Assembly (NCBI GenBank): GCA_025060505.1
Contig: JANXBU010000001.1
Coordinates: forward strand, 62,001 to 126,000
DNA from: Candidatus Calescibacterium sp.
Lineage (GTDB): Bacteria; Calescibacteriota; Calescibacteriia; Calescibacteriales; Calescibacteriaceae
Direction of reading: 5' to 3'
Length of the DNA: 64,000 nt
The notes beneath the pieces were generated by a model. That model ran no database searches, was not told the origin of the DNA, and saw only the letters and a list, made by a program, of their open reading frames with translations. This document shows, piece by piece, positions 1-64,000 of this stretch. Both the position numbers and the translations under genes were made by a program. Positions within the stretch are counted from its first letter, which is position 1; the number at the start of each line of letters is the position of its first letter.

Positions 1-1
1 C

Positions 2-1072
2 GCTGGTGTTGGTGTCTCATATGATGCAAACGGTTTTCCTTCTTCTCCAACAGTTGTTGTAAAATCAGGTATACCTTATATAGCGGTAGGATCTGATACT
101 AATAACATTTATGTGATAGATGGTAGAAATGGTTCTGTTGTAAGATCTTTGAATGTTGGTGGCAAAGTTTTTTCCTCACCAGCTACATTAGATTACAATA
201 ATGATGGCGTCGCGGATTTAGCTTTCGGTTCAGATAACAATAGTATTTATGTTCTTTCCGGAACTGATTTCTCAACTTTTCTTTTTTCATATCAAACGGG
301 AGGAAATATTCGTTCATCTCCTGCGATCTTTGATGTTGATGGAGATGGGTTCCTGGATATAGGAATAGGTTCAGATGATAACAATATCTATGTTCTAAAC
401 GGTATTTCTCATTTTGTCTGTGAGTCTCCTGTTTTAACAAATGTTTCTACAACTTCGCCTCAGATTTCTGTTTATGGCAACAAGGCACTTCTTTACACGC
501 CATCAAATCACTATGTTGTAAGCTTGACGAACTGTTCTGTTATATACTCTGGAAATTGGGGACACAGTGCTCCTCGCAATTCTCTCTCTGTGTTCTATAA
601 AGATAATACAACATATTTTGTTTTCAGCTCGGGTGGTAGAATAGTGGTATCGTATGAAGATTTTAGCCCGGTGTATCCGTTCCCGTTTACTCACTCTTCA
701 CTTACTATGTCATCTCCTCTAATAGACGATATAGATGGTGATGGAACACTGGAAGCTGTTTTTATAGGAAGTGATGCATCATCAAGCAGGGTCTTTGCTT
801 ATAGAATCACCAACTCTTTCTCATCTTTGCATTGGAAAGAATTTTCTCATGATAGGCATAACTCTTCTTTATACAGATACATACCTCCTTCTATGCTTGC
901 ACCTCATCTTAAATTCTATGATAATCGGGTTATAGATACAATATCGCAATTGGTCGAACAAGTCAGTGAGCCAAAATACGGTGAAGTTGGATGTAGTTAT
1001 ACTAATTCATATCTGATGCTGGTGTTGATTATCTATGCTGTTGTTTTGTTGCTCATCAGGAGAGCAAAGTGA
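2..1072 (+). CDS. FG-GAP/VCBS-repeat surface protein, C-terminal part (5' truncated by window edge)
   Basis: The reading frame is open from the first bases of the window, so the N-terminus lies upstream; a GTG at 113 is probably internal. Calcium-binding FG-GAP/VCBS-type blades are visible: DYNNDGVAD, DVDGDGFLDIGIGSDDN and DIDGDGTLE, each followed by an IYVL- or FAYR-like strand. Such repeats form extracellular beta-propellers. The protein ends with a Gly-Cys pair, a hydrophobic helix of about 18 residues and the basic tail RRAK, which is the layout of a C-terminal sorting or anchoring signal (compare MYXO-CTERM). It therefore probably sits at the cell surface. The ligand is unknown. The stop overlaps the convergent 2-hydroxyglutarate oxidase gene by 17 bases. 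Confidence 0.8.
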   Translation, partial: AGVGVSYDANGFPSSPTVVVKSGIPYIAVGSDTNNIYVIDGRNGSVVRSLNVGGKVFSSPATLDYNNDGVADLAFGSDNNSIYVLSGTDFSTFLFSYQTGGNIRSSPAIFDVDGDGFLDIGIGSDDNNIYVLNGISHFVCESPVLTNVSTTSPQISVYGNKALLYTPSNHYVVSLTNCSVIYSGNWGHSAPRNSLSVFYKDNTTYFVFSSGGRIVVSYEDFSPVYPFPFTHSSLTMSSPLIDDIDGDGTLEAVFIGSDASSSRVFAYRITNSFSSLHWKEFSHDRHNSSLYRYIPPSMLAPHLKFYDNRVIDTISQLVEQVSEPKYGEVGCSYTNSYLMLVLIIYAVVLLLIRRAK

Positions 1073-2285
1073 ATCTATCTCCAAAAACGTGTTTTTCTAC
1101 CACATATCTTGTAAAAGGTAAGCTTGCTGTGAAAGCTGGTGAGACAGCATTTAGTATATGAACAGATTTACTATCTCCTTCTACAACAAAATCATATACA
1201 AATTCGTATGTTCTTAAATTCACAAGCTGTGCTCTTATTCCGGATTTTCCGTATTTTTTAAATATGGTCTTGTCGTAGCTTATAACCAATTTTTCTGCTT
1301 CACTCAAGATGTATGATCTTGAGTATTTTTTGATCTCATCGATTACAGTTCTCCTGAAATCTTTGTTCTTAATCAGACAAGATAAATAATTTTTCGTTGT
1401 TTCGTAAATCTCTTTTAGTTTGAGATTGCTAAGCCTCTTGTAGTTTTCTTTCCAGAATGAAGGAGTGGCTGTTGGACCAATCTTTATCCTACCATCAACT
1501 CCAACTGTAAAATGAACTCCAAGAAAAGGATTTCTCATATTTGGAACGGGATATATGTTCCTTTTAATAAAGCTACATTCTTTTTCTGTTTCAAGATACA
1601 ATCCTTTGAATGGAACAATCACGTAGTTTTCTGAAAATCCGAAGTCTTTTGCTATTTTGTCCGCATAGAGTCCGGCTGAATTTATGAGCTTTTCATACTC
1701 TATTAAATTTTCTCCAACTAGCACCGAGTTGCTATCAAGTTTTTTTCTATAGGGAGCTGAAAATGGAAAATCAACTCCGAGCTGTTCTAGATCTTGTCTT
1801 ATTGATTTCAAGATTTCTAATGGGTCTACTGTTGAGTTTTTGGGACTCCACAGAGCATACTTTAAAGTCCTTGCATTAGATTCTATTTCTTTCAGTTCCT
1901 TTTCATCCACAATGTATGTTTCGACTCCGTTTTTATCTCCTCTTCTTTTGAGCTCAAACAATATTTCTATCTCCTCTTCTGATTTTGCAACGACAACTTT
2001 TCCACATTTATTTATCTTCAAGTTCCTCTGTTCGCAATATCTTGTAAGCTATTCGTTACCTTCCTTTGTGAATTTTGCTTTCAGAGAATCCGGGGAATAG
2101 TAGAATCCAGCGTGAAGAACTCCACTGTTCCTTCCACTTGCGTGAAATCCTACATCCGGTTCCTTATCTATTATCAAAATCCTTGATTTTGGTTTGATAT
2201 TTTTTATGTTCCAAGCAGTTGTTAGCCCTATTATTCCACTTCCAATTATCAGAAAATCTGTTTCTTTTTTGTTAGCAAACTTCAT
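1056..2285 (-). pseudogene. lhgO: L-2-hydroxyglutarate oxidase-like FAD enzyme, interrupted by an in-frame amber codon
   Basis: This is a DAO-family flavoprotein resembling LhgO, which oxidises L-2-hydroxyglutarate to 2-oxoglutarate. The N-terminal part (2285 to 2049) carries the FAD-binding GSGIIGL glycine motif and GRNSGVLHAGFYY, typical of the family. The C-terminal part (from 2046) continues in the same frame with CEQRNLKINKCGKVVVAK and extends to the family C-terminus. A TAG at 2051-2049 separates them, just after KEGNE. Read through, the product is about 408 residues, close to normal family length. There is no frameshift, only this one codon. TAG ends other genes here (for example pntA and DoxX), so general recoding is unlikely. 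It may be a recent pseudogene or a sequence error. It lies 28 bases after the helicase gene on the same strand. Confidence 0.8.
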
Positions 2286-2313
2286 TGATTTTCCGAGAAA
2301 AATTTTGAGGTAT

Positions 2314-4665
2314 TCAGTTTACTTTACCATCACTTTTTACAAATAGGTAGAGATCTTCTTTTGACATTTCGGTTGCTTCTTTTGGTCCGTATTTTACAAA
2401 CACTATTATTCTTGCGAGTTCTTCATCTATAACTTTTTCATTGAAAGAAGAAAGTATGCTTTTCAAATTTTTTATTTCATCGTTTATTTTGCTTATTATG
2501 TTCATTCTTTCTTGCTGTTTTGCAGATCCCTGTTGTTTTGCCCATTCAGACTTCAAAGTTGGATCTATGTTCTCAAATCTTGATAGCATAACCCTGTAAA
2601 GAGCTTTCAATACTGCTTGATTGTCCTGAATCAGTTCCCTTACAAACTGGTTCAAAGAAAGGTTAAGTTCTTTTGAAGCAAAATATATTGCACCTGCCCT
2701 TGAAAATCCTATACCCTGAACTGCTGATACGATAGAGAATTCCGGATTTATTCCATAAGATAAGCTCTGCCCAATTCTTATTATGTCGTACAGGGAAAAC
2801 TCAGCAAGCCCATAGAATTTAAGTTGAGAAAGCAGTTTAACGAGTTGTAGCGCATCTGGTCTCATATAAAACTGAGCTGGTGGATATCTGAAATACCACC
2901 ACAACTCTCCGCTCATCCAGAGTTCAAGAATACTTTCTGTTTCAAAAGCTTTATTTATTTTGTTTTCAAGCGAAGTTCTCAGATGTTCTGGAAGAATGTC
3001 TAGAAAACCTCTCGTTAGATCTCTAAAAAACAAAAGAGGTCTTATTATATATGCTATTGATTCGATTCTTTTTTCTGGGGTAATTGAATAAAATCTTCTT
3101 TTGAAGTCTCTGTATGCAGATGGGGGAATAAATGAGGTACCAAGTATCCTACCAAGAGGTGTTATCTTTCCATCTTTTATACATCCGGAGTCTTCAAGTA
3201 AATCCAGTATTTTACTGATCTCAACAGGAAAGGACGTCTTCATATATCCTAAAATTCTTTTTATTTGACTTATTCCTTCTTCTCTGTTTTTCAGTTCAAT
3301 GTTGTTTGATATTATTATACCCAGAACTATTAAGCTCATGGCATCAACATCTGTTATTCTTCTTTCTCCTTCATCTCCTTCTACCAATTTTTCGAGTGAT
3401 GTTCTTGTGTCAGGGGAGTTGATAAAGTTATCTAGCTCTTTCATAAGAACTTTTTCTCCTGATAAAGGCACTATTCGTGATATTCCTCTTTCTGAGATTC
3501 CAAACCTCCCGACTCTTCCTTCCATCTGCAATATTGTAGATATGTCGGGCAAAGTTTTTGACATCCAGTTCCTTACTATTATAAAAGATTCGTCGGCTGG
3601 AAGATTTACTCCATAAGCCATAGTTTGTGTTGAAACCAGGAATCTGAGTTTGTTGTTTCTGAAATGATTTTCTATCTCTGTTCTTTCTTCAATGGGTATA
3701 TCTGCATTGTGAAAAGCTGCAAGTGATTCTTCTGGATGAGCTGATCTTTTCTTTTCGAATGGAACAGACTCATTCAGAACAGGTATTCCGAGCTTATCCA
3801 TTTCTTCTATTATTTTCCATCCAAGAGCCTTTTTGTAAACGAATATTATTACTTTTGGGCTTGTTGCTGCATGAACGACAACATTTGCTATTCTTTGAGC
3901 AGTATCTCCTTTTATCTTACCACCAAATATTTTTTTTTCAAGTTCTGAAAGGGGTTCGATTCTTCTCTCAAGCGGAACTGGTCTCCAATCTGAGTAAAAC
4001 AATTTTGCTCGTAGCCATTTTGCATACTCCTCGGCTGCTGCTTTCGGAATAGTTGCAGAAAGAGATAAAATAGATTTGCCATTGAGCAGTGAATGAGCTA
4101 TAAGTTCCTCAAGAAATATACCACGCGACCCACCAAACATGACAAAATGAACCTCATCAATACATATGGCTTGTGCTTCTGAAAACCAAGTGCTCCCAGA
4201 CCTTATAGATGCCAGACAACTTTCGTATGTCGCAACAACATATTCTGTTTTCGGGGGGCTAAACTCAAATTTGTCTCCTGTTCTTATTGATACATTCTCT
4301 CTTCCGAAAATTTTTGAAAATTCATTGTATTTTTCTTCACACAAAGCTTTTGTTGGAGAAAGATAGATTTTCCTACCTCTGAACCTTGAGAAGAATATGT
4401 GTATTAATCCAGTTTTTCCAGCAGATGTTGGTGCTACGCATAAAACAGAATTATCTTTCTTCTCATCCCAAAAATAAAAGAATGCTGTCTGAAGCGGGTT
4501 CAGATATTCGTAAGGTATATTGTCCCCGACTACTTTCACCTCCGGACATTCTTTTATTACCTTGCTATGTTTCCTTCCTTCAACAACATATATCGTTGAA
4601 TAACCGCCAGATTTTGTGAAGTATGATTCGGCTGAAACTATTATGTATTCATTTGATCTCATCAC
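2314..4665 (-). CDS. Ski2-like superfamily II DEVH-box helicase
   Basis: This 783-residue ATP-dependent helicase has Walker A APTSAGKTGL at about residues 78-87, motif II DEVH at about 170, motif III SAT at about 203, STQTMAYGVNLP near 345 and motif VI QMEGRVGR near 380. The DEVH box, the AYGVNLP motif and the long C-terminal helical region place it near the Ski2/Hel308 group rather than RecQ or RecG. Such enzymes unwind RNA or forked DNA; the substrate here is unknown. The last 100 residues are charged and probably coiled-coil. Translation could start at GTG 4665 or ATG 4662, and neither has a clear ribosome site. The broken oxidase gene follows in the same direction. No nuclease or known defence partner is adjacent, so its role is open. 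Confidence 0.88.
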   Translation of the reverse strand: MMRSNEYIIVSAESYFTKSGGYSTIYVVEGRKHSKVIKECPEVKVVGDNIPYEYLNPLQTAFFYFWDEKKDNSVLCVAPTSAGKTGLIHIFFSRFRGRKIYLSPTKALCEEKYNEFSKIFGRENVSIRTGDKFEFSPPKTEYVVATYESCLASIRSGSTWFSEAQAICIDEVHFVMFGGSRGIFLEELIAHSLLNGKSILSLSATIPKAAAEEYAKWLRAKLFYSDWRPVPLERRIEPLSELEKKIFGGKIKGDTAQRIANVVVHAATSPKVIIFVYKKALGWKIIEEMDKLGIPVLNESVPFEKKRSAHPEESLAAFHNADIPIEERTEIENHFRNNKLRFLVSTQTMAYGVNLPADESFIIVRNWMSKTLPDISTILQMEGRVGRFGISERGISRIVPLSGEKVLMKELDNFINSPDTRTSLEKLVEGDEGERRITDVDAMSLIVLGIIISNNIELKNREEGISQIKRILGYMKTSFPVEISKILDLLEDSGCIKDGKITPLGRILGTSFIPPSAYRDFKRRFYSITPEKRIESIAYIIRPLLFFRDLTRGFLDILPEHLRTSLENKINKAFETESILELWMSGELWWYFRYPPAQFYMRPDALQLVKLLSQLKFYGLAEFSLYDIIRIGQSLSYGINPEFSIVSAVQGIGFSRAGAIYFASKELNLSLNQFVRELIQDNQAVLKALYRVMLSRFENIDPTLKSEWAKQQGSAKQQERMNIISKINDEIKNLKSILSSFNEKVIDEELARIIVFVKYGPKEATEMSKEDLYLFVKSDGKVN

Positions 4666-4779
4666 GAAAAGAAAACGAAAACTATTTCCGAATTTAGTAA
4701 AAAGTAAAACATTATTTAAAAAATAAGATAAAAATTGGGATAAAATTTATTAGTCATTTGTCTTGATGGATGAGCTGAT

Positions 4780-5547
4780 ATGTCTCAGAAAGCAAAGGTT
4801 ATAACTGTTTTTTCTGAAAAGGGTGGAGTTGGAAAAACAACTCTAACAACTAATCTTTCAGTAAGCTTTGCCAAAAGGGGGTACAAAGTTCTGGTAATTG
4901 ATATGGATCCGCAGGGTCATGTTGGAAAGCTTTTCGGTGTTGAGCCAATAAAGCAGAATATATTAAGTTTCCTGATAAAAGGAGAAATTTCCGATAGCAT
5001 CATAAAAAAAACGAGAGTTCAGAATCTCTGGGTTGTTCCATCTGATTGGTCCTTGGCGGATTTTACTGTAAATGTAGCAAGGGATCCAGCAAGACACCTG
5101 AAACTAAGAAAAGCAATCGATAATCTGAAAGATAAATTTGATATAATATTTATAGACCCGCCTCCCTCTCTGGAACTTATAACTCTGAATATCTTGCTCG
5201 CTTCTGATGGTGTTATCATACCGGTAGCTCTTACATATCTCGGACTCGCGGGAGTTGCTGCTACATTGAATATAATCATTCAGACTAAAAAATCTTTTAA
5301 GTATTCGCCCGGAATAATCGCAATTGTTCCGAATATGTATGATGATTCTCCCTATAGCAAGGAACTTCTTGAAAAGCTTAAATCAAGTTTGGGAAAAGCT
5401 GTCTCCAAAACCGTTATATCAAAAGATCCAGAAATTGACAAAGCTCAAAGTTTTTCAGCTACCGTTATTGAAATCTCTCCAGACTCACAATCAACCAAAA
5501 ATATTGAAAAGCTCACAGATGAAATTATTCTCAAACTTGGGTTGTAA
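4780..5547 (+). CDS. ParA/Soj-type ATPase, orphan
   Basis: This is a 255-residue ParA-family ATPase. It has the deviant Walker A KGGVGKTTLTTN at residues 14-25, a switch motif DMDPQGH near 42, and IIFIDPPPSLE as Walker B. These proteins dimerise on ATP, bind DNA or membrane and position plasmids, chromosomes or protein clusters. The length and motifs fit the chromosomal Soj type. No ParB, parS-like repeat, gidA or thdF neighbour is seen, so it may position some other cargo. The AT-rich region upstream (4666-4779) separates it from the divergent helicase. A weak site, GATGAG, precedes the ATG. Confidence 0.9.
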   Translation: MSQKAKVITVFSEKGGVGKTTLTTNLSVSFAKRGYKVLVIDMDPQGHVGKLFGVEPIKQNILSFLIKGEISDSIIKKTRVQNLWVVPSDWSLADFTVNVARDPARHLKLRKAIDNLKDKFDIIFIDPPPSLELITLNILLASDGVIIPVALTYLGLAGVAATLNIIIQTKKSFKYSPGIIAIVPNMYDDSPYSKELLEKLKSSLGKAVSKTVISKDPEIDKAQSFSATVIEISPDSQSTKNIEKLTDEIILKLGL

Positions 5548-5624
5548 TTCCTGAACATAATCCTGTGTTTGCGATATTGTAAAGACGTCTGATTTTTCAA
5601 GATAACTCATCAGATAATCATCAA

Positions 5625-6341
5625 TCATTGGATTTCTTTCAATTTTTCAAGTAAGAATTTTTTATGAAGTATCTTTATAAGTTCTGAAACTTCATCTATT
5701 GATACTTTTGCTATCTCAACGAGTTTTTCAGCATCAACTTTACCTATCATCTTTGAGTTGAATTCCTGAAACTCTAATTCAACCAGCTTCTTACAAACAT
5801 CTATGTAATTTTTTAGGAACTTAACCGAAAAGCCGTTCTTCTCATTTAACCCTATATCTCTTAGTCTTGAAATTATTTCGAGTATCTCTTCCCTGAAAAG
5901 CGAGTTTCTTTTATCAATAATACCTATTTTTTCAAGCTCTCTTACTGTTTCTATGGGTAGTATTGGTTCTTCCTTTTGTTTTCCTTGTTTTGAGTTGTAT
6001 TCTTCAAGAATTCTTGAATCTATTTTGATGAGTGTGTTTTTAACATCTTCAATGCTCTTTGAGTTTTTGAGAATCCTTTTTATTTCTTTTATAGGAAGAT
6101 ACCTTTTCTGTAATTTTTTTATAAATTTTATTCTTTCCACAGTATCTGGCGGATAGTAAGCCATTTGTTTTGATACTTTTACTGGCCTTGGTAGGAGTTT
6201 CTGATTTACATAGAAATGTATCAGAGACTTTTGTACACCAGCAAGTTTGCTTACTTCTCTTATTGGAATGTACCCCTTTTCTTTAAGCTTTCTGACTTTT
6301 TCTTTCTTTTTTCGCTCTTGAACTGTTGTGGTCTTTGACAT
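5625..6341 (-). CDS. MerR-family transcriptional regulator
   Basis: This is a 238-residue regulator. Residues 25-93 form a MerR winged-helix domain (IPIREVSKLAGV, then the wing AYYPPDTVERIKFI). The remaining 140 or so residues are helical and charged, have no cysteine metal site, and probably bind an organic effector. It is transcribed away from an acyl-CoA synthetase/dehydrogenase operon. MerR-type regulators of fatty-acid or branched-chain acid catabolism (LiuR-like) have this arrangement, so I infer that it senses an acyl-CoA. A perfect palindrome sits only 6 bases upstream of its ATG and probably serves both directions. Confidence 0.87.
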   Translation of the reverse strand: MSKTTTVQERKKKEKVRKLKEKGYIPIREVSKLAGVQKSLIHFYVNQKLLPRPVKVSKQMAYYPPDTVERIKFIKKLQKRYLPIKEIKRILKNSKSIEDVKNTLIKIDSRILEEYNSKQGKQKEEPILPIETVRELEKIGIIDKRNSLFREEILEIISRLRDIGLNEKNGFSVKFLKNYIDVCKKLVELEFQEFNSKMIGKVDAEKLVEIAKVSIDEVSELIKILHKKFLLEKLKEIQ

Positions 6342-6346
6342 TTTTC

Positions 6347-6373
6347 AAAGTATATAGTGTAAATATATACTTT
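6347..6373. promoter_or_regulatory. Perfect 10-bp inverted repeat, likely MerR operator
   Basis: AAAGTATATA (6347-6356) and TATATACTTT (6364-6373) are exact reverse complements separated by 7 bases. The element lies in the 77-base gap between divergent merR and the acyl-CoA synthetase gene. The position, symmetry and neighbouring regulator make an operator the natural reading. The AT-rich arms could also contain a -10 element. Confidence 0.65.
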
Positions 6374-6418
6374 TTGTTTTTTCACGATTTTTTTTGTAAG
6401 ACTCATTAAAATGGAATT

Positions 6419-7942
6419 ATGCCAAATTTGGTTGAGCTTCTGGAGAATAAAGCGAAGAAATTTCCAGATATTCGCGTTGAAGTTTATGGAGTTGAATCAA
6501 TGACTTTCTCTGAATGGAGCAAAAAATCGTCTCAGCTTGCGAATTTACTTTTAAAAAATGGAATAAAGAAAGGAGATAGGGTTGCCTTAATGCTATCTAA
6601 CAGAGACGGTATATTCTACAAAATATCTTACTTCGGTGTTGTGAAAACAGGAGCACTGCCAGTTCCAATAAATGTAAAACTCCCAAAAGATGGAATTGAA
6701 TTCATTGTAAAAAACTCAGAAGCAAAAGCAATAATATACGGAGATGAGTTTGCTGATGTTGTGAGATCATTAGATATTTCAATGAAATTTTCTCGTTACA
6801 ATTTAGAGTCCTATCTTGCTCAAATGCCAGAGACAATTCCGGATGTAAAAATAAGCGATGATGATTACCTCGATATAATCTATACATCTGGAACAACCGG
6901 GTTCCCAAAGGGGGTAATATCAACTCACGGAAATCTTTTTGTAAGACAAGATTCAGCTTACGAGGGTTTATATTCTGGACGAACTTTTCTACATTCTGTT
7001 CCACTCTTTACATTCGCAGGTTCCCACGCGATGATGCTTATTCCACTGAGATACTCGCTGAACGCTGTTATATTACCAAAATTTGATCCAAAAGAATTCT
7101 ATGAGGTTATGAAAAGGGAAGATGTAGTTATGGTCTATGCTGTTCCTTTTCATCTGCTTTCTGTTATGAAGAATGAGGAATTTTGGACTACAAAACTTGA
7201 CCACATAAAGCTTATTATGTTTGGAACTGCTCCGATGCCACCATGGGCTGTGAAAAAATTGGCTGAGCATCTGCCAGGAACTTGGATTATGAACCTCTAT
7301 GGTGCAACAGAGGCGGGTATGGCCGGTTGTTTTCTTCCTCCTGGAATGGCAGCATTGAAACCAGAATCGGTCGGAATACCTTTACCACCAACAGAAGTGA
7401 AAATCTGTGATGAAAACGGAAATGAAGTTCCAAGAGGTCAAGTCGGAGAGATTCTTATGAGAATTTCCGGTGTAAAACCACGGGAGTATTTCAAAGATCA
7501 AGAATCTACAAGAAAAACTTGGACTCAGGACGGATGGACAAAAACCGGAGATATAGGATATATGGATCAAGATGGATACATATACATAGTTGATAGAAAA
7601 AAGGATATTATAATAAGGGGAGGATTTAATATTTCATCAGCAAAAGTTGAAGGAGTTATTATGTCTCATCCTGATGTCCTTGAATGTGCGGTTGTTCCAG
7701 TTCCACATCCTCTTCTTGGAGAGGATCTTTTTGCCTTTGTTGTGCCAAGGAGAGAAGTTGGGAAGGAAGAGATTATCTCTTTCCTTAAAAATAAACTCGC
7801 CGAAAACGAAATTCCAAGATACTATGAATTTGTAAGTGAGCTACCAAGAAATGCAACGGGTAAAATACTTAAATATGAGCTGAAACAAATTGCAAGGCAA
7901 ATTTACCAAGAGCAGAGAAAAAGGGAAGGAAAGGAGGTATAA
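6419..7942 (+). CDS. Acyl-CoA synthetase (AMP-forming)
   Basis: This is a 507-residue adenylate-forming ligase that activates a carboxylic acid to its CoA thioester at the cost of ATP. The P-loop-like motif YTSGTTGFPKG lies at about residues 155-165, followed by the adenine-binding YGATEAG, the hinge region DGWTKTGDIGYMDQDGY with VDRKKDII, and the catalytic lysine motif NATGKILK near the C-terminus. Substrate length cannot be read from sequence; medium- or long-chain or aromatic acids are all possible. Only 3 bases separate it from the acyl-CoA dehydrogenase downstream, so the two form an operon that activates and then oxidises the acid. Control probably comes from the divergent MerR protein. 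Confidence 0.92.
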   Translation: MPNLVELLENKAKKFPDIRVEVYGVESMTFSEWSKKSSQLANLLLKNGIKKGDRVALMLSNRDGIFYKISYFGVVKTGALPVPINVKLPKDGIEFIVKNSEAKAIIYGDEFADVVRSLDISMKFSRYNLESYLAQMPETIPDVKISDDDYLDIIYTSGTTGFPKGVISTHGNLFVRQDSAYEGLYSGRTFLHSVPLFTFAGSHAMMLIPLRYSLNAVILPKFDPKEFYEVMKREDVVMVYAVPFHLLSVMKNEEFWTTKLDHIKLIMFGTAPMPPWAVKKLAEHLPGTWIMNLYGATEAGMAGCFLPPGMAALKPESVGIPLPPTEVKICDENGNEVPRGQVGEILMRISGVKPREYFKDQESTRKTWTQDGWTKTGDIGYMDQDGYIYIVDRKKDIIIRGGFNISSAKVEGVIMSHPDVLECAVVPVPHPLLGEDLFAFVVPRREVGKEEIISFLKNKLAENEIPRYYEFVSELPRNATGKILKYELKQIARQIYQEQRKREGKEV

Positions 7943-7945
7943 AGC

Positions 7946-9157
7946 ATGGTTGACTTTACTTTAACAAAAGAAGATAAAAAGCTTCTTGAAATGATAAGGT
8001 TTCTGGGCGAAAAATATATGAGACCACTTGGAATTGAATACGATAAAAAAGGCGAGCCCATACCTCCAGATCACGAGTTTTTCAAGTTCCTTGCTCAAAT
8101 TGGTTATCAGGAAAGAGTTGCTGGAATGGGTAGAGAGCTTGAAGATTCTGGAAAGACAGGAGGAGAGAGAACATCTGCAAGACGAGCAGTTCTAATAGGC
8201 GAAGAAACTTCTTACTGGGATAGAGGAGTAGCTGTTGCTTTGCCGGGTCCTGGACTTGCTGGACCTCCTCTTTCAATTCTTGGAACTCCCGAACAGAAAG
8301 AAAAGTATCTTTCCATATTCAAGGATAGAGAGAATCCTCATTGGGGAGCTTTTGCTATGACAGAACCCGGAGCTGGCTCAGATGTTGCCCGAATAAAAAC
8401 AAGATGCGTTAAGAAAAATGGAAAATGGATAATTAACGGTCAGAAAGCTTTCTGTTCAAATGCAGATAGGGCGGATTTCATCGTTGTCTGGGCAACAGTT
8501 GATCCAAAAATCGGAAGAGCCGGACACAGAGCCTTTGTAGTTGAGAAAGGAACACCCGGACTCATTCTGACAAAAATAGAAAAAAAGATGGGACTCTCTG
8601 CTTACTCTTCATGTTCCCTTACTCTTGAAGATTGTGAGGTTCCTGAGGAAAACCTTTTGGGTGGTGAGAAAGTGTATGAAGAAAAGACGGGCTTCAAATC
8701 CGCAATGAAATCGTTTAATGCCACGCGTCCCACTATTGCTGCTATGGCAATTGGAATAGCACGAGCTGCATACGATTGGGTACAAGATTTCATCAAACAA
8801 AACTACATTATTTCAAGACCTATCCCAAGATACCAGAAGATAAATGAAAATATAGCAAAAGTAAGAAGGTATATAGAGGTAGGAAGGATGCTTTGCTGGA
8901 AAGCTGCTTGGATGGCGGACAAAGGTATGGAAAACATAGTTGAAGCTTCTCAGGCGAAAGCTTTCTGTCCAGCGGTGGCTCAGGAAGCAGTTTCTCTTTG
9001 CCTAGATGTCATGCAAGATGCCGGTATCCAGAACGATAACTATGTCGAAAAACTTTATAGGGACGTCAAAGCACTTGATATAGTAGAAGGAACCGGTCAG
9101 ATTCAAAGAGTAATAATAGCTCGTAGATTGTTCGGACTCCCAAGCGAGGATTCCTGA
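7946..9157 (+). CDS. Acyl-CoA dehydrogenase
   Basis: This 403-residue FAD flavoenzyme introduces the alpha-beta double bond into an acyl-CoA and passes electrons to ETF. The FAD-binding signature FAMTEPGAGSDVA is present, as is the C-terminal motif VEGTGQIQ, in which Glu381 is the likely catalytic base. The length is normal for the family. A strong ribosome site, AAGGAGG, precedes the ATG, and the upstream synthetase gene ends 3 bases before it. Together they carry out the first two steps of acid oxidation. No hydratase, thiolase or ETF gene is in this window. Confidence 0.93.
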   Translation: MVDFTLTKEDKKLLEMIRFLGEKYMRPLGIEYDKKGEPIPPDHEFFKFLAQIGYQERVAGMGRELEDSGKTGGERTSARRAVLIGEETSYWDRGVAVALPGPGLAGPPLSILGTPEQKEKYLSIFKDRENPHWGAFAMTEPGAGSDVARIKTRCVKKNGKWIINGQKAFCSNADRADFIVVWATVDPKIGRAGHRAFVVEKGTPGLILTKIEKKMGLSAYSSCSLTLEDCEVPEENLLGGEKVYEEKTGFKSAMKSFNATRPTIAAMAIGIARAAYDWVQDFIKQNYIISRPIPRYQKINENIAKVRRYIEVGRMLCWKAAWMADKGMENIVEASQAKAFCPAVAQEAVSLCLDVMQDAGIQNDNYVEKLYRDVKALDIVEGTGQIQRVIIARRLFGLPSEDS

Positions 9158-9234
9158 TTTGACACAGACACCTGCAAAGCAAACATCAACAAGCTTCTTG
9201 AAGCTCAAACGAGAAGAGTGTAATATCTAAAAGT

Positions 9235-10611
9235 TTATATGTTCCGAAGATAGTCTTCTATTCTCTTTCTGAAATCCGCTTCTTCAAATCTCTTCAGAAA
9301 TCTTTCAATTTCCCCAAGAATCTGATCCGATCTCTTTTTATGATTCTCTATCTGATTCTTCACTAAATTTGGATTTGTGCTCTGAGGTGTTCTTTTCAAT
9401 CTCAGAGATTCTTCAATGGTTATATCTTTGATTTTCTCACCTTTTTTGAGTTTTTCTCCGACAAGTTTGTGAGCTTCTCTATATGTGATTTTTTTATCTT
9501 GGACAATTTTTTCTGCCAGATCAGTTGCTAGTGTGTAGTTATGTATATTGCCTTCGGTTGCTTTCATATTCAAAAATACCTCTGGTATTATCTCGCAGAC
9601 TTCGAATATTTCATGCAGAGCTGAAAACAAAATTCTCTTGTCTTCTTGTAAATCTTTTGAATAACCAGATATTAACCCCTTTTCAAGCATCAACATTGAG
9701 TTGAGGTACCCTGTGAGTTTAGGAAATTTTGACCTTGTAACTTCAAGAGTATCTGGATTTTTCTTCTGTGGCATCATAGATGAGCCTGTGCATAGCTTAT
9801 CTGAAAGTTCAACGAATCCGAAATTTTCGGAAGAAAGAAGTATCAGGTCATCTGCTATCTTTGAGAAAAGTTCCGAAAGAATTGCGAAGTTGAAAATGAG
9901 TTCTGTGATGTTGTCTCTTCTTCCTGTTGAGTCAATGCTGTTTTGTGATATCTTTGAGAATCCGAGCATCTGAGCCATGAATTCAACATCAAGTGGTACT
10001 CCTGTTCCGGCTCCGGCACCGCTTCCAAGGTGGCAAACATCAAACCTTTCAAGGCAATCTGATATTCTTTCCAGACATCTTATGAAACCTTCATGATAAG
10101 AAAGAACAAGATGAGAAAAGAGTATTGGCTGAGCTTGCCTTGTGTGTGTGAAAAGAGGAACTACTTTACCAAAATTTTTCTCTGCAGATGAAATGACCGA
10201 ATCTGAAATCTTTTTGAACATATCTTTTAGGTTTAGGAATTTTCTCAAAATCCAAAGATTCGTTGAAGATATAACTTCTTCGTTTCTTGATCTTCCAAGC
10301 CGAAGATTGAATCCAACATCTTCTCCAACAAACTTTGAAATGAAAAATTCTATTGCAGAGTGGACATCTTCAAATTCGTCTTTTTGTGCTTCCTGTATAG
10401 ATTTGATAACCTTCTGTTTTGATTCAAATATTTTTACAATAGCATCTTTTTCCAAAATTCCCAATTTGTTGAGCGCAACAGCATGCGTTAGTGTTATATC
10501 GAAATTTTCTGAGCATATTATCCAGTCAAAATGGAAAGAATCTATAAACCTTTTTATATTTTCACTCTTTTCTGTTTCGGAAAAAACTCCTCCCCACAGA
10601 TATTTTTCCAT
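9235..10611 (-). CDS. argH: Argininosuccinate lyase
   Basis: This 458-residue fumarase/aspartase-superfamily enzyme cleaves argininosuccinate to arginine and fumarate. The start, YLWGGVFSE, matches the ArgH N-terminus. SRNEEV corresponds to the usual SRNDQV region, and the superfamily signature GSSMMPQKKNP lies at about residues 276-286. It is full length. Its usual partner argG is not in the window. It is divergent from the transhydrogenase gene with a 58-base gap. Confidence 0.93.
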   Translation of the reverse strand: MEKYLWGGVFSETEKSENIKRFIDSFHFDWIICSENFDITLTHAVALNKLGILEKDAIVKIFESKQKVIKSIQEAQKDEFEDVHSAIEFFISKFVGEDVGFNLRLGRSRNEEVISSTNLWILRKFLNLKDMFKKISDSVISSAEKNFGKVVPLFTHTRQAQPILFSHLVLSYHEGFIRCLERISDCLERFDVCHLGSGAGAGTGVPLDVEFMAQMLGFSKISQNSIDSTGRRDNITELIFNFAILSELFSKIADDLILLSSENFGFVELSDKLCTGSSMMPQKKNPDTLEVTRSKFPKLTGYLNSMLMLEKGLISGYSKDLQEDKRILFSALHEIFEVCEIIPEVFLNMKATEGNIHNYTLATDLAEKIVQDKKITYREAHKLVGEKLKKGEKIKDITIEESLRLKRTPQSTNPNLVKNQIENHKKRSDQILGEIERFLKRFEEADFRKRIEDYLRNI

Positions 10612-10669
10612 ATTGAGAAAATAGTTTTACATCTCAAACGATTGAGAATTCTGAAAAAACATACAGAAT

Positions 10670-11866
10670 ATGAGGATGGATAAAATAAATACAAAAGTCA
10701 TGATAACCGTTGGAACTGCCAGAGAACTTTTTCCTGAGGAGGTTAGAGTTGCTATAACTCCCGCTTCTGCGGAGTTTCTTCTGAAAAAAGGTTTCAAGGT
10801 TGTTGTTCAAAGTGGTTGTGGTATTGCATCCGGAATAAAAGATCAAGATTATCAATCAAAGGGTGTTGAAGTTGTTCAGAGAAGAGAAGAGGTTTTTGAT
10901 AAAGCAGATTTTATTCTTTATGTAAGAGGTCCGGGTTCTTCAAGAGAAGTTGAGGAAAGCGACCTTAAACTTCTGAGAGAGGGCAAATCACTGATTGGAT
11001 TTCTTGAGCCTCTGGCTTTTCCGGAGGTTTCAAAGAAGTTGGCTGAAATGAAAGTGAACGCTTTCTCTGTTGAGCTTATTCCAAGAATTTCAAGAGCGCA
11101 GAGTATGGATGCTTTGTCTATGATGGCAACTGTTGCAGGATACAGAGCTGTTATAGAAGCTGCAAAACTATCAGACAAAATGTTCCCAATGCTGATGACA
11201 TCTGCGGGAACAACAAAGCCAGCCAAAGTTTTTGTAATAGGTGCTGGTGTAGCTGGTCTTCAAGCTATGGCTATGTCAAAAAAGCTCGGAGCTATTGTTG
11301 AAGGATATGATATAAGACCGGAAACAAAAGAACAAGTTCAGAGTGTTGGAGCAAAGTTCGTTGAACTTGGACTTGAAACAGAAGAGACACGTGCTGAGGG
11401 TGGTTATGCGAAAGCTATGGGAGAAGAATTTTACAGAAAGCAAAGAGAGCTTATGAAAAAACACGTATCTGAGGCCGATGTAGTTATAACTACTGCTCAG
11501 GTTCCGGGTAAAAGAGCTCCGGTTCTTATTACGAAGGATATGGTAGAGTCAATGCGTCCTTCTTCTGTTATAATCGATATTGCAGCTGAAAAGGGTGGAA
11601 ACTGCGAACTTACTCAAGCAGGAAAAGTAGTAGATTACAACGGAGTTAAAATATTTGGTGTTGTAAATCCAGGTAGTGCTTATCCTACCCACTCTTCTTA
11701 TCTTTATTCAATGTGTCTTGCTAACTTTCTTGCCTTATTCATTACAAAGGATGGGAAATTTGTTGTAAATTTTGAGGATGAAATAATAAGAGATAGTGCT
11801 GTTTGTTATGATGGAAAGATTGTGAGTCCGATGGTTAGGAAAATTCTCGATGGTTCTGCAAAATAG
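10670..11866 (+). CDS. pntA: NAD(P) transhydrogenase alpha subunit, part 1 (PntAA-type)
   Basis: This 398-residue protein is the soluble NAD(H)-binding subunit of proton-translocating transhydrogenase, related to alanine dehydrogenase. It begins with GTARELFPEEVRVAITP and contains the Rossmann motif IGAGVAGLQAM near residue 193, followed by YDIRPETKEQVQS and later AEKGGNCELT. There is no membrane segment at the end, so this is the split form that needs separate pntAB and pntB genes, and neither is nearby. It ends with TAG. The ATG at 10670 lacks a clear ribosome site, and 10676 or 10697 could also be used. The alternative, alanine dehydrogenase, is less likely because of the RPETKEQVQS region. 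Confidence 0.85.
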   Translation: MRMDKINTKVMITVGTARELFPEEVRVAITPASAEFLLKKGFKVVVQSGCGIASGIKDQDYQSKGVEVVQRREEVFDKADFILYVRGPGSSREVEESDLKLLREGKSLIGFLEPLAFPEVSKKLAEMKVNAFSVELIPRISRAQSMDALSMMATVAGYRAVIEAAKLSDKMFPMLMTSAGTTKPAKVFVIGAGVAGLQAMAMSKKLGAIVEGYDIRPETKEQVQSVGAKFVELGLETEETRAEGGYAKAMGEEFYRKQRELMKKHVSEADVVITTAQVPGKRAPVLITKDMVESMRPSSVIIDIAAEKGGNCELTQAGKVVDYNGVKIFGVVNPGSAYPTHSSYLYSMCLANFLALFITKDGKFVVNFEDEIIRDSAVCYDGKIVSPMVRKILDGSAK

Positions 11867-11914
11867 ATTTTGAAAACCTTTTCTAAAACTCTGGAAAACA
11901 GATGTTTTTTAATG

Positions 11915-11955
11915 TATCGTTTCATGCTTTAATCCCTATGCTTCCGAAAACGATA
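11915..11955. repeat. 8-bp inverted repeat between pntA and motA
   Basis: TATCGTTT (11915-11922) and AAACGATA (11948-11955) are exact reverse complements around a 25-base loop. No T-run follows on the plus strand, so it is a poor intrinsic terminator. A regulatory role for motAB or an RNA processing stem is possible but unproven. Confidence 0.4.
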
Positions 11956-12030
11956 GAACCTTAAAAAAACAAAGTTTTATTTCCGATTTCAAAAAAAGAA
12001 AGATTAAATTTTAATGTGGAGGATTGAAAA

Positions 12031-12840
12031 ATGGGAAGGCCAGATTTAACAAGTATATTAGGACTTATACTAATTTTCGGAGCAGTTTTTGGGGGAATAA
12101 TGATTGAAGCTCATGGAATTCAGGATCTTTTGATATTCTTCTGGGGAAAGGGTGTATGGGCTGCTTGGTTTATAGTTATAGGTGGAACGCTTGCTGCTAC
12201 CTTCACTGCTTTTACTGGAACTCAAGTTTCGGCTGTTGTAGGTATAACAAAAAGCTTTCTATTTGAGAAAAAACACAGTAACACAAAGCTTATTGAAGAT
12301 TTTGTTGAGTATGCGAGAAGAATGAGAAGAGAAGGAGTTAAATCAATTGAAGCGGTTATAGATGAGGTTGAGCATCCTTACATGAAAAGAGCTCTCAGAG
12401 CCATAGCAGATGGACTTGATCCGGAAGCGGTTGCGAGAATTCTTGATGCGGAGCTCGATGTTATGTCTGAAAGACATCTTGTTGGTCAGAAAATGTATGA
12501 CTTTGCGGCTATGTGCGCTCCATCTTTCGGATTAATCGGTGCTGTTTCTGGTCTGATCAGAACTCTTATAAACCTTGAAGATCCATCGAAAGTTGGTCCG
12601 GGTGTTGCGCTGGCTTTTGTTGCTACATTCTATGGAATTCTTGTTTCTTATGGATTTTTTACTCCAATAAAGAATAAGCTTGAAATGAAGCACTCGGAGG
12701 AGGTTATAACTCTTTCAATGATAAGAGAAGGAGCTTTAGCTTTGGCAAAAGGAGAAACACATATAGTCGTTGAAGAAAAGCTCAAAGGTTATCTTACAAG
12801 GAAGGAAAGGGAGCTTTATGAGGCAAAAGCTGCTGCATAA
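12031..12840 (+). CDS. motA: MotA-type stator protein
   Basis: This 269-residue inner-membrane protein has the MotA/PomA layout. There are two N-terminal transmembrane helices, including IGGTLAATFTAF, a cytoplasmic loop with KSIEAVIDEVEHPYMKRAL, and two C-terminal helices around MCAPSFGLIGAVSGLI. With MotB it forms the ion channel that powers the flagellar motor. TGGAGG precedes the ATG at good spacing. motB follows after 25 bases. No flagellar structural gene is in the window, so use by another motility or energised system remains possible. Confidence 0.88.
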   Translation: MGRPDLTSILGLILIFGAVFGGIMIEAHGIQDLLIFFWGKGVWAAWFIVIGGTLAATFTAFTGTQVSAVVGITKSFLFEKKHSNTKLIEDFVEYARRMRREGVKSIEAVIDEVEHPYMKRALRAIADGLDPEAVARILDAELDVMSERHLVGQKMYDFAAMCAPSFGLIGAVSGLIRTLINLEDPSKVGPGVALAFVATFYGILVSYGFFTPIKNKLEMKHSEEVITLSMIREGALALAKGETHIVVEEKLKGYLTRKERELYEAKAAA

Positions 12841-12865
12841 GATTTAGAACAAAGCAACAACAAAT

Positions 12866-13588
12866 ATGTTAGGTAAAAAACAGCATGGAGGGGGTGGGGG
12901 AGAGCAAGCACCGCGTTGGGCCATAATATGGCTTGACATGATGAACTCACTCCTTGCTCTGTTCATTGCAATGTTTGCATACAGTGAACCAAAGAGAATG
13001 AAAATAGTCGCAGTTGTTACATCTTTACGAGAAACTCTCGGAGTTCTTGAAGGAGAACCTTTTCCGGAGAAAAAATTAGAAGTTCTACTTTCAACGCCAG
13101 GGCTCGGTCCTATGCCGGGAAAACCAACTGGCTATCTTATGAGTGCGATAGAGGAAATAAAAAAAGAAGTTGAAACTGGAGCAGAGCAGAGGGGACTACT
13201 TTTCAGAGTTTATGGAACAGAGGAAGGTCCAGTTGTATCTTTACCTTCTGATCTACTTTTTGATCCAGCTTCTGCTGAGCTCTCTGAGAAGGGAAAGAAA
13301 GCCATAAGAATTCTTGCAAAATATCTTGCTGCCATTCAGGCTGATATATTAGTTGAAGGACACACAGATGATATTCCGGTGAAATCTCCGATTTATAAAT
13401 CGAACTGGGAACTGTCCGCAGCAAGAGCAGCAGAGGTTGTCAGAGTTCTTGAAGAAGGAGGTGTTCCGCATCAGAGACTTTCCATAATAGGATACGCAGA
13501 TACAAAACCGATTGTTCCAAATATATCACCAGAAAACAGACAGAAAAACAGAAGGGTGGAGATAAAACTCAAAAATATACCATACTGA
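12866..13588 (+). CDS. motB: MotB-type stator protein with OmpA domain
   Basis: This 240-residue protein has a short glycine-rich N-terminus, one transmembrane helix beginning WAIIWLDMMNSLLALF, and a C-terminal OmpA/MotB peptidoglycan-binding domain (VEGHTDDIPVKS, then RAAEVVRVL and NRRVEIKL). The Asp in LDMM corresponds to the ion-binding aspartate of MotB. It anchors the stator to the cell wall. It forms an operon with motA. The ion used, proton or sodium, cannot be decided from the sequence. Confidence 0.88.
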   Translation: MLGKKQHGGGGGEQAPRWAIIWLDMMNSLLALFIAMFAYSEPKRMKIVAVVTSLRETLGVLEGEPFPEKKLEVLLSTPGLGPMPGKPTGYLMSAIEEIKKEVETGAEQRGLLFRVYGTEEGPVVSLPSDLLFDPASAELSEKGKKAIRILAKYLAAIQADILVEGHTDDIPVKSPIYKSNWELSAARAAEVVRVLEEGGVPHQRLSIIGYADTKPIVPNISPENRQKNRRVEIKLKNIPY

Positions 13589-13613
13589 TATTTTCTCTTC
13601 TTAGATTCTGAAT

Positions 13614-14384
13614 TTATTTCTTGTTTGCTTTAAACTCCCTAATAAGTTCTCCTGGGTTGCTCGACTTCATAAGAGTTTCTCCTATAAGGAATCTTGTGAT
13701 ACCAACATTAACTAGTGTATCGATATCTTTTTTTGATTTTATTCCGCTTTCAGATACAACAATTTTTCCATCAAGCTTATTTCTGAATTTTTCAAAGAGT
13801 TCAATACCTTTTTTTAAGTCAACTTCAAGAGTATGTAAGTTTCTATTATTTATTCCTATGATTTTTGCAGATGTTTTTACTGCTTTGTTTCCGCCTTCAT
13901 CCGAGAAGAACTCAAGCAAAGGTTCCATTCCAAGATTTCTTCCATATTCTATCATTTGTTCTATATCTTCATAGCTTTCAAAGCATTCTGATATGAGAAG
14001 GTATGAATCGGCACCGATTATGTAAGATTCATAGATTTCGTCTTTATCCAGAATGAAATCCTTTCTCAGCACAGGAATTTTGACTATTTCTGAAACTGAT
14101 TTTAGATCTTCAATATCTCCTCCAAAGTATTCTTTTTCTGTAAGAACAGATATTGCGTCGGCTCCTCCTTCTTCATATTCCTTAGCACATGAAACTGCAT
14201 CTTTTAATTTTATGATACCTGCACTTGGCGATGCTCTTTTTACCTCTGCTATTATACAAATGCTATCTTTTTCTAAAGCCTCCGTAAAACTTATCGGTTT
14301 AAGTTTTCTTTTGACTTCAAAAAGCTCTCTCTTAACTATGTTTTTCTTTTTCTTGATCTCTATGTAATTTAGAAGAAAACTCAC
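13614..14384 (-). CDS. trpC: Indole-3-glycerol phosphate synthase
   Basis: This 256-residue TIM-barrel enzyme of tryptophan synthesis closes the indole ring. Family motifs appear in order: AEVKRASPSAG, LRKDFILD, GINNRNL and VSESGI, which hold the catalytic Lys, Glu, Asn and Ser residues. The length is normal for a monofunctional enzyme. It stands alone, with no other trp gene in the window. It converges on motB with a 25-base gap. Confidence 0.94.
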   Translation of the reverse strand: MSFLLNYIEIKKKKNIVKRELFEVKRKLKPISFTEALEKDSICIIAEVKRASPSAGIIKLKDAVSCAKEYEEGGADAISVLTEKEYFGGDIEDLKSVSEIVKIPVLRKDFILDKDEIYESYIIGADSYLLISECFESYEDIEQMIEYGRNLGMEPLLEFFSDEGGNKAVKTSAKIIGINNRNLHTLEVDLKKGIELFEKFRNKLDGKIVVSESGIKSKKDIDTLVNVGITRFLIGETLMKSSNPGELIREFKANKK

Positions 14385-14505
14385 GGGGAATTATTTATTA
14401 TACTCTAAGATTTTTGGAACACGAAAAAATCATAATTTAAATTTTTCTAAATTCTGGTCTAATTTGTTTCATAATTATTAATTTTTGAAGAAAGGAGGTA
14501 GAGCT

Positions 14506-14856
14506 ATGAATAAAAAAACAATTCTTGCCGTTTCTGTCTTTGTTTCCTTGGCTTTTGCTTCAAAGGCTTTCCCTTGCGGTGGCGCTAAGAATGAACATAA
14601 GGCAAAAGAATCTTTGTTCTCTCCAGCCGTTGCAATAGCTTCTGATGTAGAAGAAAAAACAATAAAAGTATCTGGTATGACTTGTTCGAAGTGTTCAAAA
14701 GCAGTTGAGAAAGCAGTTAAGAAAGTTGATGGCGTTATCGATGCAAAAGCAGACCACAAAGCCGGTATATGCAAAGTAAAAATGAAAGCAGGAACAGACG
14801 TTCAGAAGATTCTGATAGCAATAAAGGATGCCGGATACGAACCTGCTGAAAACTAA
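14506..14856 (+). CDS. Secreted heavy-metal-associated (HMA) domain protein
   Basis: This is a 116-residue protein. The start at 14506 is chosen because AAAGGAGG at 14491-14498 precedes it at ideal distance; an in-frame TTG at 14485 would put the ribosome site inside the gene. An N-terminal signal peptide (KKTILAVSVFVSLAFA) is followed by a short linker and a CopZ/MerP-like HMA domain with the metal motif GMTCSKCS. MerP-type periplasmic proteins bind Hg or Cu. No transporter or regulator for these metals is adjacent, so the metal is unknown. The extra Cys in FPCGG just after the signal peptide could act as a third ligand or a lipid site. Confidence 0.88.
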   Translation: MNKKTILAVSVFVSLAFASKAFPCGGAKNEHKAKESLFSPAVAIASDVEEKTIKVSGMTCSKCSKAVEKAVKKVDGVIDAKADHKAGICKVKMKAGTDVQKILIAIKDAGYEPAEN

Positions 14857-15099
14857 AAAATAAAAAAGTTTTCCTTGGATCTGAGGATTCGTTTCCTGAT
14901 TCTAGGATTCACTTCTCCTGACCTAACTTGATCCATCCTACATCCTCTCATGGCCGGAGAATATCTCAAAAAGAATCTAGAGCACCTGTTAGCTCCATCC
15001 GCTCTGCTTTAACCATGAAATTTGTCTTGCATCTGCTCCAAACCGAATAAACTCTACCCAAAGAGTATCTTGTGTTTGATATAATTCATTTCTAGTTTT
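14857..15099. other. Convergent intergenic region with short repeats and possible stem-loops
   Basis: No credible gene is present. The stretch looks richer in G+C than its surroundings. TGGATC (about 14875) and GATCCA (about 14930) can pair around two smaller AGGA/TCCT stems, and the interior has two imperfect copies of a GAT-AGGATTC unit. It is the shared 3' region of the HMA gene and the Rrf2 gene. It may be a structured 3' region or a small RNA. Confidence 0.35.
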
Positions 15100-15513
15100 T
15101 TAGTCTGAAACGAGATCTTTTATAGTAGTTTTCTTGAATTCTTGTAAGACCTTTTTCTTTTCCTCTTTCCAGAATTCATGAAGGGGGCAATCTGAAAAGT
15201 CTGAGCACTTTGCTTTACCTATCAAACATTTATCTTTTATTATATCTTCATCAAATATCTGGACTACATCGTAGAGCGTGATTTTTTCTGGTGGTATAGC
15301 TAAGCAAACTCCACCTTTTGGTCCCTTCTGAGCCGATATTAACTCCTTTTTAGATAATGTAACCGCTATTTTTGAAAGAAAGTTCTGCGGTACTCCTATT
15401 TCCTCAGCTATGTGGTGAACAAAGAAAAGGCTATCATTATTATTCCCTTTCTGGTATTTTTTAGCTAACCACACAAGCATCTGTATTGCATACCCTGTTG
15501 ACTTGCTGAGCAT
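15100..15513 (-). CDS. Rrf2-family transcriptional regulator (IscR/NsrR type)
   Basis: This 137-residue regulator starts MLSKSTGYAIQML, as in Rrf2 proteins, with a winged-helix domain in the first 80 residues (PQNFLSKI and KGPKGGVCLA). The cysteine cluster CLIGKAKCSDFSDC at about residues 95-110 matches the Fe-S ligands of IscR and NsrR. It probably senses Fe-S status, nitric oxide or redox stress. No isc or suf genes are nearby. A palindrome directly upstream suggests autoregulation. TolC lies upstream on the same strand. Confidence 0.9.
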   Translation of the reverse strand: MLSKSTGYAIQMLVWLAKKYQKGNNNDSLFFVHHIAEEIGVPQNFLSKIAVTLSKKELISAQKGPKGGVCLAIPPEKITLYDVVQIFDEDIIKDKCLIGKAKCSDFSDCPLHEFWKEEKKKVLQEFKKTTIKDLVSD

Positions 15514-15535
15514 ATATCTAATTTAATGACTAGAA

Positions 15536-15553
15536 AACTTTTCGAAAAAAGTT
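15536..15553. promoter_or_regulatory. Palindrome upstream of the Rrf2 gene, possible operator
   Basis: AACTTTT (15536-15542) and AAAAGTT (15547-15553) are exact reverse complements around CGAA. The element lies 22 bases before the Rrf2 start codon, where an autoregulatory site is expected. AT-rich palindromes also occur by chance, so support is moderate. Confidence 0.5.
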
Positions 15554-15602
15554 GAAAAATATTTTGATTTTGGAAAAAGTATCATAAGCTTTATCTTCTT
15601 TG

Positions 15603-16898
15603 CTAAGCATCTTTCTGTTGTGAGAAAACCTCATATATTTTACCTTGTATTTTTTTTAATTTAAGGAAGAGAAGGAGTAGTTCTGATTTTGAGTTTAGAA
15701 CATCTATCTTTGCATTTTCGAATTGTAATTCATAGTCAAGAAGATCAACCGATGTGATTCGCCCTCTTTCAAAGAATTCTTGGGCTGATTCAAGTGATCT
15801 TTGGGCGAACTCTAATCTTTTTTGAGCTACTTTTATTTTTTCCTTTGTTATTTCATATTCTTTGAATATATTTTCCAAATCTTTCTGTTTTCTTAGTTTC
15901 GCATCTTCCAGTTGATACATTGCAGATATTTTTCTTTTTTCTGCAGATAAATATGAGAACAAGGACCCTCCGAAGTCTATATTTAGTGATATACCAACAG
16001 ATAGAGAAGGTATGTTTCTTTGTTCTATGAAAGTTCCGTAAGTGTTAAGTAATGAAAAACCCAAACTTAGCTGAGGAAAAAGTTTTCCTCTTTCAAATTT
16101 TGCCTGGTTATCAAGTTGTTCTACTGTATTCTCAAGAGACAAAATATCGGGTGTTTTTAGTGCCTCAGATTTTATTTCTGTTTTTGATTTCTCGATAGCT
16201 TCCTCTGGTTTGAGTGTTTCTATTAAATCTTCTATTTTCTGAACTGGTAATATGTTTTCTTCATTTATCAAAAGAAGTGAAGAGAATATTGCTAATGTGT
16301 TATGTATTTGCAGATCCAAGTTCCTGATCTGTAATTCTGCTTCATACACAGAAGTTTCTATTCTCAGAAGGTCTGTTCTAGATATTATTCCTGACTCAAA
16401 TAGTCTCTGAGCAGTTTCGTATCTCTTTTTTACTCTATCATAGTTTTCCTGGGCTAGTTCTCTTGCGTTTGTTAGATTAGATATAGAGATATATAAGTTT
16501 GCTGTTGTGAACAGGACTTCGTTTTTAGTGTTTTCGTATGACCATTTCTGGCTTCTATAAGCTGAAATTACAGCTTGGCGTGCATACCATACTGAAAAAT
16601 CTATTGGAAATGCCTGAACTAATGATAGAACAAGTTGACTTTGCTCTTTCCTACCAACTTCTCTCTTCTGACCCGGAAGTATTTCTATTTCGGGTAATTT
16701 GAATTGCCTTGAATAGTTAAAGTTTATATTAGCTCTTGGAAGGAGATATGATATGGAAGACTTTGCAAGATCTTCTGCTGCTTTTACTGTGTACTCAAGT
16801 GATTCCAAAGAAAGGTTTTTTTCAAGAACTCTTTCTATAGCCTCTTTAAGAGTTATTGATATGAGAAAAATCGATGTTATCAGCATAGTCTTTGACAA
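15603..16898 (-). CDS. TolC-family outer-membrane efflux protein
   Basis: This 431-residue protein has an N-terminal hydrophobic export signal and the two-fold repeated, heptad-rich helical structure of TolC/OprM proteins. Examples are ENLSLESLEYTVKAAEDLAK near the start and AQRSLESAQEFFERGRIT near the end, with the typical FE-G-I/R-S-DLL turn in both halves (RLFESGIISRTDLL and FERGRITSVDLL). It forms the outer-membrane exit duct for an efflux or secretion system. The inner-membrane pump and adaptor genes are not in this window. Confidence 0.88.
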   Translation of the reverse strand: MSKTMLITSIFLISITLKEAIERVLEKNLSLESLEYTVKAAEDLAKSSISYLLPRANINFNYSRQFKLPEIEILPGQKREVGRKEQSQLVLSLVQAFPIDFSVWYARQAVISAYRSQKWSYENTKNEVLFTTANLYISISNLTNARELAQENYDRVKKRYETAQRLFESGIISRTDLLRIETSVYEAELQIRNLDLQIHNTLAIFSSLLLINEENILPVQKIEDLIETLKPEEAIEKSKTEIKSEALKTPDILSLENTVEQLDNQAKFERGKLFPQLSLGFSLLNTYGTFIEQRNIPSLSVGISLNIDFGGSLFSYLSAEKRKISAMYQLEDAKLRKQKDLENIFKEYEITKEKIKVAQKRLEFAQRSLESAQEFFERGRITSVDLLDYELQFENAKIDVLNSKSELLLLFLKLKKIQGKIYEVFSQQKDA

Positions 16899-17125
16899 AT
16901 TATCAATTTACAGATATATGTTAAGAAAATCAAAATGCTATGTTAGAGTAAAAGATTACCGGTGTCAAGAATACCAATGTTATTCTCAATGTATCTCTTG
17001 TGATTCTGGTATCTGTTGTGAAAAACTTTTATCGGAAATTTTTTAAATAAAACATTAGAAAATTTGAAAAATTAGAATTCCGAAACTTTTAGTAATACAT
17101 TACAAAGAACGGAGGTTGATAAACC

Positions 17126-18832
17126 ATGCCAAACGGATGTGATTTTATGTCTCAGATAGTAAGTAAAGATATATTTACACCAGAGGATCTTAACGAAGAG
17201 CAGAAGATGCTCGCGCAGACAGTAGAGAAATTCATGAAGGAAGAGGTTCTCGCCAGAGAACAAGAAATAGAAGAAGGGAATCATGAGGTCGTTAAAGATC
17301 TCCTTAAGAAAGCTGGGGAGCTCGGGTTCTTTGCGATAGAAGTTCCTCAGGAATATGGTGGGCTTGGGCTTGACAAAATCTCTGCGCTTGTTGTCAATGA
17401 GATGATGATGTACAATACATCTTTTGCTGTTTCATCAGAGGCACATATAACAATTGGGAGCCATCCTATAATATTTTTTGGAAACGAAGCACAGAAAAGA
17501 AAATATTTGCCAGATCTGGCCTATGCGAAAAAAATTGCAGCTTATGCTCTAACGGAACCTCAGGCAGGTTCAGATGCTCTTAACGCAAAAACAACCGCTA
17601 CCCCTCTTAATGGTGGAGAATACTTTGTTCTGAACGGAACTAAACAGTTTATCACAAACGCAGGTTTTGCAGATATTTTTGTGGTTTTTGCAAAGGTCAA
17701 CGGAAAAGATTTCACAGCATTCATAGTTGAAAGAGAGTTCGGGGTAAAAACAGGAAAAGAAGAGAAGAAAATGGGGCAGAAGGGCTCTTCCACTCGTCAG
17801 CTCATTTTGGAAGATGTAAAAGTTCCAAAGGAAAACATACTTGGAGAGATAGGTAAAGGACACAAAGTTGCTCTCAATACATTGAATCTTGGTAGGATGA
17901 GATTGGGTGGCTCTGCTGGTGGAGGTGGAAAGATTCTTACAAAAATAGCGCTTGACTATGCAAAAGATAGGAAACAGTTTGGCAAACCTATTATATCTTT
18001 CCCACTCATAAAGTGGAAGATAGCAAATATGGCATCAAAGACTTTTGCTATACAGAGTTCATCTTACAGAATCACAAATCTTATAGATCAGAAGTGGCTC
18101 GGCGAGAAAGTAGATGAGTGGCAGGCGTTCGAAGAGTTTGCAGTTGAAGCTACAATTCTTAAAGTCGGAGGATCAGAATTTCTATGGCATATAGTAGATG
18201 AGGCGGTACAGATTCACGGTGGATATGGATACCTGAGAGAATACAAGGTCGAGAATGCTTACAGAGATGAAAGAGTAAACAGAATATATGAAGGTACAAA
18301 CGAGATAAACCGTCTGAACATACCAGAAATGATATTGAGAAGGGCAATGCGCGGAAGAATAGACTTTTTCGGCTGGGTTCAGAGGGCTCAAAAGAATTTG
18401 GATTCTCCGGATGAAATAAAAAAGCAGATTGCAGAATATTCGGCAAAGGAGGAACTCTTCGCTCTGGAAATAGCAAAAGCTCTGCTACTTACAGAGAGTC
18501 AGAAGGTATTCTCAAAATTCGGTGAGGAGATACAAAATGAACAAGAAATTCTTGCCGCATTCTCAGATATACTTATTGGTATTTTCCTCGGTGAGTCTGC
18601 AATAGCAAGAGCAACAAAACACAAAGATAAACCATATGGTAGATACTATGAAAACATGGCCCGCTTTGTTGTCCATACATACTGGCCAAAGATTGTTCAG
18701 TCTTTTGAAATCATGCTACTGAGAGCAGGTCTACGCTTGGAACTTGCTGAGAAATTATACAGAACTCTCCCGCGAATAGATGTTGTAGAACTCTCCCGCG
18801 AGATAGCCGATACTACTGCTGAGGTTCTTTGA
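17126..18832 (+). CDS. Acyl-CoA dehydrogenase with C-terminal extension
   Basis: This 568-residue FAD enzyme has the signature YALTEPQAGSDAL, the motif QIHGGYGYLREY and the catalytic region RIYEGTNEIN, with Glu389 as the likely base. About 160 further residues follow the core, as in very-long-chain dehydrogenases, and this part is helical and may mediate membrane association or dimer contacts. It probably oxidises longer acyl chains than the 403-residue enzyme at 7.9 kb. GGAGG precedes the ATG at 17126; ATG 17147 is a second possibility. It appears to be transcribed alone. Confidence 0.92.
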   Translation: MPNGCDFMSQIVSKDIFTPEDLNEEQKMLAQTVEKFMKEEVLAREQEIEEGNHEVVKDLLKKAGELGFFAIEVPQEYGGLGLDKISALVVNEMMMYNTSFAVSSEAHITIGSHPIIFFGNEAQKRKYLPDLAYAKKIAAYALTEPQAGSDALNAKTTATPLNGGEYFVLNGTKQFITNAGFADIFVVFAKVNGKDFTAFIVEREFGVKTGKEEKKMGQKGSSTRQLILEDVKVPKENILGEIGKGHKVALNTLNLGRMRLGGSAGGGGKILTKIALDYAKDRKQFGKPIISFPLIKWKIANMASKTFAIQSSSYRITNLIDQKWLGEKVDEWQAFEEFAVEATILKVGGSEFLWHIVDEAVQIHGGYGYLREYKVENAYRDERVNRIYEGTNEINRLNIPEMILRRAMRGRIDFFGWVQRAQKNLDSPDEIKKQIAEYSAKEELFALEIAKALLLTESQKVFSKFGEEIQNEQEILAAFSDILIGIFLGESAIARATKHKDKPYGRYYENMARFVVHTYWPKIVQSFEIMLLRAGLRLELAEKLYRTLPRIDVVELSREIADTTAEVL

Positions 18833-18895
18833 TTTAGAAACTTGCAGAAAAATACAGAAATTTAAAAATAGGCAAAGGGAGAACAATAAAGTGTA

Positions 18896-18909
18896 GAGTA
18901 GTGCTACTC
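18896..18909. promoter_or_regulatory. Palindrome over the proposed start of the membrane-protein gene
   Basis: GAGTAG and CTACTC are exact reverse complements around TG, and the element covers the GTG proposed as the start codon. It could be an operator, or a hairpin that masks translation, or chance. Confidence 0.3.
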
Positions 18910-19500
18910 ATTTTCATAGTCTATCTTTTAATTAACCAGAACTTACCACTTACTCAACAATCATTCCACTGCTGTTTGGCCAACAAAGAACAACAAAATC
19001 CTCATTACTCGGAATTCCCTGGAATTTCTTATCAGTATGAACCTTCTGTATCAGATGAGATAAAATATAACGGTGTGAAGTTCTACGAGTTTCCTCTGAT
19101 TCTTTTTGGTTCAGTATTAGGTGCTGCCTTCGGATTTGTGAAGACATATTTCAGTTCGCTAGATTTTTACGGCTCATTGCTTCAAAATTCGGATATAAAA
19201 GATAAATCCTCTGAGAGAGTTTTCAAAATTCCAGAATCATTTTCAATTTTTACAGCTTGGCTTGTTGGTCTCTCCACAGGTTCAACTGCTGGAGCTTATT
19301 TCACATATGACTTTGTTTTGAAGAAAGAAAAAAAGAGCATATTTGTGCCTTTGATTTCTTCGTTTGTTGGCTCTGCTGCTGGTATTGTTGGATGGACTGC
19401 TATCCGACCACAAAGGTTCAGCAAAACAACCCAAAATATCATAGCTTATTCTTTATTGATGCTTCCACCAACTCTATGCTCAATCTCTTTACTCTTTTGA
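18901..19500 (+). CDS. Unrecognised membrane protein with glycine-rich helices
   Basis: I do not recognise this 199-residue protein. It starts with a hydrophobic segment that may be a signal or a membrane anchor. A polar stretch with a Cys-Cys pair follows, then four hydrophobic segments, three of which contain small-residue patterns (GSVLGAAFG, GLSTGSTAGA, GSAAGIVG) that allow tight helix packing. The GTG start at 18901 has no good ribosome site and sits inside a perfect palindrome, so the true start may differ. It lies between an acyl-CoA dehydrogenase and a convergent peptidase gene, and neither suggests a role. Confidence 0.6.
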   Translation: MLLIFIVYLLINQNLPLTQQSFHCCLANKEQQNPHYSEFPGISYQYEPSVSDEIKYNGVKFYEFPLILFGSVLGAAFGFVKTYFSSLDFYGSLLQNSDIKDKSSERVFKIPESFSIFTAWLVGLSTGSTAGAYFTYDFVLKKEKKSIFVPLISSFVGSAAGIVGWTAIRPQRFSKTTQNIIAYSLLMLPPTLCSISLLF

Positions 19501-19610
19501 AATATGAACAACCAAATCAAAAAACGCTTCTGAGTATTATTGATTTTCCTATGAATATTCTTATTTTATATCTTAGAAAATTTTATGTTTAGAAATAATT
19601 AGATTTTTGT

Positions 19611-20768
19611 CTAAAAATAATCTGCTTTTGAATATTTCTTTATGACTTTTAGTTCCCAGTTGATTGACTGTTCTAAAAGCTCATAGACTGATTTTTTGTC
19701 GCTATGAACTTCTTTGTAAATTCTGATTATTTTTTCTTGTAGATCTTCTATATTTTCTCTATAGTCTTTCAGCATTTTTTTGTCCTTGAAAAGTTTTTGG
19801 TGTAGCGTTATTGATATCCACCATAGTGAGCTATCTTTTTTCCCAGATGGTAAAAAGATCTCAGAGTAAGGAACTTGTGTTCCGAATACAAAAGGTTTGA
19901 ATACAGAAATACAAGGATGGGGAGTTCCAGTAGCCCATATTACAATATTTCCATCGTTATGTACAAGACATATTACAGAATTAGCTGTTTGAGATGGACA
20001 GAAAATACCATAGTGCATACATACAGACCTTGTTCCAAATCCGTGAATCTTCAGGATTTCTATACAATCCTTCAAGGATATTTTCTTTCCATTATCAACT
20101 TTTCTTTGAATCTCTTTGATTATTTTTTCTCTTCTTTGCTTACCTCCAGCTAAAAAGGAATATATTTTTCTTTCGTATTTTTTTGGACAACTGAGTGTTC
20201 CATTTGAATCTCCACAAATTATCATTTTATTTGAAATAGAGAAAAAATCATCTTTTATTTCCCTGAAGGCATAATTTCTTCCAACTGTTTCAACATAAAA
20301 TACTTTATCTGTATCAAGAATCAGGAAGCTATTGTGGTACCTGAAATCTTTATCGTATGCTGAATTAGCGTCTTGTCCATATCTTTCAATTAGTTCTATT
20401 ATGTTCTGTAAAGATTCTTCTGCGCTTCCGGAAATCTCGGCTGAGAATCTTAGAGTATCCATTCCCAGAAGTCCATTGTTTCCTTTTATTTTGATTTTGG
20501 TGAAAAGAGCTTCATTGCCAATACATACTCCGGCAGAGTTTATTGCGAACTCTCCTCCCCACATCCAAAATGGTTTACCAATAAAAACTGAGTACTTTCT
20601 ATCTTTACCTTTTATTTTTATGTATGTTGCTTTTATTGTATCGCTACGTTTTTCCGGAGGTAGAAGCATTATTGCTTGGCTCTCTCCGTATGGTCTATCT
20701 GAATTTTTACAGAATATGTTTGAACCGTCTTCCGATATTTTTGAAGAGATATAGAATGTATCACACAC
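19611..20768 (-). CDS. Secernin-like peptidase C69 family (Ntn-hydrolase)
   Basis: This 385-residue protein begins MCDTFYI, so Met removal exposes Cys2 as the N-terminal nucleophile of the Ntn-hydrolase fold. The following FCKNSDRPYGE, the region INSAGVCIGNEALF and GLLGMDTLRF match secernin/dipeptidase C69 proteins. Members cleave dipeptides or related amides, and the substrate here is unknown. No signal peptide is present, so it should be cytoplasmic. It converges on the unrecognised membrane-protein gene and is divergent from lepA. Confidence 0.85.
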   Translation of the reverse strand: MCDTFYISSKISEDGSNIFCKNSDRPYGESQAIMLLPPEKRSDTIKATYIKIKGKDRKYSVFIGKPFWMWGGEFAINSAGVCIGNEALFTKIKIKGNNGLLGMDTLRFSAEISGSAEESLQNIIELIERYGQDANSAYDKDFRYHNSFLILDTDKVFYVETVGRNYAFREIKDDFFSISNKMIICGDSNGTLSCPKKYERKIYSFLAGGKQRREKIIKEIQRKVDNGKKISLKDCIEILKIHGFGTRSVCMHYGIFCPSQTANSVICLVHNDGNIVIWATGTPHPCISVFKPFVFGTQVPYSEIFLPSGKKDSSLWWISITLHQKLFKDKKMLKDYRENIEDLQEKIIRIYKEVHSDKKSVYELLEQSINWELKVIKKYSKADYF

Positions 20769-20839
20769 ATTAAATATAGCTCACAATTAAGCGAAAATCC
20801 AGAAAACTTGTAATCGCTGAATATATCTTATAAAATTAG

Positions 20840-22660
20840 ATGGGAATTCTTTTCAAAGAGAACAAAAGGAACTTCTGCATAATAGCTCATGTTGATCATG
20901 GTAAATCAACTTTGTCTGATAGAATTCTTGAGATAACTGGTGCGGTTGATAGAAAAAAATTACAGGAGCAGTTTTTAGATAATCTCCCTGTTGAAAGAGA
21001 AAGAGGTATAACCGTAAGGTCTCAAACTGCTTATGCTCAATACACTTATGATGGACAAACTTATAATTTGAACCTCATTGATACACCTGGGCACGCTGAT
21101 TTTCATTATGAAGTTTCAAGAGCTATGACCGCATGTGAGGGCGCAGTTCTTCTGGTTGATGCAACGCAGGGTGTTCAGGCTCAAACCTTATCTTATTCAA
21201 AGCTTGCTCTTGAAAGAGGACTTGAGATAATAGTTGCTATAAATAAAATAGATCTTCCGTTTGCGGATCCTGAGGGAACAAAGACTCAGATTGAAGAAAT
21301 TTTGGGAATAAAATCAGATCCTATTTTTGTGAGTGGGAAGACAGGTTTCGGAGTTCCAGAACTTCTGAACAAAATAATAGAGAGAATTCCACCTCCTATG
21401 TACGAAGAAGGAGCTCCTACATCGGCTCTCATTTTTGATTCTTGGTATGATAACTACTGGGGAGTTATTGCTCTAATAAGAATTTTCAACGGAAAAATTA
21501 AAAAAGGAGATAAAGTCAAAATTTTTTCATCTGGTAAAAACTATGTTGTGCATAGACTGGGTTTTGTCATAGGTGGAATAACGATGGAAAGAGATGTTTT
21601 GGAGGAGGGCGATGTTGGATTTATAATTCTTGGAACAAAAGATATATCTGAAGTCAGAGTTGGAGATACTATCACATCTGCTCAGAATCCAGCTCATGCA
21701 CCTATTCCGGGTTTCAGAGAAATAAAACCCGTTGTGTTTGCATCATTTTATCCTGTTGATCCAGATGAATATGAGAAGCTCAAAGAATCGCTTATGAAAC
21801 TCAAACTCAACGATTATTCAATTTCTGTGGAGTATGAAAGTTCTCCTGCCCTTGGCGCCGGATTCAGAATAGGTTTTTCCGGAACACTTCATATGGAAAT
21901 AGTGTCTCAAAGATTGAAAGATGAGTTCAATGTAGATGTTGTTATGACATTTCCTCAGGTTGCTTACAGAGTTGTAAAAATAGATGGTCAAGAAATAGAA
22001 GTTAAAAGTCCAGCTGAGTTTCCATCACCAGAAAAGATAGAATCAATAAAGGAACCATATGCTCTTGTTACAATACACACAAAGCCAGAATTCGTTGGAG
22101 ATATATTTAAAGTTTGTGAAGAAAGGAGAGGCAGGCAGATTGATTTTAGAATATCATCTGGTATTGCTGTTATAAAATATCTTATGCCGATTGCTGAGAT
22201 TATATTTGGATTCAATGATGAAATAAAGTCTGTATCTAAGGGATATGCTTCTTGGGACTACGAGTTCCACTCCTGGGAAGAAAGCGATGTTGTCAAACTT
22301 GAGACATACATAAATTACAAAAAAGTAGACGAACTTTCTACAATAACTGTGAGAGAAAAAGCACAAAGGAGATCAAGAGAAATCGCAATGAAACTTAGGG
22401 AGCTAATACCAAGACAGATATTCGAGGTGGTAATACAGGTGGGAGTTGGTTCAAAGATATTTGCAAGAGAAAGTGTAAAACCTTACAGAAAGGACGTTAC
22501 AGCAAAATGCTACGGTGGAGATGTTACGAGAAAAATGAAGCTGCTTGAAAAACAAAAAGAAGGGAAGAAAAGATTAAAAATGATAGGAAATGTTGAGATT
22601 CCACCGAATGCTTTCGTTGAAGTTTTCAGAGTAGATAGATCATCAAAAAGACAAGACTAA
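20840..22660 (+). CDS. lepA: Elongation factor 4 (LepA)
   Basis: This 606-residue translational GTPase acts on stalled or misassembled ribosomes. The G motifs are clear: AHVDHGKST, DTPGHADFHYEVSR and NKIDLP. The C-terminal LepA-specific domain follows (KAKCYGGDVTRKMKLLEKQ), which separates it from EF-G and TypA. The length is normal. The region FLDNLPVERERGIT holds switch I. A small secreted-protein gene starts 12 bases downstream. Confidence 0.95.
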   Translation: MGILFKENKRNFCIIAHVDHGKSTLSDRILEITGAVDRKKLQEQFLDNLPVERERGITVRSQTAYAQYTYDGQTYNLNLIDTPGHADFHYEVSRAMTACEGAVLLVDATQGVQAQTLSYSKLALERGLEIIVAINKIDLPFADPEGTKTQIEEILGIKSDPIFVSGKTGFGVPELLNKIIERIPPPMYEEGAPTSALIFDSWYDNYWGVIALIRIFNGKIKKGDKVKIFSSGKNYVVHRLGFVIGGITMERDVLEEGDVGFIILGTKDISEVRVGDTITSAQNPAHAPIPGFREIKPVVFASFYPVDPDEYEKLKESLMKLKLNDYSISVEYESSPALGAGFRIGFSGTLHMEIVSQRLKDEFNVDVVMTFPQVAYRVVKIDGQEIEVKSPAEFPSPEKIESIKEPYALVTIHTKPEFVGDIFKVCEERRGRQIDFRISSGIAVIKYLMPIAEIIFGFNDEIKSVSKGYASWDYEFHSWEESDVVKLETYINYKKVDELSTITVREKAQRRSREIAMKLRELIPRQIFEVVIQVGVGSKIFARESVKPYRKDVTAKCYGGDVTRKMKLLEKQKEGKKRLKMIGNVEIPPNAFVEVFRVDRSSKRQD

Positions 22661-22672
22661 TTTTTTAGATTG

Positions 22673-22969
22673 ATGATATTTTTGGACCTCATAAAACCCC
22701 ACATTTTCATTCTTTACATTTTCATTCTTTCAATTGGTTTTTCTAATGCATGCATTACTGCTACAACTTCGGAAAACTGCGAAAAGGTTTATTATAAGGA
22801 TTTCGATAGAGATAGATTTTCGGACGGTATAACTTCTTGTTCTCAGGATCCTGGTTTTTATTCAGAAGAAGAACTCATCTCAACTTTCGGTGATTGTGAT
22901 GATACAAACAATATGGTTTATCCAGATTCACCCACACAATCTTGTCCCATTCCTCAACAGAGCAGATGA
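22673..22969 (+). CDS. Small secreted MopE-like calcium-binding protein
   Basis: This is a 98-residue protein. A hydrophobic N-terminus ending near SNAC is a signal peptide and may be a lipobox. The mature part holds YYKDFDRDRFSDG and GDCDDTNNMVYP, the Asp-rich motif of MopE/thrombospondin-3-type proteins, here as a single copy with six or so cysteines. Larger relatives carry many such repeats and bind calcium or copper at the surface. This one ends soon after the motif, so it could be a natural mini-protein or a truncated relic. The ATG at 22673 is preferred over TTG 22670. No clear ribosome site is seen; it may be cotranscribed with lepA. Confidence 0.65.
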   Translation: MIFLDLIKPHIFILYIFILSIGFSNACITATTSENCEKVYYKDFDRDRFSDGITSCSQDPGFYSEEELISTFGDCDDTNNMVYPDSPTQSCPIPQQSR

Positions 22970-23169
22970 TTTATGAATGGAAAAGTATTAGGGCAATTTT
23001 ATGAAATTTTGAAGCAATTTTTCCGCAAATCGAAGATCTGTTTTTTGAAATTGGAAAAAATTCTGAAAAACTAAACTAAAATGAAAATTTTCCGATTAAG
23101 ATACAGGGGTAAAGTTTATTTTTTACACATATATGGTGATTATACGATACCGCATTACCTTTCACCCGC

Positions 23170-23191
23170 ATGGTACCACATTGAGTACCAT
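23170..23191. repeat. 7-bp inverted repeat upstream of the orphan cluster
   Basis: ATGGTAC (23170-23176) and GTACCAT (23185-23191) are exact reverse complements with an 8-base spacer. The arm spacing is suitable for a dimeric regulator. Confidence 0.4.
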
Positions 23192-23267
23192 TGGATTCAA
23201 TATGAAATATATACCCGCAATCAGTATGTACTCTTTGGAAAATCTTTTGTAGGTATCAGATAGTATA

Positions 23268-23287
23268 TTATTAGTAGTTATTAGTAG
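23268..23287. repeat. Perfect tandem decamer repeat, possible operator
   Basis: TTATTAGTAG occurs twice without a gap, which places the copies one helical turn apart. It is about 120 bases before the first gene of the orphan cluster, in the likely promoter region. Confidence 0.5.
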
Positions 23288-23298
23288 AATTATACAGA

Positions 23299-23347
23299 AC
23301 GGGGATATCCGAGACGGGGTAAAAATATTTTCTTGAATCCAACGGGG
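23299..23347 (+). repeat. Three ACGGGG boxes in the leader
   Basis: ACGGGG occurs at 23299, 23314 and 23342, striking in AT-rich sequence. The boxes lie between the tandem decamer and the ribosome site, so they may be in the transcript leader. Function is unknown. Confidence 0.35.
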
Positions 23348-23405
23348 AACACATTTGTTTAGATGATATCTTTGAACAAAATTAAAATAAAAGGAGGTAA
23401 AAACT

Positions 23406-24032
23406 ATGCAAAGGGTTAGTTTATACGATGACGAACCATATAGAATAACCTTAAAGAAAATTGTCGGTAAAGATGGAATATACTACTGTGATCAAAGGAA
23501 AGTCGGAAGAGCTTTGAAGGAATACTTTCGTGAATCTATTGAGGAAACGATCTATAATATCATCAACGGGGAGAAGTATTTCTCTTTTAGTTTTAACAAA
23601 GATTACTCGCATAATAATCTGATCCTTAAAGCGAGACATGGTATTTCAGTTTTCAAACTAGATCTTCTTAAAGCTGCGGATTTCAGCTGGGATATCAATG
23701 AGCTTTTCGATAAGTTTCAGTCTGCCGTTAATTTTTTTGAGAAAAAGCTGGTCTATCGTAAAGGTACTTTGGGGCTTCGCTTTTATATTCCTGAAAAAAT
23801 TGATATGGTTGAATTTAATTATGATATATATTTCTCGCTTTCATTTGCTAGCGAGAACGCATGTCTTACGCGTAGTAATAGAAGCTGGTATGTAAGATTT
23901 GTAAATCTCTGTATTACAGAGGGAGTAAATGTAGACAAGCTGGTTCAGGAAATTGATAAAGTAATTTCTCCGGAAATAAGTAAGTTGTATCAGGCCGTTG
24001 AGCTTTTTCTTGAAAGTTTTAAAGCATCATAA
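23406..24032 (+). CDS. Unrecognised protein, first gene of five-gene orphan cluster
   Basis: I recognise no family in this 208-residue protein. It has no signal peptide or membrane helix. It is mixed alpha/beta by eye, with many aromatic residues (YYCDQRKVG, YFSFSFNKDY, FYIPEKIDM) and a helical C-terminus (KLVQEIDKVISPEISKLYQAVELF). A strong ribosome site, AAAAGGAGG, precedes the ATG, so it is very probably translated. It heads a run of five same-strand genes ending at a tRNA gene, preceded by a repeat-rich leader. The two membrane proteins that follow suggest a membrane-linked complex. Confidence 0.75.
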   Translation: MQRVSLYDDEPYRITLKKIVGKDGIYYCDQRKVGRALKEYFRESIEETIYNIINGEKYFSFSFNKDYSHNNLILKARHGISVFKLDLLKAADFSWDINELFDKFQSAVNFFEKKLVYRKGTLGLRFYIPEKIDMVEFNYDIYFSLSFASENACLTRSNRSWYVRFVNLCITEGVNVDKLVQEIDKVISPEISKLYQAVELFLESFKAS

Positions 24033-24061
24033 ATTGTTCGGATGATTCGTGACATAAGGTT

Positions 24062-24604
24062 ATGAATGAGTTGTTTGAAATAAATATATTTGCTGTGATT
24101 TTTCTGCTTGTAATCATTGGTCTTATGACAAATTACATTTTGTTTGGAATAACTCTATCTGCAGTGGTTTTGACTGTTCCTTGGATTTTCATATCGTATA
24201 GCTTAGATCTTCAGTGGTATTGGTATCTTTTTCCAATCGGTCTTTCGCTTGCATCTGTTTTGGTGTTTTGGGCTGGTCCTGTGTTGACATTTCATCTTAT
24301 ATTTGAACTCGCTTTCAGAAACAAATTGTCTTCACTTCTCAGAACAATCATTCCATATGCCATAGTATCGTATGTGTATTCTCGTGGAGAAATGATAGGC
24401 ATTTTTATCTCATCGCTTTTCTGGCATATTGTTTCTTCCATTTTGATCTCCATTTTTGTAGCAGCTGTTTTATCTGAGCATATCACAGGTGGCAAGCTGG
24501 CCTTGATTTTCTTTGTTGTTCTTATTTTTCTTCTCGTTGTTGGATACTCCACAAATGTAAGGGTATTTACTCTGCTTGTGATGGATCTGATGAAAAAGAA
24601 ATAA
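24062..24604 (+). CDS. Unrecognised polytopic membrane protein A of orphan cluster
   Basis: This 180-residue protein is almost wholly hydrophobic, with about five membrane segments and a basic C-terminus (MDLMKKK). No family is recognised. It is clearly related to the next gene: shared positions include NY in the first helix, L-x-WY followed by a P-rich helix (FPIGLSL), a WH pair (FWHIVSSIL) and GYSTNVRVF near the end. The ribosome site is weak (TAAGG), unlike its neighbours, so it may be translated by coupling. It is probably an inner-membrane partner of the adjacent soluble proteins. Confidence 0.75.
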   Translation: MNELFEINIFAVIFLLVIIGLMTNYILFGITLSAVVLTVPWIFISYSLDLQWYWYLFPIGLSLASVLVFWAGPVLTFHLIFELAFRNKLSSLLRTIIPYAIVSYVYSRGEMIGIFISSLFWHIVSSILISIFVAAVLSEHITGGKLALIFFVVLIFLLVVGYSTNVRVFTLLVMDLMKKK

Positions 24605-24636
24605 AATTTCCGCAATAAACAAAGGAGGAGATAGAG

Positions 24637-25149
24637 ATGGAGCAGAGCCTTGGAATTGAAAAGCAGTTTGAAGAATTTCTGCGGAAGCTCAGTGACCCGG
24701 TGGTTTTGGTCTTTGTTTTGGCAGCTTTTGTAGTTCTGTTTTCCAACTACTTTGTAATACTTGTTGATTACTTGTCTTTGAGGTTTCTTGTAATCTGGAT
24801 TCCAATTGTTATTTTGCTCAAACTCAAGTGGTATTTTGTTTTTGTTCCCATTGCTCTGAAGCTTGTTAAAGTTATCTGGACATTGCCGATATTTGTTCTA
24901 AAAGACCGTAGAAAAATTGCTATCTTCTGGCATGTCATTGTATCTTTTGGAGCTTTTCTGATCACGCTTCGTATTACTCCATCATATTTGGCTTCAGGAT
25001 TGTTTCTTCTTTGTTCTTTGGTTCTTGGATACTGGGCTAACGTTACTATCTTTGAAACAGCTTCAAAATGGACTTATCTTGAAGAATCAGGTCAGAAATC
25101 GAATCAATCTGGGGTGCAAAATCATCAGATACAGAAGGTAAATTTGTAA
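24637..25149 (+). CDS. Unrecognised polytopic membrane protein B, paralogue of A
   Basis: This 170-residue protein has a short amphipathic N-terminus, four or five membrane segments and a hydrophilic Gln/Asn/Ser-rich tail. It matches the preceding gene product at NYF, LKWYFVFVPIAL, FWHVIVSFG and GYWANVTIF, so the pair arose by duplication. The charged loop KDRRKI between helices is probably cytoplasmic. The ribosome site AAAGGAGGAG is strong. The tandem membrane paralogues probably form a heteromeric complex. Function is unknown. Confidence 0.75.
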   Translation: MEQSLGIEKQFEEFLRKLSDPVVLVFVLAAFVVLFSNYFVILVDYLSLRFLVIWIPIVILLKLKWYFVFVPIALKLVKVIWTLPIFVLKDRRKIAIFWHVIVSFGAFLITLRITPSYLASGLFLLCSLVLGYWANVTIFETASKWTYLEESGQKSNQSGVQNHQIQKVNL

Positions 25150-25164
25150 AAGGAGGTCGGGTCT

Positions 25165-25599
25165 ATGGACTCAGAGGAAAAATGGATACCGAAATTCAGA
25201 AGAAAACTTACGGTATCGCAGGTTGAAGAACTGATGGAACATAGAGAATATAGATTTATGCAATATTTCAGCTGTTTTATAGATGATAGCGATTATGTAA
25301 AGTTTATAGAAGAGGGGATAGATCCGAGATATCTGAAAGATTTCAAAAAGTATGTAGAAATGATTCGTAAGATCAAAAACATAGCACAGAAGGTACTCTC
25401 TTCTTACGGTATAGAAAAGATATTGTATATGGATATTTCATATTATTCGGTAGATTCTATAATATTTATTTACAAAAACAAGATTATTGAGATAGTTCTA
25501 TGTATTAATTCTGAGGATATAGAAATAGATCTTGAAGATAGAATAGAAGAAGAGCTGATACGCGTAGGCATTATATCTGAAGAGAGAGCGGATACTTGA
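25165..25599 (+). CDS. Unrecognised soluble protein of orphan cluster
   Basis: I recognise no family in this 144-residue acidic protein. The first half is charged and helical (VSQVEELMEHREYRFMQYF, then IDPRYLKDFKKYVEMIRK). The second half alternates hydrophobic strands (ILYMDISYYSVDSIIFIYK) and ends in an acidic helix. There is no signal peptide. AAAAGGAGG precedes the ATG at good distance, and the preceding gene ends 15 bases upstream, so it is in the same operon. It may be a cytoplasmic partner of the membrane pair. Confidence 0.72.
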   Translation: MDSEEKWIPKFRRKLTVSQVEELMEHREYRFMQYFSCFIDDSDYVKFIEEGIDPRYLKDFKKYVEMIRKIKNIAQKVLSSYGIEKILYMDISYYSVDSIIFIYKNKIIEIVLCINSEDIEIDLEDRIEEELIRVGIISEERADT

Positions 25600-25639
25600 A
25601 ATTTATCATACCTGAAAAAAATAAAAGGAGGTCAATCGT

Positions 25640-26110
25640 ATGCTTGAGGATGTAAAGAATGATTTAGAGGAGCTAGAAAGGTTGATTTCAGAGAGCTCTG
25701 AGCTATACATAGCTGAAACAGATGCTGAGAAAGAAAGGTATGGTTCTGGCAAAATTGATACACAGATCTACATCTTGGATATAGAATCAATACCTTTTGT
25801 TCATCTGAGATATTCTGATAATCTTCTGTTGGGTTTGGTTAAGCATTCGCGGTACAGATATGTCACTTTGAGCTTCACCATAATAGAATATGAATACACA
25901 GGAGGTGGTTGGTATAGTTGGAAACATATTCTTGTTGTTTCCTCCGGGCCATTTATGCTATGGAGAGAGTATGAGAAGGTAAAAGAGTACGATAGAGAGA
26001 AAGAAGAAAAAAGAAAAGGTTCGATAGTTTTTTCAGAATGGATATGCAAAAGTGATCTGAGAGACAAAATACAAAGATACGAGAACTTCAGTTTTATTGA
26101 GAAAGAGTGA
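25640..26110 (+). CDS. Unrecognised soluble protein, last gene of orphan cluster
   Basis: I recognise no family in this 156-residue protein. It has a helical acidic N-terminus (LEDVKNDLEELERLISESS) and a strand-rich middle (VTLSFTIIEYEYTGGGWYS). A highly charged helix follows (YEKVKEYDREKEEKRKG). There is no signal peptide or membrane helix. A strong AAAAGGAGG site lies upstream. The gene ends 108 bases before tRNA-Arg. It belongs with the four preceding genes by direction and spacing. Confidence 0.72.
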   Translation: MLEDVKNDLEELERLISESSELYIAETDAEKERYGSGKIDTQIYILDIESIPFVHLRYSDNLLLGLVKHSRYRYVTLSFTIIEYEYTGGGWYSWKHILVVSSGPFMLWREYEKVKEYDREKEEKRKGSIVFSEWICKSDLRDKIQRYENFSFIEKE

Positions 26111-26218
26111 TTTTTGTAGTTTTTGGGTTAAAGTTAGTTTAACTCATCGGTGGTTTTTTAGTTTTATGTTTCTTGATATTCCTGTTTCTGAAGTTCAGAT
26201 ATTTAACTTTTATGAAAA

Positions 26219-26294
26219 GTCCCTGTAGCTCAGAAGGAAGAGCACGGTCCTCCTAAGTCCGGGGTCGCGGGTTCAAATCCCGCCAGGGACACCA
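26219..26294 (+). tRNA. tRNA-Arg (CCT anticodon)
   Basis: The acceptor stem GTCCCTG pairs perfectly with CAGGGAC (26284-26290), followed by discriminator A and an encoded CCA. The D arm is GCTC/GAGC, the anticodon loop CTCCTAA carries CCT, and the T arm GCGGG-TTCAAAT-CCCGC is perfect. The anticodon stem CGGTC/GTCCG has one T-T mismatch next to the loop-closing pair. It reads AGG arginine codons. The total is 76 bases. Confidence 0.95.
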
Positions 26295-26305
26295 AATTTT
26301 CACAT

Positions 26306-27262
26306 TTGCCCAAAAATATAGCTAAAATAGGTAGGTTTCGCCTTATACTTCACAAAGCCAACTTCTATATCGTTGAGTTGGAAAAAAACTATTGGCATCA
26401 GGAAGTACTCGGTCTTGAGTTTAGACCTTCTGTAAGATGGGAGATGAAAATAACTTTGACTCATATTGTTTTGTTTTTCCTTACATTCCTTACAACAACC
26501 GCTGCTGGAGCAATGATGCAAGGTTACTCACCGATTTCCCGTGATCTTATAAAAGGTGTTGTTTTTTCTGCTCCTTTACTATTTATTCTTGTTGCTCACG
26601 AAATGGGACACATTTTTGCTCTTTGGAAATATGGGATAAGAAGTTCGTTTCCTTATTTCATACCTGCTCCAAATATAATAGGAACTTTTGGTGCAATTAT
26701 GGTTCTTCGTGAACGAATTGCTGAGTCTTCAAAAATACTCAAAGTTGGTGCAGCTGGTCCCATAGCTGGGTTTATTGCCGCTATACCTGTAGCGATCATA
26801 GGTTTGAAAATCTCATCTGTTGTAGCTCCTGATCAGGCGAGCGGAGAGGGGATGATAAAATTGGGTTCTCCTTTGATATTCTCAATTATGGAAAAGCTGT
26901 TTGCGGAAGGCAAGGAAGGAGAGATATTACTTCACCCAGTTGCTTTTGCTGGTTGGATTGGTTTTTTTGTCACATCTATGAATCTCATACCTGTCGGTCA
27001 GACAGATGGAGGACATATAGTTTTCTCACTATTTCCTTCTTTACATAGACTCTTATCTTTTGTTGTTTCTTTTGTTCTTCTTGTCATAGGTTTTCTTTTC
27101 TGGTATGGATGGATAATTTGGGGAGTTCTGACTCTTCTTCTTGGAATCAGAGCAAGTCCATATATTCCGCAAAGAGATATTGGCTCAAAGGAAAAATTTA
27201 TAGCATTTTTATCTCTTTTGATTTTTGTTTTATCTTTTATTCTTGTCCCAATTCAAGTCTGA
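26306..27262 (+). CDS. Site-2-protease-family (M50) intramembrane metalloprotease
   Basis: This polytopic membrane protein has the zinc motif HEMGH and the second motif NLIPVGQTDGGH, which supplies the third ligand. Between them lies the family GPIAGF region. Site-2 proteases cut membrane-bound anti-sigma factors or signal-peptide remnants. The total is 318 residues from the TTG at 26306, only 12 bases beyond the tRNA. The start is uncertain: ATG 26444, just before the first helix, would give a 273-residue protein. No sigma or anti-sigma gene is adjacent. The ABC ATPase gene follows by 20 bases. Confidence 0.88.
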   Translation: MPKNIAKIGRFRLILHKANFYIVELEKNYWHQEVLGLEFRPSVRWEMKITLTHIVLFFLTFLTTTAAGAMMQGYSPISRDLIKGVVFSAPLLFILVAHEMGHIFALWKYGIRSSFPYFIPAPNIIGTFGAIMVLRERIAESSKILKVGAAGPIAGFIAAIPVAIIGLKISSVVAPDQASGEGMIKLGSPLIFSIMEKLFAEGKEGEILLHPVAFAGWIGFFVTSMNLIPVGQTDGGHIVFSLFPSLHRLLSFVVSFVLLVIGFLFWYGWIIWGVLTLLLGIRASPYIPQRDIGSKEKFIAFLSLLIFVLSFILVPIQV

Positions 27263-27282
27263 GCGAGTGGAGGTGAAGTATT

Positions 27283-28557
27283 TTGCCAGATGTTTTAATT
27301 TCTGCTCAGAACATATCTAAGAAGTTCAGAATAGGAAGGAGTGAAATATATGTTATATCATCTTTGAATCTTGATATATTTTATGATGATTTTGTTGTGA
27401 TTTTGGGACAATCTGGTGTAGGAAAGTCTACGCTTCTGAGAATTCTTGGGGGAATAGAAAAACCATCAGAGGGTATGGTATTTTACAAAGGTAAAGATAT
27501 AAATATTGTCAAGCCAAAGATAGGTTTTATCTTTCAGAACTTTTCTTTACTACCGTGGTTTACGGTTCTTCAAAATGTTCTTTTAGCTGTGAATTCATCT
27601 TTGGATGAGCAGCAGAGATTGAAAAAAGCTCTTTACATTTTAGATATGCTCGGTCTTGATGGTTTTGAAAATGCTTTTCCATCAGAACTTTCAGGTGGTA
27701 TGAAGCAGAGAGTTGGTATAGCCAGAGCTATAGCTTCCGATCCTGAGATAATTTTTATGGATGAGCCATTTTCAAATCTTGATATACTTACAGCGGAAGC
27801 TCTGAGAAGGGATTTTATAGATATGGTCTCAGCAAAGAAGATAAGCTCGGGTGCTATAGTCATGGTTACTCACAGCATAGAAGAAGCTCTTGCTATGGGT
27901 AAAAGGATCGTAATTTTAGGCAAAGGTGGAAGAATAATAGAAGATATAAAGATGCCAATTCCATATCCAAGAAATATAAAGAATATGCAGGAGATGGTTG
28001 ACAAAATTCATACCCTTTTATCTCAGAGTATAGAAGAAGTTGTAGTAGGGAAGAAGAAGACTAGATATATAAGGCTTCCGGATGTTTCTCCAAACAGTAT
28101 GATAGGTTTTCTTGATATACTATGTGATATGGTTTTAGAGCAAGATAAAATAAATATATTTGAGGTTTCACAAAAGCTTCTTTTAGATGTTGACGACCTT
28201 TATCCAGTTCTTGAGGCTTGCCAGATATTAGGTTTCATAGATGTCAAGGAGGGAGACATATTCTTGATGGATATTGGAAGAGATTTTGCTAAATCTGATC
28301 CCGTAAAGCAGAAGGAGATATTTGCAAGGGCACTTATTGAAAATGTTTATCTTGCGAAGGAAATATATACTGTTCTAAAAATGAAGAAGGAAAAGCGTAT
28401 GAAGATAGATTTTTTTATAGATATAATGAAAGAACATTTTTCAAAATCCGAGGTTTCAAGGCAAATAAATATCATACTTATGTGGGGCAGGTTTGCAGAA
28501 ATATTTGAGTACGATGAAAAATCCGCTGAGGTTTATATTTCTGAAACAGTTTCATAA
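27283..28557 (+). CDS. ABC transporter ATPase of nitrate/sulfonate/taurine type with C-terminal associated domain
   Basis: This is a 424-residue protein. The first 250 or so residues are an ABC ATPase: Walker A GQSGVGKST, signature LSGGMKQRVGIARA, Walker B IIFMDEPFSNLD and the switch VTHSIEEA. The remaining part, from about residue 265 (SPNSMIGFLDILC), matches the winged-helix AAA-associated domain found at the end of some NitT/TauT-type ATPases. The start is TTG 27283, preceded by GGAGGTG. The permease and binding protein are absent here, so the substrate is unknown. It may be cotranscribed with the M50 protease. Confidence 0.87.
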   Translation: MPDVLISAQNISKKFRIGRSEIYVISSLNLDIFYDDFVVILGQSGVGKSTLLRILGGIEKPSEGMVFYKGKDINIVKPKIGFIFQNFSLLPWFTVLQNVLLAVNSSLDEQQRLKKALYILDMLGLDGFENAFPSELSGGMKQRVGIARAIASDPEIIFMDEPFSNLDILTAEALRRDFIDMVSAKKISSGAIVMVTHSIEEALAMGKRIVILGKGGRIIEDIKMPIPYPRNIKNMQEMVDKIHTLLSQSIEEVVVGKKKTRYIRLPDVSPNSMIGFLDILCDMVLEQDKINIFEVSQKLLLDVDDLYPVLEACQILGFIDVKEGDIFLMDIGRDFAKSDPVKQKEIFARALIENVYLAKEIYTVLKMKKEKRMKIDFFIDIMKEHFSKSEVSRQINIILMWGRFAEIFEYDEKSAEVYISETVS

Positions 28558-28564
28558 TAGCTCT

Positions 28565-28601
28565 GTTCCGAGTGTTTTTGAATTTTCGGATACGTCGGAA
28601 C
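28565..28601. terminator. Stem-loop between convergent genes, candidate terminator
   Basis: GTTCCGA (28565-28571) and TCGGAAC (28595-28601) pair exactly around a 23-base loop and are followed by TTTATTATTT on the plus strand. It sits between the ABC ATPase and the convergent phoH gene. The loop is long for an intrinsic terminator. Confidence 0.45.
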
Positions 28602-28623
28602 TTTATTATTTAAGAAACTTGAT

Positions 28624-29583
28624 CTATCTTTTTTCATATCTATCAAATGCCTGTATTATCCTTGAAACTACGGGGTGTCTAACTACATCTGCTGCATCCA
28701 GATGAACGAAATCAATACCTTCAATTCCACTCAGTATTTTCTCGAGCTCTACCAGTCCAGATTTCTGTATATCAACTTGTGTTAAGTCTGCTGTGAGAAC
28801 CATTTTTGATCCTATTCCCATTCTGGTCAAGGTCATCTTAGCTTGCTCGTATGTAAGGTTTTGTGCTTCATCTACTATTATGAAAGAGTCTGATATAGTT
28901 CTTCCTCTCATGAACGCAATGGGAGTTATCTCTATTACTCCTCTTGTCATAAGTTTTGTAAATTCTCTATAATCAAGTATGTCGTACAAGCAGTCATATA
29001 TAGGGCGCATAAATGGATCTACTTTTTCGAGAATTCCTCCTGGAAGATATCCTATTTTTTCTCCTGCTTCAACCGCTGGACGGGTTAGAACTATTTTTGC
29101 AACCTGCCCAGATTTCAGATATCTTACGGCAACAGCTATTGCCAGATACGTTTTTCCCGTTCCAGCAGGACCAAACGAGAATATAATTTCGTTTTTATAC
29201 ATAGAGTCAACATATTTGCGCTGGTTCTCGGTCCTTGGATAAATTTTTTTTCCCCTGTAAGTTACTATTATTGGTTCTTCGTTCGTTTTTCTCTCTCCTT
29301 TATCTTCTGATCCGTCTTTCTTTCTTGAAACTTCAATTATTTTTCTCTCTACATCACTTTTTGATATCGCGAAACCCTCGCTTATTTCTCTGTATAATTC
29401 ATTTATAGCTATTTCCGCTAAATTTACTCTCTCGTCATCGCCTTTCAGGAATATCTTACCACCGCGAGAGCTGATAGATATGTCAAGCATACGACCTATG
29501 CTTTTTAGATTCTCTTCATATTCTCCTATGAGTATCTTGTATGTGTTTATATCTTCAAATTCCAGTTCCTTTATTTTTGCCAT
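28624..29583 (-). CDS. PhoH-family ATPase
   Basis: This 319-residue protein has a KH-like N-terminal region followed by the PhoH ATPase core. Walker A is GPAGTGKTYLA at about residues 149-159, LTRPAVEAGEKIGYLPG is the family signature, and Walker B is FIIVDEAQN. PhoH proteins are RNA-linked ATPases often near ybeY, which is not present here. In place of the common TGDxTQ, this protein reads TADLTQ. The gene is complete and monocistronic as far as can be seen. Confidence 0.92.
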   Translation of the reverse strand: MAKIKELEFEDINTYKILIGEYEENLKSIGRMLDISISSRGGKIFLKGDDERVNLAEIAINELYREISEGFAISKSDVERKIIEVSRKKDGSEDKGERKTNEEPIIVTYRGKKIYPRTENQRKYVDSMYKNEIIFSFGPAGTGKTYLAIAVAVRYLKSGQVAKIVLTRPAVEAGEKIGYLPGGILEKVDPFMRPIYDCLYDILDYREFTKLMTRGVIEITPIAFMRGRTISDSFIIVDEAQNLTYEQAKMTLTRMGIGSKMVLTADLTQVDIQKSGLVELEKILSGIEGIDFVHLDAADVVRHPVVSRIIQAFDRYEKR

Positions 29584-29781
29584 CTATTTTGATTTACAAA
29601 AAAAGGATATAGATTTTCATTTAAAATAAGAATAAGTTGTAAAGAGAGTTGAATTTCCAAAATCAATTTTTAATTTTCAAAGATAAAGCTTGGAGATGAT
29701 TTTTGTTCAAATATCTCTTTCATCTCGTTTGATTTGAATGGAAAATTTTTGAAATTTAAAGTCTTAGTTAAACTAATTGAT

Positions 29782-30375
29782 ATGAAAACCATAAAAATTC
29801 AGAAGGATCAAATTCTTTACTCTCAGGGAGATGAAGTCAGCTCAGTTTTTGTAGTAAAAAAGGGTAAAATTAGGCTGTATATATTGGCAGAAGATGGAAG
29901 AGATGTATCCTTAGATATTGTTGGAGAGAATGAAGTTTTTGGAGTTTTAGGGAAGATTTCCGATGAGTTCGCTCAAGCGTTTGAGGATTCAGAGCTTATA
30001 GGGATACAACAAAGTGAGTTTGATACCTTGAGCAAGAAGACATTGCTCTGGATTCTCAGAGAGATTTCAAAGAGAAATGAGATCTGCAAAATGAGGATGA
30101 AACAGATCCTTCTGATGCCACTTGAACAGAGACTTTTTCATACCGCAGATTATCTGGCAAGCAAAGTAGGTAGAAGGGAAAATGGTAGAGTTACTATTGA
30201 TTTGTCTCAAGAAGAGTTTGCCTCGTTTTGCGGAGCTTCTCGTGAATGTGTTTCAAAAGTTCTTAGCAAAATGAAAGATATCGGGATTGTAAAGACAAAC
30301 AGAAGAAAAATAGTGTTATACATCACAAAAATGGATCGTTTTTATGATTATAGTAATTTGAAGGAGGTGAAATAG
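29782..30375 (+). CDS. Crp/Fnr-family transcriptional regulator
   Basis: This 197-residue protein is counted from ATG 29782; an in-frame TTG at 29734 would add 16 residues with no family similarity. The N-terminal cyclic-nucleotide-binding-like barrel (ILYSQGDEVSSVFVVKKG) is followed by a long dimer helix and a helix-turn-helix (LSQEEFASFCGASRECVSKVLSKM). The N-terminal FNR cysteines are missing, so it does not carry an FNR-type Fe-S cluster there. It leads an operon with a CDGSH Fe-S protein and a DoxX protein, which suggests control by redox or oxygen. A partial FNR-like half site, TTGATTTGAAT, occurs at 29730-29740. Confidence 0.88.
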   Translation: MKTIKIQKDQILYSQGDEVSSVFVVKKGKIRLYILAEDGRDVSLDIVGENEVFGVLGKISDEFAQAFEDSELIGIQQSEFDTLSKKTLLWILREISKRNEICKMRMKQILLMPLEQRLFHTADYLASKVGRRENGRVTIDLSQEEFASFCGASRECVSKVLSKMKDIGIVKTNRRKIVLYITKMDRFYDYSNLKEVK

Positions 30376-30376
30376 A

Positions 30377-30580
30377 TTGGCAAGAGTAATTATTCATAAG
30401 GAAAAGAGACCCGTTGAGGTAAAGGTAGGAGATAAAAGTGTTTGGATCTGCCGTTGTGGGCTGACTACGAATCCACCATACTGTTCAGGCAAGCACAAGG
30501 AAATACAAGCTGAGGAGGATGACAAGCTCTTTTTGTATGAGGAAGGCAAGAGGTATGAAGTAGAAATTGTAAAAAAGTAA
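30377..30580 (+). CDS. CDGSH iron-sulfur domain protein
   Basis: This 67-residue protein contains CRCGLTTNPPYCSGKH, the three-Cys one-His pattern of mitoNEET-type 2Fe-2S domains (C-x-C-x2-T-x3-P-x-C-x-G-x-H). It probably acts in electron transfer or redox sensing. The start is TTG 30377. Its ribosome site AAGGAGGTG overlaps the end of the Crp/Fnr gene, so translation is tightly linked to the regulator. It is a single-domain soluble form. Confidence 0.92.
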   Translation: MARVIIHKEKRPVEVKVGDKSVWICRCGLTTNPPYCSGKHKEIQAEEDDKLFLYEEGKRYEVEIVKK

Positions 30581-30616
30581 ATTTGAGGTTAAGAAAAACA
30601 AAGGAGGTATAAATAC

Positions 30617-31024
30617 ATGGAAGCAATAAAAAATATAGGTTTTCTGGTTGGAAGGATTATAGTGGGTGTTTACTACAGCATGGCAGGTATTGAACATTTC
30701 ACTGGGCTTCAAGGAATGGCTCAGTATGCTGCATCAAAAGGAGTTCCTCTTCCGGAACTCGCTGTTCTTTTTACTGGTGTTTTGCTTCTCGTTGGAGGAC
30801 TTTCTGTTCTCACAGGATTATTCCCTATTGTCGGAATAGGTTCCCTTGTTGTTTTCTTCTTGCCTGTTACCATTATAATGCATGATTTCTGGAATATTCA
30901 AGATCCACAGATGAAAATGATACAGACAATCCAATTTATGAAGAACATGGGGCTTATGGGTTCTGCTATGATATTTTTAGCAATTCCTGAACCATGGAAA
31001 TTTTCGTTAAGTAAAAAGAAATAG
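30617..31024 (+). CDS. DoxX-family membrane protein
   Basis: This 135-residue protein has four membrane helices with the DoxX pattern: GRIIVGVYYSMAGIEHF, then LAVLFTGVLLLVGGLSVLTG and IIMHDFW. DoxX-type proteins are quinone- or redox-linked membrane proteins whose exact reaction is often unknown. AAAGGAGG precedes the ATG, 36 bases after the CDGSH gene. Membership in the Crp-CDGSH operon suggests a role in redox stress or respiration. Confidence 0.88.
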   Translation: MEAIKNIGFLVGRIIVGVYYSMAGIEHFTGLQGMAQYAASKGVPLPELAVLFTGVLLLVGGLSVLTGLFPIVGIGSLVVFFLPVTIIMHDFWNIQDPQMKMIQTIQFMKNMGLMGSAMIFLAIPEPWKFSLSKKK

Positions 31025-31326
31025 AATTTCATCAGCAATAGAAACAAAGATAAATTGTGTAAGCTCTGTTGCATATTTGCTGTGCTATAAATTCTCACTT
31101 CACATTGTTTTTCAAATCTTATGTAGACGAATCACATTTAACATTTCTTATTTGGATGAGATTCATTTTTACAACGGAATAGTACAGTTTTATTCCATAA
31201 TTTTCGTATAGAATTTTCTTAAAGCTTTTTTGTCTTGAAGGTGTAGATATCAGATTTGTGTTTCTCCATAAGAAAACACTATAATTTATCTGTTAATTGC
31301 TATAAAATGAAAACAGATTCTAGGGA
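31025..31326. other. Intergenic region before wecE
   Basis: No gene or RNA is seen in about 300 bases. The one notable element is an inverted repeat, GGAATA (31176-31181) and TATTCC (31191-31196), with a 9-base spacer, which could be an operator. Confidence 0.4.
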
Positions 31327-32460
31327 ATGATTTCATTCAACAGGCCGACATACACTGGAAATGAAGATAAATACGTTGTTGAATCTATAAGAAATTCAGG
31401 AATTTCTAGCGATGGCAAGTTTGTTGTGATGTGTCAGGAATGGTTTGAGAAGAATCTTCCATGTTTGAGGGCTTTTCTTACCCCATCTTGTACTGCTGCT
31501 CTTGAGATGTGCGCTATGTTAATTAACATTAGGGAAGGGGATGAAGTCATAATGCCGTCTTTTACTTCTTCAAGTACGGCAAATGCATTTGTTCTGCGCG
31601 GTGCAAAAATTGTATTTGTAGATATTCGTCCCGATACAATGAACATTGACGAGACGCTTGTGGAATCTGCAATTACAGAAAAAACAAAGGCAATAGTAGT
31701 TGTTCATTATGCAGGGGTGAGCTGTGAGATGAAGGCTATAATGGATATAGCCAATAAATATAATCTGTTTGTTATAGAAGATGCTGCTCACGCGATGATG
31801 AGTAAGTATGACGGAAAATCTCTTGGAACAATAGGACATCTTGGCTGTTATAGTTTCCATGAAACAAAAAACTATACAAGTGCGGGAGAAGGTGGGCTTC
31901 TTATAATAAACGATGAGAGATTTGTTGAAAGGTCAGAAATCATAAGACAGAAGGGAACAAATAGGAGCAATTTTTTCAAGGGACTTACAGATAAATATTT
32001 CTGGGTTGATATTGGAGGTAGCTACACAATGAGCAATGTGAGTGCAGCTTATCTTTGGGGGCAACTCGAGCTAGCAGATATGATAAATCAAAGTAGGCTG
32101 ATTAACTGGAACTTATATTATCAGCAACTTGAAAGTTTGCAGAAAGAGGGAAAGATAAATTTACCGTATATCCCACCAAAATGCATACATAACGGACATA
32201 TATTTTACATTAAGTTGAGAGATTCAAAACAAAGAGCTGAGCTTATTGAATATATGAAGAATCACAAAGTTTTAACTGCCTTCCATTATGTCCCACTTCA
32301 TTCATCTCCGGCTGGAAAAAAATTCGGAAGGTTTGTAGGTGAAGATAGATTCACAACAAAGGAAAGTGAAAGGTTGTTAAGACTTCCTATGTTCTTCGGT
32401 CTAACTCAGAACGAAATTATAATGATCACGGAACTGGTTAGAAAATTTTTCCATCAATGA
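31327..32460 (+). CDS. wecE: dTDP-4-amino-4,6-dideoxygalactose transaminase
   Basis: This 377-residue PLP enzyme of the DegT/DnrJ/EryC1/StrS family resembles WecE/RffA closely along its whole length: TPSCTAALEM, GDEVIMPSFTSSSTANAFV, RGAKIVFVDIRPDTMNIDE, CYSFHETKNYT (with the PLP lysine), IRQKGTNRSNFF and FTTKESERLLRLP. WecE makes dTDP-Fuc4N, a precursor of enterobacterial common antigen or O-antigen sugars. No rml, wec or glycosyltransferase gene is adjacent, so the sugar fate is unknown. Confidence 0.92.
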   Translation: MISFNRPTYTGNEDKYVVESIRNSGISSDGKFVVMCQEWFEKNLPCLRAFLTPSCTAALEMCAMLINIREGDEVIMPSFTSSSTANAFVLRGAKIVFVDIRPDTMNIDETLVESAITEKTKAIVVVHYAGVSCEMKAIMDIANKYNLFVIEDAAHAMMSKYDGKSLGTIGHLGCYSFHETKNYTSAGEGGLLIINDERFVERSEIIRQKGTNRSNFFKGLTDKYFWVDIGGSYTMSNVSAAYLWGQLELADMINQSRLINWNLYYQQLESLQKEGKINLPYIPPKCIHNGHIFYIKLRDSKQRAELIEYMKNHKVLTAFHYVPLHSSPAGKKFGRFVGEDRFTTKESERLLRLPMFFGLTQNEIIMITELVRKFFHQ

Positions 32461-32525
32461 TTTTTTAGTATAGAACTTTTGAAATTTATCTGTTTTTATT
32501 TTTTCCAAAGTTTAAAATTTCATTT

Positions 32526-35180
32526 ATGGTTAAAGCTTTGATTGTTTTTTTACTTTTATTTCTCTGCTCGTGTGGCAAGAAGGACGAAAAATCTGAGCAG
32601 ATACCTCAAAATGTTAGTAAAGAGGAGATAGGTGGAACTGGATATAATGCTAGAATATTTATAGATAAAAATGGTCTGCCGTATGTGGAATCAGAAAAAT
32701 TGGAAGACGGAATATTTGCAACAGGATATATTACTGCAAAAATGAGATATGCTCAGATTGATATACTGAGAGTTGTATCAAATGGTTTTGTTTCATCTAT
32801 TCTTGATGTTAAAGAGGCAAACACTGTTGACGCTCTTACCATAAGAACCATATTGAGTTTGAAAGATGGAAAACTTGTAAATCAAGCACAATGGGATCTG
32901 CTCAGACAAAATGATCCGAGTACAGCAAAGCTTCTTCAAGCTTTTGCTGACGGAATTAATCTGTATATAAAGCGACTTGAAGAGGGAAATGAAGAATTAC
33001 CTCCAGAATATGAAACTCCTGTACTATCCTCGAGAAATCCTCAGAAAAACAAAGGAAAGTTCTATATAACTCCTGCTGAAATTTTGGCAATAGCAAGGTT
33101 TGAGGAATGGTATCTTACTGGTGAGGGTGATCTTGCTTTCTCAATTATAAAATCTAGAATAAGAGACAAAGTTTCGGAAAGCGCGTATAAAGTTTTTTCA
33201 GAGATAACTACTGCAAGGGCTGGTGTAAATATATTCACTTTGCCAGCTCCTCTTTTCAATTCCGATTTGGGAAAAATTTATTCCTTGTCGCTTATACCTT
33301 TTCACCTTGAAATGTTCAGTGGAGCAAGATGGGGAAGTAATAATTTTGTTGTTTCTCCAAAAATTGCCCAAAAACCGCTTGTTGCAAATGATCCCCACCT
33401 ACCTCTGCTCAATCCTCCTCTATGGTTTCCAATAAGGGCTAAAGCTGGGGGAATTTATCTTGAGGGATTCTCACTCGTTGGAATTCCGGGTATACTTAGC
33501 GGAACGAACGGCTCTGTGGCTTGGGCGGTTACAAATGCGGGTTTTGACTCACTTGACCTATATCTTGAAAAAGTTAAAAAGAACAATAACTGTCCCTCGG
33601 GCTTTTCTTTTGTTCACAATCAATCTGACGATTCAGATGACCATTGTGTTGAATTCGTAGAACATTCAATAGGTAGTAAATCGAAACCAAAAGTTAGATT
33701 TTATTATTGTAAGACTCACGGTGTTATTCTCGGTAAGAAGAATGAAGTTCTTTATGGTGATATTCCCGTTGAGCCTGTTTTAGAAGATGGGCAAGAATAT
33801 ATATCATTCAGATGGAATGGTCAGGAGGTTTCAGCAGAAGTATTTTATTTTCTCAAGATCCTTGAAGCAAAATCTGTTGACGAGTTTATGAAAGCAATTA
33901 CTGGCTTTCAGGTTGCTACAATAAACTTTGTTTTTGCAGATCTTAAGGGAGATATAGGATATGGAACTTTTTCTCTGCTCCCAGACAGGAAGTGGGATCT
34001 ACATAAGTATCCTTCAGTGGAAATTCTTCCAACAGATGGTTGCTGTGATTGGAAATCTTGGGTAGATATAGAAAAATATCCTCGTACGAAAAATCCAGAG
34101 AAAGGTTTCATAGTGACTGCAAACAATGATCTTCCGGGATATACAGCAGATGGAGATCCTTTTAACGATCCAGTTTATCTTTTCTGGTCATATGATCCGG
34201 GATACAGGATTGCGGAGATGACCTATATGATTGAACAGAAGGCCCGGCAAACTAGCAATAAGTTTTATATCAATGAGGCTAAAGAGGTAATGGAAGATAC
34301 CATTTCATATTGGACTCGTGGAGTCTTCCCAAAAATAATAACCTATATCACAAAGAATGAATCAGGATATAATGATATTCAGAAGTCTGCTCTTTCAGTT
34401 CTGAAATCATGGGATCTAACATGTAAATCTGGATTTAAGCTTGATGATCCGGCAGAGCTATCATTTTCTGAGTTTTCTGAAAAATCTATCAGAATAAATT
34501 CATCAGGTTGCACGATATGGTGGGTTTTTGTTACAAGGTTAATAATGAACACTTTTTCGGACGAGTTTCAATATTATCTTCAAACAAAACCTTATCCTTT
34601 CTTGGAAGATTATTTTATAAAGAATCTCTATTTCTATTTCGTTTATGGGAGAGCTGATTCTGATTTCTTTGATGATATAACTACGCCTGTTAAGGAAACC
34701 GCTGAAGATGTTATTTTTGTAAGCTATAAACAAGCTATAAATTATCTTTCTGATAACTTTGGTAAGAATCCAGAGAATTGGCTCTGGGGTAAACTGAACA
34801 AGATGAAGCTATATCATCCAACATCGCAAGCTGGAATTTCTCTTTTTGATATCGGTCCTTTTCCAATAGATCTTGGACCTTTTTCTCCGGCAGTTGCTTG
34901 GATATCTCTCGTTACAGATGATCCAAAGGAATCTTTCATAAACACCGGAGGTCCATCTCTAAGGTCAATAGCTATTCCAGAAGGAGATAAATTCAAAATC
35001 TTATTTGCTTTTCCTGGCGGTGCTGCTGGATTTGGTTGGTCGGGCGGAGAGAAAACTCTCAGAAAACCGGATATGGAGAATAACTTCAATGATCTTATTT
35101 CTACATATTTTGGAGCTGAATATATAAGTTTTGAAGAAGATAAATCAAAGCATAAAAAAGTTATACTTATTCTCCCGTGA
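32526..35180 (+). CDS. Penicillin acylase-family lipoprotein
   Basis: This 884-residue N-terminal-nucleophile hydrolase starts with a lipoprotein signal (LIVFLLLFLCSCGKK; lipobox LCSC). The alpha region includes GLPYVESEKLEDGIFATGY. The autoprocessing site is in RWGSNNFVV with Ser271 as nucleophile, followed by ANDPHLPLLNPPLWF and SVAWAVTNAG. Relatives remove acyl groups from amides, including beta-lactams and acyl-homoserine lactones. The natural substrate here is unknown. It is probably tethered to the outer membrane or inner periplasmic face. tyrA overlaps its stop by four bases. Confidence 0.9.
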   Translation: MVKALIVFLLLFLCSCGKKDEKSEQIPQNVSKEEIGGTGYNARIFIDKNGLPYVESEKLEDGIFATGYITAKMRYAQIDILRVVSNGFVSSILDVKEANTVDALTIRTILSLKDGKLVNQAQWDLLRQNDPSTAKLLQAFADGINLYIKRLEEGNEELPPEYETPVLSSRNPQKNKGKFYITPAEILAIARFEEWYLTGEGDLAFSIIKSRIRDKVSESAYKVFSEITTARAGVNIFTLPAPLFNSDLGKIYSLSLIPFHLEMFSGARWGSNNFVVSPKIAQKPLVANDPHLPLLNPPLWFPIRAKAGGIYLEGFSLVGIPGILSGTNGSVAWAVTNAGFDSLDLYLEKVKKNNNCPSGFSFVHNQSDDSDDHCVEFVEHSIGSKSKPKVRFYYCKTHGVILGKKNEVLYGDIPVEPVLEDGQEYISFRWNGQEVSAEVFYFLKILEAKSVDEFMKAITGFQVATINFVFADLKGDIGYGTFSLLPDRKWDLHKYPSVEILPTDGCCDWKSWVDIEKYPRTKNPEKGFIVTANNDLPGYTADGDPFNDPVYLFWSYDPGYRIAEMTYMIEQKARQTSNKFYINEAKEVMEDTISYWTRGVFPKIITYITKNESGYNDIQKSALSVLKSWDLTCKSGFKLDDPAELSFSEFSEKSIRINSSGCTIWWVFVTRLIMNTFSDEFQYYLQTKPYPFLEDYFIKNLYFYFVYGRADSDFFDDITTPVKETAEDVIFVSYKQAINYLSDNFGKNPENWLWGKLNKMKLYHPTSQAGISLFDIGPFPIDLGPFSPAVAWISLVTDDPKESFINTGGPSLRSIAIPEGDKFKILFAFPGGAAGFGWSGGEKTLRKPDMENNFNDLISTYFGAEYISFEEDKSKHKKVILILP

Positions 35181-35983
35181 AAGTTTGCATTATTGGGCTT
35201 GGTCAAATAGGAGGTTCACTTGCACTAGCTCTTAGGAAGAACAAAAAATTTGTCTATGGCATTTCAAGAAATAAAGATACTATTGACTATGCTGTTAGCA
35301 AAGGAATCATAAGTGATGGAAGCTCTGATATAAATCTCAAAAATTTTGATAAAGAAAATTTTGATATAATCTTTCTTGCAGTTCATCTTGGACTTTATGA
35401 ACACTACATAAAAAAACTCAAAGGATTTGGAGGTATACTTTCTGATGTGGGAAGTGTAAAAAGAGTTTTTTACAGACTTTCAAAACAAAATGGTTTTAGA
35501 TTTGTTGGTTGCCATCCTATTGCTGGAACTCAAATGAGCGGTATAGAATCTGCTGACTCAAACCTTTTTCTTGATAAATATTGTATAATCTCTGGTTGGT
35601 CCGATGAAAATTCAAAGGATGTTATTTCAAATCTATGGAAGGAAGTTGGTGCAAAAATATCTTTTATGTCTCCGAAGAATCATGATAAGTTTGTTTCTGC
35701 TATCTCACATCTCCCGCACATAATTGCTTTTTCTATTGTGAATTCAACATATAGTATCAGGAAAAATAACTCTGGAATTTTTGGAGGAAGCTTTAAAGAT
35801 ATAATCAGAGTTGCGGAAAGTCCAGCTGAAATGTGGGCAGATATTTTTTTATATAATTCAGATTTTGTTGTTAAGCAAACTGAAAAACAATTAGCAGAGA
35901 TGAAGAAGTTAATTCATATGATAAAAAATAAACAAAGAAATAAAATATTAAAATATATACTGAAAACCAAGCAGAAGATTTAA
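35177..35983 (+). CDS. tyrA: Prephenate dehydrogenase
   Basis: This 268-residue NAD(P)-dependent enzyme of tyrosine synthesis has the Rossmann motif IIGLGQIGGSLALAL at the start, LSDVGSVK, and the TyrA signature GCHPIAGTQMSGIESA. The GTG start overlaps the TGA of the penicillin acylase gene, so the two are translationally coupled despite unrelated roles. It lacks a C-terminal ACT domain, so tyrosine feedback through that domain is not expected. Confidence 0.92.
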   Translation: MKVCIIGLGQIGGSLALALRKNKKFVYGISRNKDTIDYAVSKGIISDGSSDINLKNFDKENFDIIFLAVHLGLYEHYIKKLKGFGGILSDVGSVKRVFYRLSKQNGFRFVGCHPIAGTQMSGIESADSNLFLDKYCIISGWSDENSKDVISNLWKEVGAKISFMSPKNHDKFVSAISHLPHIIAFSIVNSTYSIRKNNSGIFGGSFKDIIRVAESPAEMWADIFLYNSDFVVKQTEKQLAEMKKLIHMIKNKQRNKILKYILKTKQKI

Positions 35984-36000
35984 TTGTATTTATTGATTTG

Positions 36001-37845
36001 ATGAATAAGATACTCAAAAGAAAATACATTGGATTGCGTATAACTTATCTTTGCATCTTTGTTTTGTTGTTTTGGCACTGTGGCAAGACGCAGGTGGCTA
36101 AAACAGGTGCAGGCGAAGAATTTAATTTTACTTTCTTCTATACAGAAGGTATTTCTAATGTGAATTGTTTTTCAGCTCAAGTTATAGAGATAAAGGAAGG
36201 AAATAATCCAACCCCTGTGTTTTCAGGTTTTTTCAAGACCAAGATAGGCGAGGAGAAATCTGTAAAGATTCAATCAATCAAAGTTATGAGTTCATCTGAT
36301 GGAAAAATGATAGAAGAAGGAAGCGGAACAGTAGAAATATTTCAAGATAAAATAAGTATATCTGTATCTACACCTTTTCCACCACAAAGATTCTCTTATT
36401 TTGAAATAAGAGGTTTTAGACTTGATGCTGAACAAAGTTGTGAAGAAGTTTATGATTTATTTTTTAGTTCCGGAGTTTATGAACGGATATATGCCATAGG
36501 TAGAACTCTCATCATAGATCCAAAACAGGAAAGAAAAACAGTAGGTATTCTTACCCTAGTTGGAACTTCTGATACATTCCAAACTAATATTACGACAACG
36601 AGAGCTTTTCCTATGGTTGTTGAATTTTTCAGAGACGATAAAACTAAATTTAGAAAGTTTTTGCTATGTGGTGGAATTGATGAAAGATCAAAGAGTGTTC
36701 TTAGAACATGTGATATTCTTGATGAAGAAAGTATGACTCTGCAACAGGGGCCTATTATGAATTTTCCTCGCGTATTTGGATCTATTGCTAGATCTTTTGA
36801 TGGAAAAATTGTGGTTTCTGGAGGTCTTGAGAGGAATGCTCGTATTGTTCCGTTTTTTGAAACTTATGATCCAGAGAATGGTATCTTTCTGAAAATAAAA
36901 AGAGTAATACCACGGTTTTCTCATTTCCTTTTCTCAACAGAAAATAATGTAGGGATTCTTGGTGGTGTTAATTCTGAAGGAAGTTGGGAAAAGCAAATAG
37001 AAGTTTTACCTTATTCGCAAAGTGATGAGACGAAATCTATAAGGCTACTTTATTTTCTTGAGGATTCTGGAAAATTTGGTTCCTGCTTCGCAGAAGATCA
37101 GGCTAATGTTTATATAACTGGAGGTATAAATTCTGCTCCACGCATTATAATCCTAAAAAAAGAAAGAATAGATGTTGGAACATTGGAATTGAAACTTAAC
37201 AAAATAACATCTGCAAAGCTCATATACTCAAATTCTATAACTACGCTGACAAGATACGGAAAAGTCTCGTTCCCATCTTCTATAAGGTCTCTTTCCGAAT
37301 CTGAAATAAAGTTTGGAAACTGTAAGATGGTGAGCTTTGAAAATCTGCTCATTATTGCAACAAGTTATGGAGAGATATATTTTGTAGCTCTCTCAAAAGA
37401 TGATATAATAGATGCTTTTCCAGATGATCCAAGTGTGGATATCTTAGGTGTGAAGATTCCTCCATCTAGTGACGATTTTCCTAACTCCGTTCGTAAATCA
37501 AAAAAAGGTTTCTCTTTTGAAAAAGTCTCGGAAGACAGAGCTGTTCTCTTTGGTGGATATGACTATGTTAGTTTTTTGGATACGAACGTAAAAGCTATCG
37601 TTCCATCTGATGAGGTTTTGCTGATTTCAAAAAGCAAAGAAATTTTCAGATACAAGACAAAGTTTTACAGAAAAGGAGCTTTCTCTTTTCTTTTTGGTGA
37701 TGAGTTTTTAATTATCGTTGGAGGTAATCCAGACGGAAGGGCAGAGGTTATTTTTGTGGGCAAGTTGGAGTATCCAGAAAAAATAGACAAGGGAATAATT
37801 TCAGGGCAAGAAGAGCAGAAGGATGAGGAGGAAGGGAAAAAATGA
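36001..37845 (+). CDS. Kelch-like beta-propeller surface lipoprotein
   Basis: This 614-residue protein is counted from ATG 36001 (a TTG at 35998 is in frame). The signal region LCIFVLLFWHCGK ends in a Cys that could be lipid-modified, although the lipobox is not canonical. The middle part shows kelch-like blades: GGIDERSKSVLRTCDIL, then FPRVFGSIARSFDGKIVVSGG and later ITGGIN. Near the C-terminus come VLFGGYDYV and LIIVGGNPDG. The extreme C-terminus is acidic and lysine-rich. Kelch propellers bind proteins or carbohydrates. The next lipoprotein gene overlaps it by four bases, so the two products probably act together at the cell surface. Confidence 0.72.
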   Translation: MNKILKRKYIGLRITYLCIFVLLFWHCGKTQVAKTGAGEEFNFTFFYTEGISNVNCFSAQVIEIKEGNNPTPVFSGFFKTKIGEEKSVKIQSIKVMSSSDGKMIEEGSGTVEIFQDKISISVSTPFPPQRFSYFEIRGFRLDAEQSCEEVYDLFFSSGVYERIYAIGRTLIIDPKQERKTVGILTLVGTSDTFQTNITTTRAFPMVVEFFRDDKTKFRKFLLCGGIDERSKSVLRTCDILDEESMTLQQGPIMNFPRVFGSIARSFDGKIVVSGGLERNARIVPFFETYDPENGIFLKIKRVIPRFSHFLFSTENNVGILGGVNSEGSWEKQIEVLPYSQSDETKSIRLLYFLEDSGKFGSCFAEDQANVYITGGINSAPRIIILKKERIDVGTLELKLNKITSAKLIYSNSITTLTRYGKVSFPSSIRSLSESEIKFGNCKMVSFENLLIIATSYGEIYFVALSKDDIIDAFPDDPSVDILGVKIPPSSDDFPNSVRKSKKGFSFEKVSEDRAVLFGGYDYVSFLDTNVKAIVPSDEVLLISKSKEIFRYKTKFYRKGAFSFLFGDEFLIIVGGNPDGRAEVIFVGKLEYPEKIDKGIISGQEEQKDEEEGKK

Positions 37846-38942
37846 GAATTGATTTACAGAAAAAAAATTCTGTAATGATTTTACTCTTTTGCATAATATC
37901 TTTGTTTGTCCTTAGCTGTAAAGGCTCGTCATCTTCAACATCTTCTGGTAGTTCTTTTTGGATTTTGGATTTTTATCCAAAAGATAAGTCAAGTCTTTCT
38001 CCGTCAGATATTGAAATATATGTAGTTGTTGATTTCAATCCGGTCTCAGAAAACATAAAGTTTTCGGTTTGGAAAGAAGGAGAACCAGTTGCTGGAAGAA
38101 TTCTCACTGAGAAGCAGTCTAAATCATATAGGATAAAATACGAACTTATAGAAAGAGGTGAAGGAACTTATTTGGTGTACTTCAACTACGGCGATAGAGC
38201 TACCTTCTGGACATTTTTTGCCGAAACAACAAGAATAATCCCGAATTTTGATAAGTTCTCGGTTCCAAGGGATGGATACAAAAATTTCCCATACGGAAGT
38301 TCAATAATTATATCTGAAGAAAATTTGCTTAATTTCTGGACAATAGATGATGAGACTGTTGTTCTGAAAAAGAAATTTCTTTTTGAAAGTTTTGATGTAT
38401 CTTATGATATATCTTTCGTTCCGAATTCAATACTTGTGAATATTTTAGATTACGAATCTTCAAAGAATTATCAACTTGACGTTACTGGTGTGATATTTCT
38501 TGAAGGGAATCCGGAATTCGCTCATACCAAACTTAATTTCAGAAGTGTTGATACTTCAAGACCTTTTGTAAAAACCTGCTCACCAGATTTTTGTATCAGA
38601 CAAGGCTCTTGCTCTCAGATAGACTCTTTAAGCTCTTTTGACATTATTTTTGGAGATGACGAGGAGATAGATCCAATATCTGTTTCAGAGAATTTCATTG
38701 TTGAGCTTAATGGATCAAGGGTTATTTTTGGAGAAATTTGGTCTGTTTATGAAACACAAAGTCTTGTTTCAAAGAATCCAGCTGGAACTGCTAAACTATA
38801 TGTCTTCCCGAATAGAATATATTTTGATTTCGGAAGTCAAGTTGATAACTCAAATATTTCTATATATATTCTTCCGAAGCTCTCAGATACATCTGGGAAC
38901 TCAATAGACAGTTTCTTTTCTTGGTGCATAAATGTTCTTTAA
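37842..38942 (+). CDS. Lipoprotein with bacterial Ig-like (SbsA-type) domains
   Basis: This 366-residue protein has a clear lipoprotein signal (CIISLFVLSCKG; lipobox VLSC) followed by a Ser-rich linker. The rest consists of beta-strands in blocks that resemble Ig-like domains of SbsA type, such as FYPKDKSSLSPSDIEIYV and, near the end, PKLSDTSGNSID. The ATG overlaps the stop of the kelch protein gene, so the two are translated together. Cysteines in the last third (SPDFCIRQGSC) may form a disulfide. Function is unknown; adhesion or matrix binding is a guess. Confidence 0.68.
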   Translation: MRIDLQKKNSVMILLFCIISLFVLSCKGSSSSTSSGSSFWILDFYPKDKSSLSPSDIEIYVVVDFNPVSENIKFSVWKEGEPVAGRILTEKQSKSYRIKYELIERGEGTYLVYFNYGDRATFWTFFAETTRIIPNFDKFSVPRDGYKNFPYGSSIIISEENLLNFWTIDDETVVLKKKFLFESFDVSYDISFVPNSILVNILDYESSKNYQLDVTGVIFLEGNPEFAHTKLNFRSVDTSRPFVKTCSPDFCIRQGSCSQIDSLSSFDIIFGDDEEIDPISVSENFIVELNGSRVIFGEIWSVYETQSLVSKNPAGTAKLYVFPNRIYFDFGSQVDNSNISIYILPKLSDTSGNSIDSFFSWCINVL

Positions 38943-39020
38943 TTTTTCTCAAATCTTTCATTTTTGATTTTTTGCTGACTTGAAAATTTCGGATAAATTT
39001 CAATCTGTATTGAACATCTA

Positions 39021-40517
39021 ATGAGTATGAACCTGAAACCTGACATACATCTTTATAAAAAAGCAATAGAAATATCAGAGCTTATAAAAAAGAAGGAATT
39101 GTCTGTTAGAGATGTTGTCAATTATTTTTTACAGAAGATTTATCAGAAAGATGGTAGTATAAAAGCATTTCTGTATATTTGCGAAAAAGAGTTAGACGAG
39201 CAGATAGAACAAATTCAGAAAGGAGTCAACAATGGTGATTTCGGAAATTCTTATCTTGTGGGAGTTCCGATAGCGGTCAAAGATATTATCGCTACAAAAG
39301 GTATAAGAACAACCTGTGCTTCAAGAATTCTTGAAAACTGGATCCCCCCATACGATGCAACGGTTATAAGAAAAATAAAAGAATTAGGTATCCCAATTAT
39401 AGGAAAAACGAATCTTGATGAATTTGCTATGGGATCTTCAACTGAGAATTCAGCTTTTTTCCCGACAAGAAATCCCTATGATCTGAGTCGTGTTCCCGGC
39501 GGTTCATCTGGGGGATCTGCTGCTGCTGTTGGGAGTGGGCAAGTTCTCATATCTCTTGGAACAGATACTGGTGGTTCAATAAGACAACCAGCATCTTTCT
39601 GCGGTATAGTTGGTTTGTGTCCAACATACGGAAGGGTTTCAAGATTTGGACTTGTTGCTTTTGCTTCTTCTTTGGATAGGATAGGTCCGATGACTCTTTA
39701 CACAGAAGATTGTGCGGCGCTGCTTTATCATATTGCAGGGTACGACAAATACGACTCTACAAGCTCTTCTGTTCCTGTTCCAAATTACCTTGAAGAAATA
39801 AGAAAGATGTGGAGCGATGTTGAATCTGGTAAGAAAGTGAATTTTGTTGCTGGACTTCCCAAAGAGTTTTTCGTTGATGAAGTTGATACAAGAATCAAAG
39901 ATGTTATATACTCTTCGGTAAGAAAGCTTGAAGAAATTGGATTCAGGATCGAAGAAATATCACTGCCAACTGTAAAGTATGCTGTGCCTATATACTATAT
40001 CATAGCTCCTGCTGAGGCATCTTCAAATCTTGCGAGATACGATGGTGTAAAGTATGGTCTGCGTTCTGCGGAAGCGGACAATGTTTTTTCTATGTACAAA
40101 AAAACCAGAACACAGGGGTTTGGAGATGAGGTCAAAAGAAGAATAGTTCTTGGAACATTTGTTCTTTCATCTGGATACTACGATGCTTACTATCTGAAAG
40201 CACAGAAGGCTATCACTTTGCTCAAGCAAGATTTTCAGAAGGCTTTTGAAAAAGTTGATTTCATACTCGGACCAGTTTCTCCGGAATTACCATTCAAGTT
40301 GGGAGAAAAATCTCAGGATCCAATAAAAATGTATCTTTCAGATATATTTACTATCCCTTCAAGTCTGGCTGGACTTCCTGGTATATCAACTTGTGTTGGA
40401 TTTGTTCCTGAAGATGGAGCGAAACTTCCGGTAGGACTTCAAACCATTGGGAAACCTTTTGACGAAACAGGAATTCTTTTTGTTTCACTATGTTTGGAAA
40501 AAATTATTCCAAGGTAA
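39021..40517 (+). CDS. gatA: Aspartyl/glutamyl-tRNA amidotransferase subunit A
   Basis: This 498-residue amidase-signature enzyme releases ammonia from glutamine for conversion of misacylated Glu-tRNA(Gln) or Asp-tRNA(Asn). The catalytic triad regions are present: AVKDII (Lys), GSSGGSAAAVGSG (cis-Ser) and GTDTGGSIRQPA (Ser). The region TNLDEFAMGSSTENSAF is typical of GatA rather than other amidases. gatB and gatC are not in the window. Confidence 0.93.
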   Translation: MSMNLKPDIHLYKKAIEISELIKKKELSVRDVVNYFLQKIYQKDGSIKAFLYICEKELDEQIEQIQKGVNNGDFGNSYLVGVPIAVKDIIATKGIRTTCASRILENWIPPYDATVIRKIKELGIPIIGKTNLDEFAMGSSTENSAFFPTRNPYDLSRVPGGSSGGSAAAVGSGQVLISLGTDTGGSIRQPASFCGIVGLCPTYGRVSRFGLVAFASSLDRIGPMTLYTEDCAALLYHIAGYDKYDSTSSSVPVPNYLEEIRKMWSDVESGKKVNFVAGLPKEFFVDEVDTRIKDVIYSSVRKLEEIGFRIEEISLPTVKYAVPIYYIIAPAEASSNLARYDGVKYGLRSAEADNVFSMYKKTRTQGFGDEVKRRIVLGTFVLSSGYYDAYYLKAQKAITLLKQDFQKAFEKVDFILGPVSPELPFKLGEKSQDPIKMYLSDIFTIPSSLAGLPGISTCVGFVPEDGAKLPVGLQTIGKPFDETGILFVSLCLEKIIPR

Positions 40518-40618
40518 TCTTTTGATTATTTTATCACTTTCGGTATATATATAAAACTCGCACAAAAAACACAAATTTTTACAAGAGATATTATAATAAT
40601 TAACTGATGTTTTTATTT

Positions 40619-40706
<88 letters not shown>

Positions 40707-41200
40707 ATGAAATTAACTTATCTATTTTTGTTTTATCTTTTTTATTTTTGTCAGCATATCTTCTTTTCGCTCAGGACAAACAAGTTCCATTCCCAGATAA
40801 CTGGGAAAAATTAAATCTGGTTGAAGAGGGTGAGATAACAAAAGGCAATCCACTTTATGCTATCGTCCCCGGTCTTCATAGAACATACTTGAACGATGTA
40901 GCTTATGAGCACTTCAAGAAATATATAAAGGACTACAAGGCAGGGAAAGAAGCTCCTTCATTTCCGGAGGGTTCTTTGATTGTCTTTGTGAACTTTGAAG
41001 ATAAAAAGGGTCAAAAGCCAAGACTCATTTTAGTTATGCGCAAAGATAAAGGGTATAATCAAGCTGGAGGTTGGGGATGGGAAGGCTTCAAAGCAGATAG
41101 ATCAAGAATAGCAAGAGAACCAGATAAAGACTGTGCCAACTGCCACTATAAAGGTGCAAAAGATTGGGATGGTGCCTTCTTTACTCACTATAAAGAGTGA
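40707..41200 (+). CDS. Cytochrome P460-family periplasmic heme protein, apparent frameshift in signal peptide
   Basis: The mature part (from about 40769, AQDKQVPFPDNWEKL) resembles cytochrome P460, with a c-type heme site CANCH near the C-terminus and WGWEGFKAD before it. The perfect ribosome site AAAGGAGG points to ATG 40707, but that frame stops after 36 codons. Adding one A to the AAA at 40710-40712 gives a textbook signal peptide (MKINLSIFVLSFLFLSA) that joins the heme-protein frame. The corrected product is 164 residues. Without correction, only a TTG at 40748 inside the signal could start it. P460 proteins oxidise hydroxylamine or detoxify nitric oxide, but many homologues are uncharacterised. 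The error could be biological or from sequencing. Confidence 0.8.
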
Positions 41201-41222
41201 AAACTGTGGATAATCAAAAACA

Positions 41223-42728
41223 ATGCTTACTTTCAGATCAAAAATATATCTAACGCTTGCTATATCTTATGTAGGCGTTCTTGTATTATTCATTGCATCT
41301 TTCATATACTTTGAAAGAAATAAGATTATTCAGAGTCATACGACATTTCTGGATGCTGTCTCTTTAGTTTTACAAGCTCCTATGCAATTTGAATCTGTTG
41401 AGGGAACGCAGGATGTTATGGCGACAACTCTTGGACAGAACGAAAATTTTCTCTGGGCTAATGTATTCAATAAAGAAGGAAAATTGTTTTTAAAATATCC
41501 AGAAGATGCAGGTGTTTATGATGGAAAGCTTTCTGATGAAAATTTTTATGAATTTCGAGGTATTCACAAGATATTCTTTCATAGAACAATCTGGAGCTCT
41601 GATGGTTCTGAGATATTAGGGCACCTGGTGGTTTGTTTTGGGGTGCCAGTTTTAAAAATTCTGAACAAAATTCTCATTTTTACTCTTATTTCTTCTTTTT
41701 TAGTTGCTTTTGCTTTTCTCATAGCAAGGAATTTCTTGAAAGACGGGTTGAGTAGTATTCAAAATTTGCAAAAAGGTTTTTCAGATTTGGGAAGTGGAAA
41801 TATTAGGCAGATTGATGTAAAGTCTTCTGATGAATTTGGTAAAATAGCTGAAATATGGAATGGTGTTGCATCTAAGATTAGGGAAGTTATAAAGTCTATC
41901 ATTGATATTTCCGGTGAAGTTTCAGGTCAGGGAGAGAATCTATCTAGTTCTTCTGAGCAGATTTTTCAGTATATATCAAAAGTTTCGGCTGACCTATCTT
42001 CTGTATCAAATGCTGTTGAAGAATTTTCTTCTGTTATAAATGAATCTGCAAAAAGATCCATTGATGTTTCTCAGAAATCAGATGAGATGTTCCGTTTTTC
42101 TGTCAGTGCAAGGGATGAGGTTGAGAAAGTAAGACTTTTGGTAGAGGATTTTTCAAAGAAACTTGGAGTTATTGTTGATTTTTCCAATTCTCTGAGAGAT
42201 TATTTAGAAAGAATATCATCCGTGACAGATACCATAGAAGATATAGCTGATCAGACCAATCTTCTCGCTTTGAATGCGTCAATAGAAGCCGCTCGCGCGG
42301 GGGAGCAAGGTAAGGGTTTCTCAGTAGTTGCAGGAGAGATAAGAAAACTTGCAGAAAAAACACTTCAGGAATCAAAGGGCATAAAAGACTTGATTTCAAA
42401 AATTATGTCAACGTGGAGTAATCTTGAAAAATATATTCTGGATATTGACAAAGTTTTCAAAGAACTTTTGTTTCGTTTCAAAAGCTTTTCAGATACATAT
42501 GCTCTGGTGATACAGAGAACGAAGGAACAGAAAGATATGATTACTAATCTTTCTTCATCTTTTGAAGAGCAATCGGAAACCGTAAAGGAACTTTCAAAGA
42601 ATGTTATGAGAATTACAGGTGCTATGGAACAAATAAAATATCTTGGAAAAGAACTCACAAGATTATCTCAAAAACTCAAAGATATATCCGGTACATTGAA
42701 AGAACTTATTTCATTTTTTAAAGTTTAG
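41223..42728 (+). CDS. Methyl-accepting chemotaxis protein
   Basis: This 501-residue membrane receptor has one helix at residues 7-29, a periplasmic sensor of about 110 residues, and a second helix near 145-168. A HAMP-like linker and a long coiled-coil signalling domain follow. The signalling hairpin [20 protein letters not shown] is at its tip, followed by [14 protein letters not shown]. It transmits ligand signals to CheA/CheW. Only 22 bases separate it from the P460-type heme gene, so the two may be coexpressed. The sensor lacks an obvious heme motif. No che genes are in the window. Confidence 0.92.
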
Positions 42729-42763
42729 TTTGCATTTGAGATATAATACTAGAATTATTTAAC

Positions 42764-43615
42764 TCACAAAGGAAGCTGATACGAGTAGTAAATCTTTATA
42801 TCTTTTTCTTTTGCATATTTTTCAATCTCTTCGGTTGTTGTATAAGTGACTATAATGAATAACTTGGGTCCTGGAAAGAGTTCATTGAATATTTTTCTTC
42901 TGTTTATGAATTTATCAACATCCTTTTTCTTCAATTGAGATTTAGCTTCGCCTATTATCCATATATCCTGATTGTCTTTTGTACCCCTTCCAAGAATATT
43001 TATTTCGATTCTTCCTCCTTTGTATGGCATGTTTTTTCTAATCAAACGGGAAGTAACTTTTATACCGAAGTCCTCTTCAAGGAGTTTTGGGAGTCCAAAG
43101 TATGAACGGTCTTCAAGAATGTATCCAACAGTGTGAGATACATTCCCAAGTTCTTTGCGAGTTTTTTTGTGTTCTTCTGTAAGCTCACGTAGTGCTTTGT
43201 CGGTTCTTTTTTGAGCTTCAGCGAGTTCATTTACTCTCTGTTCAGTTCTTTTTTGGGCTTCAGCGAGTTCATTTACTCTCTGTTCAGTTCTTTTTTGGGC
43301 TTCAGCGAGTTCTTCAACCTTTTTAGCAAGGATTTCAACTCTTTGTTCAGTTCTTTTTTGGGCTTCAGCGAGTTCATTTACTCTCTGTTCAGTTCTTTTT
43401 TGGGCTTCAGCGAGTTCTTTTATATCTTTTGAAATTTCTGCTACAATTGCTTTAAGTTCATTGAAATCACTAGCTTTAACAAGTTCGTTCAGCAGATTGA
43501 CTAAATCTTCTAACGCTTTAGCTTGCTCAGGAGTAAACACTTCCTTGATCTGCTGCAATAATTTTTCTACCTTTGTCATTTTATTTTTAAAAGATACATT
43601 AATTATTTGTTGCAT
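42764..43615 (-). CDS. Coiled-coil protein with 14-residue repeats and PD-(D/E)XK nuclease-like C-terminus
   Basis: This is a 283-residue protein. Residues 58-150 or so are a long coiled coil built from near-identical copies of [14 protein letters not shown]. The C-terminal 100 residues hold GRIEINILG and [11 protein letters not shown], which fit the Glu and E-x-K core of the PD-(D/E)XK nuclease fold, as in DUF3782-like proteins common in thermophiles. Whether it cuts nucleic acid is unknown. The start may be ATG 43615 or ATG 43579, and neither has a strong ribosome site. It stands alone and converges on the chemoreceptor gene. Confidence 0.78.
43201..43425. repeat. 42-bp tandem coding repeats
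   Basis: Near-identical 42-base units begin at about 43213, 43255, 43297, 43360 and 43402; the third interval is 63 bases (42+21). They encode the 14-residue coiled-coil repeat. The high nucleotide identity suggests recent expansion. Confidence 0.9.
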
Positions 43616-43775
43616 ATTTTTGACGATCTGTGATTTTTTTCAAAAGGATTTTGTGATCTCTTTATTTAACGAGAATGGGCTTGTATAGGTAAAGAGAGAT
43701 AACGGTTTTATGATATCTTTTTCTCCCTTGCGGTTAATTTAGCTTCAATTTTTTGTTATTTTACAAGTATCAGGA

Positions 43776-43813
43776 CTCCTTGTGAAAGAATTTCAGAAGG
43801 TTCATACAAGGAG
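43776..43813 (+). promoter_or_regulatory. Hairpin sequestering a Shine-Dalgarno sequence
   Basis: CTCCTTGT (43776-43783) pairs exactly with ACAAGGAG (43806-43813) around a 22-base loop. The second arm is a strong ribosome site for the ATG at 43821. This is the form of an RNA switch or thermometer that hides translation signals, but only four codons follow. Confidence 0.5.
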
Positions 43814-43820
43814 GTGTAGT

Positions 43821-43835
43821 ATGATTCAGACATAG
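43821..43835 (+). other. Four-codon minimal ORF (MIQT) behind a strong ribosome site
   Basis: ATG ATT CAG ACA TAG follows AAGGAGG at ideal distance. No longer frame continues from it. It may be the relic of a deleted gene or a leader peptide. The next gene is convergent. Confidence 0.35.
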
Positions 43836-43843
43836 CATGTTTT

Positions 43844-44359
43844 TTATTTTACTTCTATTTCAAGTGGTATCGGATTTGTAATACACCATACTGCAGGACA
43901 CCTTTCTCTGGCAATTCTTTTGATCTCTTCTATTTGCTCTTTTGTGTGATCAGATTCCACTTGAACTCTCATTATTATTTTTTCAACAACTGGTTCGTCA
44001 GATAATCCCATAGGTCTTTTGAGATTGATGTTGTTTTCGGCAGTTATTGAAAGAGATTTTATATTTAATCCTTTTTCGTAAGCTACTGTTGCGAATGTAG
44101 CAAGAAAACAAGAAGCCATTCCAAAAAGACAATATTGAAGAGGGTTTGGAGCAATACCTTTTCCTCCCATAAATGGAGCACTATCGCACACTAGTTTCGT
44201 TTTTGTTCCGTTAGGTATTTCAACTTCTGCGAACATCTGGGGTTGATTTTCATCCATATTCCAGTTTACTTGAACCTTCATCTGTCTTCTAAGTAAAGAT
44301 GGGTCGGATTTTGAATCATCAAGGAACTTTTTTATCCCGTTGATATTTATGTTCTTCAT
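43844..44359 (-). CDS. OsmC-family protein
   Basis: This 171-residue protein has the OsmC/Ohr fold signature: NPLQYCLFGMASCFLATFA, with the first cysteine in the helix, and later RCPAVWCI. OsmC proteins reduce organic hydroperoxides with paired cysteines. The spacing differs from classical Ohr, and YhfA-like members have no proven substrate. It has no signal peptide. It is divergent from rplT. Confidence 0.88.
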   Translation of the reverse strand: MKNININGIKKFLDDSKSDPSLLRRQMKVQVNWNMDENQPQMFAEVEIPNGTKTKLVCDSAPFMGGKGIAPNPLQYCLFGMASCFLATFATVAYEKGLNIKSLSITAENNINLKRPMGLSDEPVVEKIIMRVQVESDHTKEQIEEIKRIARERCPAVWCITNPIPLEIEVK

Positions 44360-44441
44360 ACTGTAAAGTATTCTGAAAATGGTAAAACTTTAGAAAAAAA
44401 TTAGGAAAATTAGAGATTATTTTTGAGGGAGGTACTTTACT

Positions 44442-44801
44442 ATGAGAGTGAAATTTGTGGTTCCGCGTAGGCACAGAAGAAAAAAAATAAAGAAGTTAGC
44501 AAAAGGTTATTATGGTGCTCAATCAAGAGCTACGAAAATTGCTACACAGTATGTTATAAGGGCTCTTTCTCATTCTTATAGAGGAAGAAAAAAGAAGAAA
44601 AGAGATTTTAGAAAGTTATGGATAGAGAGAATCAACGCTGCTGCAAGACAGAATGGTATAAACTATTCAAGGCTCATGTTCGCTCTCAAAAAGATGGGGG
44701 TTCAGATCAACAGAAAAATGTTGGCTGAGCTTGCTTTCTCTGATCCACTAGCTTTCGAAAGTCTCTGTAAAGAAGCAAAAAGCTTTATTGCAAATCCTTA
44801 A
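44442..44801 (+). CDS. rplT: 50S ribosomal protein L20
   Basis: This 119-residue basic protein has the L20 features RRHRRKKIKKLAKGYYG, RDFRKLWIERINAAARQ and YSRLMFALKKMGVQINRKML. GGGAGG precedes the ATG. L20 usually lies directly after infC and rpmI; here the upstream neighbour is a divergent OsmC gene, so the operon is broken up. Confidence 0.96.
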   Translation: MRVKFVVPRRHRRKKIKKLAKGYYGAQSRATKIATQYVIRALSHSYRGRKKKKRDFRKLWIERINAAARQNGINYSRLMFALKKMGVQINRKMLAELAFSDPLAFESLCKEAKSFIANP

Positions 44802-44848
44802 GCTGAGATTTTTGTCAAAGAATTTTAAAATAAATTTTTTTAGATCTT

Positions 44849-44864
44849 CTTGATTTGAATCAAG
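44849..44864. promoter_or_regulatory. Perfect FNR/CRP-type box
   Basis: TTGATTTGAATCAA at 44850-44863 matches the FNR consensus TTGATnnnnATCAA exactly, within the 16-base palindrome CTTGATTTGAATCAAG. It ends right at the GTG proposed as start of the GnnA-like gene. A Crp/Fnr-family regulator is encoded at 29.8 kb. The location over the start codon would suit repression, or the true start is further downstream. Confidence 0.5.
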
Positions 44865-45842
44865 GTGTTTCAAGATAAAATAAGGTGTGGAATCGTTGGG
44901 CTTGGATTTGCAGGAACCATACATATAGAGAAGCTTTCACTTATCAAGGGTGTTGAAATAACAGATATATGTGATCTTGATAGAGATAAAATTGAATCCG
45001 CAAAAGATTTGATCTTGAAGTTATCTGGGAAAAAAGTTCGCACTCACCGTAGTTATGAAGAGCTTCTGCAAAGCGATATAGATGCCGTTTTTGTTGCAAC
45101 CCCTGCCAAGACTCATTACGAGATAGTGAAATCGGCTATACAACAAAGGAAACATGTTTTTGTTGAAAAACCTCTTGTGACAAGCTATGAACATGGAAAA
45201 GAGATAAACGATTTGGCAGAAAAAAAAGGTGTTATGGTTCAAGTTGGTCATGTTGAAAGATTTAACAGTGCATATACATTTGCAAAACAATATATCAAAT
45301 TCCCCGGATATATAAGAGCAGAGCGGCTAAGTCAGTTCCCCGGAAGAGGAACAGACATAGATGTTATATTTGATATAATGATACATGATATAGATGCGAT
45401 TGTTGGATTTCTAAAAGATGTTAAAATAGATTTTGTAGAAAGTATGGGGGTTCCAGTTATAACAGATAAGATAGATATTGCTACCGCAAGAATAAAGTTT
45501 TCTTCCGGAAGTCTTGCTGAACTTACATCCTCTCGCGTTTCTTACAGAAAGTTCAGAAAAATGAGAATATTTCAGCCCGGAATCTATATCTCAATAGATT
45601 TTCTTGAAAGAAAAACTGAAATGTACAGAAGAATAAAAAACAATGGAAAATTTGAAATAGAAGCACAAATAAAGACATTTGAAGACTCAGATCCAATGAG
45701 ATCTGAAATAGAAGCTTTTGTGTCAAGTCTTAGAAACGGTGTTAAATCTGAAATTCCTCCTTCGGAGGCTCTTAAATCTGTTTTAATCGCTGAAAAAATA
45801 AGAGAGTCTATTTTCTTTATGCAAGAAAATTCTATTGGCTAG
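44865..45842 (+). CDS. GnnA-like Gfo/Idh/MocA oxidoreductase
   Basis: This 325-residue NAD(P)-dependent sugar dehydrogenase has the Rossmann motif GIVGLGFAGTIH, the family motif EKPLV, and a distinctive region VQVGHVERFN ... FDIMIHDIDAIV and RKMRIFQPGIYISIDF. These match the type often encoded among lipid A genes, where GnnA oxidises UDP-GlcNAc at C3 for amide-linked lipid A. No lpx gene or gnnB is adjacent, so the assignment rests on sequence. The start is GTG 44865, with an FNR-type palindrome just before it. Confidence 0.78.
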   Translation: MFQDKIRCGIVGLGFAGTIHIEKLSLIKGVEITDICDLDRDKIESAKDLILKLSGKKVRTHRSYEELLQSDIDAVFVATPAKTHYEIVKSAIQQRKHVFVEKPLVTSYEHGKEINDLAEKKGVMVQVGHVERFNSAYTFAKQYIKFPGYIRAERLSQFPGRGTDIDVIFDIMIHDIDAIVGFLKDVKIDFVESMGVPVITDKIDIATARIKFSSGSLAELTSSRVSYRKFRKMRIFQPGIYISIDFLERKTEMYRRIKNNGKFEIEAQIKTFEDSDPMRSEIEAFVSSLRNGVKSEIPPSEALKSVLIAEKIRESIFFMQENSIG

Positions 45843-45880
45843 ATCCAGATTATTCTTGTTTTACGCATTAAAATAAATAT

Positions 45881-47602
45881 ATGAAAAACGTGTTTGAAGA
45901 TATTTCTTTTTTCCCATATCTTTTTGGCAGCTTGAGATATTTTCTTGATCAGAGTCAATCAAGCTTTCTTAGTTTTCTTCATACTCTTTTCCTTTTTTCA
46001 ACAAAACCTTTTCCTGAAGCTTCTCTCAAAACTGCTCTCAAAGTTATCAGAAAAAGAGGATATAAAGATGCGGTAATCTGGGCGGGAGGAAAAAGAACAT
46101 ATTATGACATTTTTGAAAGAACCTTGATTCTAGCAGACTCACTCCTTGAAATGGGAGTTGTTCCGAACGACAGACTTTCATTTATGTCAATAAACATACC
46201 CCAATCTCCGGAGATATGGCAGGTATGCAGCTTGCTCGGATTATCTTTCATACCAGTCAACTGGAGGCTCAAAGCACAGGAGATAAAATATATAGTTGAG
46301 CATTCAAGAACGAATATTCTTATATACAACAAAGAACATCAAGATGAAATCAACAAAGCACAATTGAATTTAAAAATAGCAATTACAATAGATGATAGTT
46401 TTGATAATACCTATGAGAAAATTATCTACGAAGGTAGAAAGAAAATTGGTGTTTCTGAGAATGAAGATATTGAAAAGAGAATAGAGAAGATATCAGAAAT
46501 TATTTCGAAGAAGTTGGTTTCAGTATTTAGACAAAAAAATATCAAAAGAAAGAAAGATGATGATTCCGGAATAATAGTTTATACATCAGGAACTACTGGT
46601 AAGCCTAAGGGTGCTCACAGAAGAGCTGAACCTGCTGTTGCTATACTTCTTGTTGCATCTGCTGCCAGAGAACTGGGATTGACGAGAGATAATGTGCATC
46701 TTGTTGTTTCTCCTCTTTATCACAGTGCTCCTTTCTTTTTTGCACAGCTTACTTTGGCTCTTGGAGGAACTTTGGTTGTTCTTCCAAGATTTCGTGTAGA
46801 GCAGTTTTTTGAGTATGCTCACAGATATAAAACCACATCAACTTTTATTGTTCCTTATATGCTTTATGAAATACTTGAAAACTATGATAATCTCTCTAAA
46901 ACTTACGATATATCTTCCGTAACACATTTCATATGCGGTGCAGCTCCGCTGAGTCCTCAGAAAAAAAGAGAGTTTATCAATAAGATAGGCTATAGACTGT
47001 ATGAATTTTACGGCTCAACGGAAACAAGTATAAATTCTGTATTGAGACCATATGACATAGAAACAAAAGCAGAGAGTGTGGGAAGAGTTGTTCCATTCTG
47101 TCGTATAAAAATAGTAGATGATGAGGGTAAAGAATGTCCGACGAACAAAGAAGGATTGATTTACGTGAAATCTCCATTTATGATGCGTGGATATTATAGA
47201 GATAAATCTGCAACAGATGAAATAAGTTATAAAGGATACATAACTGCAGGTGATGTTGGTAAATTAGACGAAGATGGGTTTCTTTATATACTTGATAGAA
47301 AAAAAGATATGATAATAAGTGCTGGTGTGAATATATATCCAGCTGAAATTGAACATGAGTTGATTCAGCATCCTTCTGTTAAAATGTGCGCTGTTGTTGG
47401 TGTTCCAGATGAAAAGTGGGGTGAAAAAGTCAAAGCTTTCGTTGTTCTAAAGGACGGACACAGAATAGATCCAAAGGATCTTGAGATGTTTCTGAGAGAA
47501 AGAATAGCCGGATACAAAATCCCAAAGGAGTGGGAATTTATTGATTCTATTCCTATGACACCATCGGGCAAAATTATCAAGAGAGAACTTGTCAAGAGAT
47601 AA
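45881..47602 (+). CDS. Long-chain-type acyl-CoA synthetase (AMP-forming)
   Basis: This is a 573-residue adenylate-forming ligase. Its motifs are YTSGTTGKPKGAHRR near residue 230, YEFYGSTETSINS, AGDVGKLDEDGFLYILDRKKDM, and the catalytic lysine motif TPSGKIIKREL at the C-terminus. It activates a carboxylic acid to the CoA ester. An N-terminal extension of about 60 residues with aromatic-rich hydrophobic segments could contact the membrane. It follows the GnnA-like gene by 38 bases and may be cotranscribed, but the roles are not obviously linked. Confidence 0.9.
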   Translation: MKNVFEDISFFPYLFGSLRYFLDQSQSSFLSFLHTLFLFSTKPFPEASLKTALKVIRKRGYKDAVIWAGGKRTYYDIFERTLILADSLLEMGVVPNDRLSFMSINIPQSPEIWQVCSLLGLSFIPVNWRLKAQEIKYIVEHSRTNILIYNKEHQDEINKAQLNLKIAITIDDSFDNTYEKIIYEGRKKIGVSENEDIEKRIEKISEIISKKLVSVFRQKNIKRKKDDDSGIIVYTSGTTGKPKGAHRRAEPAVAILLVASAARELGLTRDNVHLVVSPLYHSAPFFFAQLTLALGGTLVVLPRFRVEQFFEYAHRYKTTSTFIVPYMLYEILENYDNLSKTYDISSVTHFICGAAPLSPQKKREFINKIGYRLYEFYGSTETSINSVLRPYDIETKAESVGRVVPFCRIKIVDDEGKECPTNKEGLIYVKSPFMMRGYYRDKSATDEISYKGYITAGDVGKLDEDGFLYILDRKKDMIISAGVNIYPAEIEHELIQHPSVKMCAVVGVPDEKWGEKVKAFVVLKDGHRIDPKDLEMFLRERIAGYKIPKEWEFIDSIPMTPSGKIIKRELVKR

Positions 47603-47727
47603 TTTTTCTTCGTGATCAAAGAAAGAGCATATTATTCATTAAAGAATCCAAAGATATAAAAATTTAGAAAGATATTGCTCTGTTGCAAACATCAGGTACT
47701 ATTTCTGAAAAGATTGATCCCAAAAAT

Positions 47728-47742
47728 CTCTGTAAAACAGAG
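47728..47742 (-). terminator. Short stem-loop with T-run, possible 5S rRNA terminator
   Basis: CTCTGT and ACAGAG pair around a three-base loop and are followed on the minus strand by ATTTTTG. It lies about 145 bases after the 5S gene end. The stem is short, so confidence is low. Confidence 0.35.
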
Positions 47743-47886
47743 TTTCATAACTACGAACAGGCAGAGATTGTGATTGAAAATCATTACATTTTAATTTTTT
47801 GGAGAATTCTTCTGTTCTGAAAGAAGATGGTTCTTTTTTATTTGGATGGATTTTTTGTTTTTTTATTTGTTTTTGAGAGAAAAGAC

Positions 47887-48000
47887 CTGGGGACGACCTA
47901 CTTTCCCACGCCCGTGCGGACGCAGTATCATCGGCCCTGGGGAGGTTCCCGGTCCTATTCGGAATGGGAAGGCGGTTTTCATCCCCGGTATTGTCCCCAG
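47887..48000 (-). rRNA. rrf: 5S ribosomal RNA (unlinked)
   Basis: Read on the minus strand, the terminal stem CTGGGGAC (48000-47993) pairs exactly with GTCCCCAG (47894-47887). Conserved 5S elements are present in order: CCATTCCGAA, CCGATGATACTG and GTGGGAAAGTAGGTCG. The length is 114 bases. No 23S or 16S gene is adjacent. It is divergent from rpoA and faces the end of an acyl-CoA synthetase gene. The two nearby open frames that cover it are not genes. Confidence 0.93.
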
Positions 48001-48110
48001 ATAAACTTTAATATGCTCACTCTTGTGCAAACATATAAAATTTTCAGAAAAATTTGTAAAAAATATTTGATTGAATTACATAAATACAACTTGATGATGG
48101 AGGTACAATT

Positions 48111-49124
48111 ATGGATATTGTTTATCCAGAAGGAACAAAAATAGATGAAACAGTTCCAGAAAATGTTAGGCATCTTTATCAGAGGTTTTACATCGGACCA
48201 ATAAACAGAGGTTTTGGGCACACCCTTGGTAATTCTCTCAGAAGGGTTCTTCTGAGCTCAATGGAAGGCTATGCTATAATTGCATTGAAAATAGATGGTG
48301 TCCCTCATGAATTTTCTACTATAGAAGGTGTAAGGGATGATGTTGCTTTACTTATATTACATCTGAAAAAAGTCAGACTCAAAATAAAGGGGAATAAGAG
48401 TCTTGTCAGAGCAGAAATAAAGGTAGATAATAGCAAATCACAAACATCATACATTATAAAGGCTTCAGATATTCAGGGACCTGTTGAAGTTATAAATCCA
48501 GATCAGTATATAACAGAGCTTATGCCGAAATACAAATTTAATTGTGAGATCTTTGTTGCAAAAGGCAGAGGATACATTCCTGCTGAAAGAATAGGTTCTA
48601 TTTTCGAACTTCCAGCTGGAGCTATCCCAATTGATGCTATTTTTAATCCAATTGTTAAGGTAAACTATGAAGTTAGAAAGACACTTTACAAAGATAGGGT
48701 AGATTATGATGAGCTCGTGCTAGATATTTGGTCAGATGGAACTATCACTCCGCAGGAAGCTTACGAAGAATCTATAGAAATTTTGACTGATTATCTTGAA
48801 GGACTGAAGAACTATATAGAGCGTGCGGAGTACGAGATGCACAAAAGAGAGATTAAAGTCTCAACTCTTGAAGAATTTCTTTCAAGGAATGTTGAAGAAC
48901 TTAATTTGCCAAGAAAAGCTGCTGATATTCTCCTATCATATAACATCAAGACTGTTAGAGAACTTGTTAAGATGACAGATAAGGAACTTCTTTCTTTCCC
49001 AAGTCTTGGAAGAAGATCTCTGAGAGAAATAAGAGAAGTTCTGAACAGAGCAGGGTTGCGTCTTGGCATGACAGATGAAGATATTCAACAGTTAATTGAA
49101 GCAGAGAAGAAGAGAATAAAATAA
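48111..49124 (+). CDS. rpoA: RNA polymerase alpha subunit
   Basis: This is a 337-residue protein. The N-terminal dimerisation domain contains GFGHTLGNSLRRVLLSSMEG, and the C-terminal domain has LNLPRKAADILLSYNIKTV and SFPSLGRRSLREI, the DNA- and activator-binding helices. The length is normal. GGAGG precedes the ATG. It is followed by rplQ as in most bacteria, but the usual rpsM-rpsK-rpsD genes upstream are replaced by a divergent 5S rRNA gene. Confidence 0.97.
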   Translation: MDIVYPEGTKIDETVPENVRHLYQRFYIGPINRGFGHTLGNSLRRVLLSSMEGYAIIALKIDGVPHEFSTIEGVRDDVALLILHLKKVRLKIKGNKSLVRAEIKVDNSKSQTSYIIKASDIQGPVEVINPDQYITELMPKYKFNCEIFVAKGRGYIPAERIGSIFELPAGAIPIDAIFNPIVKVNYEVRKTLYKDRVDYDELVLDIWSDGTITPQEAYEESIEILTDYLEGLKNYIERAEYEMHKREIKVSTLEEFLSRNVEELNLPRKAADILLSYNIKTVRELVKMTDKELLSFPSLGRRSLREIREVLNRAGLRLGMTDEDIQQLIEAEKKRIK

Positions 49125-49137
49125 AGGAGATCTGAAC

Positions 49138-49515
49138 ATGAGACACAGACTAAAAGGAAGAAAACTCAAAAGACCCACACCACACCGCCTTTTACTTCTC
49201 AGAACCCTTGCCAATGATCTCATAAAGTATGAAAAGATTGAAACAACAACTGCAAAAGCGAAAGAGTTGAAAAGATATATAGAACGGGTAATAAATATAG
49301 CAAAGAACTATGATCCTCAAAATACAAACTCAATTTCGTCTATGAACTCGGCTCGCAGGGTCTTTTCTCTACTCGGAGATAAAAGTACTACAAAAAAAAT
49401 TCTCACAGAACTTGCGCAAAGATATAAAGGTGTCAACGGTGGTTTTGTAAGAGTCATCAAAACCGGTAATAGAAGAGGTGATAACGCGGAAACATCTGTT
49501 ATTTCTTTTGTGTAA
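49138..49515 (+). CDS. rplQ: 50S ribosomal protein L17
   Basis: This 125-residue protein begins MRHRLKGRKLKRPTPHRLLL and contains LIKYEKIETTTAKAKELKRYIE, with a C-terminal RVIKTGNRRGDNAE. All are typical of L17. It lies 13 bases after rpoA with the ribosome site AAAGGAG, so the two are one operon. Confidence 0.97.
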   Translation: MRHRLKGRKLKRPTPHRLLLLRTLANDLIKYEKIETTTAKAKELKRYIERVINIAKNYDPQNTNSISSMNSARRVFSLLGDKSTTKKILTELAQRYKGVNGGFVRVIKTGNRRGDNAETSVISFV

Positions 49516-49632
49516 AATATCGTTTCTCAGGCAAATACTATAAATACCTAATACTTGAGAACAGGACTGCTCATATAATCACAAAAGACACAACATATGA
49601 CTATATTATTCTATTAGGAGGTATGCAGGTCT

Positions 49633-49842
49633 ATGCCGAGTAAAAAGTGTCCAGATTGCAATGGAACTGGAAGGTGTAAACACTGTAAGGGAACAGGAAG
49701 AACTTTTTCTGGAAGAAGGTGCGAGTGGTGTTTAAAATCTGGCGTTTATGGTACCAAAGATCAAGGTAGTGGAGTGTGCTCAAAATGTCAGGGTAAGGGA
49801 GAGGTTTATTACTACTTTTACTTGTGCTATTTTGCTTTGTAA
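49633..49842 (+). CDS. Small DnaJ-type zinc-finger protein
   Basis: This 69-residue protein is made of CxxCxGxG-like repeats (CPDCNGTGRCKHCKGTGR and CSKCQGKGEVY), as in the cysteine-rich domain of DnaJ, with no J domain. It should bind one or two zinc ions. The hydrophobic aromatic end (YYYFYLCYFAL) is unusual. The start at 49633 is preferred, because the ATG at 49623 closes after six codons. AGGAGG lies upstream. It may be a stand-alone thiol or chaperone accessory protein. Confidence 0.75.
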   Translation: MPSKKCPDCNGTGRCKHCKGTGRTFSGRRCEWCLKSGVYGTKDQGSGVCSKCQGKGEVYYYFYLCYFAL

Positions 49843-50305
49843 AGTCTGATTGAGCAAAAATGATTGAGCGAATGTTTGAAAACTAGCAAGAGATGTTGCA
49901 AATGTAATCTCAAAAAAAGTACTGAAAATATGCTAATTTGTCTGATTATAGCTTCAAAGTATTGACTATCAAGAACTTTTAAGACCTTAGTCTATCGTTA
50001 TCAAGTTTTACTTTATGTTTATAGCTCAATGCTTAGAGACTTATTGGGAAATTTTTTGGACATAGCAAAAATATACATAAGATGTAGTTGTATGGGCACG
50101 ACAAAGCAGGTGTGAGAAGATAATTTATAATTCCAAAACAGCAATATGTTTTTAGTCAGTTGAATTGAAAGCTGTGAAAATTTTAAGAATCAATGTAATT
50201 TCTTATGATTTCAAGAAGGTAATGTCTTTCTGTTAAAATTTTTTCTCAGGTTTTTTGAAAAGAGCATAAAATCTTTCAACTGATTAGATTTTATTCTTTC
50301 TTTCT
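49843..50305. other. Intergenic gap of about 460 bases
   Basis: I see no open frame, RNA gene or strong repeat. The tail contains the T-rich sequence before the transketolase ATG, where a promoter is expected. Confidence 0.5.
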
Positions 50306-52363
50306 ATGGGAGCTGATAAGAATATGTATCATAGTGTGGAATATGATCGAATTCAGGTTTCGGAATCTGTTTTGAAGTTGGTTTCAGATACGATAAAGGT
50401 TCTAGCAATAGATATGGTTGAGCGAGCAAAATCTGGTCATCCAGGAGCTCCGATGGGACTCAGTGATATAGCTTCTGTTCTCTGGTGCAAGTTCATAAAA
50501 GTCAATCCAGAAAAGCCAAATTGGTACAACAGAGATAGATTTATTCTTTCTGCTGGACACGCTAGTGCGCTTCTGTACTCAGTCTTACATCTTGCTGGAT
50601 TCAACATAACAAAGCAAGATCTTATGAATTTCAGGCAGTGGAAGAGCAAAACTCCCGGACATCCAGAATACGATCCGGAGATAGGTATAGAGACTACAAC
50701 GGGACCTCTTGGGCAGGGCTTTGCTGTTGGTGTTGGAATGGCTATCGCGAAGAGAATACTCACAGAGATATTCAACAAAAATGGCTTTGAACTTATCAAT
50801 CATTACATCTACGGAATTGTAAGCGATGGGGATCTTATGGAAGGTATTTCTTACGAATCTTCATCTATTGCGGGGCATCTTGGACTCAGCGAGATTATCT
50901 ACATTTATGATTCAAACAGGGTTACAATAGATGGTTCAACAGATTTAACATTTTCTGACGATGTAAGAAAAAGATTCGAAAGTTCGGGTTGGTATGTTCT
51001 TGAAATAGACGGACACGATTTCAAGGAGATTGAACAAGCTGTTGAGGAAGCGAGAAATCAGAAAGAAAAACCATCTTTGATAATTGCTCACACAAAAATA
51101 GGGAAGGATAGCCCAACAAAAGAAGGAACAAGTAAGTGTCACGGAGCTCCGCTAGGTGAGGAGGAAGTTAAAGCAGTCAAACAAAAACTCGGTTGGACTC
51201 TTGAAGAGTTTGAAGTTCCACAAGTTGTAAAAGATTTTTTTGCTTCCAGAAGAGAATATTGGAAGAATGAATATCAAAAATGGGAAATGGAGTTTGGTCG
51301 CTTCTGTGAGAAATATCCTACTTTGGCTGAAAAATGGAGTCTTTTCTTCTCTAAATCTATTCCTTCGGATCTTGAAAACTATTTTCCAAAATATGAAGCT
51401 GGGAAGAAAGTAGCTACAAGAATTGCATCTGAGGAAGTTTTGCAAATTTTGGCAGAGAAAGTTCAGAATCTTGTTGGAGGTTCGGCTGACCTCGCTGAGT
51501 CAGTCAAAACCATAATGAAAAAATACGGCTTTGTATCAAAAAGCAATTTTGCTGCAAGAAACATTCACTTTGGTGTTCGTGAGCATGCGATGGGCGGAAT
51601 TCTGAATGGTATAGCTCTTTACGGAGGACTCATTCCCTACGGTGGAACATTTCTTGTTTTTTCAGACTACATGAGACCAGCAATTAGAATCGCTTGCTTA
51701 ATGAAAGCAAAGGTTATCTATCTTTTTTCCCACGACAGTGTTTTCCTCGGAGAAGATGGACCAACTCATCAGCCAGTAGAACATCTTGCATCTTTAAGAG
51801 CTATTCCAAATTTGGTTGTTATCAGACCCGCTGATGCAAATGAGGTACCTTATGCTTGGAAAATCGCACTTGATCAGAAAAGACCAGTCGCTATAATTCT
51901 CACAAGACAGGAAGTTGAAGTTATAGATAGAAAAAAATATGCAGATGCATCCTTAGTGAAAAAAGGCGGATATGTTGTTGCGAAGAGTTCGCAGAAACCA
52001 GATGTCATAATTTTATCATCTGGTTCAGAAGTTTCTGTTTCTATCAAAGTTCATGAGGAGCTTCTGAAAAACAATGTGGCTTCATGGGTTGTAAATTTAG
52101 CTTCATGGGAGATATTTGATGAACAAGATGAAAAATACAAGGAATCAGTTATTCCTACGGGTGTAAGGAACAGAGTTGTTATTGAAGCAGGAAGCTCTTT
52201 CGGATGGGCCAAGTACGCTGGACCGGATGCTTTATATATAACTATCGAAGAATTCGGTCACTCTGCACCATATAAGGTTATTCAAGAAAAAATGGGATTC
52301 ACGGTTGAAAAGATTACTCAAAAAGTATTAAGTCATATTTCTTCAAGAAGGCAAGCAACTTGA
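50306..52363 (+). CDS. tkt: Transketolase
   Basis: This 685-residue thiamine-diphosphate enzyme of the pentose phosphate pathway has SGHPGAPMGLSDIA and SAGHASALLYS at the start, TGPLGQGFAVGVGMA, and the ThDP-binding GDGDLMEGISYE-like region here read as SDGDLMEGISYES. The C-terminal half has EHAMGGILNGIAL, DGPTHQPVEHLASLRAIPN and RPADANE. It is full length in a single chain. The start could also be ATG 50324. No other pathway gene is adjacent. Confidence 0.95.
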   Translation: MGADKNMYHSVEYDRIQVSESVLKLVSDTIKVLAIDMVERAKSGHPGAPMGLSDIASVLWCKFIKVNPEKPNWYNRDRFILSAGHASALLYSVLHLAGFNITKQDLMNFRQWKSKTPGHPEYDPEIGIETTTGPLGQGFAVGVGMAIAKRILTEIFNKNGFELINHYIYGIVSDGDLMEGISYESSSIAGHLGLSEIIYIYDSNRVTIDGSTDLTFSDDVRKRFESSGWYVLEIDGHDFKEIEQAVEEARNQKEKPSLIIAHTKIGKDSPTKEGTSKCHGAPLGEEEVKAVKQKLGWTLEEFEVPQVVKDFFASRREYWKNEYQKWEMEFGRFCEKYPTLAEKWSLFFSKSIPSDLENYFPKYEAGKKVATRIASEEVLQILAEKVQNLVGGSADLAESVKTIMKKYGFVSKSNFAARNIHFGVREHAMGGILNGIALYGGLIPYGGTFLVFSDYMRPAIRIACLMKAKVIYLFSHDSVFLGEDGPTHQPVEHLASLRAIPNLVVIRPADANEVPYAWKIALDQKRPVAIILTRQEVEVIDRKKYADASLVKKGGYVVAKSSQKPDVIILSSGSEVSVSIKVHEELLKNNVASWVVNLASWEIFDEQDEKYKESVIPTGVRNRVVIEAGSSFGWAKYAGPDALYITIEEFGHSAPYKVIQEKMGFTVEKITQKVLSHISSRRQAT

Positions 52364-52487
52364 AAATACAAGAGAAAAATAAGTAAGAATATTTTTCTGA
52401 AAAAATCTGAAAATTGCATATCTAACCTCTGAAAATAATCATTTATAAAAAGAATATGGTAAAAGCTTTCGGGAGGATAAAGGAAGT

Positions 52488-53591
52488 ATGAAAGGCATCC
52501 CATTTGCAATTTTTTTAGGTCTCATAACAATTGGACTTCCAATTCTCTATATATCTGTCTCTCATCCAAGATATAAAAAATCAATAGTTGATTACGACTT
52601 AGTTGATATTGAGAGTAAATATCGTCAAGAGAAAGTTCAGAATCTGAAAAATAAGATTGCAGAAATTGTTGGTGAAAATGGTAAGGTGCTGGTTTCTTTG
52701 GACAGACTACTTAATCCTCTTCCAATGGAGGAGAACAATAGAATTCTTGATGAAGTTGCTTCAGAATTGCCGAAGGATCTTTTAGACAGCTTGAAAGATT
52801 CCATAGAAGAGTTGAGAATGAAGTGGGAACCAGATTCAAAAAAAGTTCAGATAGGAAAGGAATACTACAAAAACTACTGTATGACATGCCACGGAATGTA
52901 TGGAGATTCTTTGCCTGTTACTCCTGAAGGTCTAAAAGCAGATTTGGGTTATCCTATGTATGCAAGAGATTTCACTGGTAAATATCACAGAGAAGGCAAA
53001 GTTGTTTTTAAATATGCATCTTCATTTTTAGGCGAAATGGCTCCTGATGAAGAGCTAAAAAGAATAATAAGAGAGGGACTCCCCGGAACACCAATGCCGG
53101 GTTATCCGTACTTTACAGATGCAGAGCTTGATTATATTATTGAATATATAAAATCTCTGAATCCACGTTGGAAATTTTATAAGGCAGAAGTAAGAAATTA
53201 TCCACAACCTCCACAGGATCTCTACTCAGAAGAAAGAATACAAAGAGGCAGGGAGGCGTTTCAGTCTGTTTGTATAGCCTGCCACAGGAATCCTGAAGCT
53301 GGTGAGGAGCCACTTGAGCAACCACTCGCATGGTATGAGTTCAGTGAAGACGGAGCGATTTTGAAGGACGGAGAAAATCCAAAATTTCAGGCTGTAAAAG
53401 CAAGATACTTTGGTAAAGAACCGTTGAGAAGGCCAAATCCATCTGAAATTTTTGTTGTTATTCAGGAGGGTATAGCTGGCTCCACTATGACGCCATGGAA
53501 ACATCTTGGAGATGAAAAAATATGGGATATTGTTTCGTATATAATTTATTTACAACAGAAAGGAGGTGTTGACGGAAATGCTTCCCGCTGA
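52488..53591 (+). CDS. Membrane-anchored diheme cytochrome c, first gene of the oxidase operon
   Basis: This is a 367-residue protein. One N-terminal helix (residues 4-24) anchors it, and a charged helical stretch to about residue 125 follows. Two c-type domains come next, with heme sites CMTCH at 131-135 and CIACH at 262-266 and likely Met ligands in GTPMPGYP and GSTMTPW. It probably feeds electrons to the CuA site of the adjacent oxidase. Its end overlaps the coxB start by 14 bases. The long helical region before the first heme is unusual. Confidence 0.9.
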   Translation: MKGIPFAIFLGLITIGLPILYISVSHPRYKKSIVDYDLVDIESKYRQEKVQNLKNKIAEIVGENGKVLVSLDRLLNPLPMEENNRILDEVASELPKDLLDSLKDSIEELRMKWEPDSKKVQIGKEYYKNYCMTCHGMYGDSLPVTPEGLKADLGYPMYARDFTGKYHREGKVVFKYASSFLGEMAPDEELKRIIREGLPGTPMPGYPYFTDAELDYIIEYIKSLNPRWKFYKAEVRNYPQPPQDLYSEERIQRGREAFQSVCIACHRNPEAGEEPLEQPLAWYEFSEDGAILKDGENPKFQAVKARYFGKEPLRRPNPSEIFVVIQEGIAGSTMTPWKHLGDEKIWDIVSYIIYLQQKGGVDGNASR

Positions 53592-54300
53592 TATATCTGC
53601 TTACGGATACCTCGTTGACAGAGTAATAAATATTTCAATTGGAGGTATTATAATAGTTGGAGTTATTTCTTTTGCAATACTCATCTATATGCTCATAGCC
53701 TTCAGTAAGTCAAAAAATCCTCATCCTCTCTCGGAAGTTCCACCATTGCTCAAGAAAGTAGTTCTTATTGATTATGTTATGATAATATTTGACATTCTTC
53801 TACTTGTTATAAGTTCTTATGCCTGGTTCTTCTTTTTTATCAGACCTACGGACAAGATAAAAAAGGAAATTGTTCAGAAGGGTGAAGATTATATTGAGGT
53901 GCGTGTTATTGGAAGGCAGTACTTTTGGACATTCCATTATCCAGGAAAAGATGGGAGATTTGGAACAGCAGATGACTTTAAACTCGGAAATCTTATGATT
54001 GTTCCACAGGATACAAATGTTTTTGTAGAAATTGAATCCAAAGATGTATTACACTCCTTTTTCATACCATCTGCTCGTATGAAGTATGATGCTATCCCCG
54101 GAAGAAAAACACACCTGTGGTTCAAGTTAGTTGAGGCTGGTGAGTACGAAATAGTTTGTGCTGAACTATGTGGAGCTATGCACTATAATATGAAAGCTGT
54201 TTTGAGAGTTGTGCCAAAAAATGAATTCAAAAATTGGCTGGAGCAACCATACAATTTTGCGGAACGGAAAAATTTAATACAAGAGGTTAAAATGAGATAA
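53578..54300 (+). CDS. coxB: Cytochrome c oxidase subunit II
   Basis: This is a 240-residue protein counted from ATG 53578, chosen because AAAGGAGG at 53559-53566 gives it normal spacing; GTG 53566 overlaps that site. Two membrane helices are followed by the CuA domain with HSFFIPSARMKYDAIPG and CAELCGAMHYNM, which holds the two Cys, His, Met and Glu ligands. It receives electrons from cytochrome c. The gene overlaps the diheme cytochrome gene. Confidence 0.94.
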   Translation: MLPADISAYGYLVDRVINISIGGIIIVGVISFAILIYMLIAFSKSKNPHPLSEVPPLLKKVVLIDYVMIIFDILLLVISSYAWFFFFIRPTDKIKKEIVQKGEDYIEVRVIGRQYFWTFHYPGKDGRFGTADDFKLGNLMIVPQDTNVFVEIESKDVLHSFFIPSARMKYDAIPGRKTHLWFKLVEAGEYEIVCAELCGAMHYNMKAVLRVVPKNEFKNWLEQPYNFAERKNLIQEVKMR

Positions 54301-54319
54301 AATATGGAGGTGTTTTTGT

Positions 54320-56005
54320 ATGGAACACCATGAGGAGAGCTTCATAACAAAGTATATATTTTCAAAAGATCACAAAACAATAGGTAAGCAGTACCTTATC
54401 ACAGGTATCGTTATGGCTATTTTCGGTGGGGTTTTGGCTGGACTTTTTAGAATCAATCTCGCCGAGCCTGGATTCCTGACACACGAGCAATACAACGCTC
54501 TTGTAACATATCACGGAGCTATTATGTTTTTCTGGGTTGCTATGCCTATACTTCTTGGAGGTTTTGGGAATATACTTATACCTCTTATGATAGGAGCTCG
54601 TGATATGGCATTTCCAACACTCAATATGATTTCATACTGGACATTTTTCCTATCAACAGTGATTCTTGTTCTTTCTATGTTTGTTCCGGGAGGAGGATTT
54701 GCAGGGGGATGGACTATATATCCTCCACTTTCTGCAAACCCGCAGTCCTTTATGGGGGCACAGCTTGGAACTGTTCTCTTTCTATTGGCTATTGCTCTTG
54801 AGTTTGCTTCAATGCTTATGGGAGGTGTAAATTTTGTCACAACCATTTTCGTAATGAGAGCCAAAGGTCTGAGCTTTATGAGACTTCCGATTTTTATATG
54901 GATGCAGCTTGTTGCTTCTGCTCTTTTCCTTTTTTCTGTTACACCGCTTATCGCAGGAGCAATAATGCTTCTTATGGATATTTTACTCGGAACTCACTTT
55001 TTCAGGGTTGAAGCTCAAAAGGTAGGAGATCCGGTTTTGTGGCAACATCTATTCTGGTTCTTTGGACACCCAGAGGTTTACGTTATACTTTTCCCTGCAT
55101 TGGGAATTTTGTATGAGATATTCACAACTTATGCACGCAGACCTGTTTTCAGCTACAAGACTGTCGTATATTCTACAATAGTTGCAGGGGTGCTGAGCTT
55201 TGTTGTGTGGGCGCATCATCAATTTGTTGCCGGAATAAACCCAATATCTGCTATGGCTTTCTCAGTAACAACAATTTTAATATCTATACCTTTCTCTATG
55301 CAGCTTGTGGTTCTGGGGCTAACTCTTGCAGGAGGGTCAATAAGATTTACGCCGGCTTTCCTTTTTGGTGTTTCAGCTTTTGCTATGTTCATAATAGGAG
55401 GTCTTACAGGACTTCCGCTCGGTGCAGTTGCTGCAGATGTATATTTCCATGATACATATTTCGTTGTTGCACATTTTCATTACACTGTTTTCACGATAGC
55501 AGTTTTGAGTACAATAGCTGGTGTTTATCATTGGTTCCCAAAGATGTTTGGTAAAAGGATCAATGATACATTCGGAAAAATTCATGCTATACTAACTCTG
55601 ATTTTCTACAACGGTTTTGCTTTTCCTGCATTCTTCTTAGGTATGGCAGGACACCCAAGAAGATATTACACTGCACTTGAGCTCGGATATCTCCAGAAAT
55701 ACCAGTGGGTTCATGAAATTATGACAATATCAGCTCTACTTCTAATTATAACTCAGGTCGTCTTCCTTTTTGTGTTCTTCTATACTATATTTGCAGGGAA
55801 GGAAGAAAAGGAGCCAAATCCTTGGAAATCCACAACTTTGGAGTGGCTTACTCCATCTCCTCCACCTCATCTGAACTGGGGAAATTTTGCCCCGATAGTT
55901 GAAAACGAACCATACGAATACGCTAAAAACGGTAAAGATCAGGACTACATACCTCAGGGAAGATTAGTCAAAATTAAACAAAAGGAACCATCTGCTCATC
56001 ACTGA
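54320..56005 (+). CDS. coxA: Cytochrome c oxidase subunit I
   Basis: This 561-residue polytopic protein is the heme-copper catalytic subunit that reduces oxygen to water and pumps protons. TYHGAIMFFWVAMP holds a heme ligand His. GHPEVYVILFPALG contains the CuB His, cross-linked Tyr and the Glu of A-type oxidases. WAHHQFVAG supplies two more CuB His, and FHDTYFVVAHFHYTVF holds the other heme ligands. GGAGGTG lies upstream. Confidence 0.97.
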   Translation: MEHHEESFITKYIFSKDHKTIGKQYLITGIVMAIFGGVLAGLFRINLAEPGFLTHEQYNALVTYHGAIMFFWVAMPILLGGFGNILIPLMIGARDMAFPTLNMISYWTFFLSTVILVLSMFVPGGGFAGGWTIYPPLSANPQSFMGAQLGTVLFLLAIALEFASMLMGGVNFVTTIFVMRAKGLSFMRLPIFIWMQLVASALFLFSVTPLIAGAIMLLMDILLGTHFFRVEAQKVGDPVLWQHLFWFFGHPEVYVILFPALGILYEIFTTYARRPVFSYKTVVYSTIVAGVLSFVVWAHHQFVAGINPISAMAFSVTTILISIPFSMQLVVLGLTLAGGSIRFTPAFLFGVSAFAMFIIGGLTGLPLGAVAADVYFHDTYFVVAHFHYTVFTIAVLSTIAGVYHWFPKMFGKRINDTFGKIHAILTLIFYNGFAFPAFFLGMAGHPRRYYTALELGYLQKYQWVHEIMTISALLLIITQVVFLFVFFYTIFAGKEEKEPNPWKSTTLEWLTPSPPPHLNWGNFAPIVENEPYEYAKNGKDQDYIPQGRLVKIKQKEPSAHH

Positions 56006-56024
56006 AAAAAGGAGGTTCATATTT

Positions 56025-56612
56025 ATGGCATCTATGCAGAGGGTAGAGGAAATAGAAAAGGAAGAATATGAGAGGTTTGATGTTCCTTTTCAGCGTCTTG
56101 GTTTTTGGGTGTTTCTTTCAGGAGAAATAATAATTCTTGGAGGACTCGTAGCAGCTGGTATTCTTTTTAGGCTAAGCTATCCGGGTTGGTTTGAAAGTTC
56201 TACATATACTAATGTTGTTATATCATCTATAAATACATTTGTTCTTCTTACTGGGAGTCTTACAGCTGTTCTGGCTCACAAGTACGCGGTAGATGGAAAT
56301 TGGGGTAAAGTTCAGCTATTTTTAGGACTAACTGCTCTGGCTGGACTTACTTTCGTCGGATTGAAATTTATAGAATATTCAAAAGAAATTGCTCTTGGAT
56401 TTGTTCCATCTAAGAATGTATTTTGGATGTTCTACTACGGTCTTACAGGTCTCCACGGGGCACACGTTCTTGCCGGAACCTTGATAATAATCGGTGTAAT
56501 GCTCTATATCAGAAAGAAGAAGTTGGTCGAAGCTGTTGAGAATGCTGGACTATACTGGCACTTTGTTGATATAGTTTGGTTATACATATTCCCACTTTTT
56601 TATCTCACATGA
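56025..56612 (+). CDS. coxC: Cytochrome c oxidase subunit III
   Basis: This 195-residue protein has five membrane helices with FWVFLSGEIIILGG near the start, KNVFWMFYYGLTGLHGAHV in the middle and ENAGLYWHFVDIVWLYIFP at the end, the standard subunit III pattern in its shorter, five-helix form. AAAGGAGG precedes the ATG. It stabilises subunit I. Confidence 0.94.
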   Translation: MASMQRVEEIEKEEYERFDVPFQRLGFWVFLSGEIIILGGLVAAGILFRLSYPGWFESSTYTNVVISSINTFVLLTGSLTAVLAHKYAVDGNWGKVQLFLGLTALAGLTFVGLKFIEYSKEIALGFVPSKNVFWMFYYGLTGLHGAHVLAGTLIIIGVMLYIRKKKLVEAVENAGLYWHFVDIVWLYIFPLFYLT

Positions 56613-56626
56613 AAGGAGGAGTTTTT

Positions 56627-56938
56627 ATGAAAAGTCAAGTACACAGCAACGCAGAACACAAGGCTGAGCACAAACACCCACCTTATGTTGGCATATACTT
56701 TGTTCTTCTCTTGCTCACGGCTGCTTCAATTCTTATATCTATGATTATTCATAAAGAGGCTGCTCCACCTTTCGTCTTTACAATAAGTACTGTAAAAGGA
56801 TTACTCATCGCCCTTTTCTATATGCATCTCAAATATGAGGGAAGATATATAATAGCTCTTGCTTTGATACCACTGATTATATTTGCTCTTATACTCTTTA
56901 TCTTTATGCCAGACATTATTCCATATCAGAAAATGTAA
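56627..56938 (+). CDS. coxD: Cytochrome c oxidase subunit IV
   Basis: This 103-residue protein is counted from ATG 56627, set by the ribosome site AAAGGAGG that overlaps the coxC stop. A His-rich N-terminus (NAEHKAEHKHPPYV) is followed by three helices with KGLLIALFYMHLKYEG, the motif of prokaryotic subunit IV. It completes a cyt c-II-I-III-IV operon. No heme A synthesis or copper chaperone gene follows. Confidence 0.9.
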   Translation: MKSQVHSNAEHKAEHKHPPYVGIYFVLLLLTAASILISMIIHKEAAPPFVFTISTVKGLLIALFYMHLKYEGRYIIALALIPLIIFALILFIFMPDIIPYQKM

Positions 56939-56992
56939 TTCTTGAATACCCTTTTGAATAAATCTTCGTAACCTTATGTAAACATTGTGACC

Positions 56993-58369
56993 CTACTCGG
57001 TGTATACCTCTGGAGGATTCTGGTTGTACTTTACCTTCGATCTACTGACCATTTCAAATAACTTTGAAACCATTTCGGAAAAAATTTTTTTGTTCTTTGA
57101 AACCAAATTTTCTTTCTCATCCGGTAAGTAGAATAACTCAAATCTATCTTTTGCTTTATTTTGTTCATAGTTGTAGTGGATAAGTTTCCATTTTCCATCT
57201 ATAATCGTAAATATTCTCTTCCATTTTTCTTCTTCTTTGCACTGCCATCCGCACGGAGATGTTGATGCAAAAATTATACTCGATCTTTTCTTAATTCTGA
57301 AATCTTTATAATCAAACTTTATATCAACTATTTCTGAGTCTGTATCAAAATCTTGTTTTATTTCAAGTATTCCAAAGAGTATGGGCATAATGTCTATTTG
57401 TGATACTGGATCTCGAACATATTTTTTTTTGATTCCGGGGACTCTTACAATCAATGGTATTTTCAGGACCTCATTGTATAGATTACCATCAAGAGATGTT
57501 GAGGCATGCCCAATCCATCCATGTTCAAAAAGTTCTTCTCCGTGATCTGAAGTGATAACTATTATGGTCTTCTCCCAAAGACCGAGCTCTTTCATTTTGT
57601 TTATTATATGCTCTATTTCATCATCTTGTTTTTTTATGTTTGCTTCATACAAGATCTCAACAAATTTTTTATCTTCGTCCGAAAGGTCAAGAGTATCTCT
57701 TCCTTTGACTATCATCTTTTTTTCTCTTATTGGTTTGAGTTTCTCAAGGTTGGCTGTAGTACCTTCGGAGAAATCAGTTATGTAGTTATCTGGTGGATTA
57801 TATGGCAGATGGGTAGTTCTTAGGTGATACCATACGAAAAATCGTTCGTTTTTAACTTTCTCAAGGAATTCTATAATGGTTCCTTGGGTTGGATAGAATC
57901 CAAGATTTCCGATTGTATCTCCACTTGCATGCTGACCATAAGTTCTCCAGCCTTTTTCTGATAGTGATTCCACAGGAGTTTTTATATTTCTGTTGAGAAC
58001 AAATCCTCTTACCTCTATGCCGTGAGTTGTTGGATGAAGAGATGAAAATATGGAAACGAGTGAGGTTGAGGTCCATGCAGCCGAAGCATAAGCATTTGTA
58101 AATACAAGTGCTTCATCGCATATTTTGTCAATGTTTGGACTTGTTTTTTTTCTGAAACCGTAGCATGAAAGCTTGTCTGGTCTGAGACTATCTATTGTTA
58201 GGAATAGCATATTGTACTCTGTTTTTTTTGATGCGGAGGTACTAATTCCAATGAGTGTGAGAATGAAAAATAGAGCAGTTGGGAAAAATGTTATTTTTGT
58301 TCCTTGATTGATTAATCTAAATGGACCCCGTTTGTTGTAAGTTTTTCTAGAAAATAGTCTCACAATCAA
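56993..58369 (-). CDS. Sulfatase-superfamily membrane-anchored hydrolase or transferase
   Basis: This 458-residue protein has an N-terminal helix (FFPTALFFILTLIGI) and an alkaline-phosphatase-fold domain. LTIDSLRPDKLSCYG holds the first metal Asp, and VITSDHGEELFEHGWIGH the later metal ligands. The nucleophile position reads AWTSTSLVSIF, with no CxPxR sulfatase motif, so formylglycine cannot form and Thr or Ser probably takes that role, as in phosphoethanolamine or phosphoglycerol transferases. The start is TTG 58369 or GTG 58363, neither with a good ribosome site. Its substrate is unknown. The outer-membrane protein gene precedes it on the same strand. Confidence 0.82.
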   Translation of the reverse strand: MIVRLFSRKTYNKRGPFRLINQGTKITFFPTALFFILTLIGISTSASKKTEYNMLFLTIDSLRPDKLSCYGFRKKTSPNIDKICDEALVFTNAYASAAWTSTSLVSIFSSLHPTTHGIEVRGFVLNRNIKTPVESLSEKGWRTYGQHASGDTIGNLGFYPTQGTIIEFLEKVKNERFFVWYHLRTTHLPYNPPDNYITDFSEGTTANLEKLKPIREKKMIVKGRDTLDLSDEDKKFVEILYEANIKKQDDEIEHIINKMKELGLWEKTIIVITSDHGEELFEHGWIGHASTSLDGNLYNEVLKIPLIVRVPGIKKKYVRDPVSQIDIMPILFGILEIKQDFDTDSEIVDIKFDYKDFRIKKRSSIIFASTSPCGWQCKEEEKWKRIFTIIDGKWKLIHYNYEQNKAKDRFELFYLPDEKENLVSKNKKIFSEMVSKLFEMVSRSKVKYNQNPPEVYTE

Positions 58370-58412
58370 ATGTAATATTTATTTTTTAGTATGGAAATTA
58401 ACTGAAATCGCT

Positions 58413-59717
58413 TCAGAAAAGTACGTTTAGCGTTCCGGATATTATTGGTAGTGTTCCTTCAATGGAGGTCTGAGTATCTGAGAATTCTTTTTTGGAGAGC
58501 ATCTGTATTCCACCAGAGAGTATAAACTCTATTTCTCCCTTTACTATTCCGGGAGATTTGAATCTTGTTCCAAGTCCTCCAGATATAGTGAGTCTGTCGG
58601 AATCTACAAAGAGGGTTCCGTTTTGAGATTTTAGTGGAGATGGGAATAGACTTACACCAGCTCCAGCTAGTATATCTGCTTCTCCTATAATATCATATAT
58701 GTCTGTTGAAAGCCCACCTTTTATTACAATTACATCTTGAAATTCTGGGGTGCTATGTGATGGTAGAATCCCTCTGATCTCTTCCGGGGAGACCTCTTGT
58801 ATTTTAAGTAGAGGTAATTTCAGATCAGTGAATTTGTACTGAAGAATATCGGCTCCTACACTTATTTTTAATGATGAAGATTTTATACCTCCTCCTATTC
58901 CTCCTCCAAAATATGTTGGTGTGTAGTGTTCAATTAGGCTTGCAACAAGCTTCAGAGCTGTTTCTCCTGCAATATTTACATTTACTTCTGTTGGAATCTC
59001 GGTTTGAACAGGTGTTCTTATAACTGCTCCAAATCTTAGGAAAAATGTTTCTTGATCCAACTCAAATGCTACTCCACCTAAAAATCCGTTCAGAAGTTTA
59101 AGAAATCCATCAATTCCAAGAAGATCTCTATCTGGTGAAAGGTTCGCGTCAACGAATATATTTAGCCTTGCGAGAGCGTGAACTCCTCCACCTATATAAA
59201 TTCTGATATTATCCAATGGTATTCTTCCGGAGAGCCCGATATAGGTTGAGAGTCTTGTATTTCTGTTACCGTACATCGGTGTTGAGGGTATTTTGGTGTC
59301 GCTTGTTCCAACTCTCACAGCTCTTCCGGTAGCAGGTAGGGCTGCCGAAACACCAAGCGATATGTTATCAAGAACATTTGATTTTTCAAATATGAAAGAA
59401 AGATCAGAAAGTCTTAGTGATGCTCCTAAATGAAGAAGTGATACGTTTTCAAGCGGATTACCTATTTTTTCGAGTTTCTGATTTTGTAATGAAACATCAA
59501 CATTCTGGGATGCAAAAATATATCCAATTCCAAGTTTGTTCTTAGAAGATATCAGAGCTGGGTTGAGATAAGTGGATTCATATCCTTCCGATAGAGCTAT
59601 TCCAGTGCATCCGATTGATCTTGCCAGAGGTCCGGAGCAGTAAAAATCAAAGGGATCAGCATAGGTGCCGTATGCAAACGCTAAGCTTAATATTAACACT
59701 ATTTTTATACTTCTCAT
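58413..59717 (-). CDS. FadL/OmpP1-like outer-membrane beta-barrel protein
   Basis: This 434-residue protein has a clear signal peptide (MRSIKIVLILSLAFAYGTYA). Near the mature start come GPLARSIGCTGIALSEGY and TYLNPALIS, the N-P-A motif of FadL/OmpP1 proteins, followed by alternating strands and a terminal aromatic (LNVLF). FadL relatives admit long-chain fatty acids or other hydrophobic compounds. Uptake of acids would suit the acyl-CoA genes in the window, but this is inference. It may be cotranscribed with the sulfatase-like gene. Confidence 0.75.
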   Translation of the reverse strand: MRSIKIVLILSLAFAYGTYADPFDFYCSGPLARSIGCTGIALSEGYESTYLNPALISSKNKLGIGYIFASQNVDVSLQNQKLEKIGNPLENVSLLHLGASLRLSDLSFIFEKSNVLDNISLGVSAALPATGRAVRVGTSDTKIPSTPMYGNRNTRLSTYIGLSGRIPLDNIRIYIGGGVHALARLNIFVDANLSPDRDLLGIDGFLKLLNGFLGGVAFELDQETFFLRFGAVIRTPVQTEIPTEVNVNIAGETALKLVASLIEHYTPTYFGGGIGGGIKSSSLKISVGADILQYKFTDLKLPLLKIQEVSPEEIRGILPSHSTPEFQDVIVIKGGLSTDIYDIIGEADILAGAGVSLFPSPLKSQNGTLFVDSDRLTISGGLGTRFKSPGIVKGEIEFILSGGIQMLSKKEFSDTQTSIEGTLPIISGTLNVLF

Positions 59718-59901
59718 AACGAAAAATTATAAAAATTTTTTTGTTTTTTTGTTGTAAAATGTTCAATAGTTTTTTCTTCTGTGGATTTTAAGTAAATTTC
59801 TCTTGTTCTATCGTAAAAATTTATCAAAAATTGTTAGGTTTTGAACAGAGCAGCTGCCAAAGTCTAATTTATAGCGTGCAAATTTGTAGTATTATTTGTA
59901 T

Positions 59902-60906
59902 ATGTTCAAAAATGCTGTAGATGATAGTACTTTGAGACGCATCATAAACGATTTTCAAAAAAGAGCTCGGGAAAATTTCAGAAAAGTTGCTGTACTTATG
60001 GGAGGTGAGTCGGAAGAGAGAGAAATTTCCTTGAAATCCGGAAAGGCTGTTTCAGAAGCTCTTAAGAAAAAAGGATACAATGTTACGGAACTGATCTTCC
60101 CATCTTCAAGTTTATCATCTTCATCGGATTTCATCTCTGAAATATCTAAGGTGGACGCAGTTTTTGTTGCTTTGCACGGAAAACTTGGAGAAGATGGAAC
60201 AGTACAGGGACTGTTTGAATTTACTAAAATCAATTACACTTCGCCAGATTCTGTTGTTTCTTCATTTTTTATGGATAAAGCTATGACAAAGCTCATACAG
60301 TATCTGAATCACCCAAAATCCTTTGTTGTCAACAAATTTGATGAAATTGATTTTGTATTTGACAAAATAAAGGAATTCTCATTCCCAGTTGTTGTAAAAC
60401 CATCTTTTTCTGGATCATCTTTCGGTATTTCTGTGGTTTCAAAAATCGAAGAGATAAAATCAGCCTTAGATAGAGCTTTTGAGTACTCATCACGAGCTAT
60501 TATTGAGGATTTCCTAGACGGACCAGAAATAACGGTGGCAGTATTCCAAAGAAAGGCTCTGGGTGTTATGGAGATTCTTCCAAAGGAGGATGTCATATTC
60601 TCATTTGATGCAAAATACAGAGGTTCTACTGAGTATATTATTCCACCACGTTCTGTTCCGGAAGAGGCTTGCGAATATGCACTATATATTTCGCAAAAGA
60701 TATGCGATGATTTTTTAGTTGACGGTGCTGTTCGTGTGGACTTCAAAATGAAACAAGGTAAAGTTTTTTTCCTTGAACTTAATACTATACCAGGTATGAC
60801 CGAAAGATCACTTTTGCCAAAGATAGCAAAATGGAGAGGTATAGAATTTGATGATCTAGTTGAGGCAATTCTTGGAACTGCGTCTGTTAAAATCTATAGA
60901 AGATAA
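59902..60906 (+). CDS. ddl: D-alanine--D-alanine ligase
   Basis: This 334-residue ATP-grasp enzyme makes D-Ala-D-Ala for peptidoglycan. Family motifs are present: VLMGGESEEREISLKSG, VALHGKLGEDGTVQG, VKPSFSGSSFGI for ATP, and VDFKMKQGKVFFLELNTIPG with metal ligands near the C-terminus. The usual HGxxGEDG is HGKLGEDG. The start is ATG 59902 in preference to TTG 59896. About 25 extra residues precede the core. It is divergent from the outer-membrane protein gene. Confidence 0.94.
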   Translation: MFKNAVDDSTLRRIINDFQKRARENFRKVAVLMGGESEEREISLKSGKAVSEALKKKGYNVTELIFPSSSLSSSSDFISEISKVDAVFVALHGKLGEDGTVQGLFEFTKINYTSPDSVVSSFFMDKAMTKLIQYLNHPKSFVVNKFDEIDFVFDKIKEFSFPVVVKPSFSGSSFGISVVSKIEEIKSALDRAFEYSSRAIIEDFLDGPEITVAVFQRKALGVMEILPKEDVIFSFDAKYRGSTEYIIPPRSVPEEACEYALYISQKICDDFLVDGAVRVDFKMKQGKVFFLELNTIPGMTERSLLPKIAKWRGIEFDDLVEAILGTASVKIYRR

Positions 60907-61091
60907 TATCTTTTATATTCTTTGTACCCCTGAGAGAAATCATATTTTTTGTTCTCAAAGATTCTTGTGTTAGACACTTTGCCAAAATATCTTGTATCAG
61001 GATAATAAAGATATGCGTAAAGAGTTTTAGAAGTAATTATCAATTTTGTTATCTCAATTTCTCGGAGGAGCAATTACCATAATATACTGTT

Positions 61092-61649
61092 GTGGAGACA
61101 TTGGAAAGTAAAATAATAAGCGGGATTGAAAGAATTTCAGAATCTATAAGAGTTGGATTTATAAGGCAAGGTTTGAGTTTAGCTCTTTCTCCGACTCAGG
61201 TAAGGCTTGTAAATTTTATTTCTCAAAGGGGGCCAGTTTCACAGGCTCAAATAGCTATGGAGCTCGGACTTGATAAAACAACTATAAGTAAATCTATAAA
61301 ATCTCTCTTGAAGAAAAAGATTGTGAAAATTCAGAGAGATGATAAAGATCATAGGTTGAAGAAAGTTTCTTTGATAAAGGATATAAATAATGTTTATTTG
61401 GAATCTGTTTTTCAGGCTCTGAAAGAATCCATTGAAAACTTGAATCGTAAGGAAAGAGAACTCGTGTATCTTTTTATTTACAATACCATTTTAGCCTTAT
61501 TCAGAAATGGGATAATAAGTTATCAAAGGATGTGTACAAATTGCTCGTATGGAAGTTGGAAAGGAAAGAAATTTTACTGTAGCTTTTTGAAAAAATTTCT
61601 TAATGTATCTGATTTTATGATTAATTGTCCTGATTTTTCACCTAAGTAA
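61092..61649 (+). CDS. MarR-family regulator with C-terminal cysteine cluster
   Basis: This is a 185-residue protein. A MarR winged-helix domain occupies residues 25-100 (PVSQAQIAMELGLDKTTISK, then the wing DDKDHRLKKVSL). The last 40 residues hold CTNCSYGSWKGKKFYC and later INCP, so four cysteines could bind zinc or an Fe-S cluster, which is unusual for MarR proteins. It may sense metal or redox. The GTG start at 61092 lies 21 bases after GGAGGAG, a long gap, so the start is uncertain. Neither neighbour suggests a target. Confidence 0.8.
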   Translation: METLESKIISGIERISESIRVGFIRQGLSLALSPTQVRLVNFISQRGPVSQAQIAMELGLDKTTISKSIKSLLKKKIVKIQRDDKDHRLKKVSLIKDINNVYLESVFQALKESIENLNRKERELVYLFIYNTILALFRNGIISYQRMCTNCSYGSWKGKKFYCSFLKKFLNVSDFMINCPDFSPK

Positions 61650-61759
61650 GACTATTCACATCTTATTTTTTAATCTTATCTTTTCTCCTTGTTTTTTCAA
61701 AAAATCAATTGATATTAGAATTAACACAATCAGGATTTAAAGCACTATAATTTCTATAT

Positions 61760-63922
61760 ATGAGATCTTTATGGTTTAAATCCAGACTTCTTTTTATTTT
61801 ATCCATATTTGTTTTTTCCTTGTCGCACAAGCTTTATTCTCAGGTTTCACAAGATGAGGAATTATTCTTGGCAAAGTACAGATCTGCTGAGGAGTTGCTT
61901 CAAAACAATCAGCTTGTTGATGCTTATATAGCTTTTTCCACTGCCTACGATTATGCTCTTGATGATTCATCAAGAAGTAGAATAAAAGTCATAATGGGAG
62001 ATATACTTTTCAGATGGGGGGATACACAAGCTGCGGAATTTGTTTATAGGGAAGCATATATTTTGGACAAAAAAAACAAAGAAGCTCTCAGGAAACTGAT
62101 AATATCAAAAGCAGAAAATCTGTCTGGTGATTTTTATGAGTTTCTTAAACTTTTACCTAAGGAGGAAATTGATTCTGAAATAAACTACTATCACGGAAAA
62201 TATATTCTGAAGAAAGAGAAGAAGCCCAGAGAGGCTTGCGATATTTTTGATTCTGTTAGAAGAGAATCTGATTATTTTCCTAAGGCTTCTTATATGTGTG
62301 GTGCAGCTATGTTGATCTTGGGTGATAGAGATGAAGCAATGAGAAGATTTCAAAATGCGTATTCTTTTTCCAAAGAAGGAGATAAACTAAAAGAATTCTC
62401 TCAGGTAGCAATAGCAAGAATATACTCTGATGTAGGGAGATTCCAAGACGCGCTACCTTACTATCTCAGTATAACAAAGGATTCTCCATTGTTCTACGAG
62501 GCAAAATATGAGACATGTTGGATCCTTTTTTCACTTGAAAGGTATAATGAAGTTTCCGATTGTATTGAATATTTCAAAGGTGTAAAGAAATCTTATTTCA
62601 CAAAGAGACTCGAGATCCTTGAAGCTTTCCTTTATATGAATGTTGATCTCGTTAGAGCTTTTCTCATATTTACCGCTATCTCAGATTATTCTGAGATGTT
62701 TCTTTCAAAAATTATTGAAACTCAGAATATGGATCCACGCTTCTGGAAGAGAGATTCAATAAAGTATTTTTCTTCAATTGAACCCGATATAAAGTCTTGG
62801 TTAGATTTCTTCCCGGAATACAAAATGTATAAGGATAGGAAAGAGTATATATTGAGTTTGAAAAAAGAAATCGACGAGGCTCTTGTTCAAATTGAGAGGT
62901 TGAAAAGTGTTTCTGTTATAGTTGCAGATAGAACAATAAAAAGATATTTCGAATCTCTGTACAATATTCAGTCAAAGATTCATAACATTTTGTCTTCATT
63001 TGTTATGAGATCTGCACAACCAGATGAACGGCACTTGGTATTGAGCCTTTTTTCTGTTTTTGAAGAACTTAAAAATATAGACTTCAAAACTCGTGAAATG
63101 GCGGCCATTGCTTCACTGAACATACACAAGGTCGCATCAGAAAAAGAATTTAAAAACTGGGAGAAAAAATACAATGTTTATAACGAATCTCTGAAATCTG
63201 TTATGTCTGAGTTAGATAGGGTTGTTGATTTCCAGAAGAAGAATTCTGAGTATATAACAAAGATGGTCAAAATTCTTTCATCAAAGTATGATGGTGTAAA
63301 TCCTGTTTTATCTGACTTTATTTCTCTTTACGGTGAATCAAATAATTTGTTCATTGATTACTCTAATTTATGGAAAGAGATAATATATACGGTTATAAAG
63401 TATGTTGAGGTTCAAGAGAAAAAGCTCAAGGGGGCAAGATCTGTTCTGGATAATTTCCTGGATTACCTTGAGACTTTTGAGGGGTCGTTTATGAGATATA
63501 TCTTTCTTTTCCTGGTAAGAAACGAAGTTCTGAAGACCTACGCTCTGGCTCGCTATGGATTCATTGAAACAGCTTGGGTTATGAAAGAAAGAGAATCAGA
63601 TATACTAGATAAATTACATATACTGAGACTTGAAGAGGAAAACAATCTGAGAGATAAATTTTCAAGTTTTTCGGAAGAAATAAAATCAATAAGTATAAAG
63701 GAAGTTCAGGGTAAGGGTGATAGTTCATTTGAATTGGAATCTTCAAAGGCTCTAAACTACATAGATGAGGTAGATAAAATGATGTCAGAATCGCTCAAAA
63801 TGATGCTCAAGGTAGGTGCAACTACCTGGAAGGAACCAGAAAAAACAATTCAGGAACTTATAGAAGAAAAAGAAAGGGAAAAGAGGAAGATTTTGGAAAA
63901 ATTTGAGGGTTTCGGTAAATAG
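61760..63922 (+). CDS. Exported TPR-repeat protein
   Basis: This is a 720-residue protein. A signal peptide (LLFILSIFVFSLSHKLYS) is followed by TPR-like helical pairs over the first 280 residues (AEELLQNNQLVDAYIAFSTA, AAMLILGDRDEAMRRFQ and DVGRFQDALPYYLSI). The rest is long charged helices, probably coiled-coil, ending in a basic-acidic tail (EEKEREKRKILEKFEG). It probably scaffolds a periplasmic or envelope complex. The next gene starts 2 bases later and also encodes an exported product, so they form an operon. Confidence 0.78.
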   Translation: MRSLWFKSRLLFILSIFVFSLSHKLYSQVSQDEELFLAKYRSAEELLQNNQLVDAYIAFSTAYDYALDDSSRSRIKVIMGDILFRWGDTQAAEFVYREAYILDKKNKEALRKLIISKAENLSGDFYEFLKLLPKEEIDSEINYYHGKYILKKEKKPREACDIFDSVRRESDYFPKASYMCGAAMLILGDRDEAMRRFQNAYSFSKEGDKLKEFSQVAIARIYSDVGRFQDALPYYLSITKDSPLFYEAKYETCWILFSLERYNEVSDCIEYFKGVKKSYFTKRLEILEAFLYMNVDLVRAFLIFTAISDYSEMFLSKIIETQNMDPRFWKRDSIKYFSSIEPDIKSWLDFFPEYKMYKDRKEYILSLKKEIDEALVQIERLKSVSVIVADRTIKRYFESLYNIQSKIHNILSSFVMRSAQPDERHLVLSLFSVFEELKNIDFKTREMAAIASLNIHKVASEKEFKNWEKKYNVYNESLKSVMSELDRVVDFQKKNSEYITKMVKILSSKYDGVNPVLSDFISLYGESNNLFIDYSNLWKEIIYTVIKYVEVQEKKLKGARSVLDNFLDYLETFEGSFMRYIFLFLVRNEVLKTYALARYGFIETAWVMKERESDILDKLHILRLEEENNLRDKFSSFSEEIKSISIKEVQGKGDSSFELESSKALNYIDEVDKMMSESLKMMLKVGATTWKEPEKTIQELIEEKEREKRKILEKFEGFGK

Positions 63923-63924
63923 CT

Positions 63925-64000
63925 ATGAGGTGGAAAATAAAGAGAATAGGTTTGGCTATAAATACTTTTTCGTTTTGGCTTATTTCTTTTTCTCTTTCCT
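63925..64000 (+). CDS. Start of an exported or membrane protein (cut by window end)
   Basis: An ATG at 63925, 2 bases after the TPR gene stop, opens a frame that runs to the window edge. The 25 visible residues are a basic start (MRWKIKRIGLA) and a hydrophobic stretch (FSFWLISFSLS), as in a signal peptide or anchor. AGCTATGAGG context gives no strong ribosome site, so coupling to the TPR gene is likely. Confidence 0.55.
   Translation, partial: MRWKIKRIGLAINTFSFWLISFSLS

Follow-up and report, generated by a model that had tools for sequence, protein, structure and literature searches.

A five-gene ORFan operon with a paralogous membrane-protein pair, tentatively read as a horizontally acquired block, in a Candidatus Calescibacterium genome

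Do five adjacent genes, none with a recognised family, form one unit, and, if so, is that unit a conserved system of its lineage, a native novelty, or a foreign arrival? This is the question raised by P1–P5 (Table 1), which lie within a window of 64,000 nucleotides, i.e., the whole stretch of DNA that was analysed. Five same-strand genes had been predicted here, and five plus-strand ORFs were indeed found, with intergenic gaps of 29, 32, 15, and 40 nt in order; all five reading frames are intact, and comparison of codon scores across the three plus frames placed the annotated frame best in 5/5 ORFs. Hydrophobicity likewise bore out the expected layout of one soluble protein, two polytopic membrane proteins, and two more soluble proteins, with zero hydrophobic segments in P1, P4, and P5; these three display no mutual similarity in sequence comparison.

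Table 1. Coordinates (window numbering) of the five genes and their flanking features.
Feature	Position	Strand	Description
leader	22970..23405	+	436 nt; presumed promoter region
P1	23406..24032	+	208 aa, soluble ORFan protein, strong SD
P2	24062..24604	+	180 aa, polytopic membrane protein, about 5 TM, weak SD
P3	24637..25149	+	170 aa, polytopic membrane protein, 4-5 TM, P2 paralogue, strong SD
P4	25165..25599	+	144 aa, soluble ORFan protein, strong SD
P5	25640..26110	+	156 aa, soluble ORFan protein, strong SD
tRNA-Arg(CCT)	26219-26294	+	directly upstream of M50 protease gene

Translation signals set the locus apart within its genome. The motif AAAGGAGG precedes ORFs 1, 3, 4, and 5, with anti-SD duplex energies of about −13 kcal/mol, and ORF 2 (P2) is without it (−3.8 kcal/mol only); these energies uphold the original prediction of strong sites on four of the five genes. 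Across the 2.28-Mb genome, 90 AAAGGAGG-N4-9-ATG sites were detected (19 for a reversed control pattern), and nowhere except at P1–P5 do four such sites fall on one strand within 2.25 kb, making this the genome's densest strong-AAAGGAGG cluster. Random site placement yielded an equally dense run in 21/20,000 trials, in what was a post hoc test under a uniform model.

Synonymous codon use also distinguishes P1–P5 from the other 50 genes of the 64-kb window, which served as the sole background (z=-4.8, 853 codons). The normalised codon score of the five is −0.168, versus −0.008 ± 0.032 when five small window genes were drawn at random 400 times (lowest draw −0.092), and is the lowest among all contiguous window runs of five. 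Flanking genes (at 22670 and 26441) have normal codon use, such that the atypicality has its edges exactly at the cluster; GC content does not differ between cluster and window. Given the common orientation, the spacing, the genome-unique strong-SD cluster, and a codon atypicality that begins and ends with the cluster, the five genes likely constitute one unit, as had been proposed, and would be carried on one transcript. P1–P5 is a genuine, well-delimited ORFan operon.

Two features formerly assigned to this unit fared less well. The leader had been described as repeat-rich, and proved unremarkable: it contains only one 2 x 10-nt tandem repeat plus short imperfect repeats, and its folding z is −1.7. 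A 60-aa ORF inside it carries no coding signal by codon score, no second copy of note was found in the genome, and an Rfam search of the leader returned neither a riboswitch nor any other RNA. The gene upstream of the leader, at 22670-22969 (+), encodes a small protein that appears to carry a signal sequence and, below threshold, a MopE-like metal-binding motif (E=0.52); inside the 5' end of this gene, two 15-nt units form a perfect tandem repeat. At the other border, the tRNA gene had been thought to end the unit. The tRNA-Arg(CCT) and the M50 protease gene that follows it (26219-27262, +) are adjacent in 5/5 family genomes, four of which (from two further genera) have no P1–P5 genes upstream of that tRNA; because the pairing is kept in these four genomes, the tRNA belongs to the downstream block and not to the cluster. 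This pairing persists while most other nearby gene order is scrambled. Upstream of the tRNA, one genus has a cation-exchanger-like and a PgpA-like gene, and another a glycine-dehydrogenase-like gene (all named by eye); the cation-exchanger gene of the cluster-bearing genome lies on a separate contig, and LepA, upstream of the cluster, has different neighbours in relatives. Since gene order is in general poorly conserved, an empty site could not be aligned.

Within the operon, the two membrane proteins are, as judged by sequence comparison, paralogues arisen by tandem duplication. P2 and P3 match each other pairwise at E=8e-6, and their alignment extends along both proteins, interrupted by an internal deletion in P3. 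Compared with shuffles preserving the hydrophobic pattern, their global score is 7.7 sd higher, a value reached by 0/2000 of these; two other window membrane proteins, taken as a control, give z of 2.2 or less in the same shuffle test. Motifs common to both include (Q/K)WY.....PI, FWH, and GY..NV..F. Such a pair may form a hetero-oligomer. The soluble proteins yielded less to modelling. A single-sequence model of P4 reached medium confidence (pLDDT 69, pTM 0.63), its core suggesting a plausible alpha-beta3-alpha arrangement; a structure search with it retrieved only common alpha/beta arrangements and no significant fold match, the best Z of 6.0 falling below the 7-8 that the search tool gives as usual when a model has no clear match. 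The AF2 model of P1 had a pLDDT of 34.

Are these proteins nonetheless known from elsewhere? Searches of all five products against Pfam, NCBIfam, PADLOC, and PHROGs gave zero usable matches, and phmmer against the PDB with P1, P4, and P5 gave nothing below E 0.5, which agrees with the original statement that no family could be recognised. The best PHROG match of P4, to an unnamed family (E=0.007), was taken as chance. Neither tblastn of each protein against phages nor tblastn of P1, P4, and P5 joined against plasmids gave a match at E<=1. Viral contigs were scanned with degenerate patterns for each protein and for all five joined, and GTDB genomes with those for P1 and P5; these scans, which detect close relatives only, gave no confirmed match. 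These results bear on the proposal that P1–P5 is an integrated virus or plasmid fragment whose genes once served the element (e.g., in membrane, assembly, or host-takeover functions) and are now decaying and useless to the host. Viral accessory genes are typically small ORFans with strong SDs and atypical codons (PMC2718499), a likeness that speaks for it; however, viral hallmarks and PHROG, phage, plasmid, and viral-contig matches are all absent, and five intact frames indicate that no decay is under way. We therefore regard this proposal as quite unlikely.

The original prediction had named conserved order in several genomes as the mark of a system, and no conservation in relatives as counting against one; within the searched data, the latter is what was found. 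P1–P5 are missing from each of the other family genomes examined (4/4), and the gene set did not recur in the wider survey. Individually, P1, P2, and P5 scored credibly only at the window locus in their own genome and 20 others, as did P4 among 60 genomes. A concatenated five-protein query of 386 genomes recovered only itself, at the lower sensitivity that comes with scoring at most two candidates per genome, and a P2/P3 profile run on 193 genomes gave, besides itself, chance-like matches only. Weak matches in distant genomes (including those of the P2/P3 profile at E about 1e-3) were short and low-scoring, several running across stops, and were dismissed as chance. With relatives 82-86% complete, absence from a single genome means little; that an assembly gap removed all five genes from all four relatives is unlikely. 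As far as these sequence searches reach, conservation lends no support to the case for an undescribed system, and the suggested lineage specificity narrows to one genome.

So restricted a distribution could also befit a native, fast-evolving operon of the species or genus, with a role in, e.g., envelope or transport, in which P2/P3 would form a membrane core that the soluble proteins regulate or feed, and the orthologues of which would have diverged past detection or reside in unsampled genomes. The tandem duplication and the well-kept operon with its strong SDs suggest selection, the family sample comprises five genomes, all incomplete, with the cluster-bearing genome alone in its genus, and P4 matches the host in codon use. 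Relatives' versions of the flanking genes are, however, 58-74% identical, such that only very rapid evolution could have erased every trace of similarity in all five genes, and the sharp edges of the codon atypicality also weigh against a native origin. Against acquisition, native genes that are young or evolve fast can show atypical codons too. On balance, we consider a native operon somewhat unlikely.

The reading that we place first, at slightly under an even chance, is of a small accessory ORFan operon, horizontally acquired as one block. It would have arrived as cargo of an integrative element or plasmid not yet sampled, or be what is left of one, and would have settled between two ordinary chromosomal neighbourhoods. 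Its codon use is not uniform: P1 is the most atypical of the five, and P1, P3, and, less clearly, P2 fit one another better than matched window samples do, as though sharing a dialect of their own. Since P4 and P5 stand outside this dialect, the block may be composite. The marks of an integrative mobile element are missing. Reading the ORF translations within and next to the cluster (with profile searches for P1–P5) turned up no gene for an integrase, transposase, replication protein, or capsid, and the 64-kb window contains no repeat of the tRNA 3' end that could mark an att site, beyond a chance-level match with 3 mismatches. It is for want of such hallmarks that horizontal acquisition is favoured and no more. 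Insertion into the tRNA itself was considered and rejected; there is no duplicated tRNA end, and the order upstream of tRNA-Arg varies by genus in any case.

As for what the products of such an acquired block might do, an inner-membrane complex of P1–P5 is possible. P2 and P3 would form a heteromeric inner-membrane assembly, which P1, P4, and P5, located in the cytosol, would join or regulate; the paralogous pair fits the membrane-linked complex that had been suggested, and zero positive evidence was found for any of the accompanying envelope, transport, or defence roles. Defence and conflict systems usually take the form of an acquired, sporadic cassette comprising a membrane pair and soluble partners. 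P1–P5 would have this layout, and could accordingly be imagined as an uncharacterised operon of defence or inter-microbial conflict, with P2/P3 as membrane effectors and the soluble proteins as sensors or regulators. Against this, PADLOC, a match to which would denote a known anti-phage defence system, returned 0 families at E<=1 for the five proteins, no toxin or nuclease signature was seen, and no defence genes were recognised nearby; we deem a defence role highly improbable. An undescribed five-component membrane system, in which three cytosolic proteins partner a heteromer of paralogous membrane proteins, borne on an unsampled mobile element, is in our estimation unlikely.

Loci of this general appearance have been described before. 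Across the 119 genomes of one survey, composition was atypical in 96% of ORFans, and 39% of ORFans belonged to clusters of atypical genes (PMC2718499), many of which are likely integrative elements (Cortez, Forterre, Gribaldo 2009, PMC2718499). In archaeal dark matter islands, for their part, small proteins and membrane proteins are over-represented (Makarova et al. 2014, PMC4158269). P1–P5 resembles the former in being contiguous, compositionally atypical small ORFans without a family (PMC2718499), but numbers just five genes with no integrative-element hallmark, and its atypicality was measured by synonymous codon use, that of the survey by a Markov model. It resembles the latter in being narrowly distributed, small, and uncharacterised, and in including membrane proteins (PMC4158269), but represents one locus of a bacterial genome, whereas that survey was archaeal. 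With contiguous atypical composition and ORFan or narrowly distributed, uncharacterised genes both present, the best reading is that P1–P5 belongs to an already known kind of locus, be it termed a dark matter island or a cluster of atypical genes. Its value resides in being a clean, well-delimited ORFan block with strong translation signals and foreign-looking composition, in a lineage for which few genomes exist. For now, it is one among many such islands; should relatives with the same gene order appear, it would become a tractable unknown membrane system.

Other features of the window merit brief mention. The gene at 18901-19500 (+), about as atypical in codon use as P1–P5, encodes a 199-aa protein for which Pfam gave no match. 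At 42764-43615 (-), a 283-aa coiled-coil protein with repeated sequence units has only a sub-threshold tape-measure match in Pfam, and its C-terminal part may, by eye, be a nuclease-like domain. Lastly, a 5S rRNA gene lies at 47885-48001 (-) (Rfam 74 bits), overlapped on the opposite strand by a 105-aa ORF (47827-48144) that is probably spurious.
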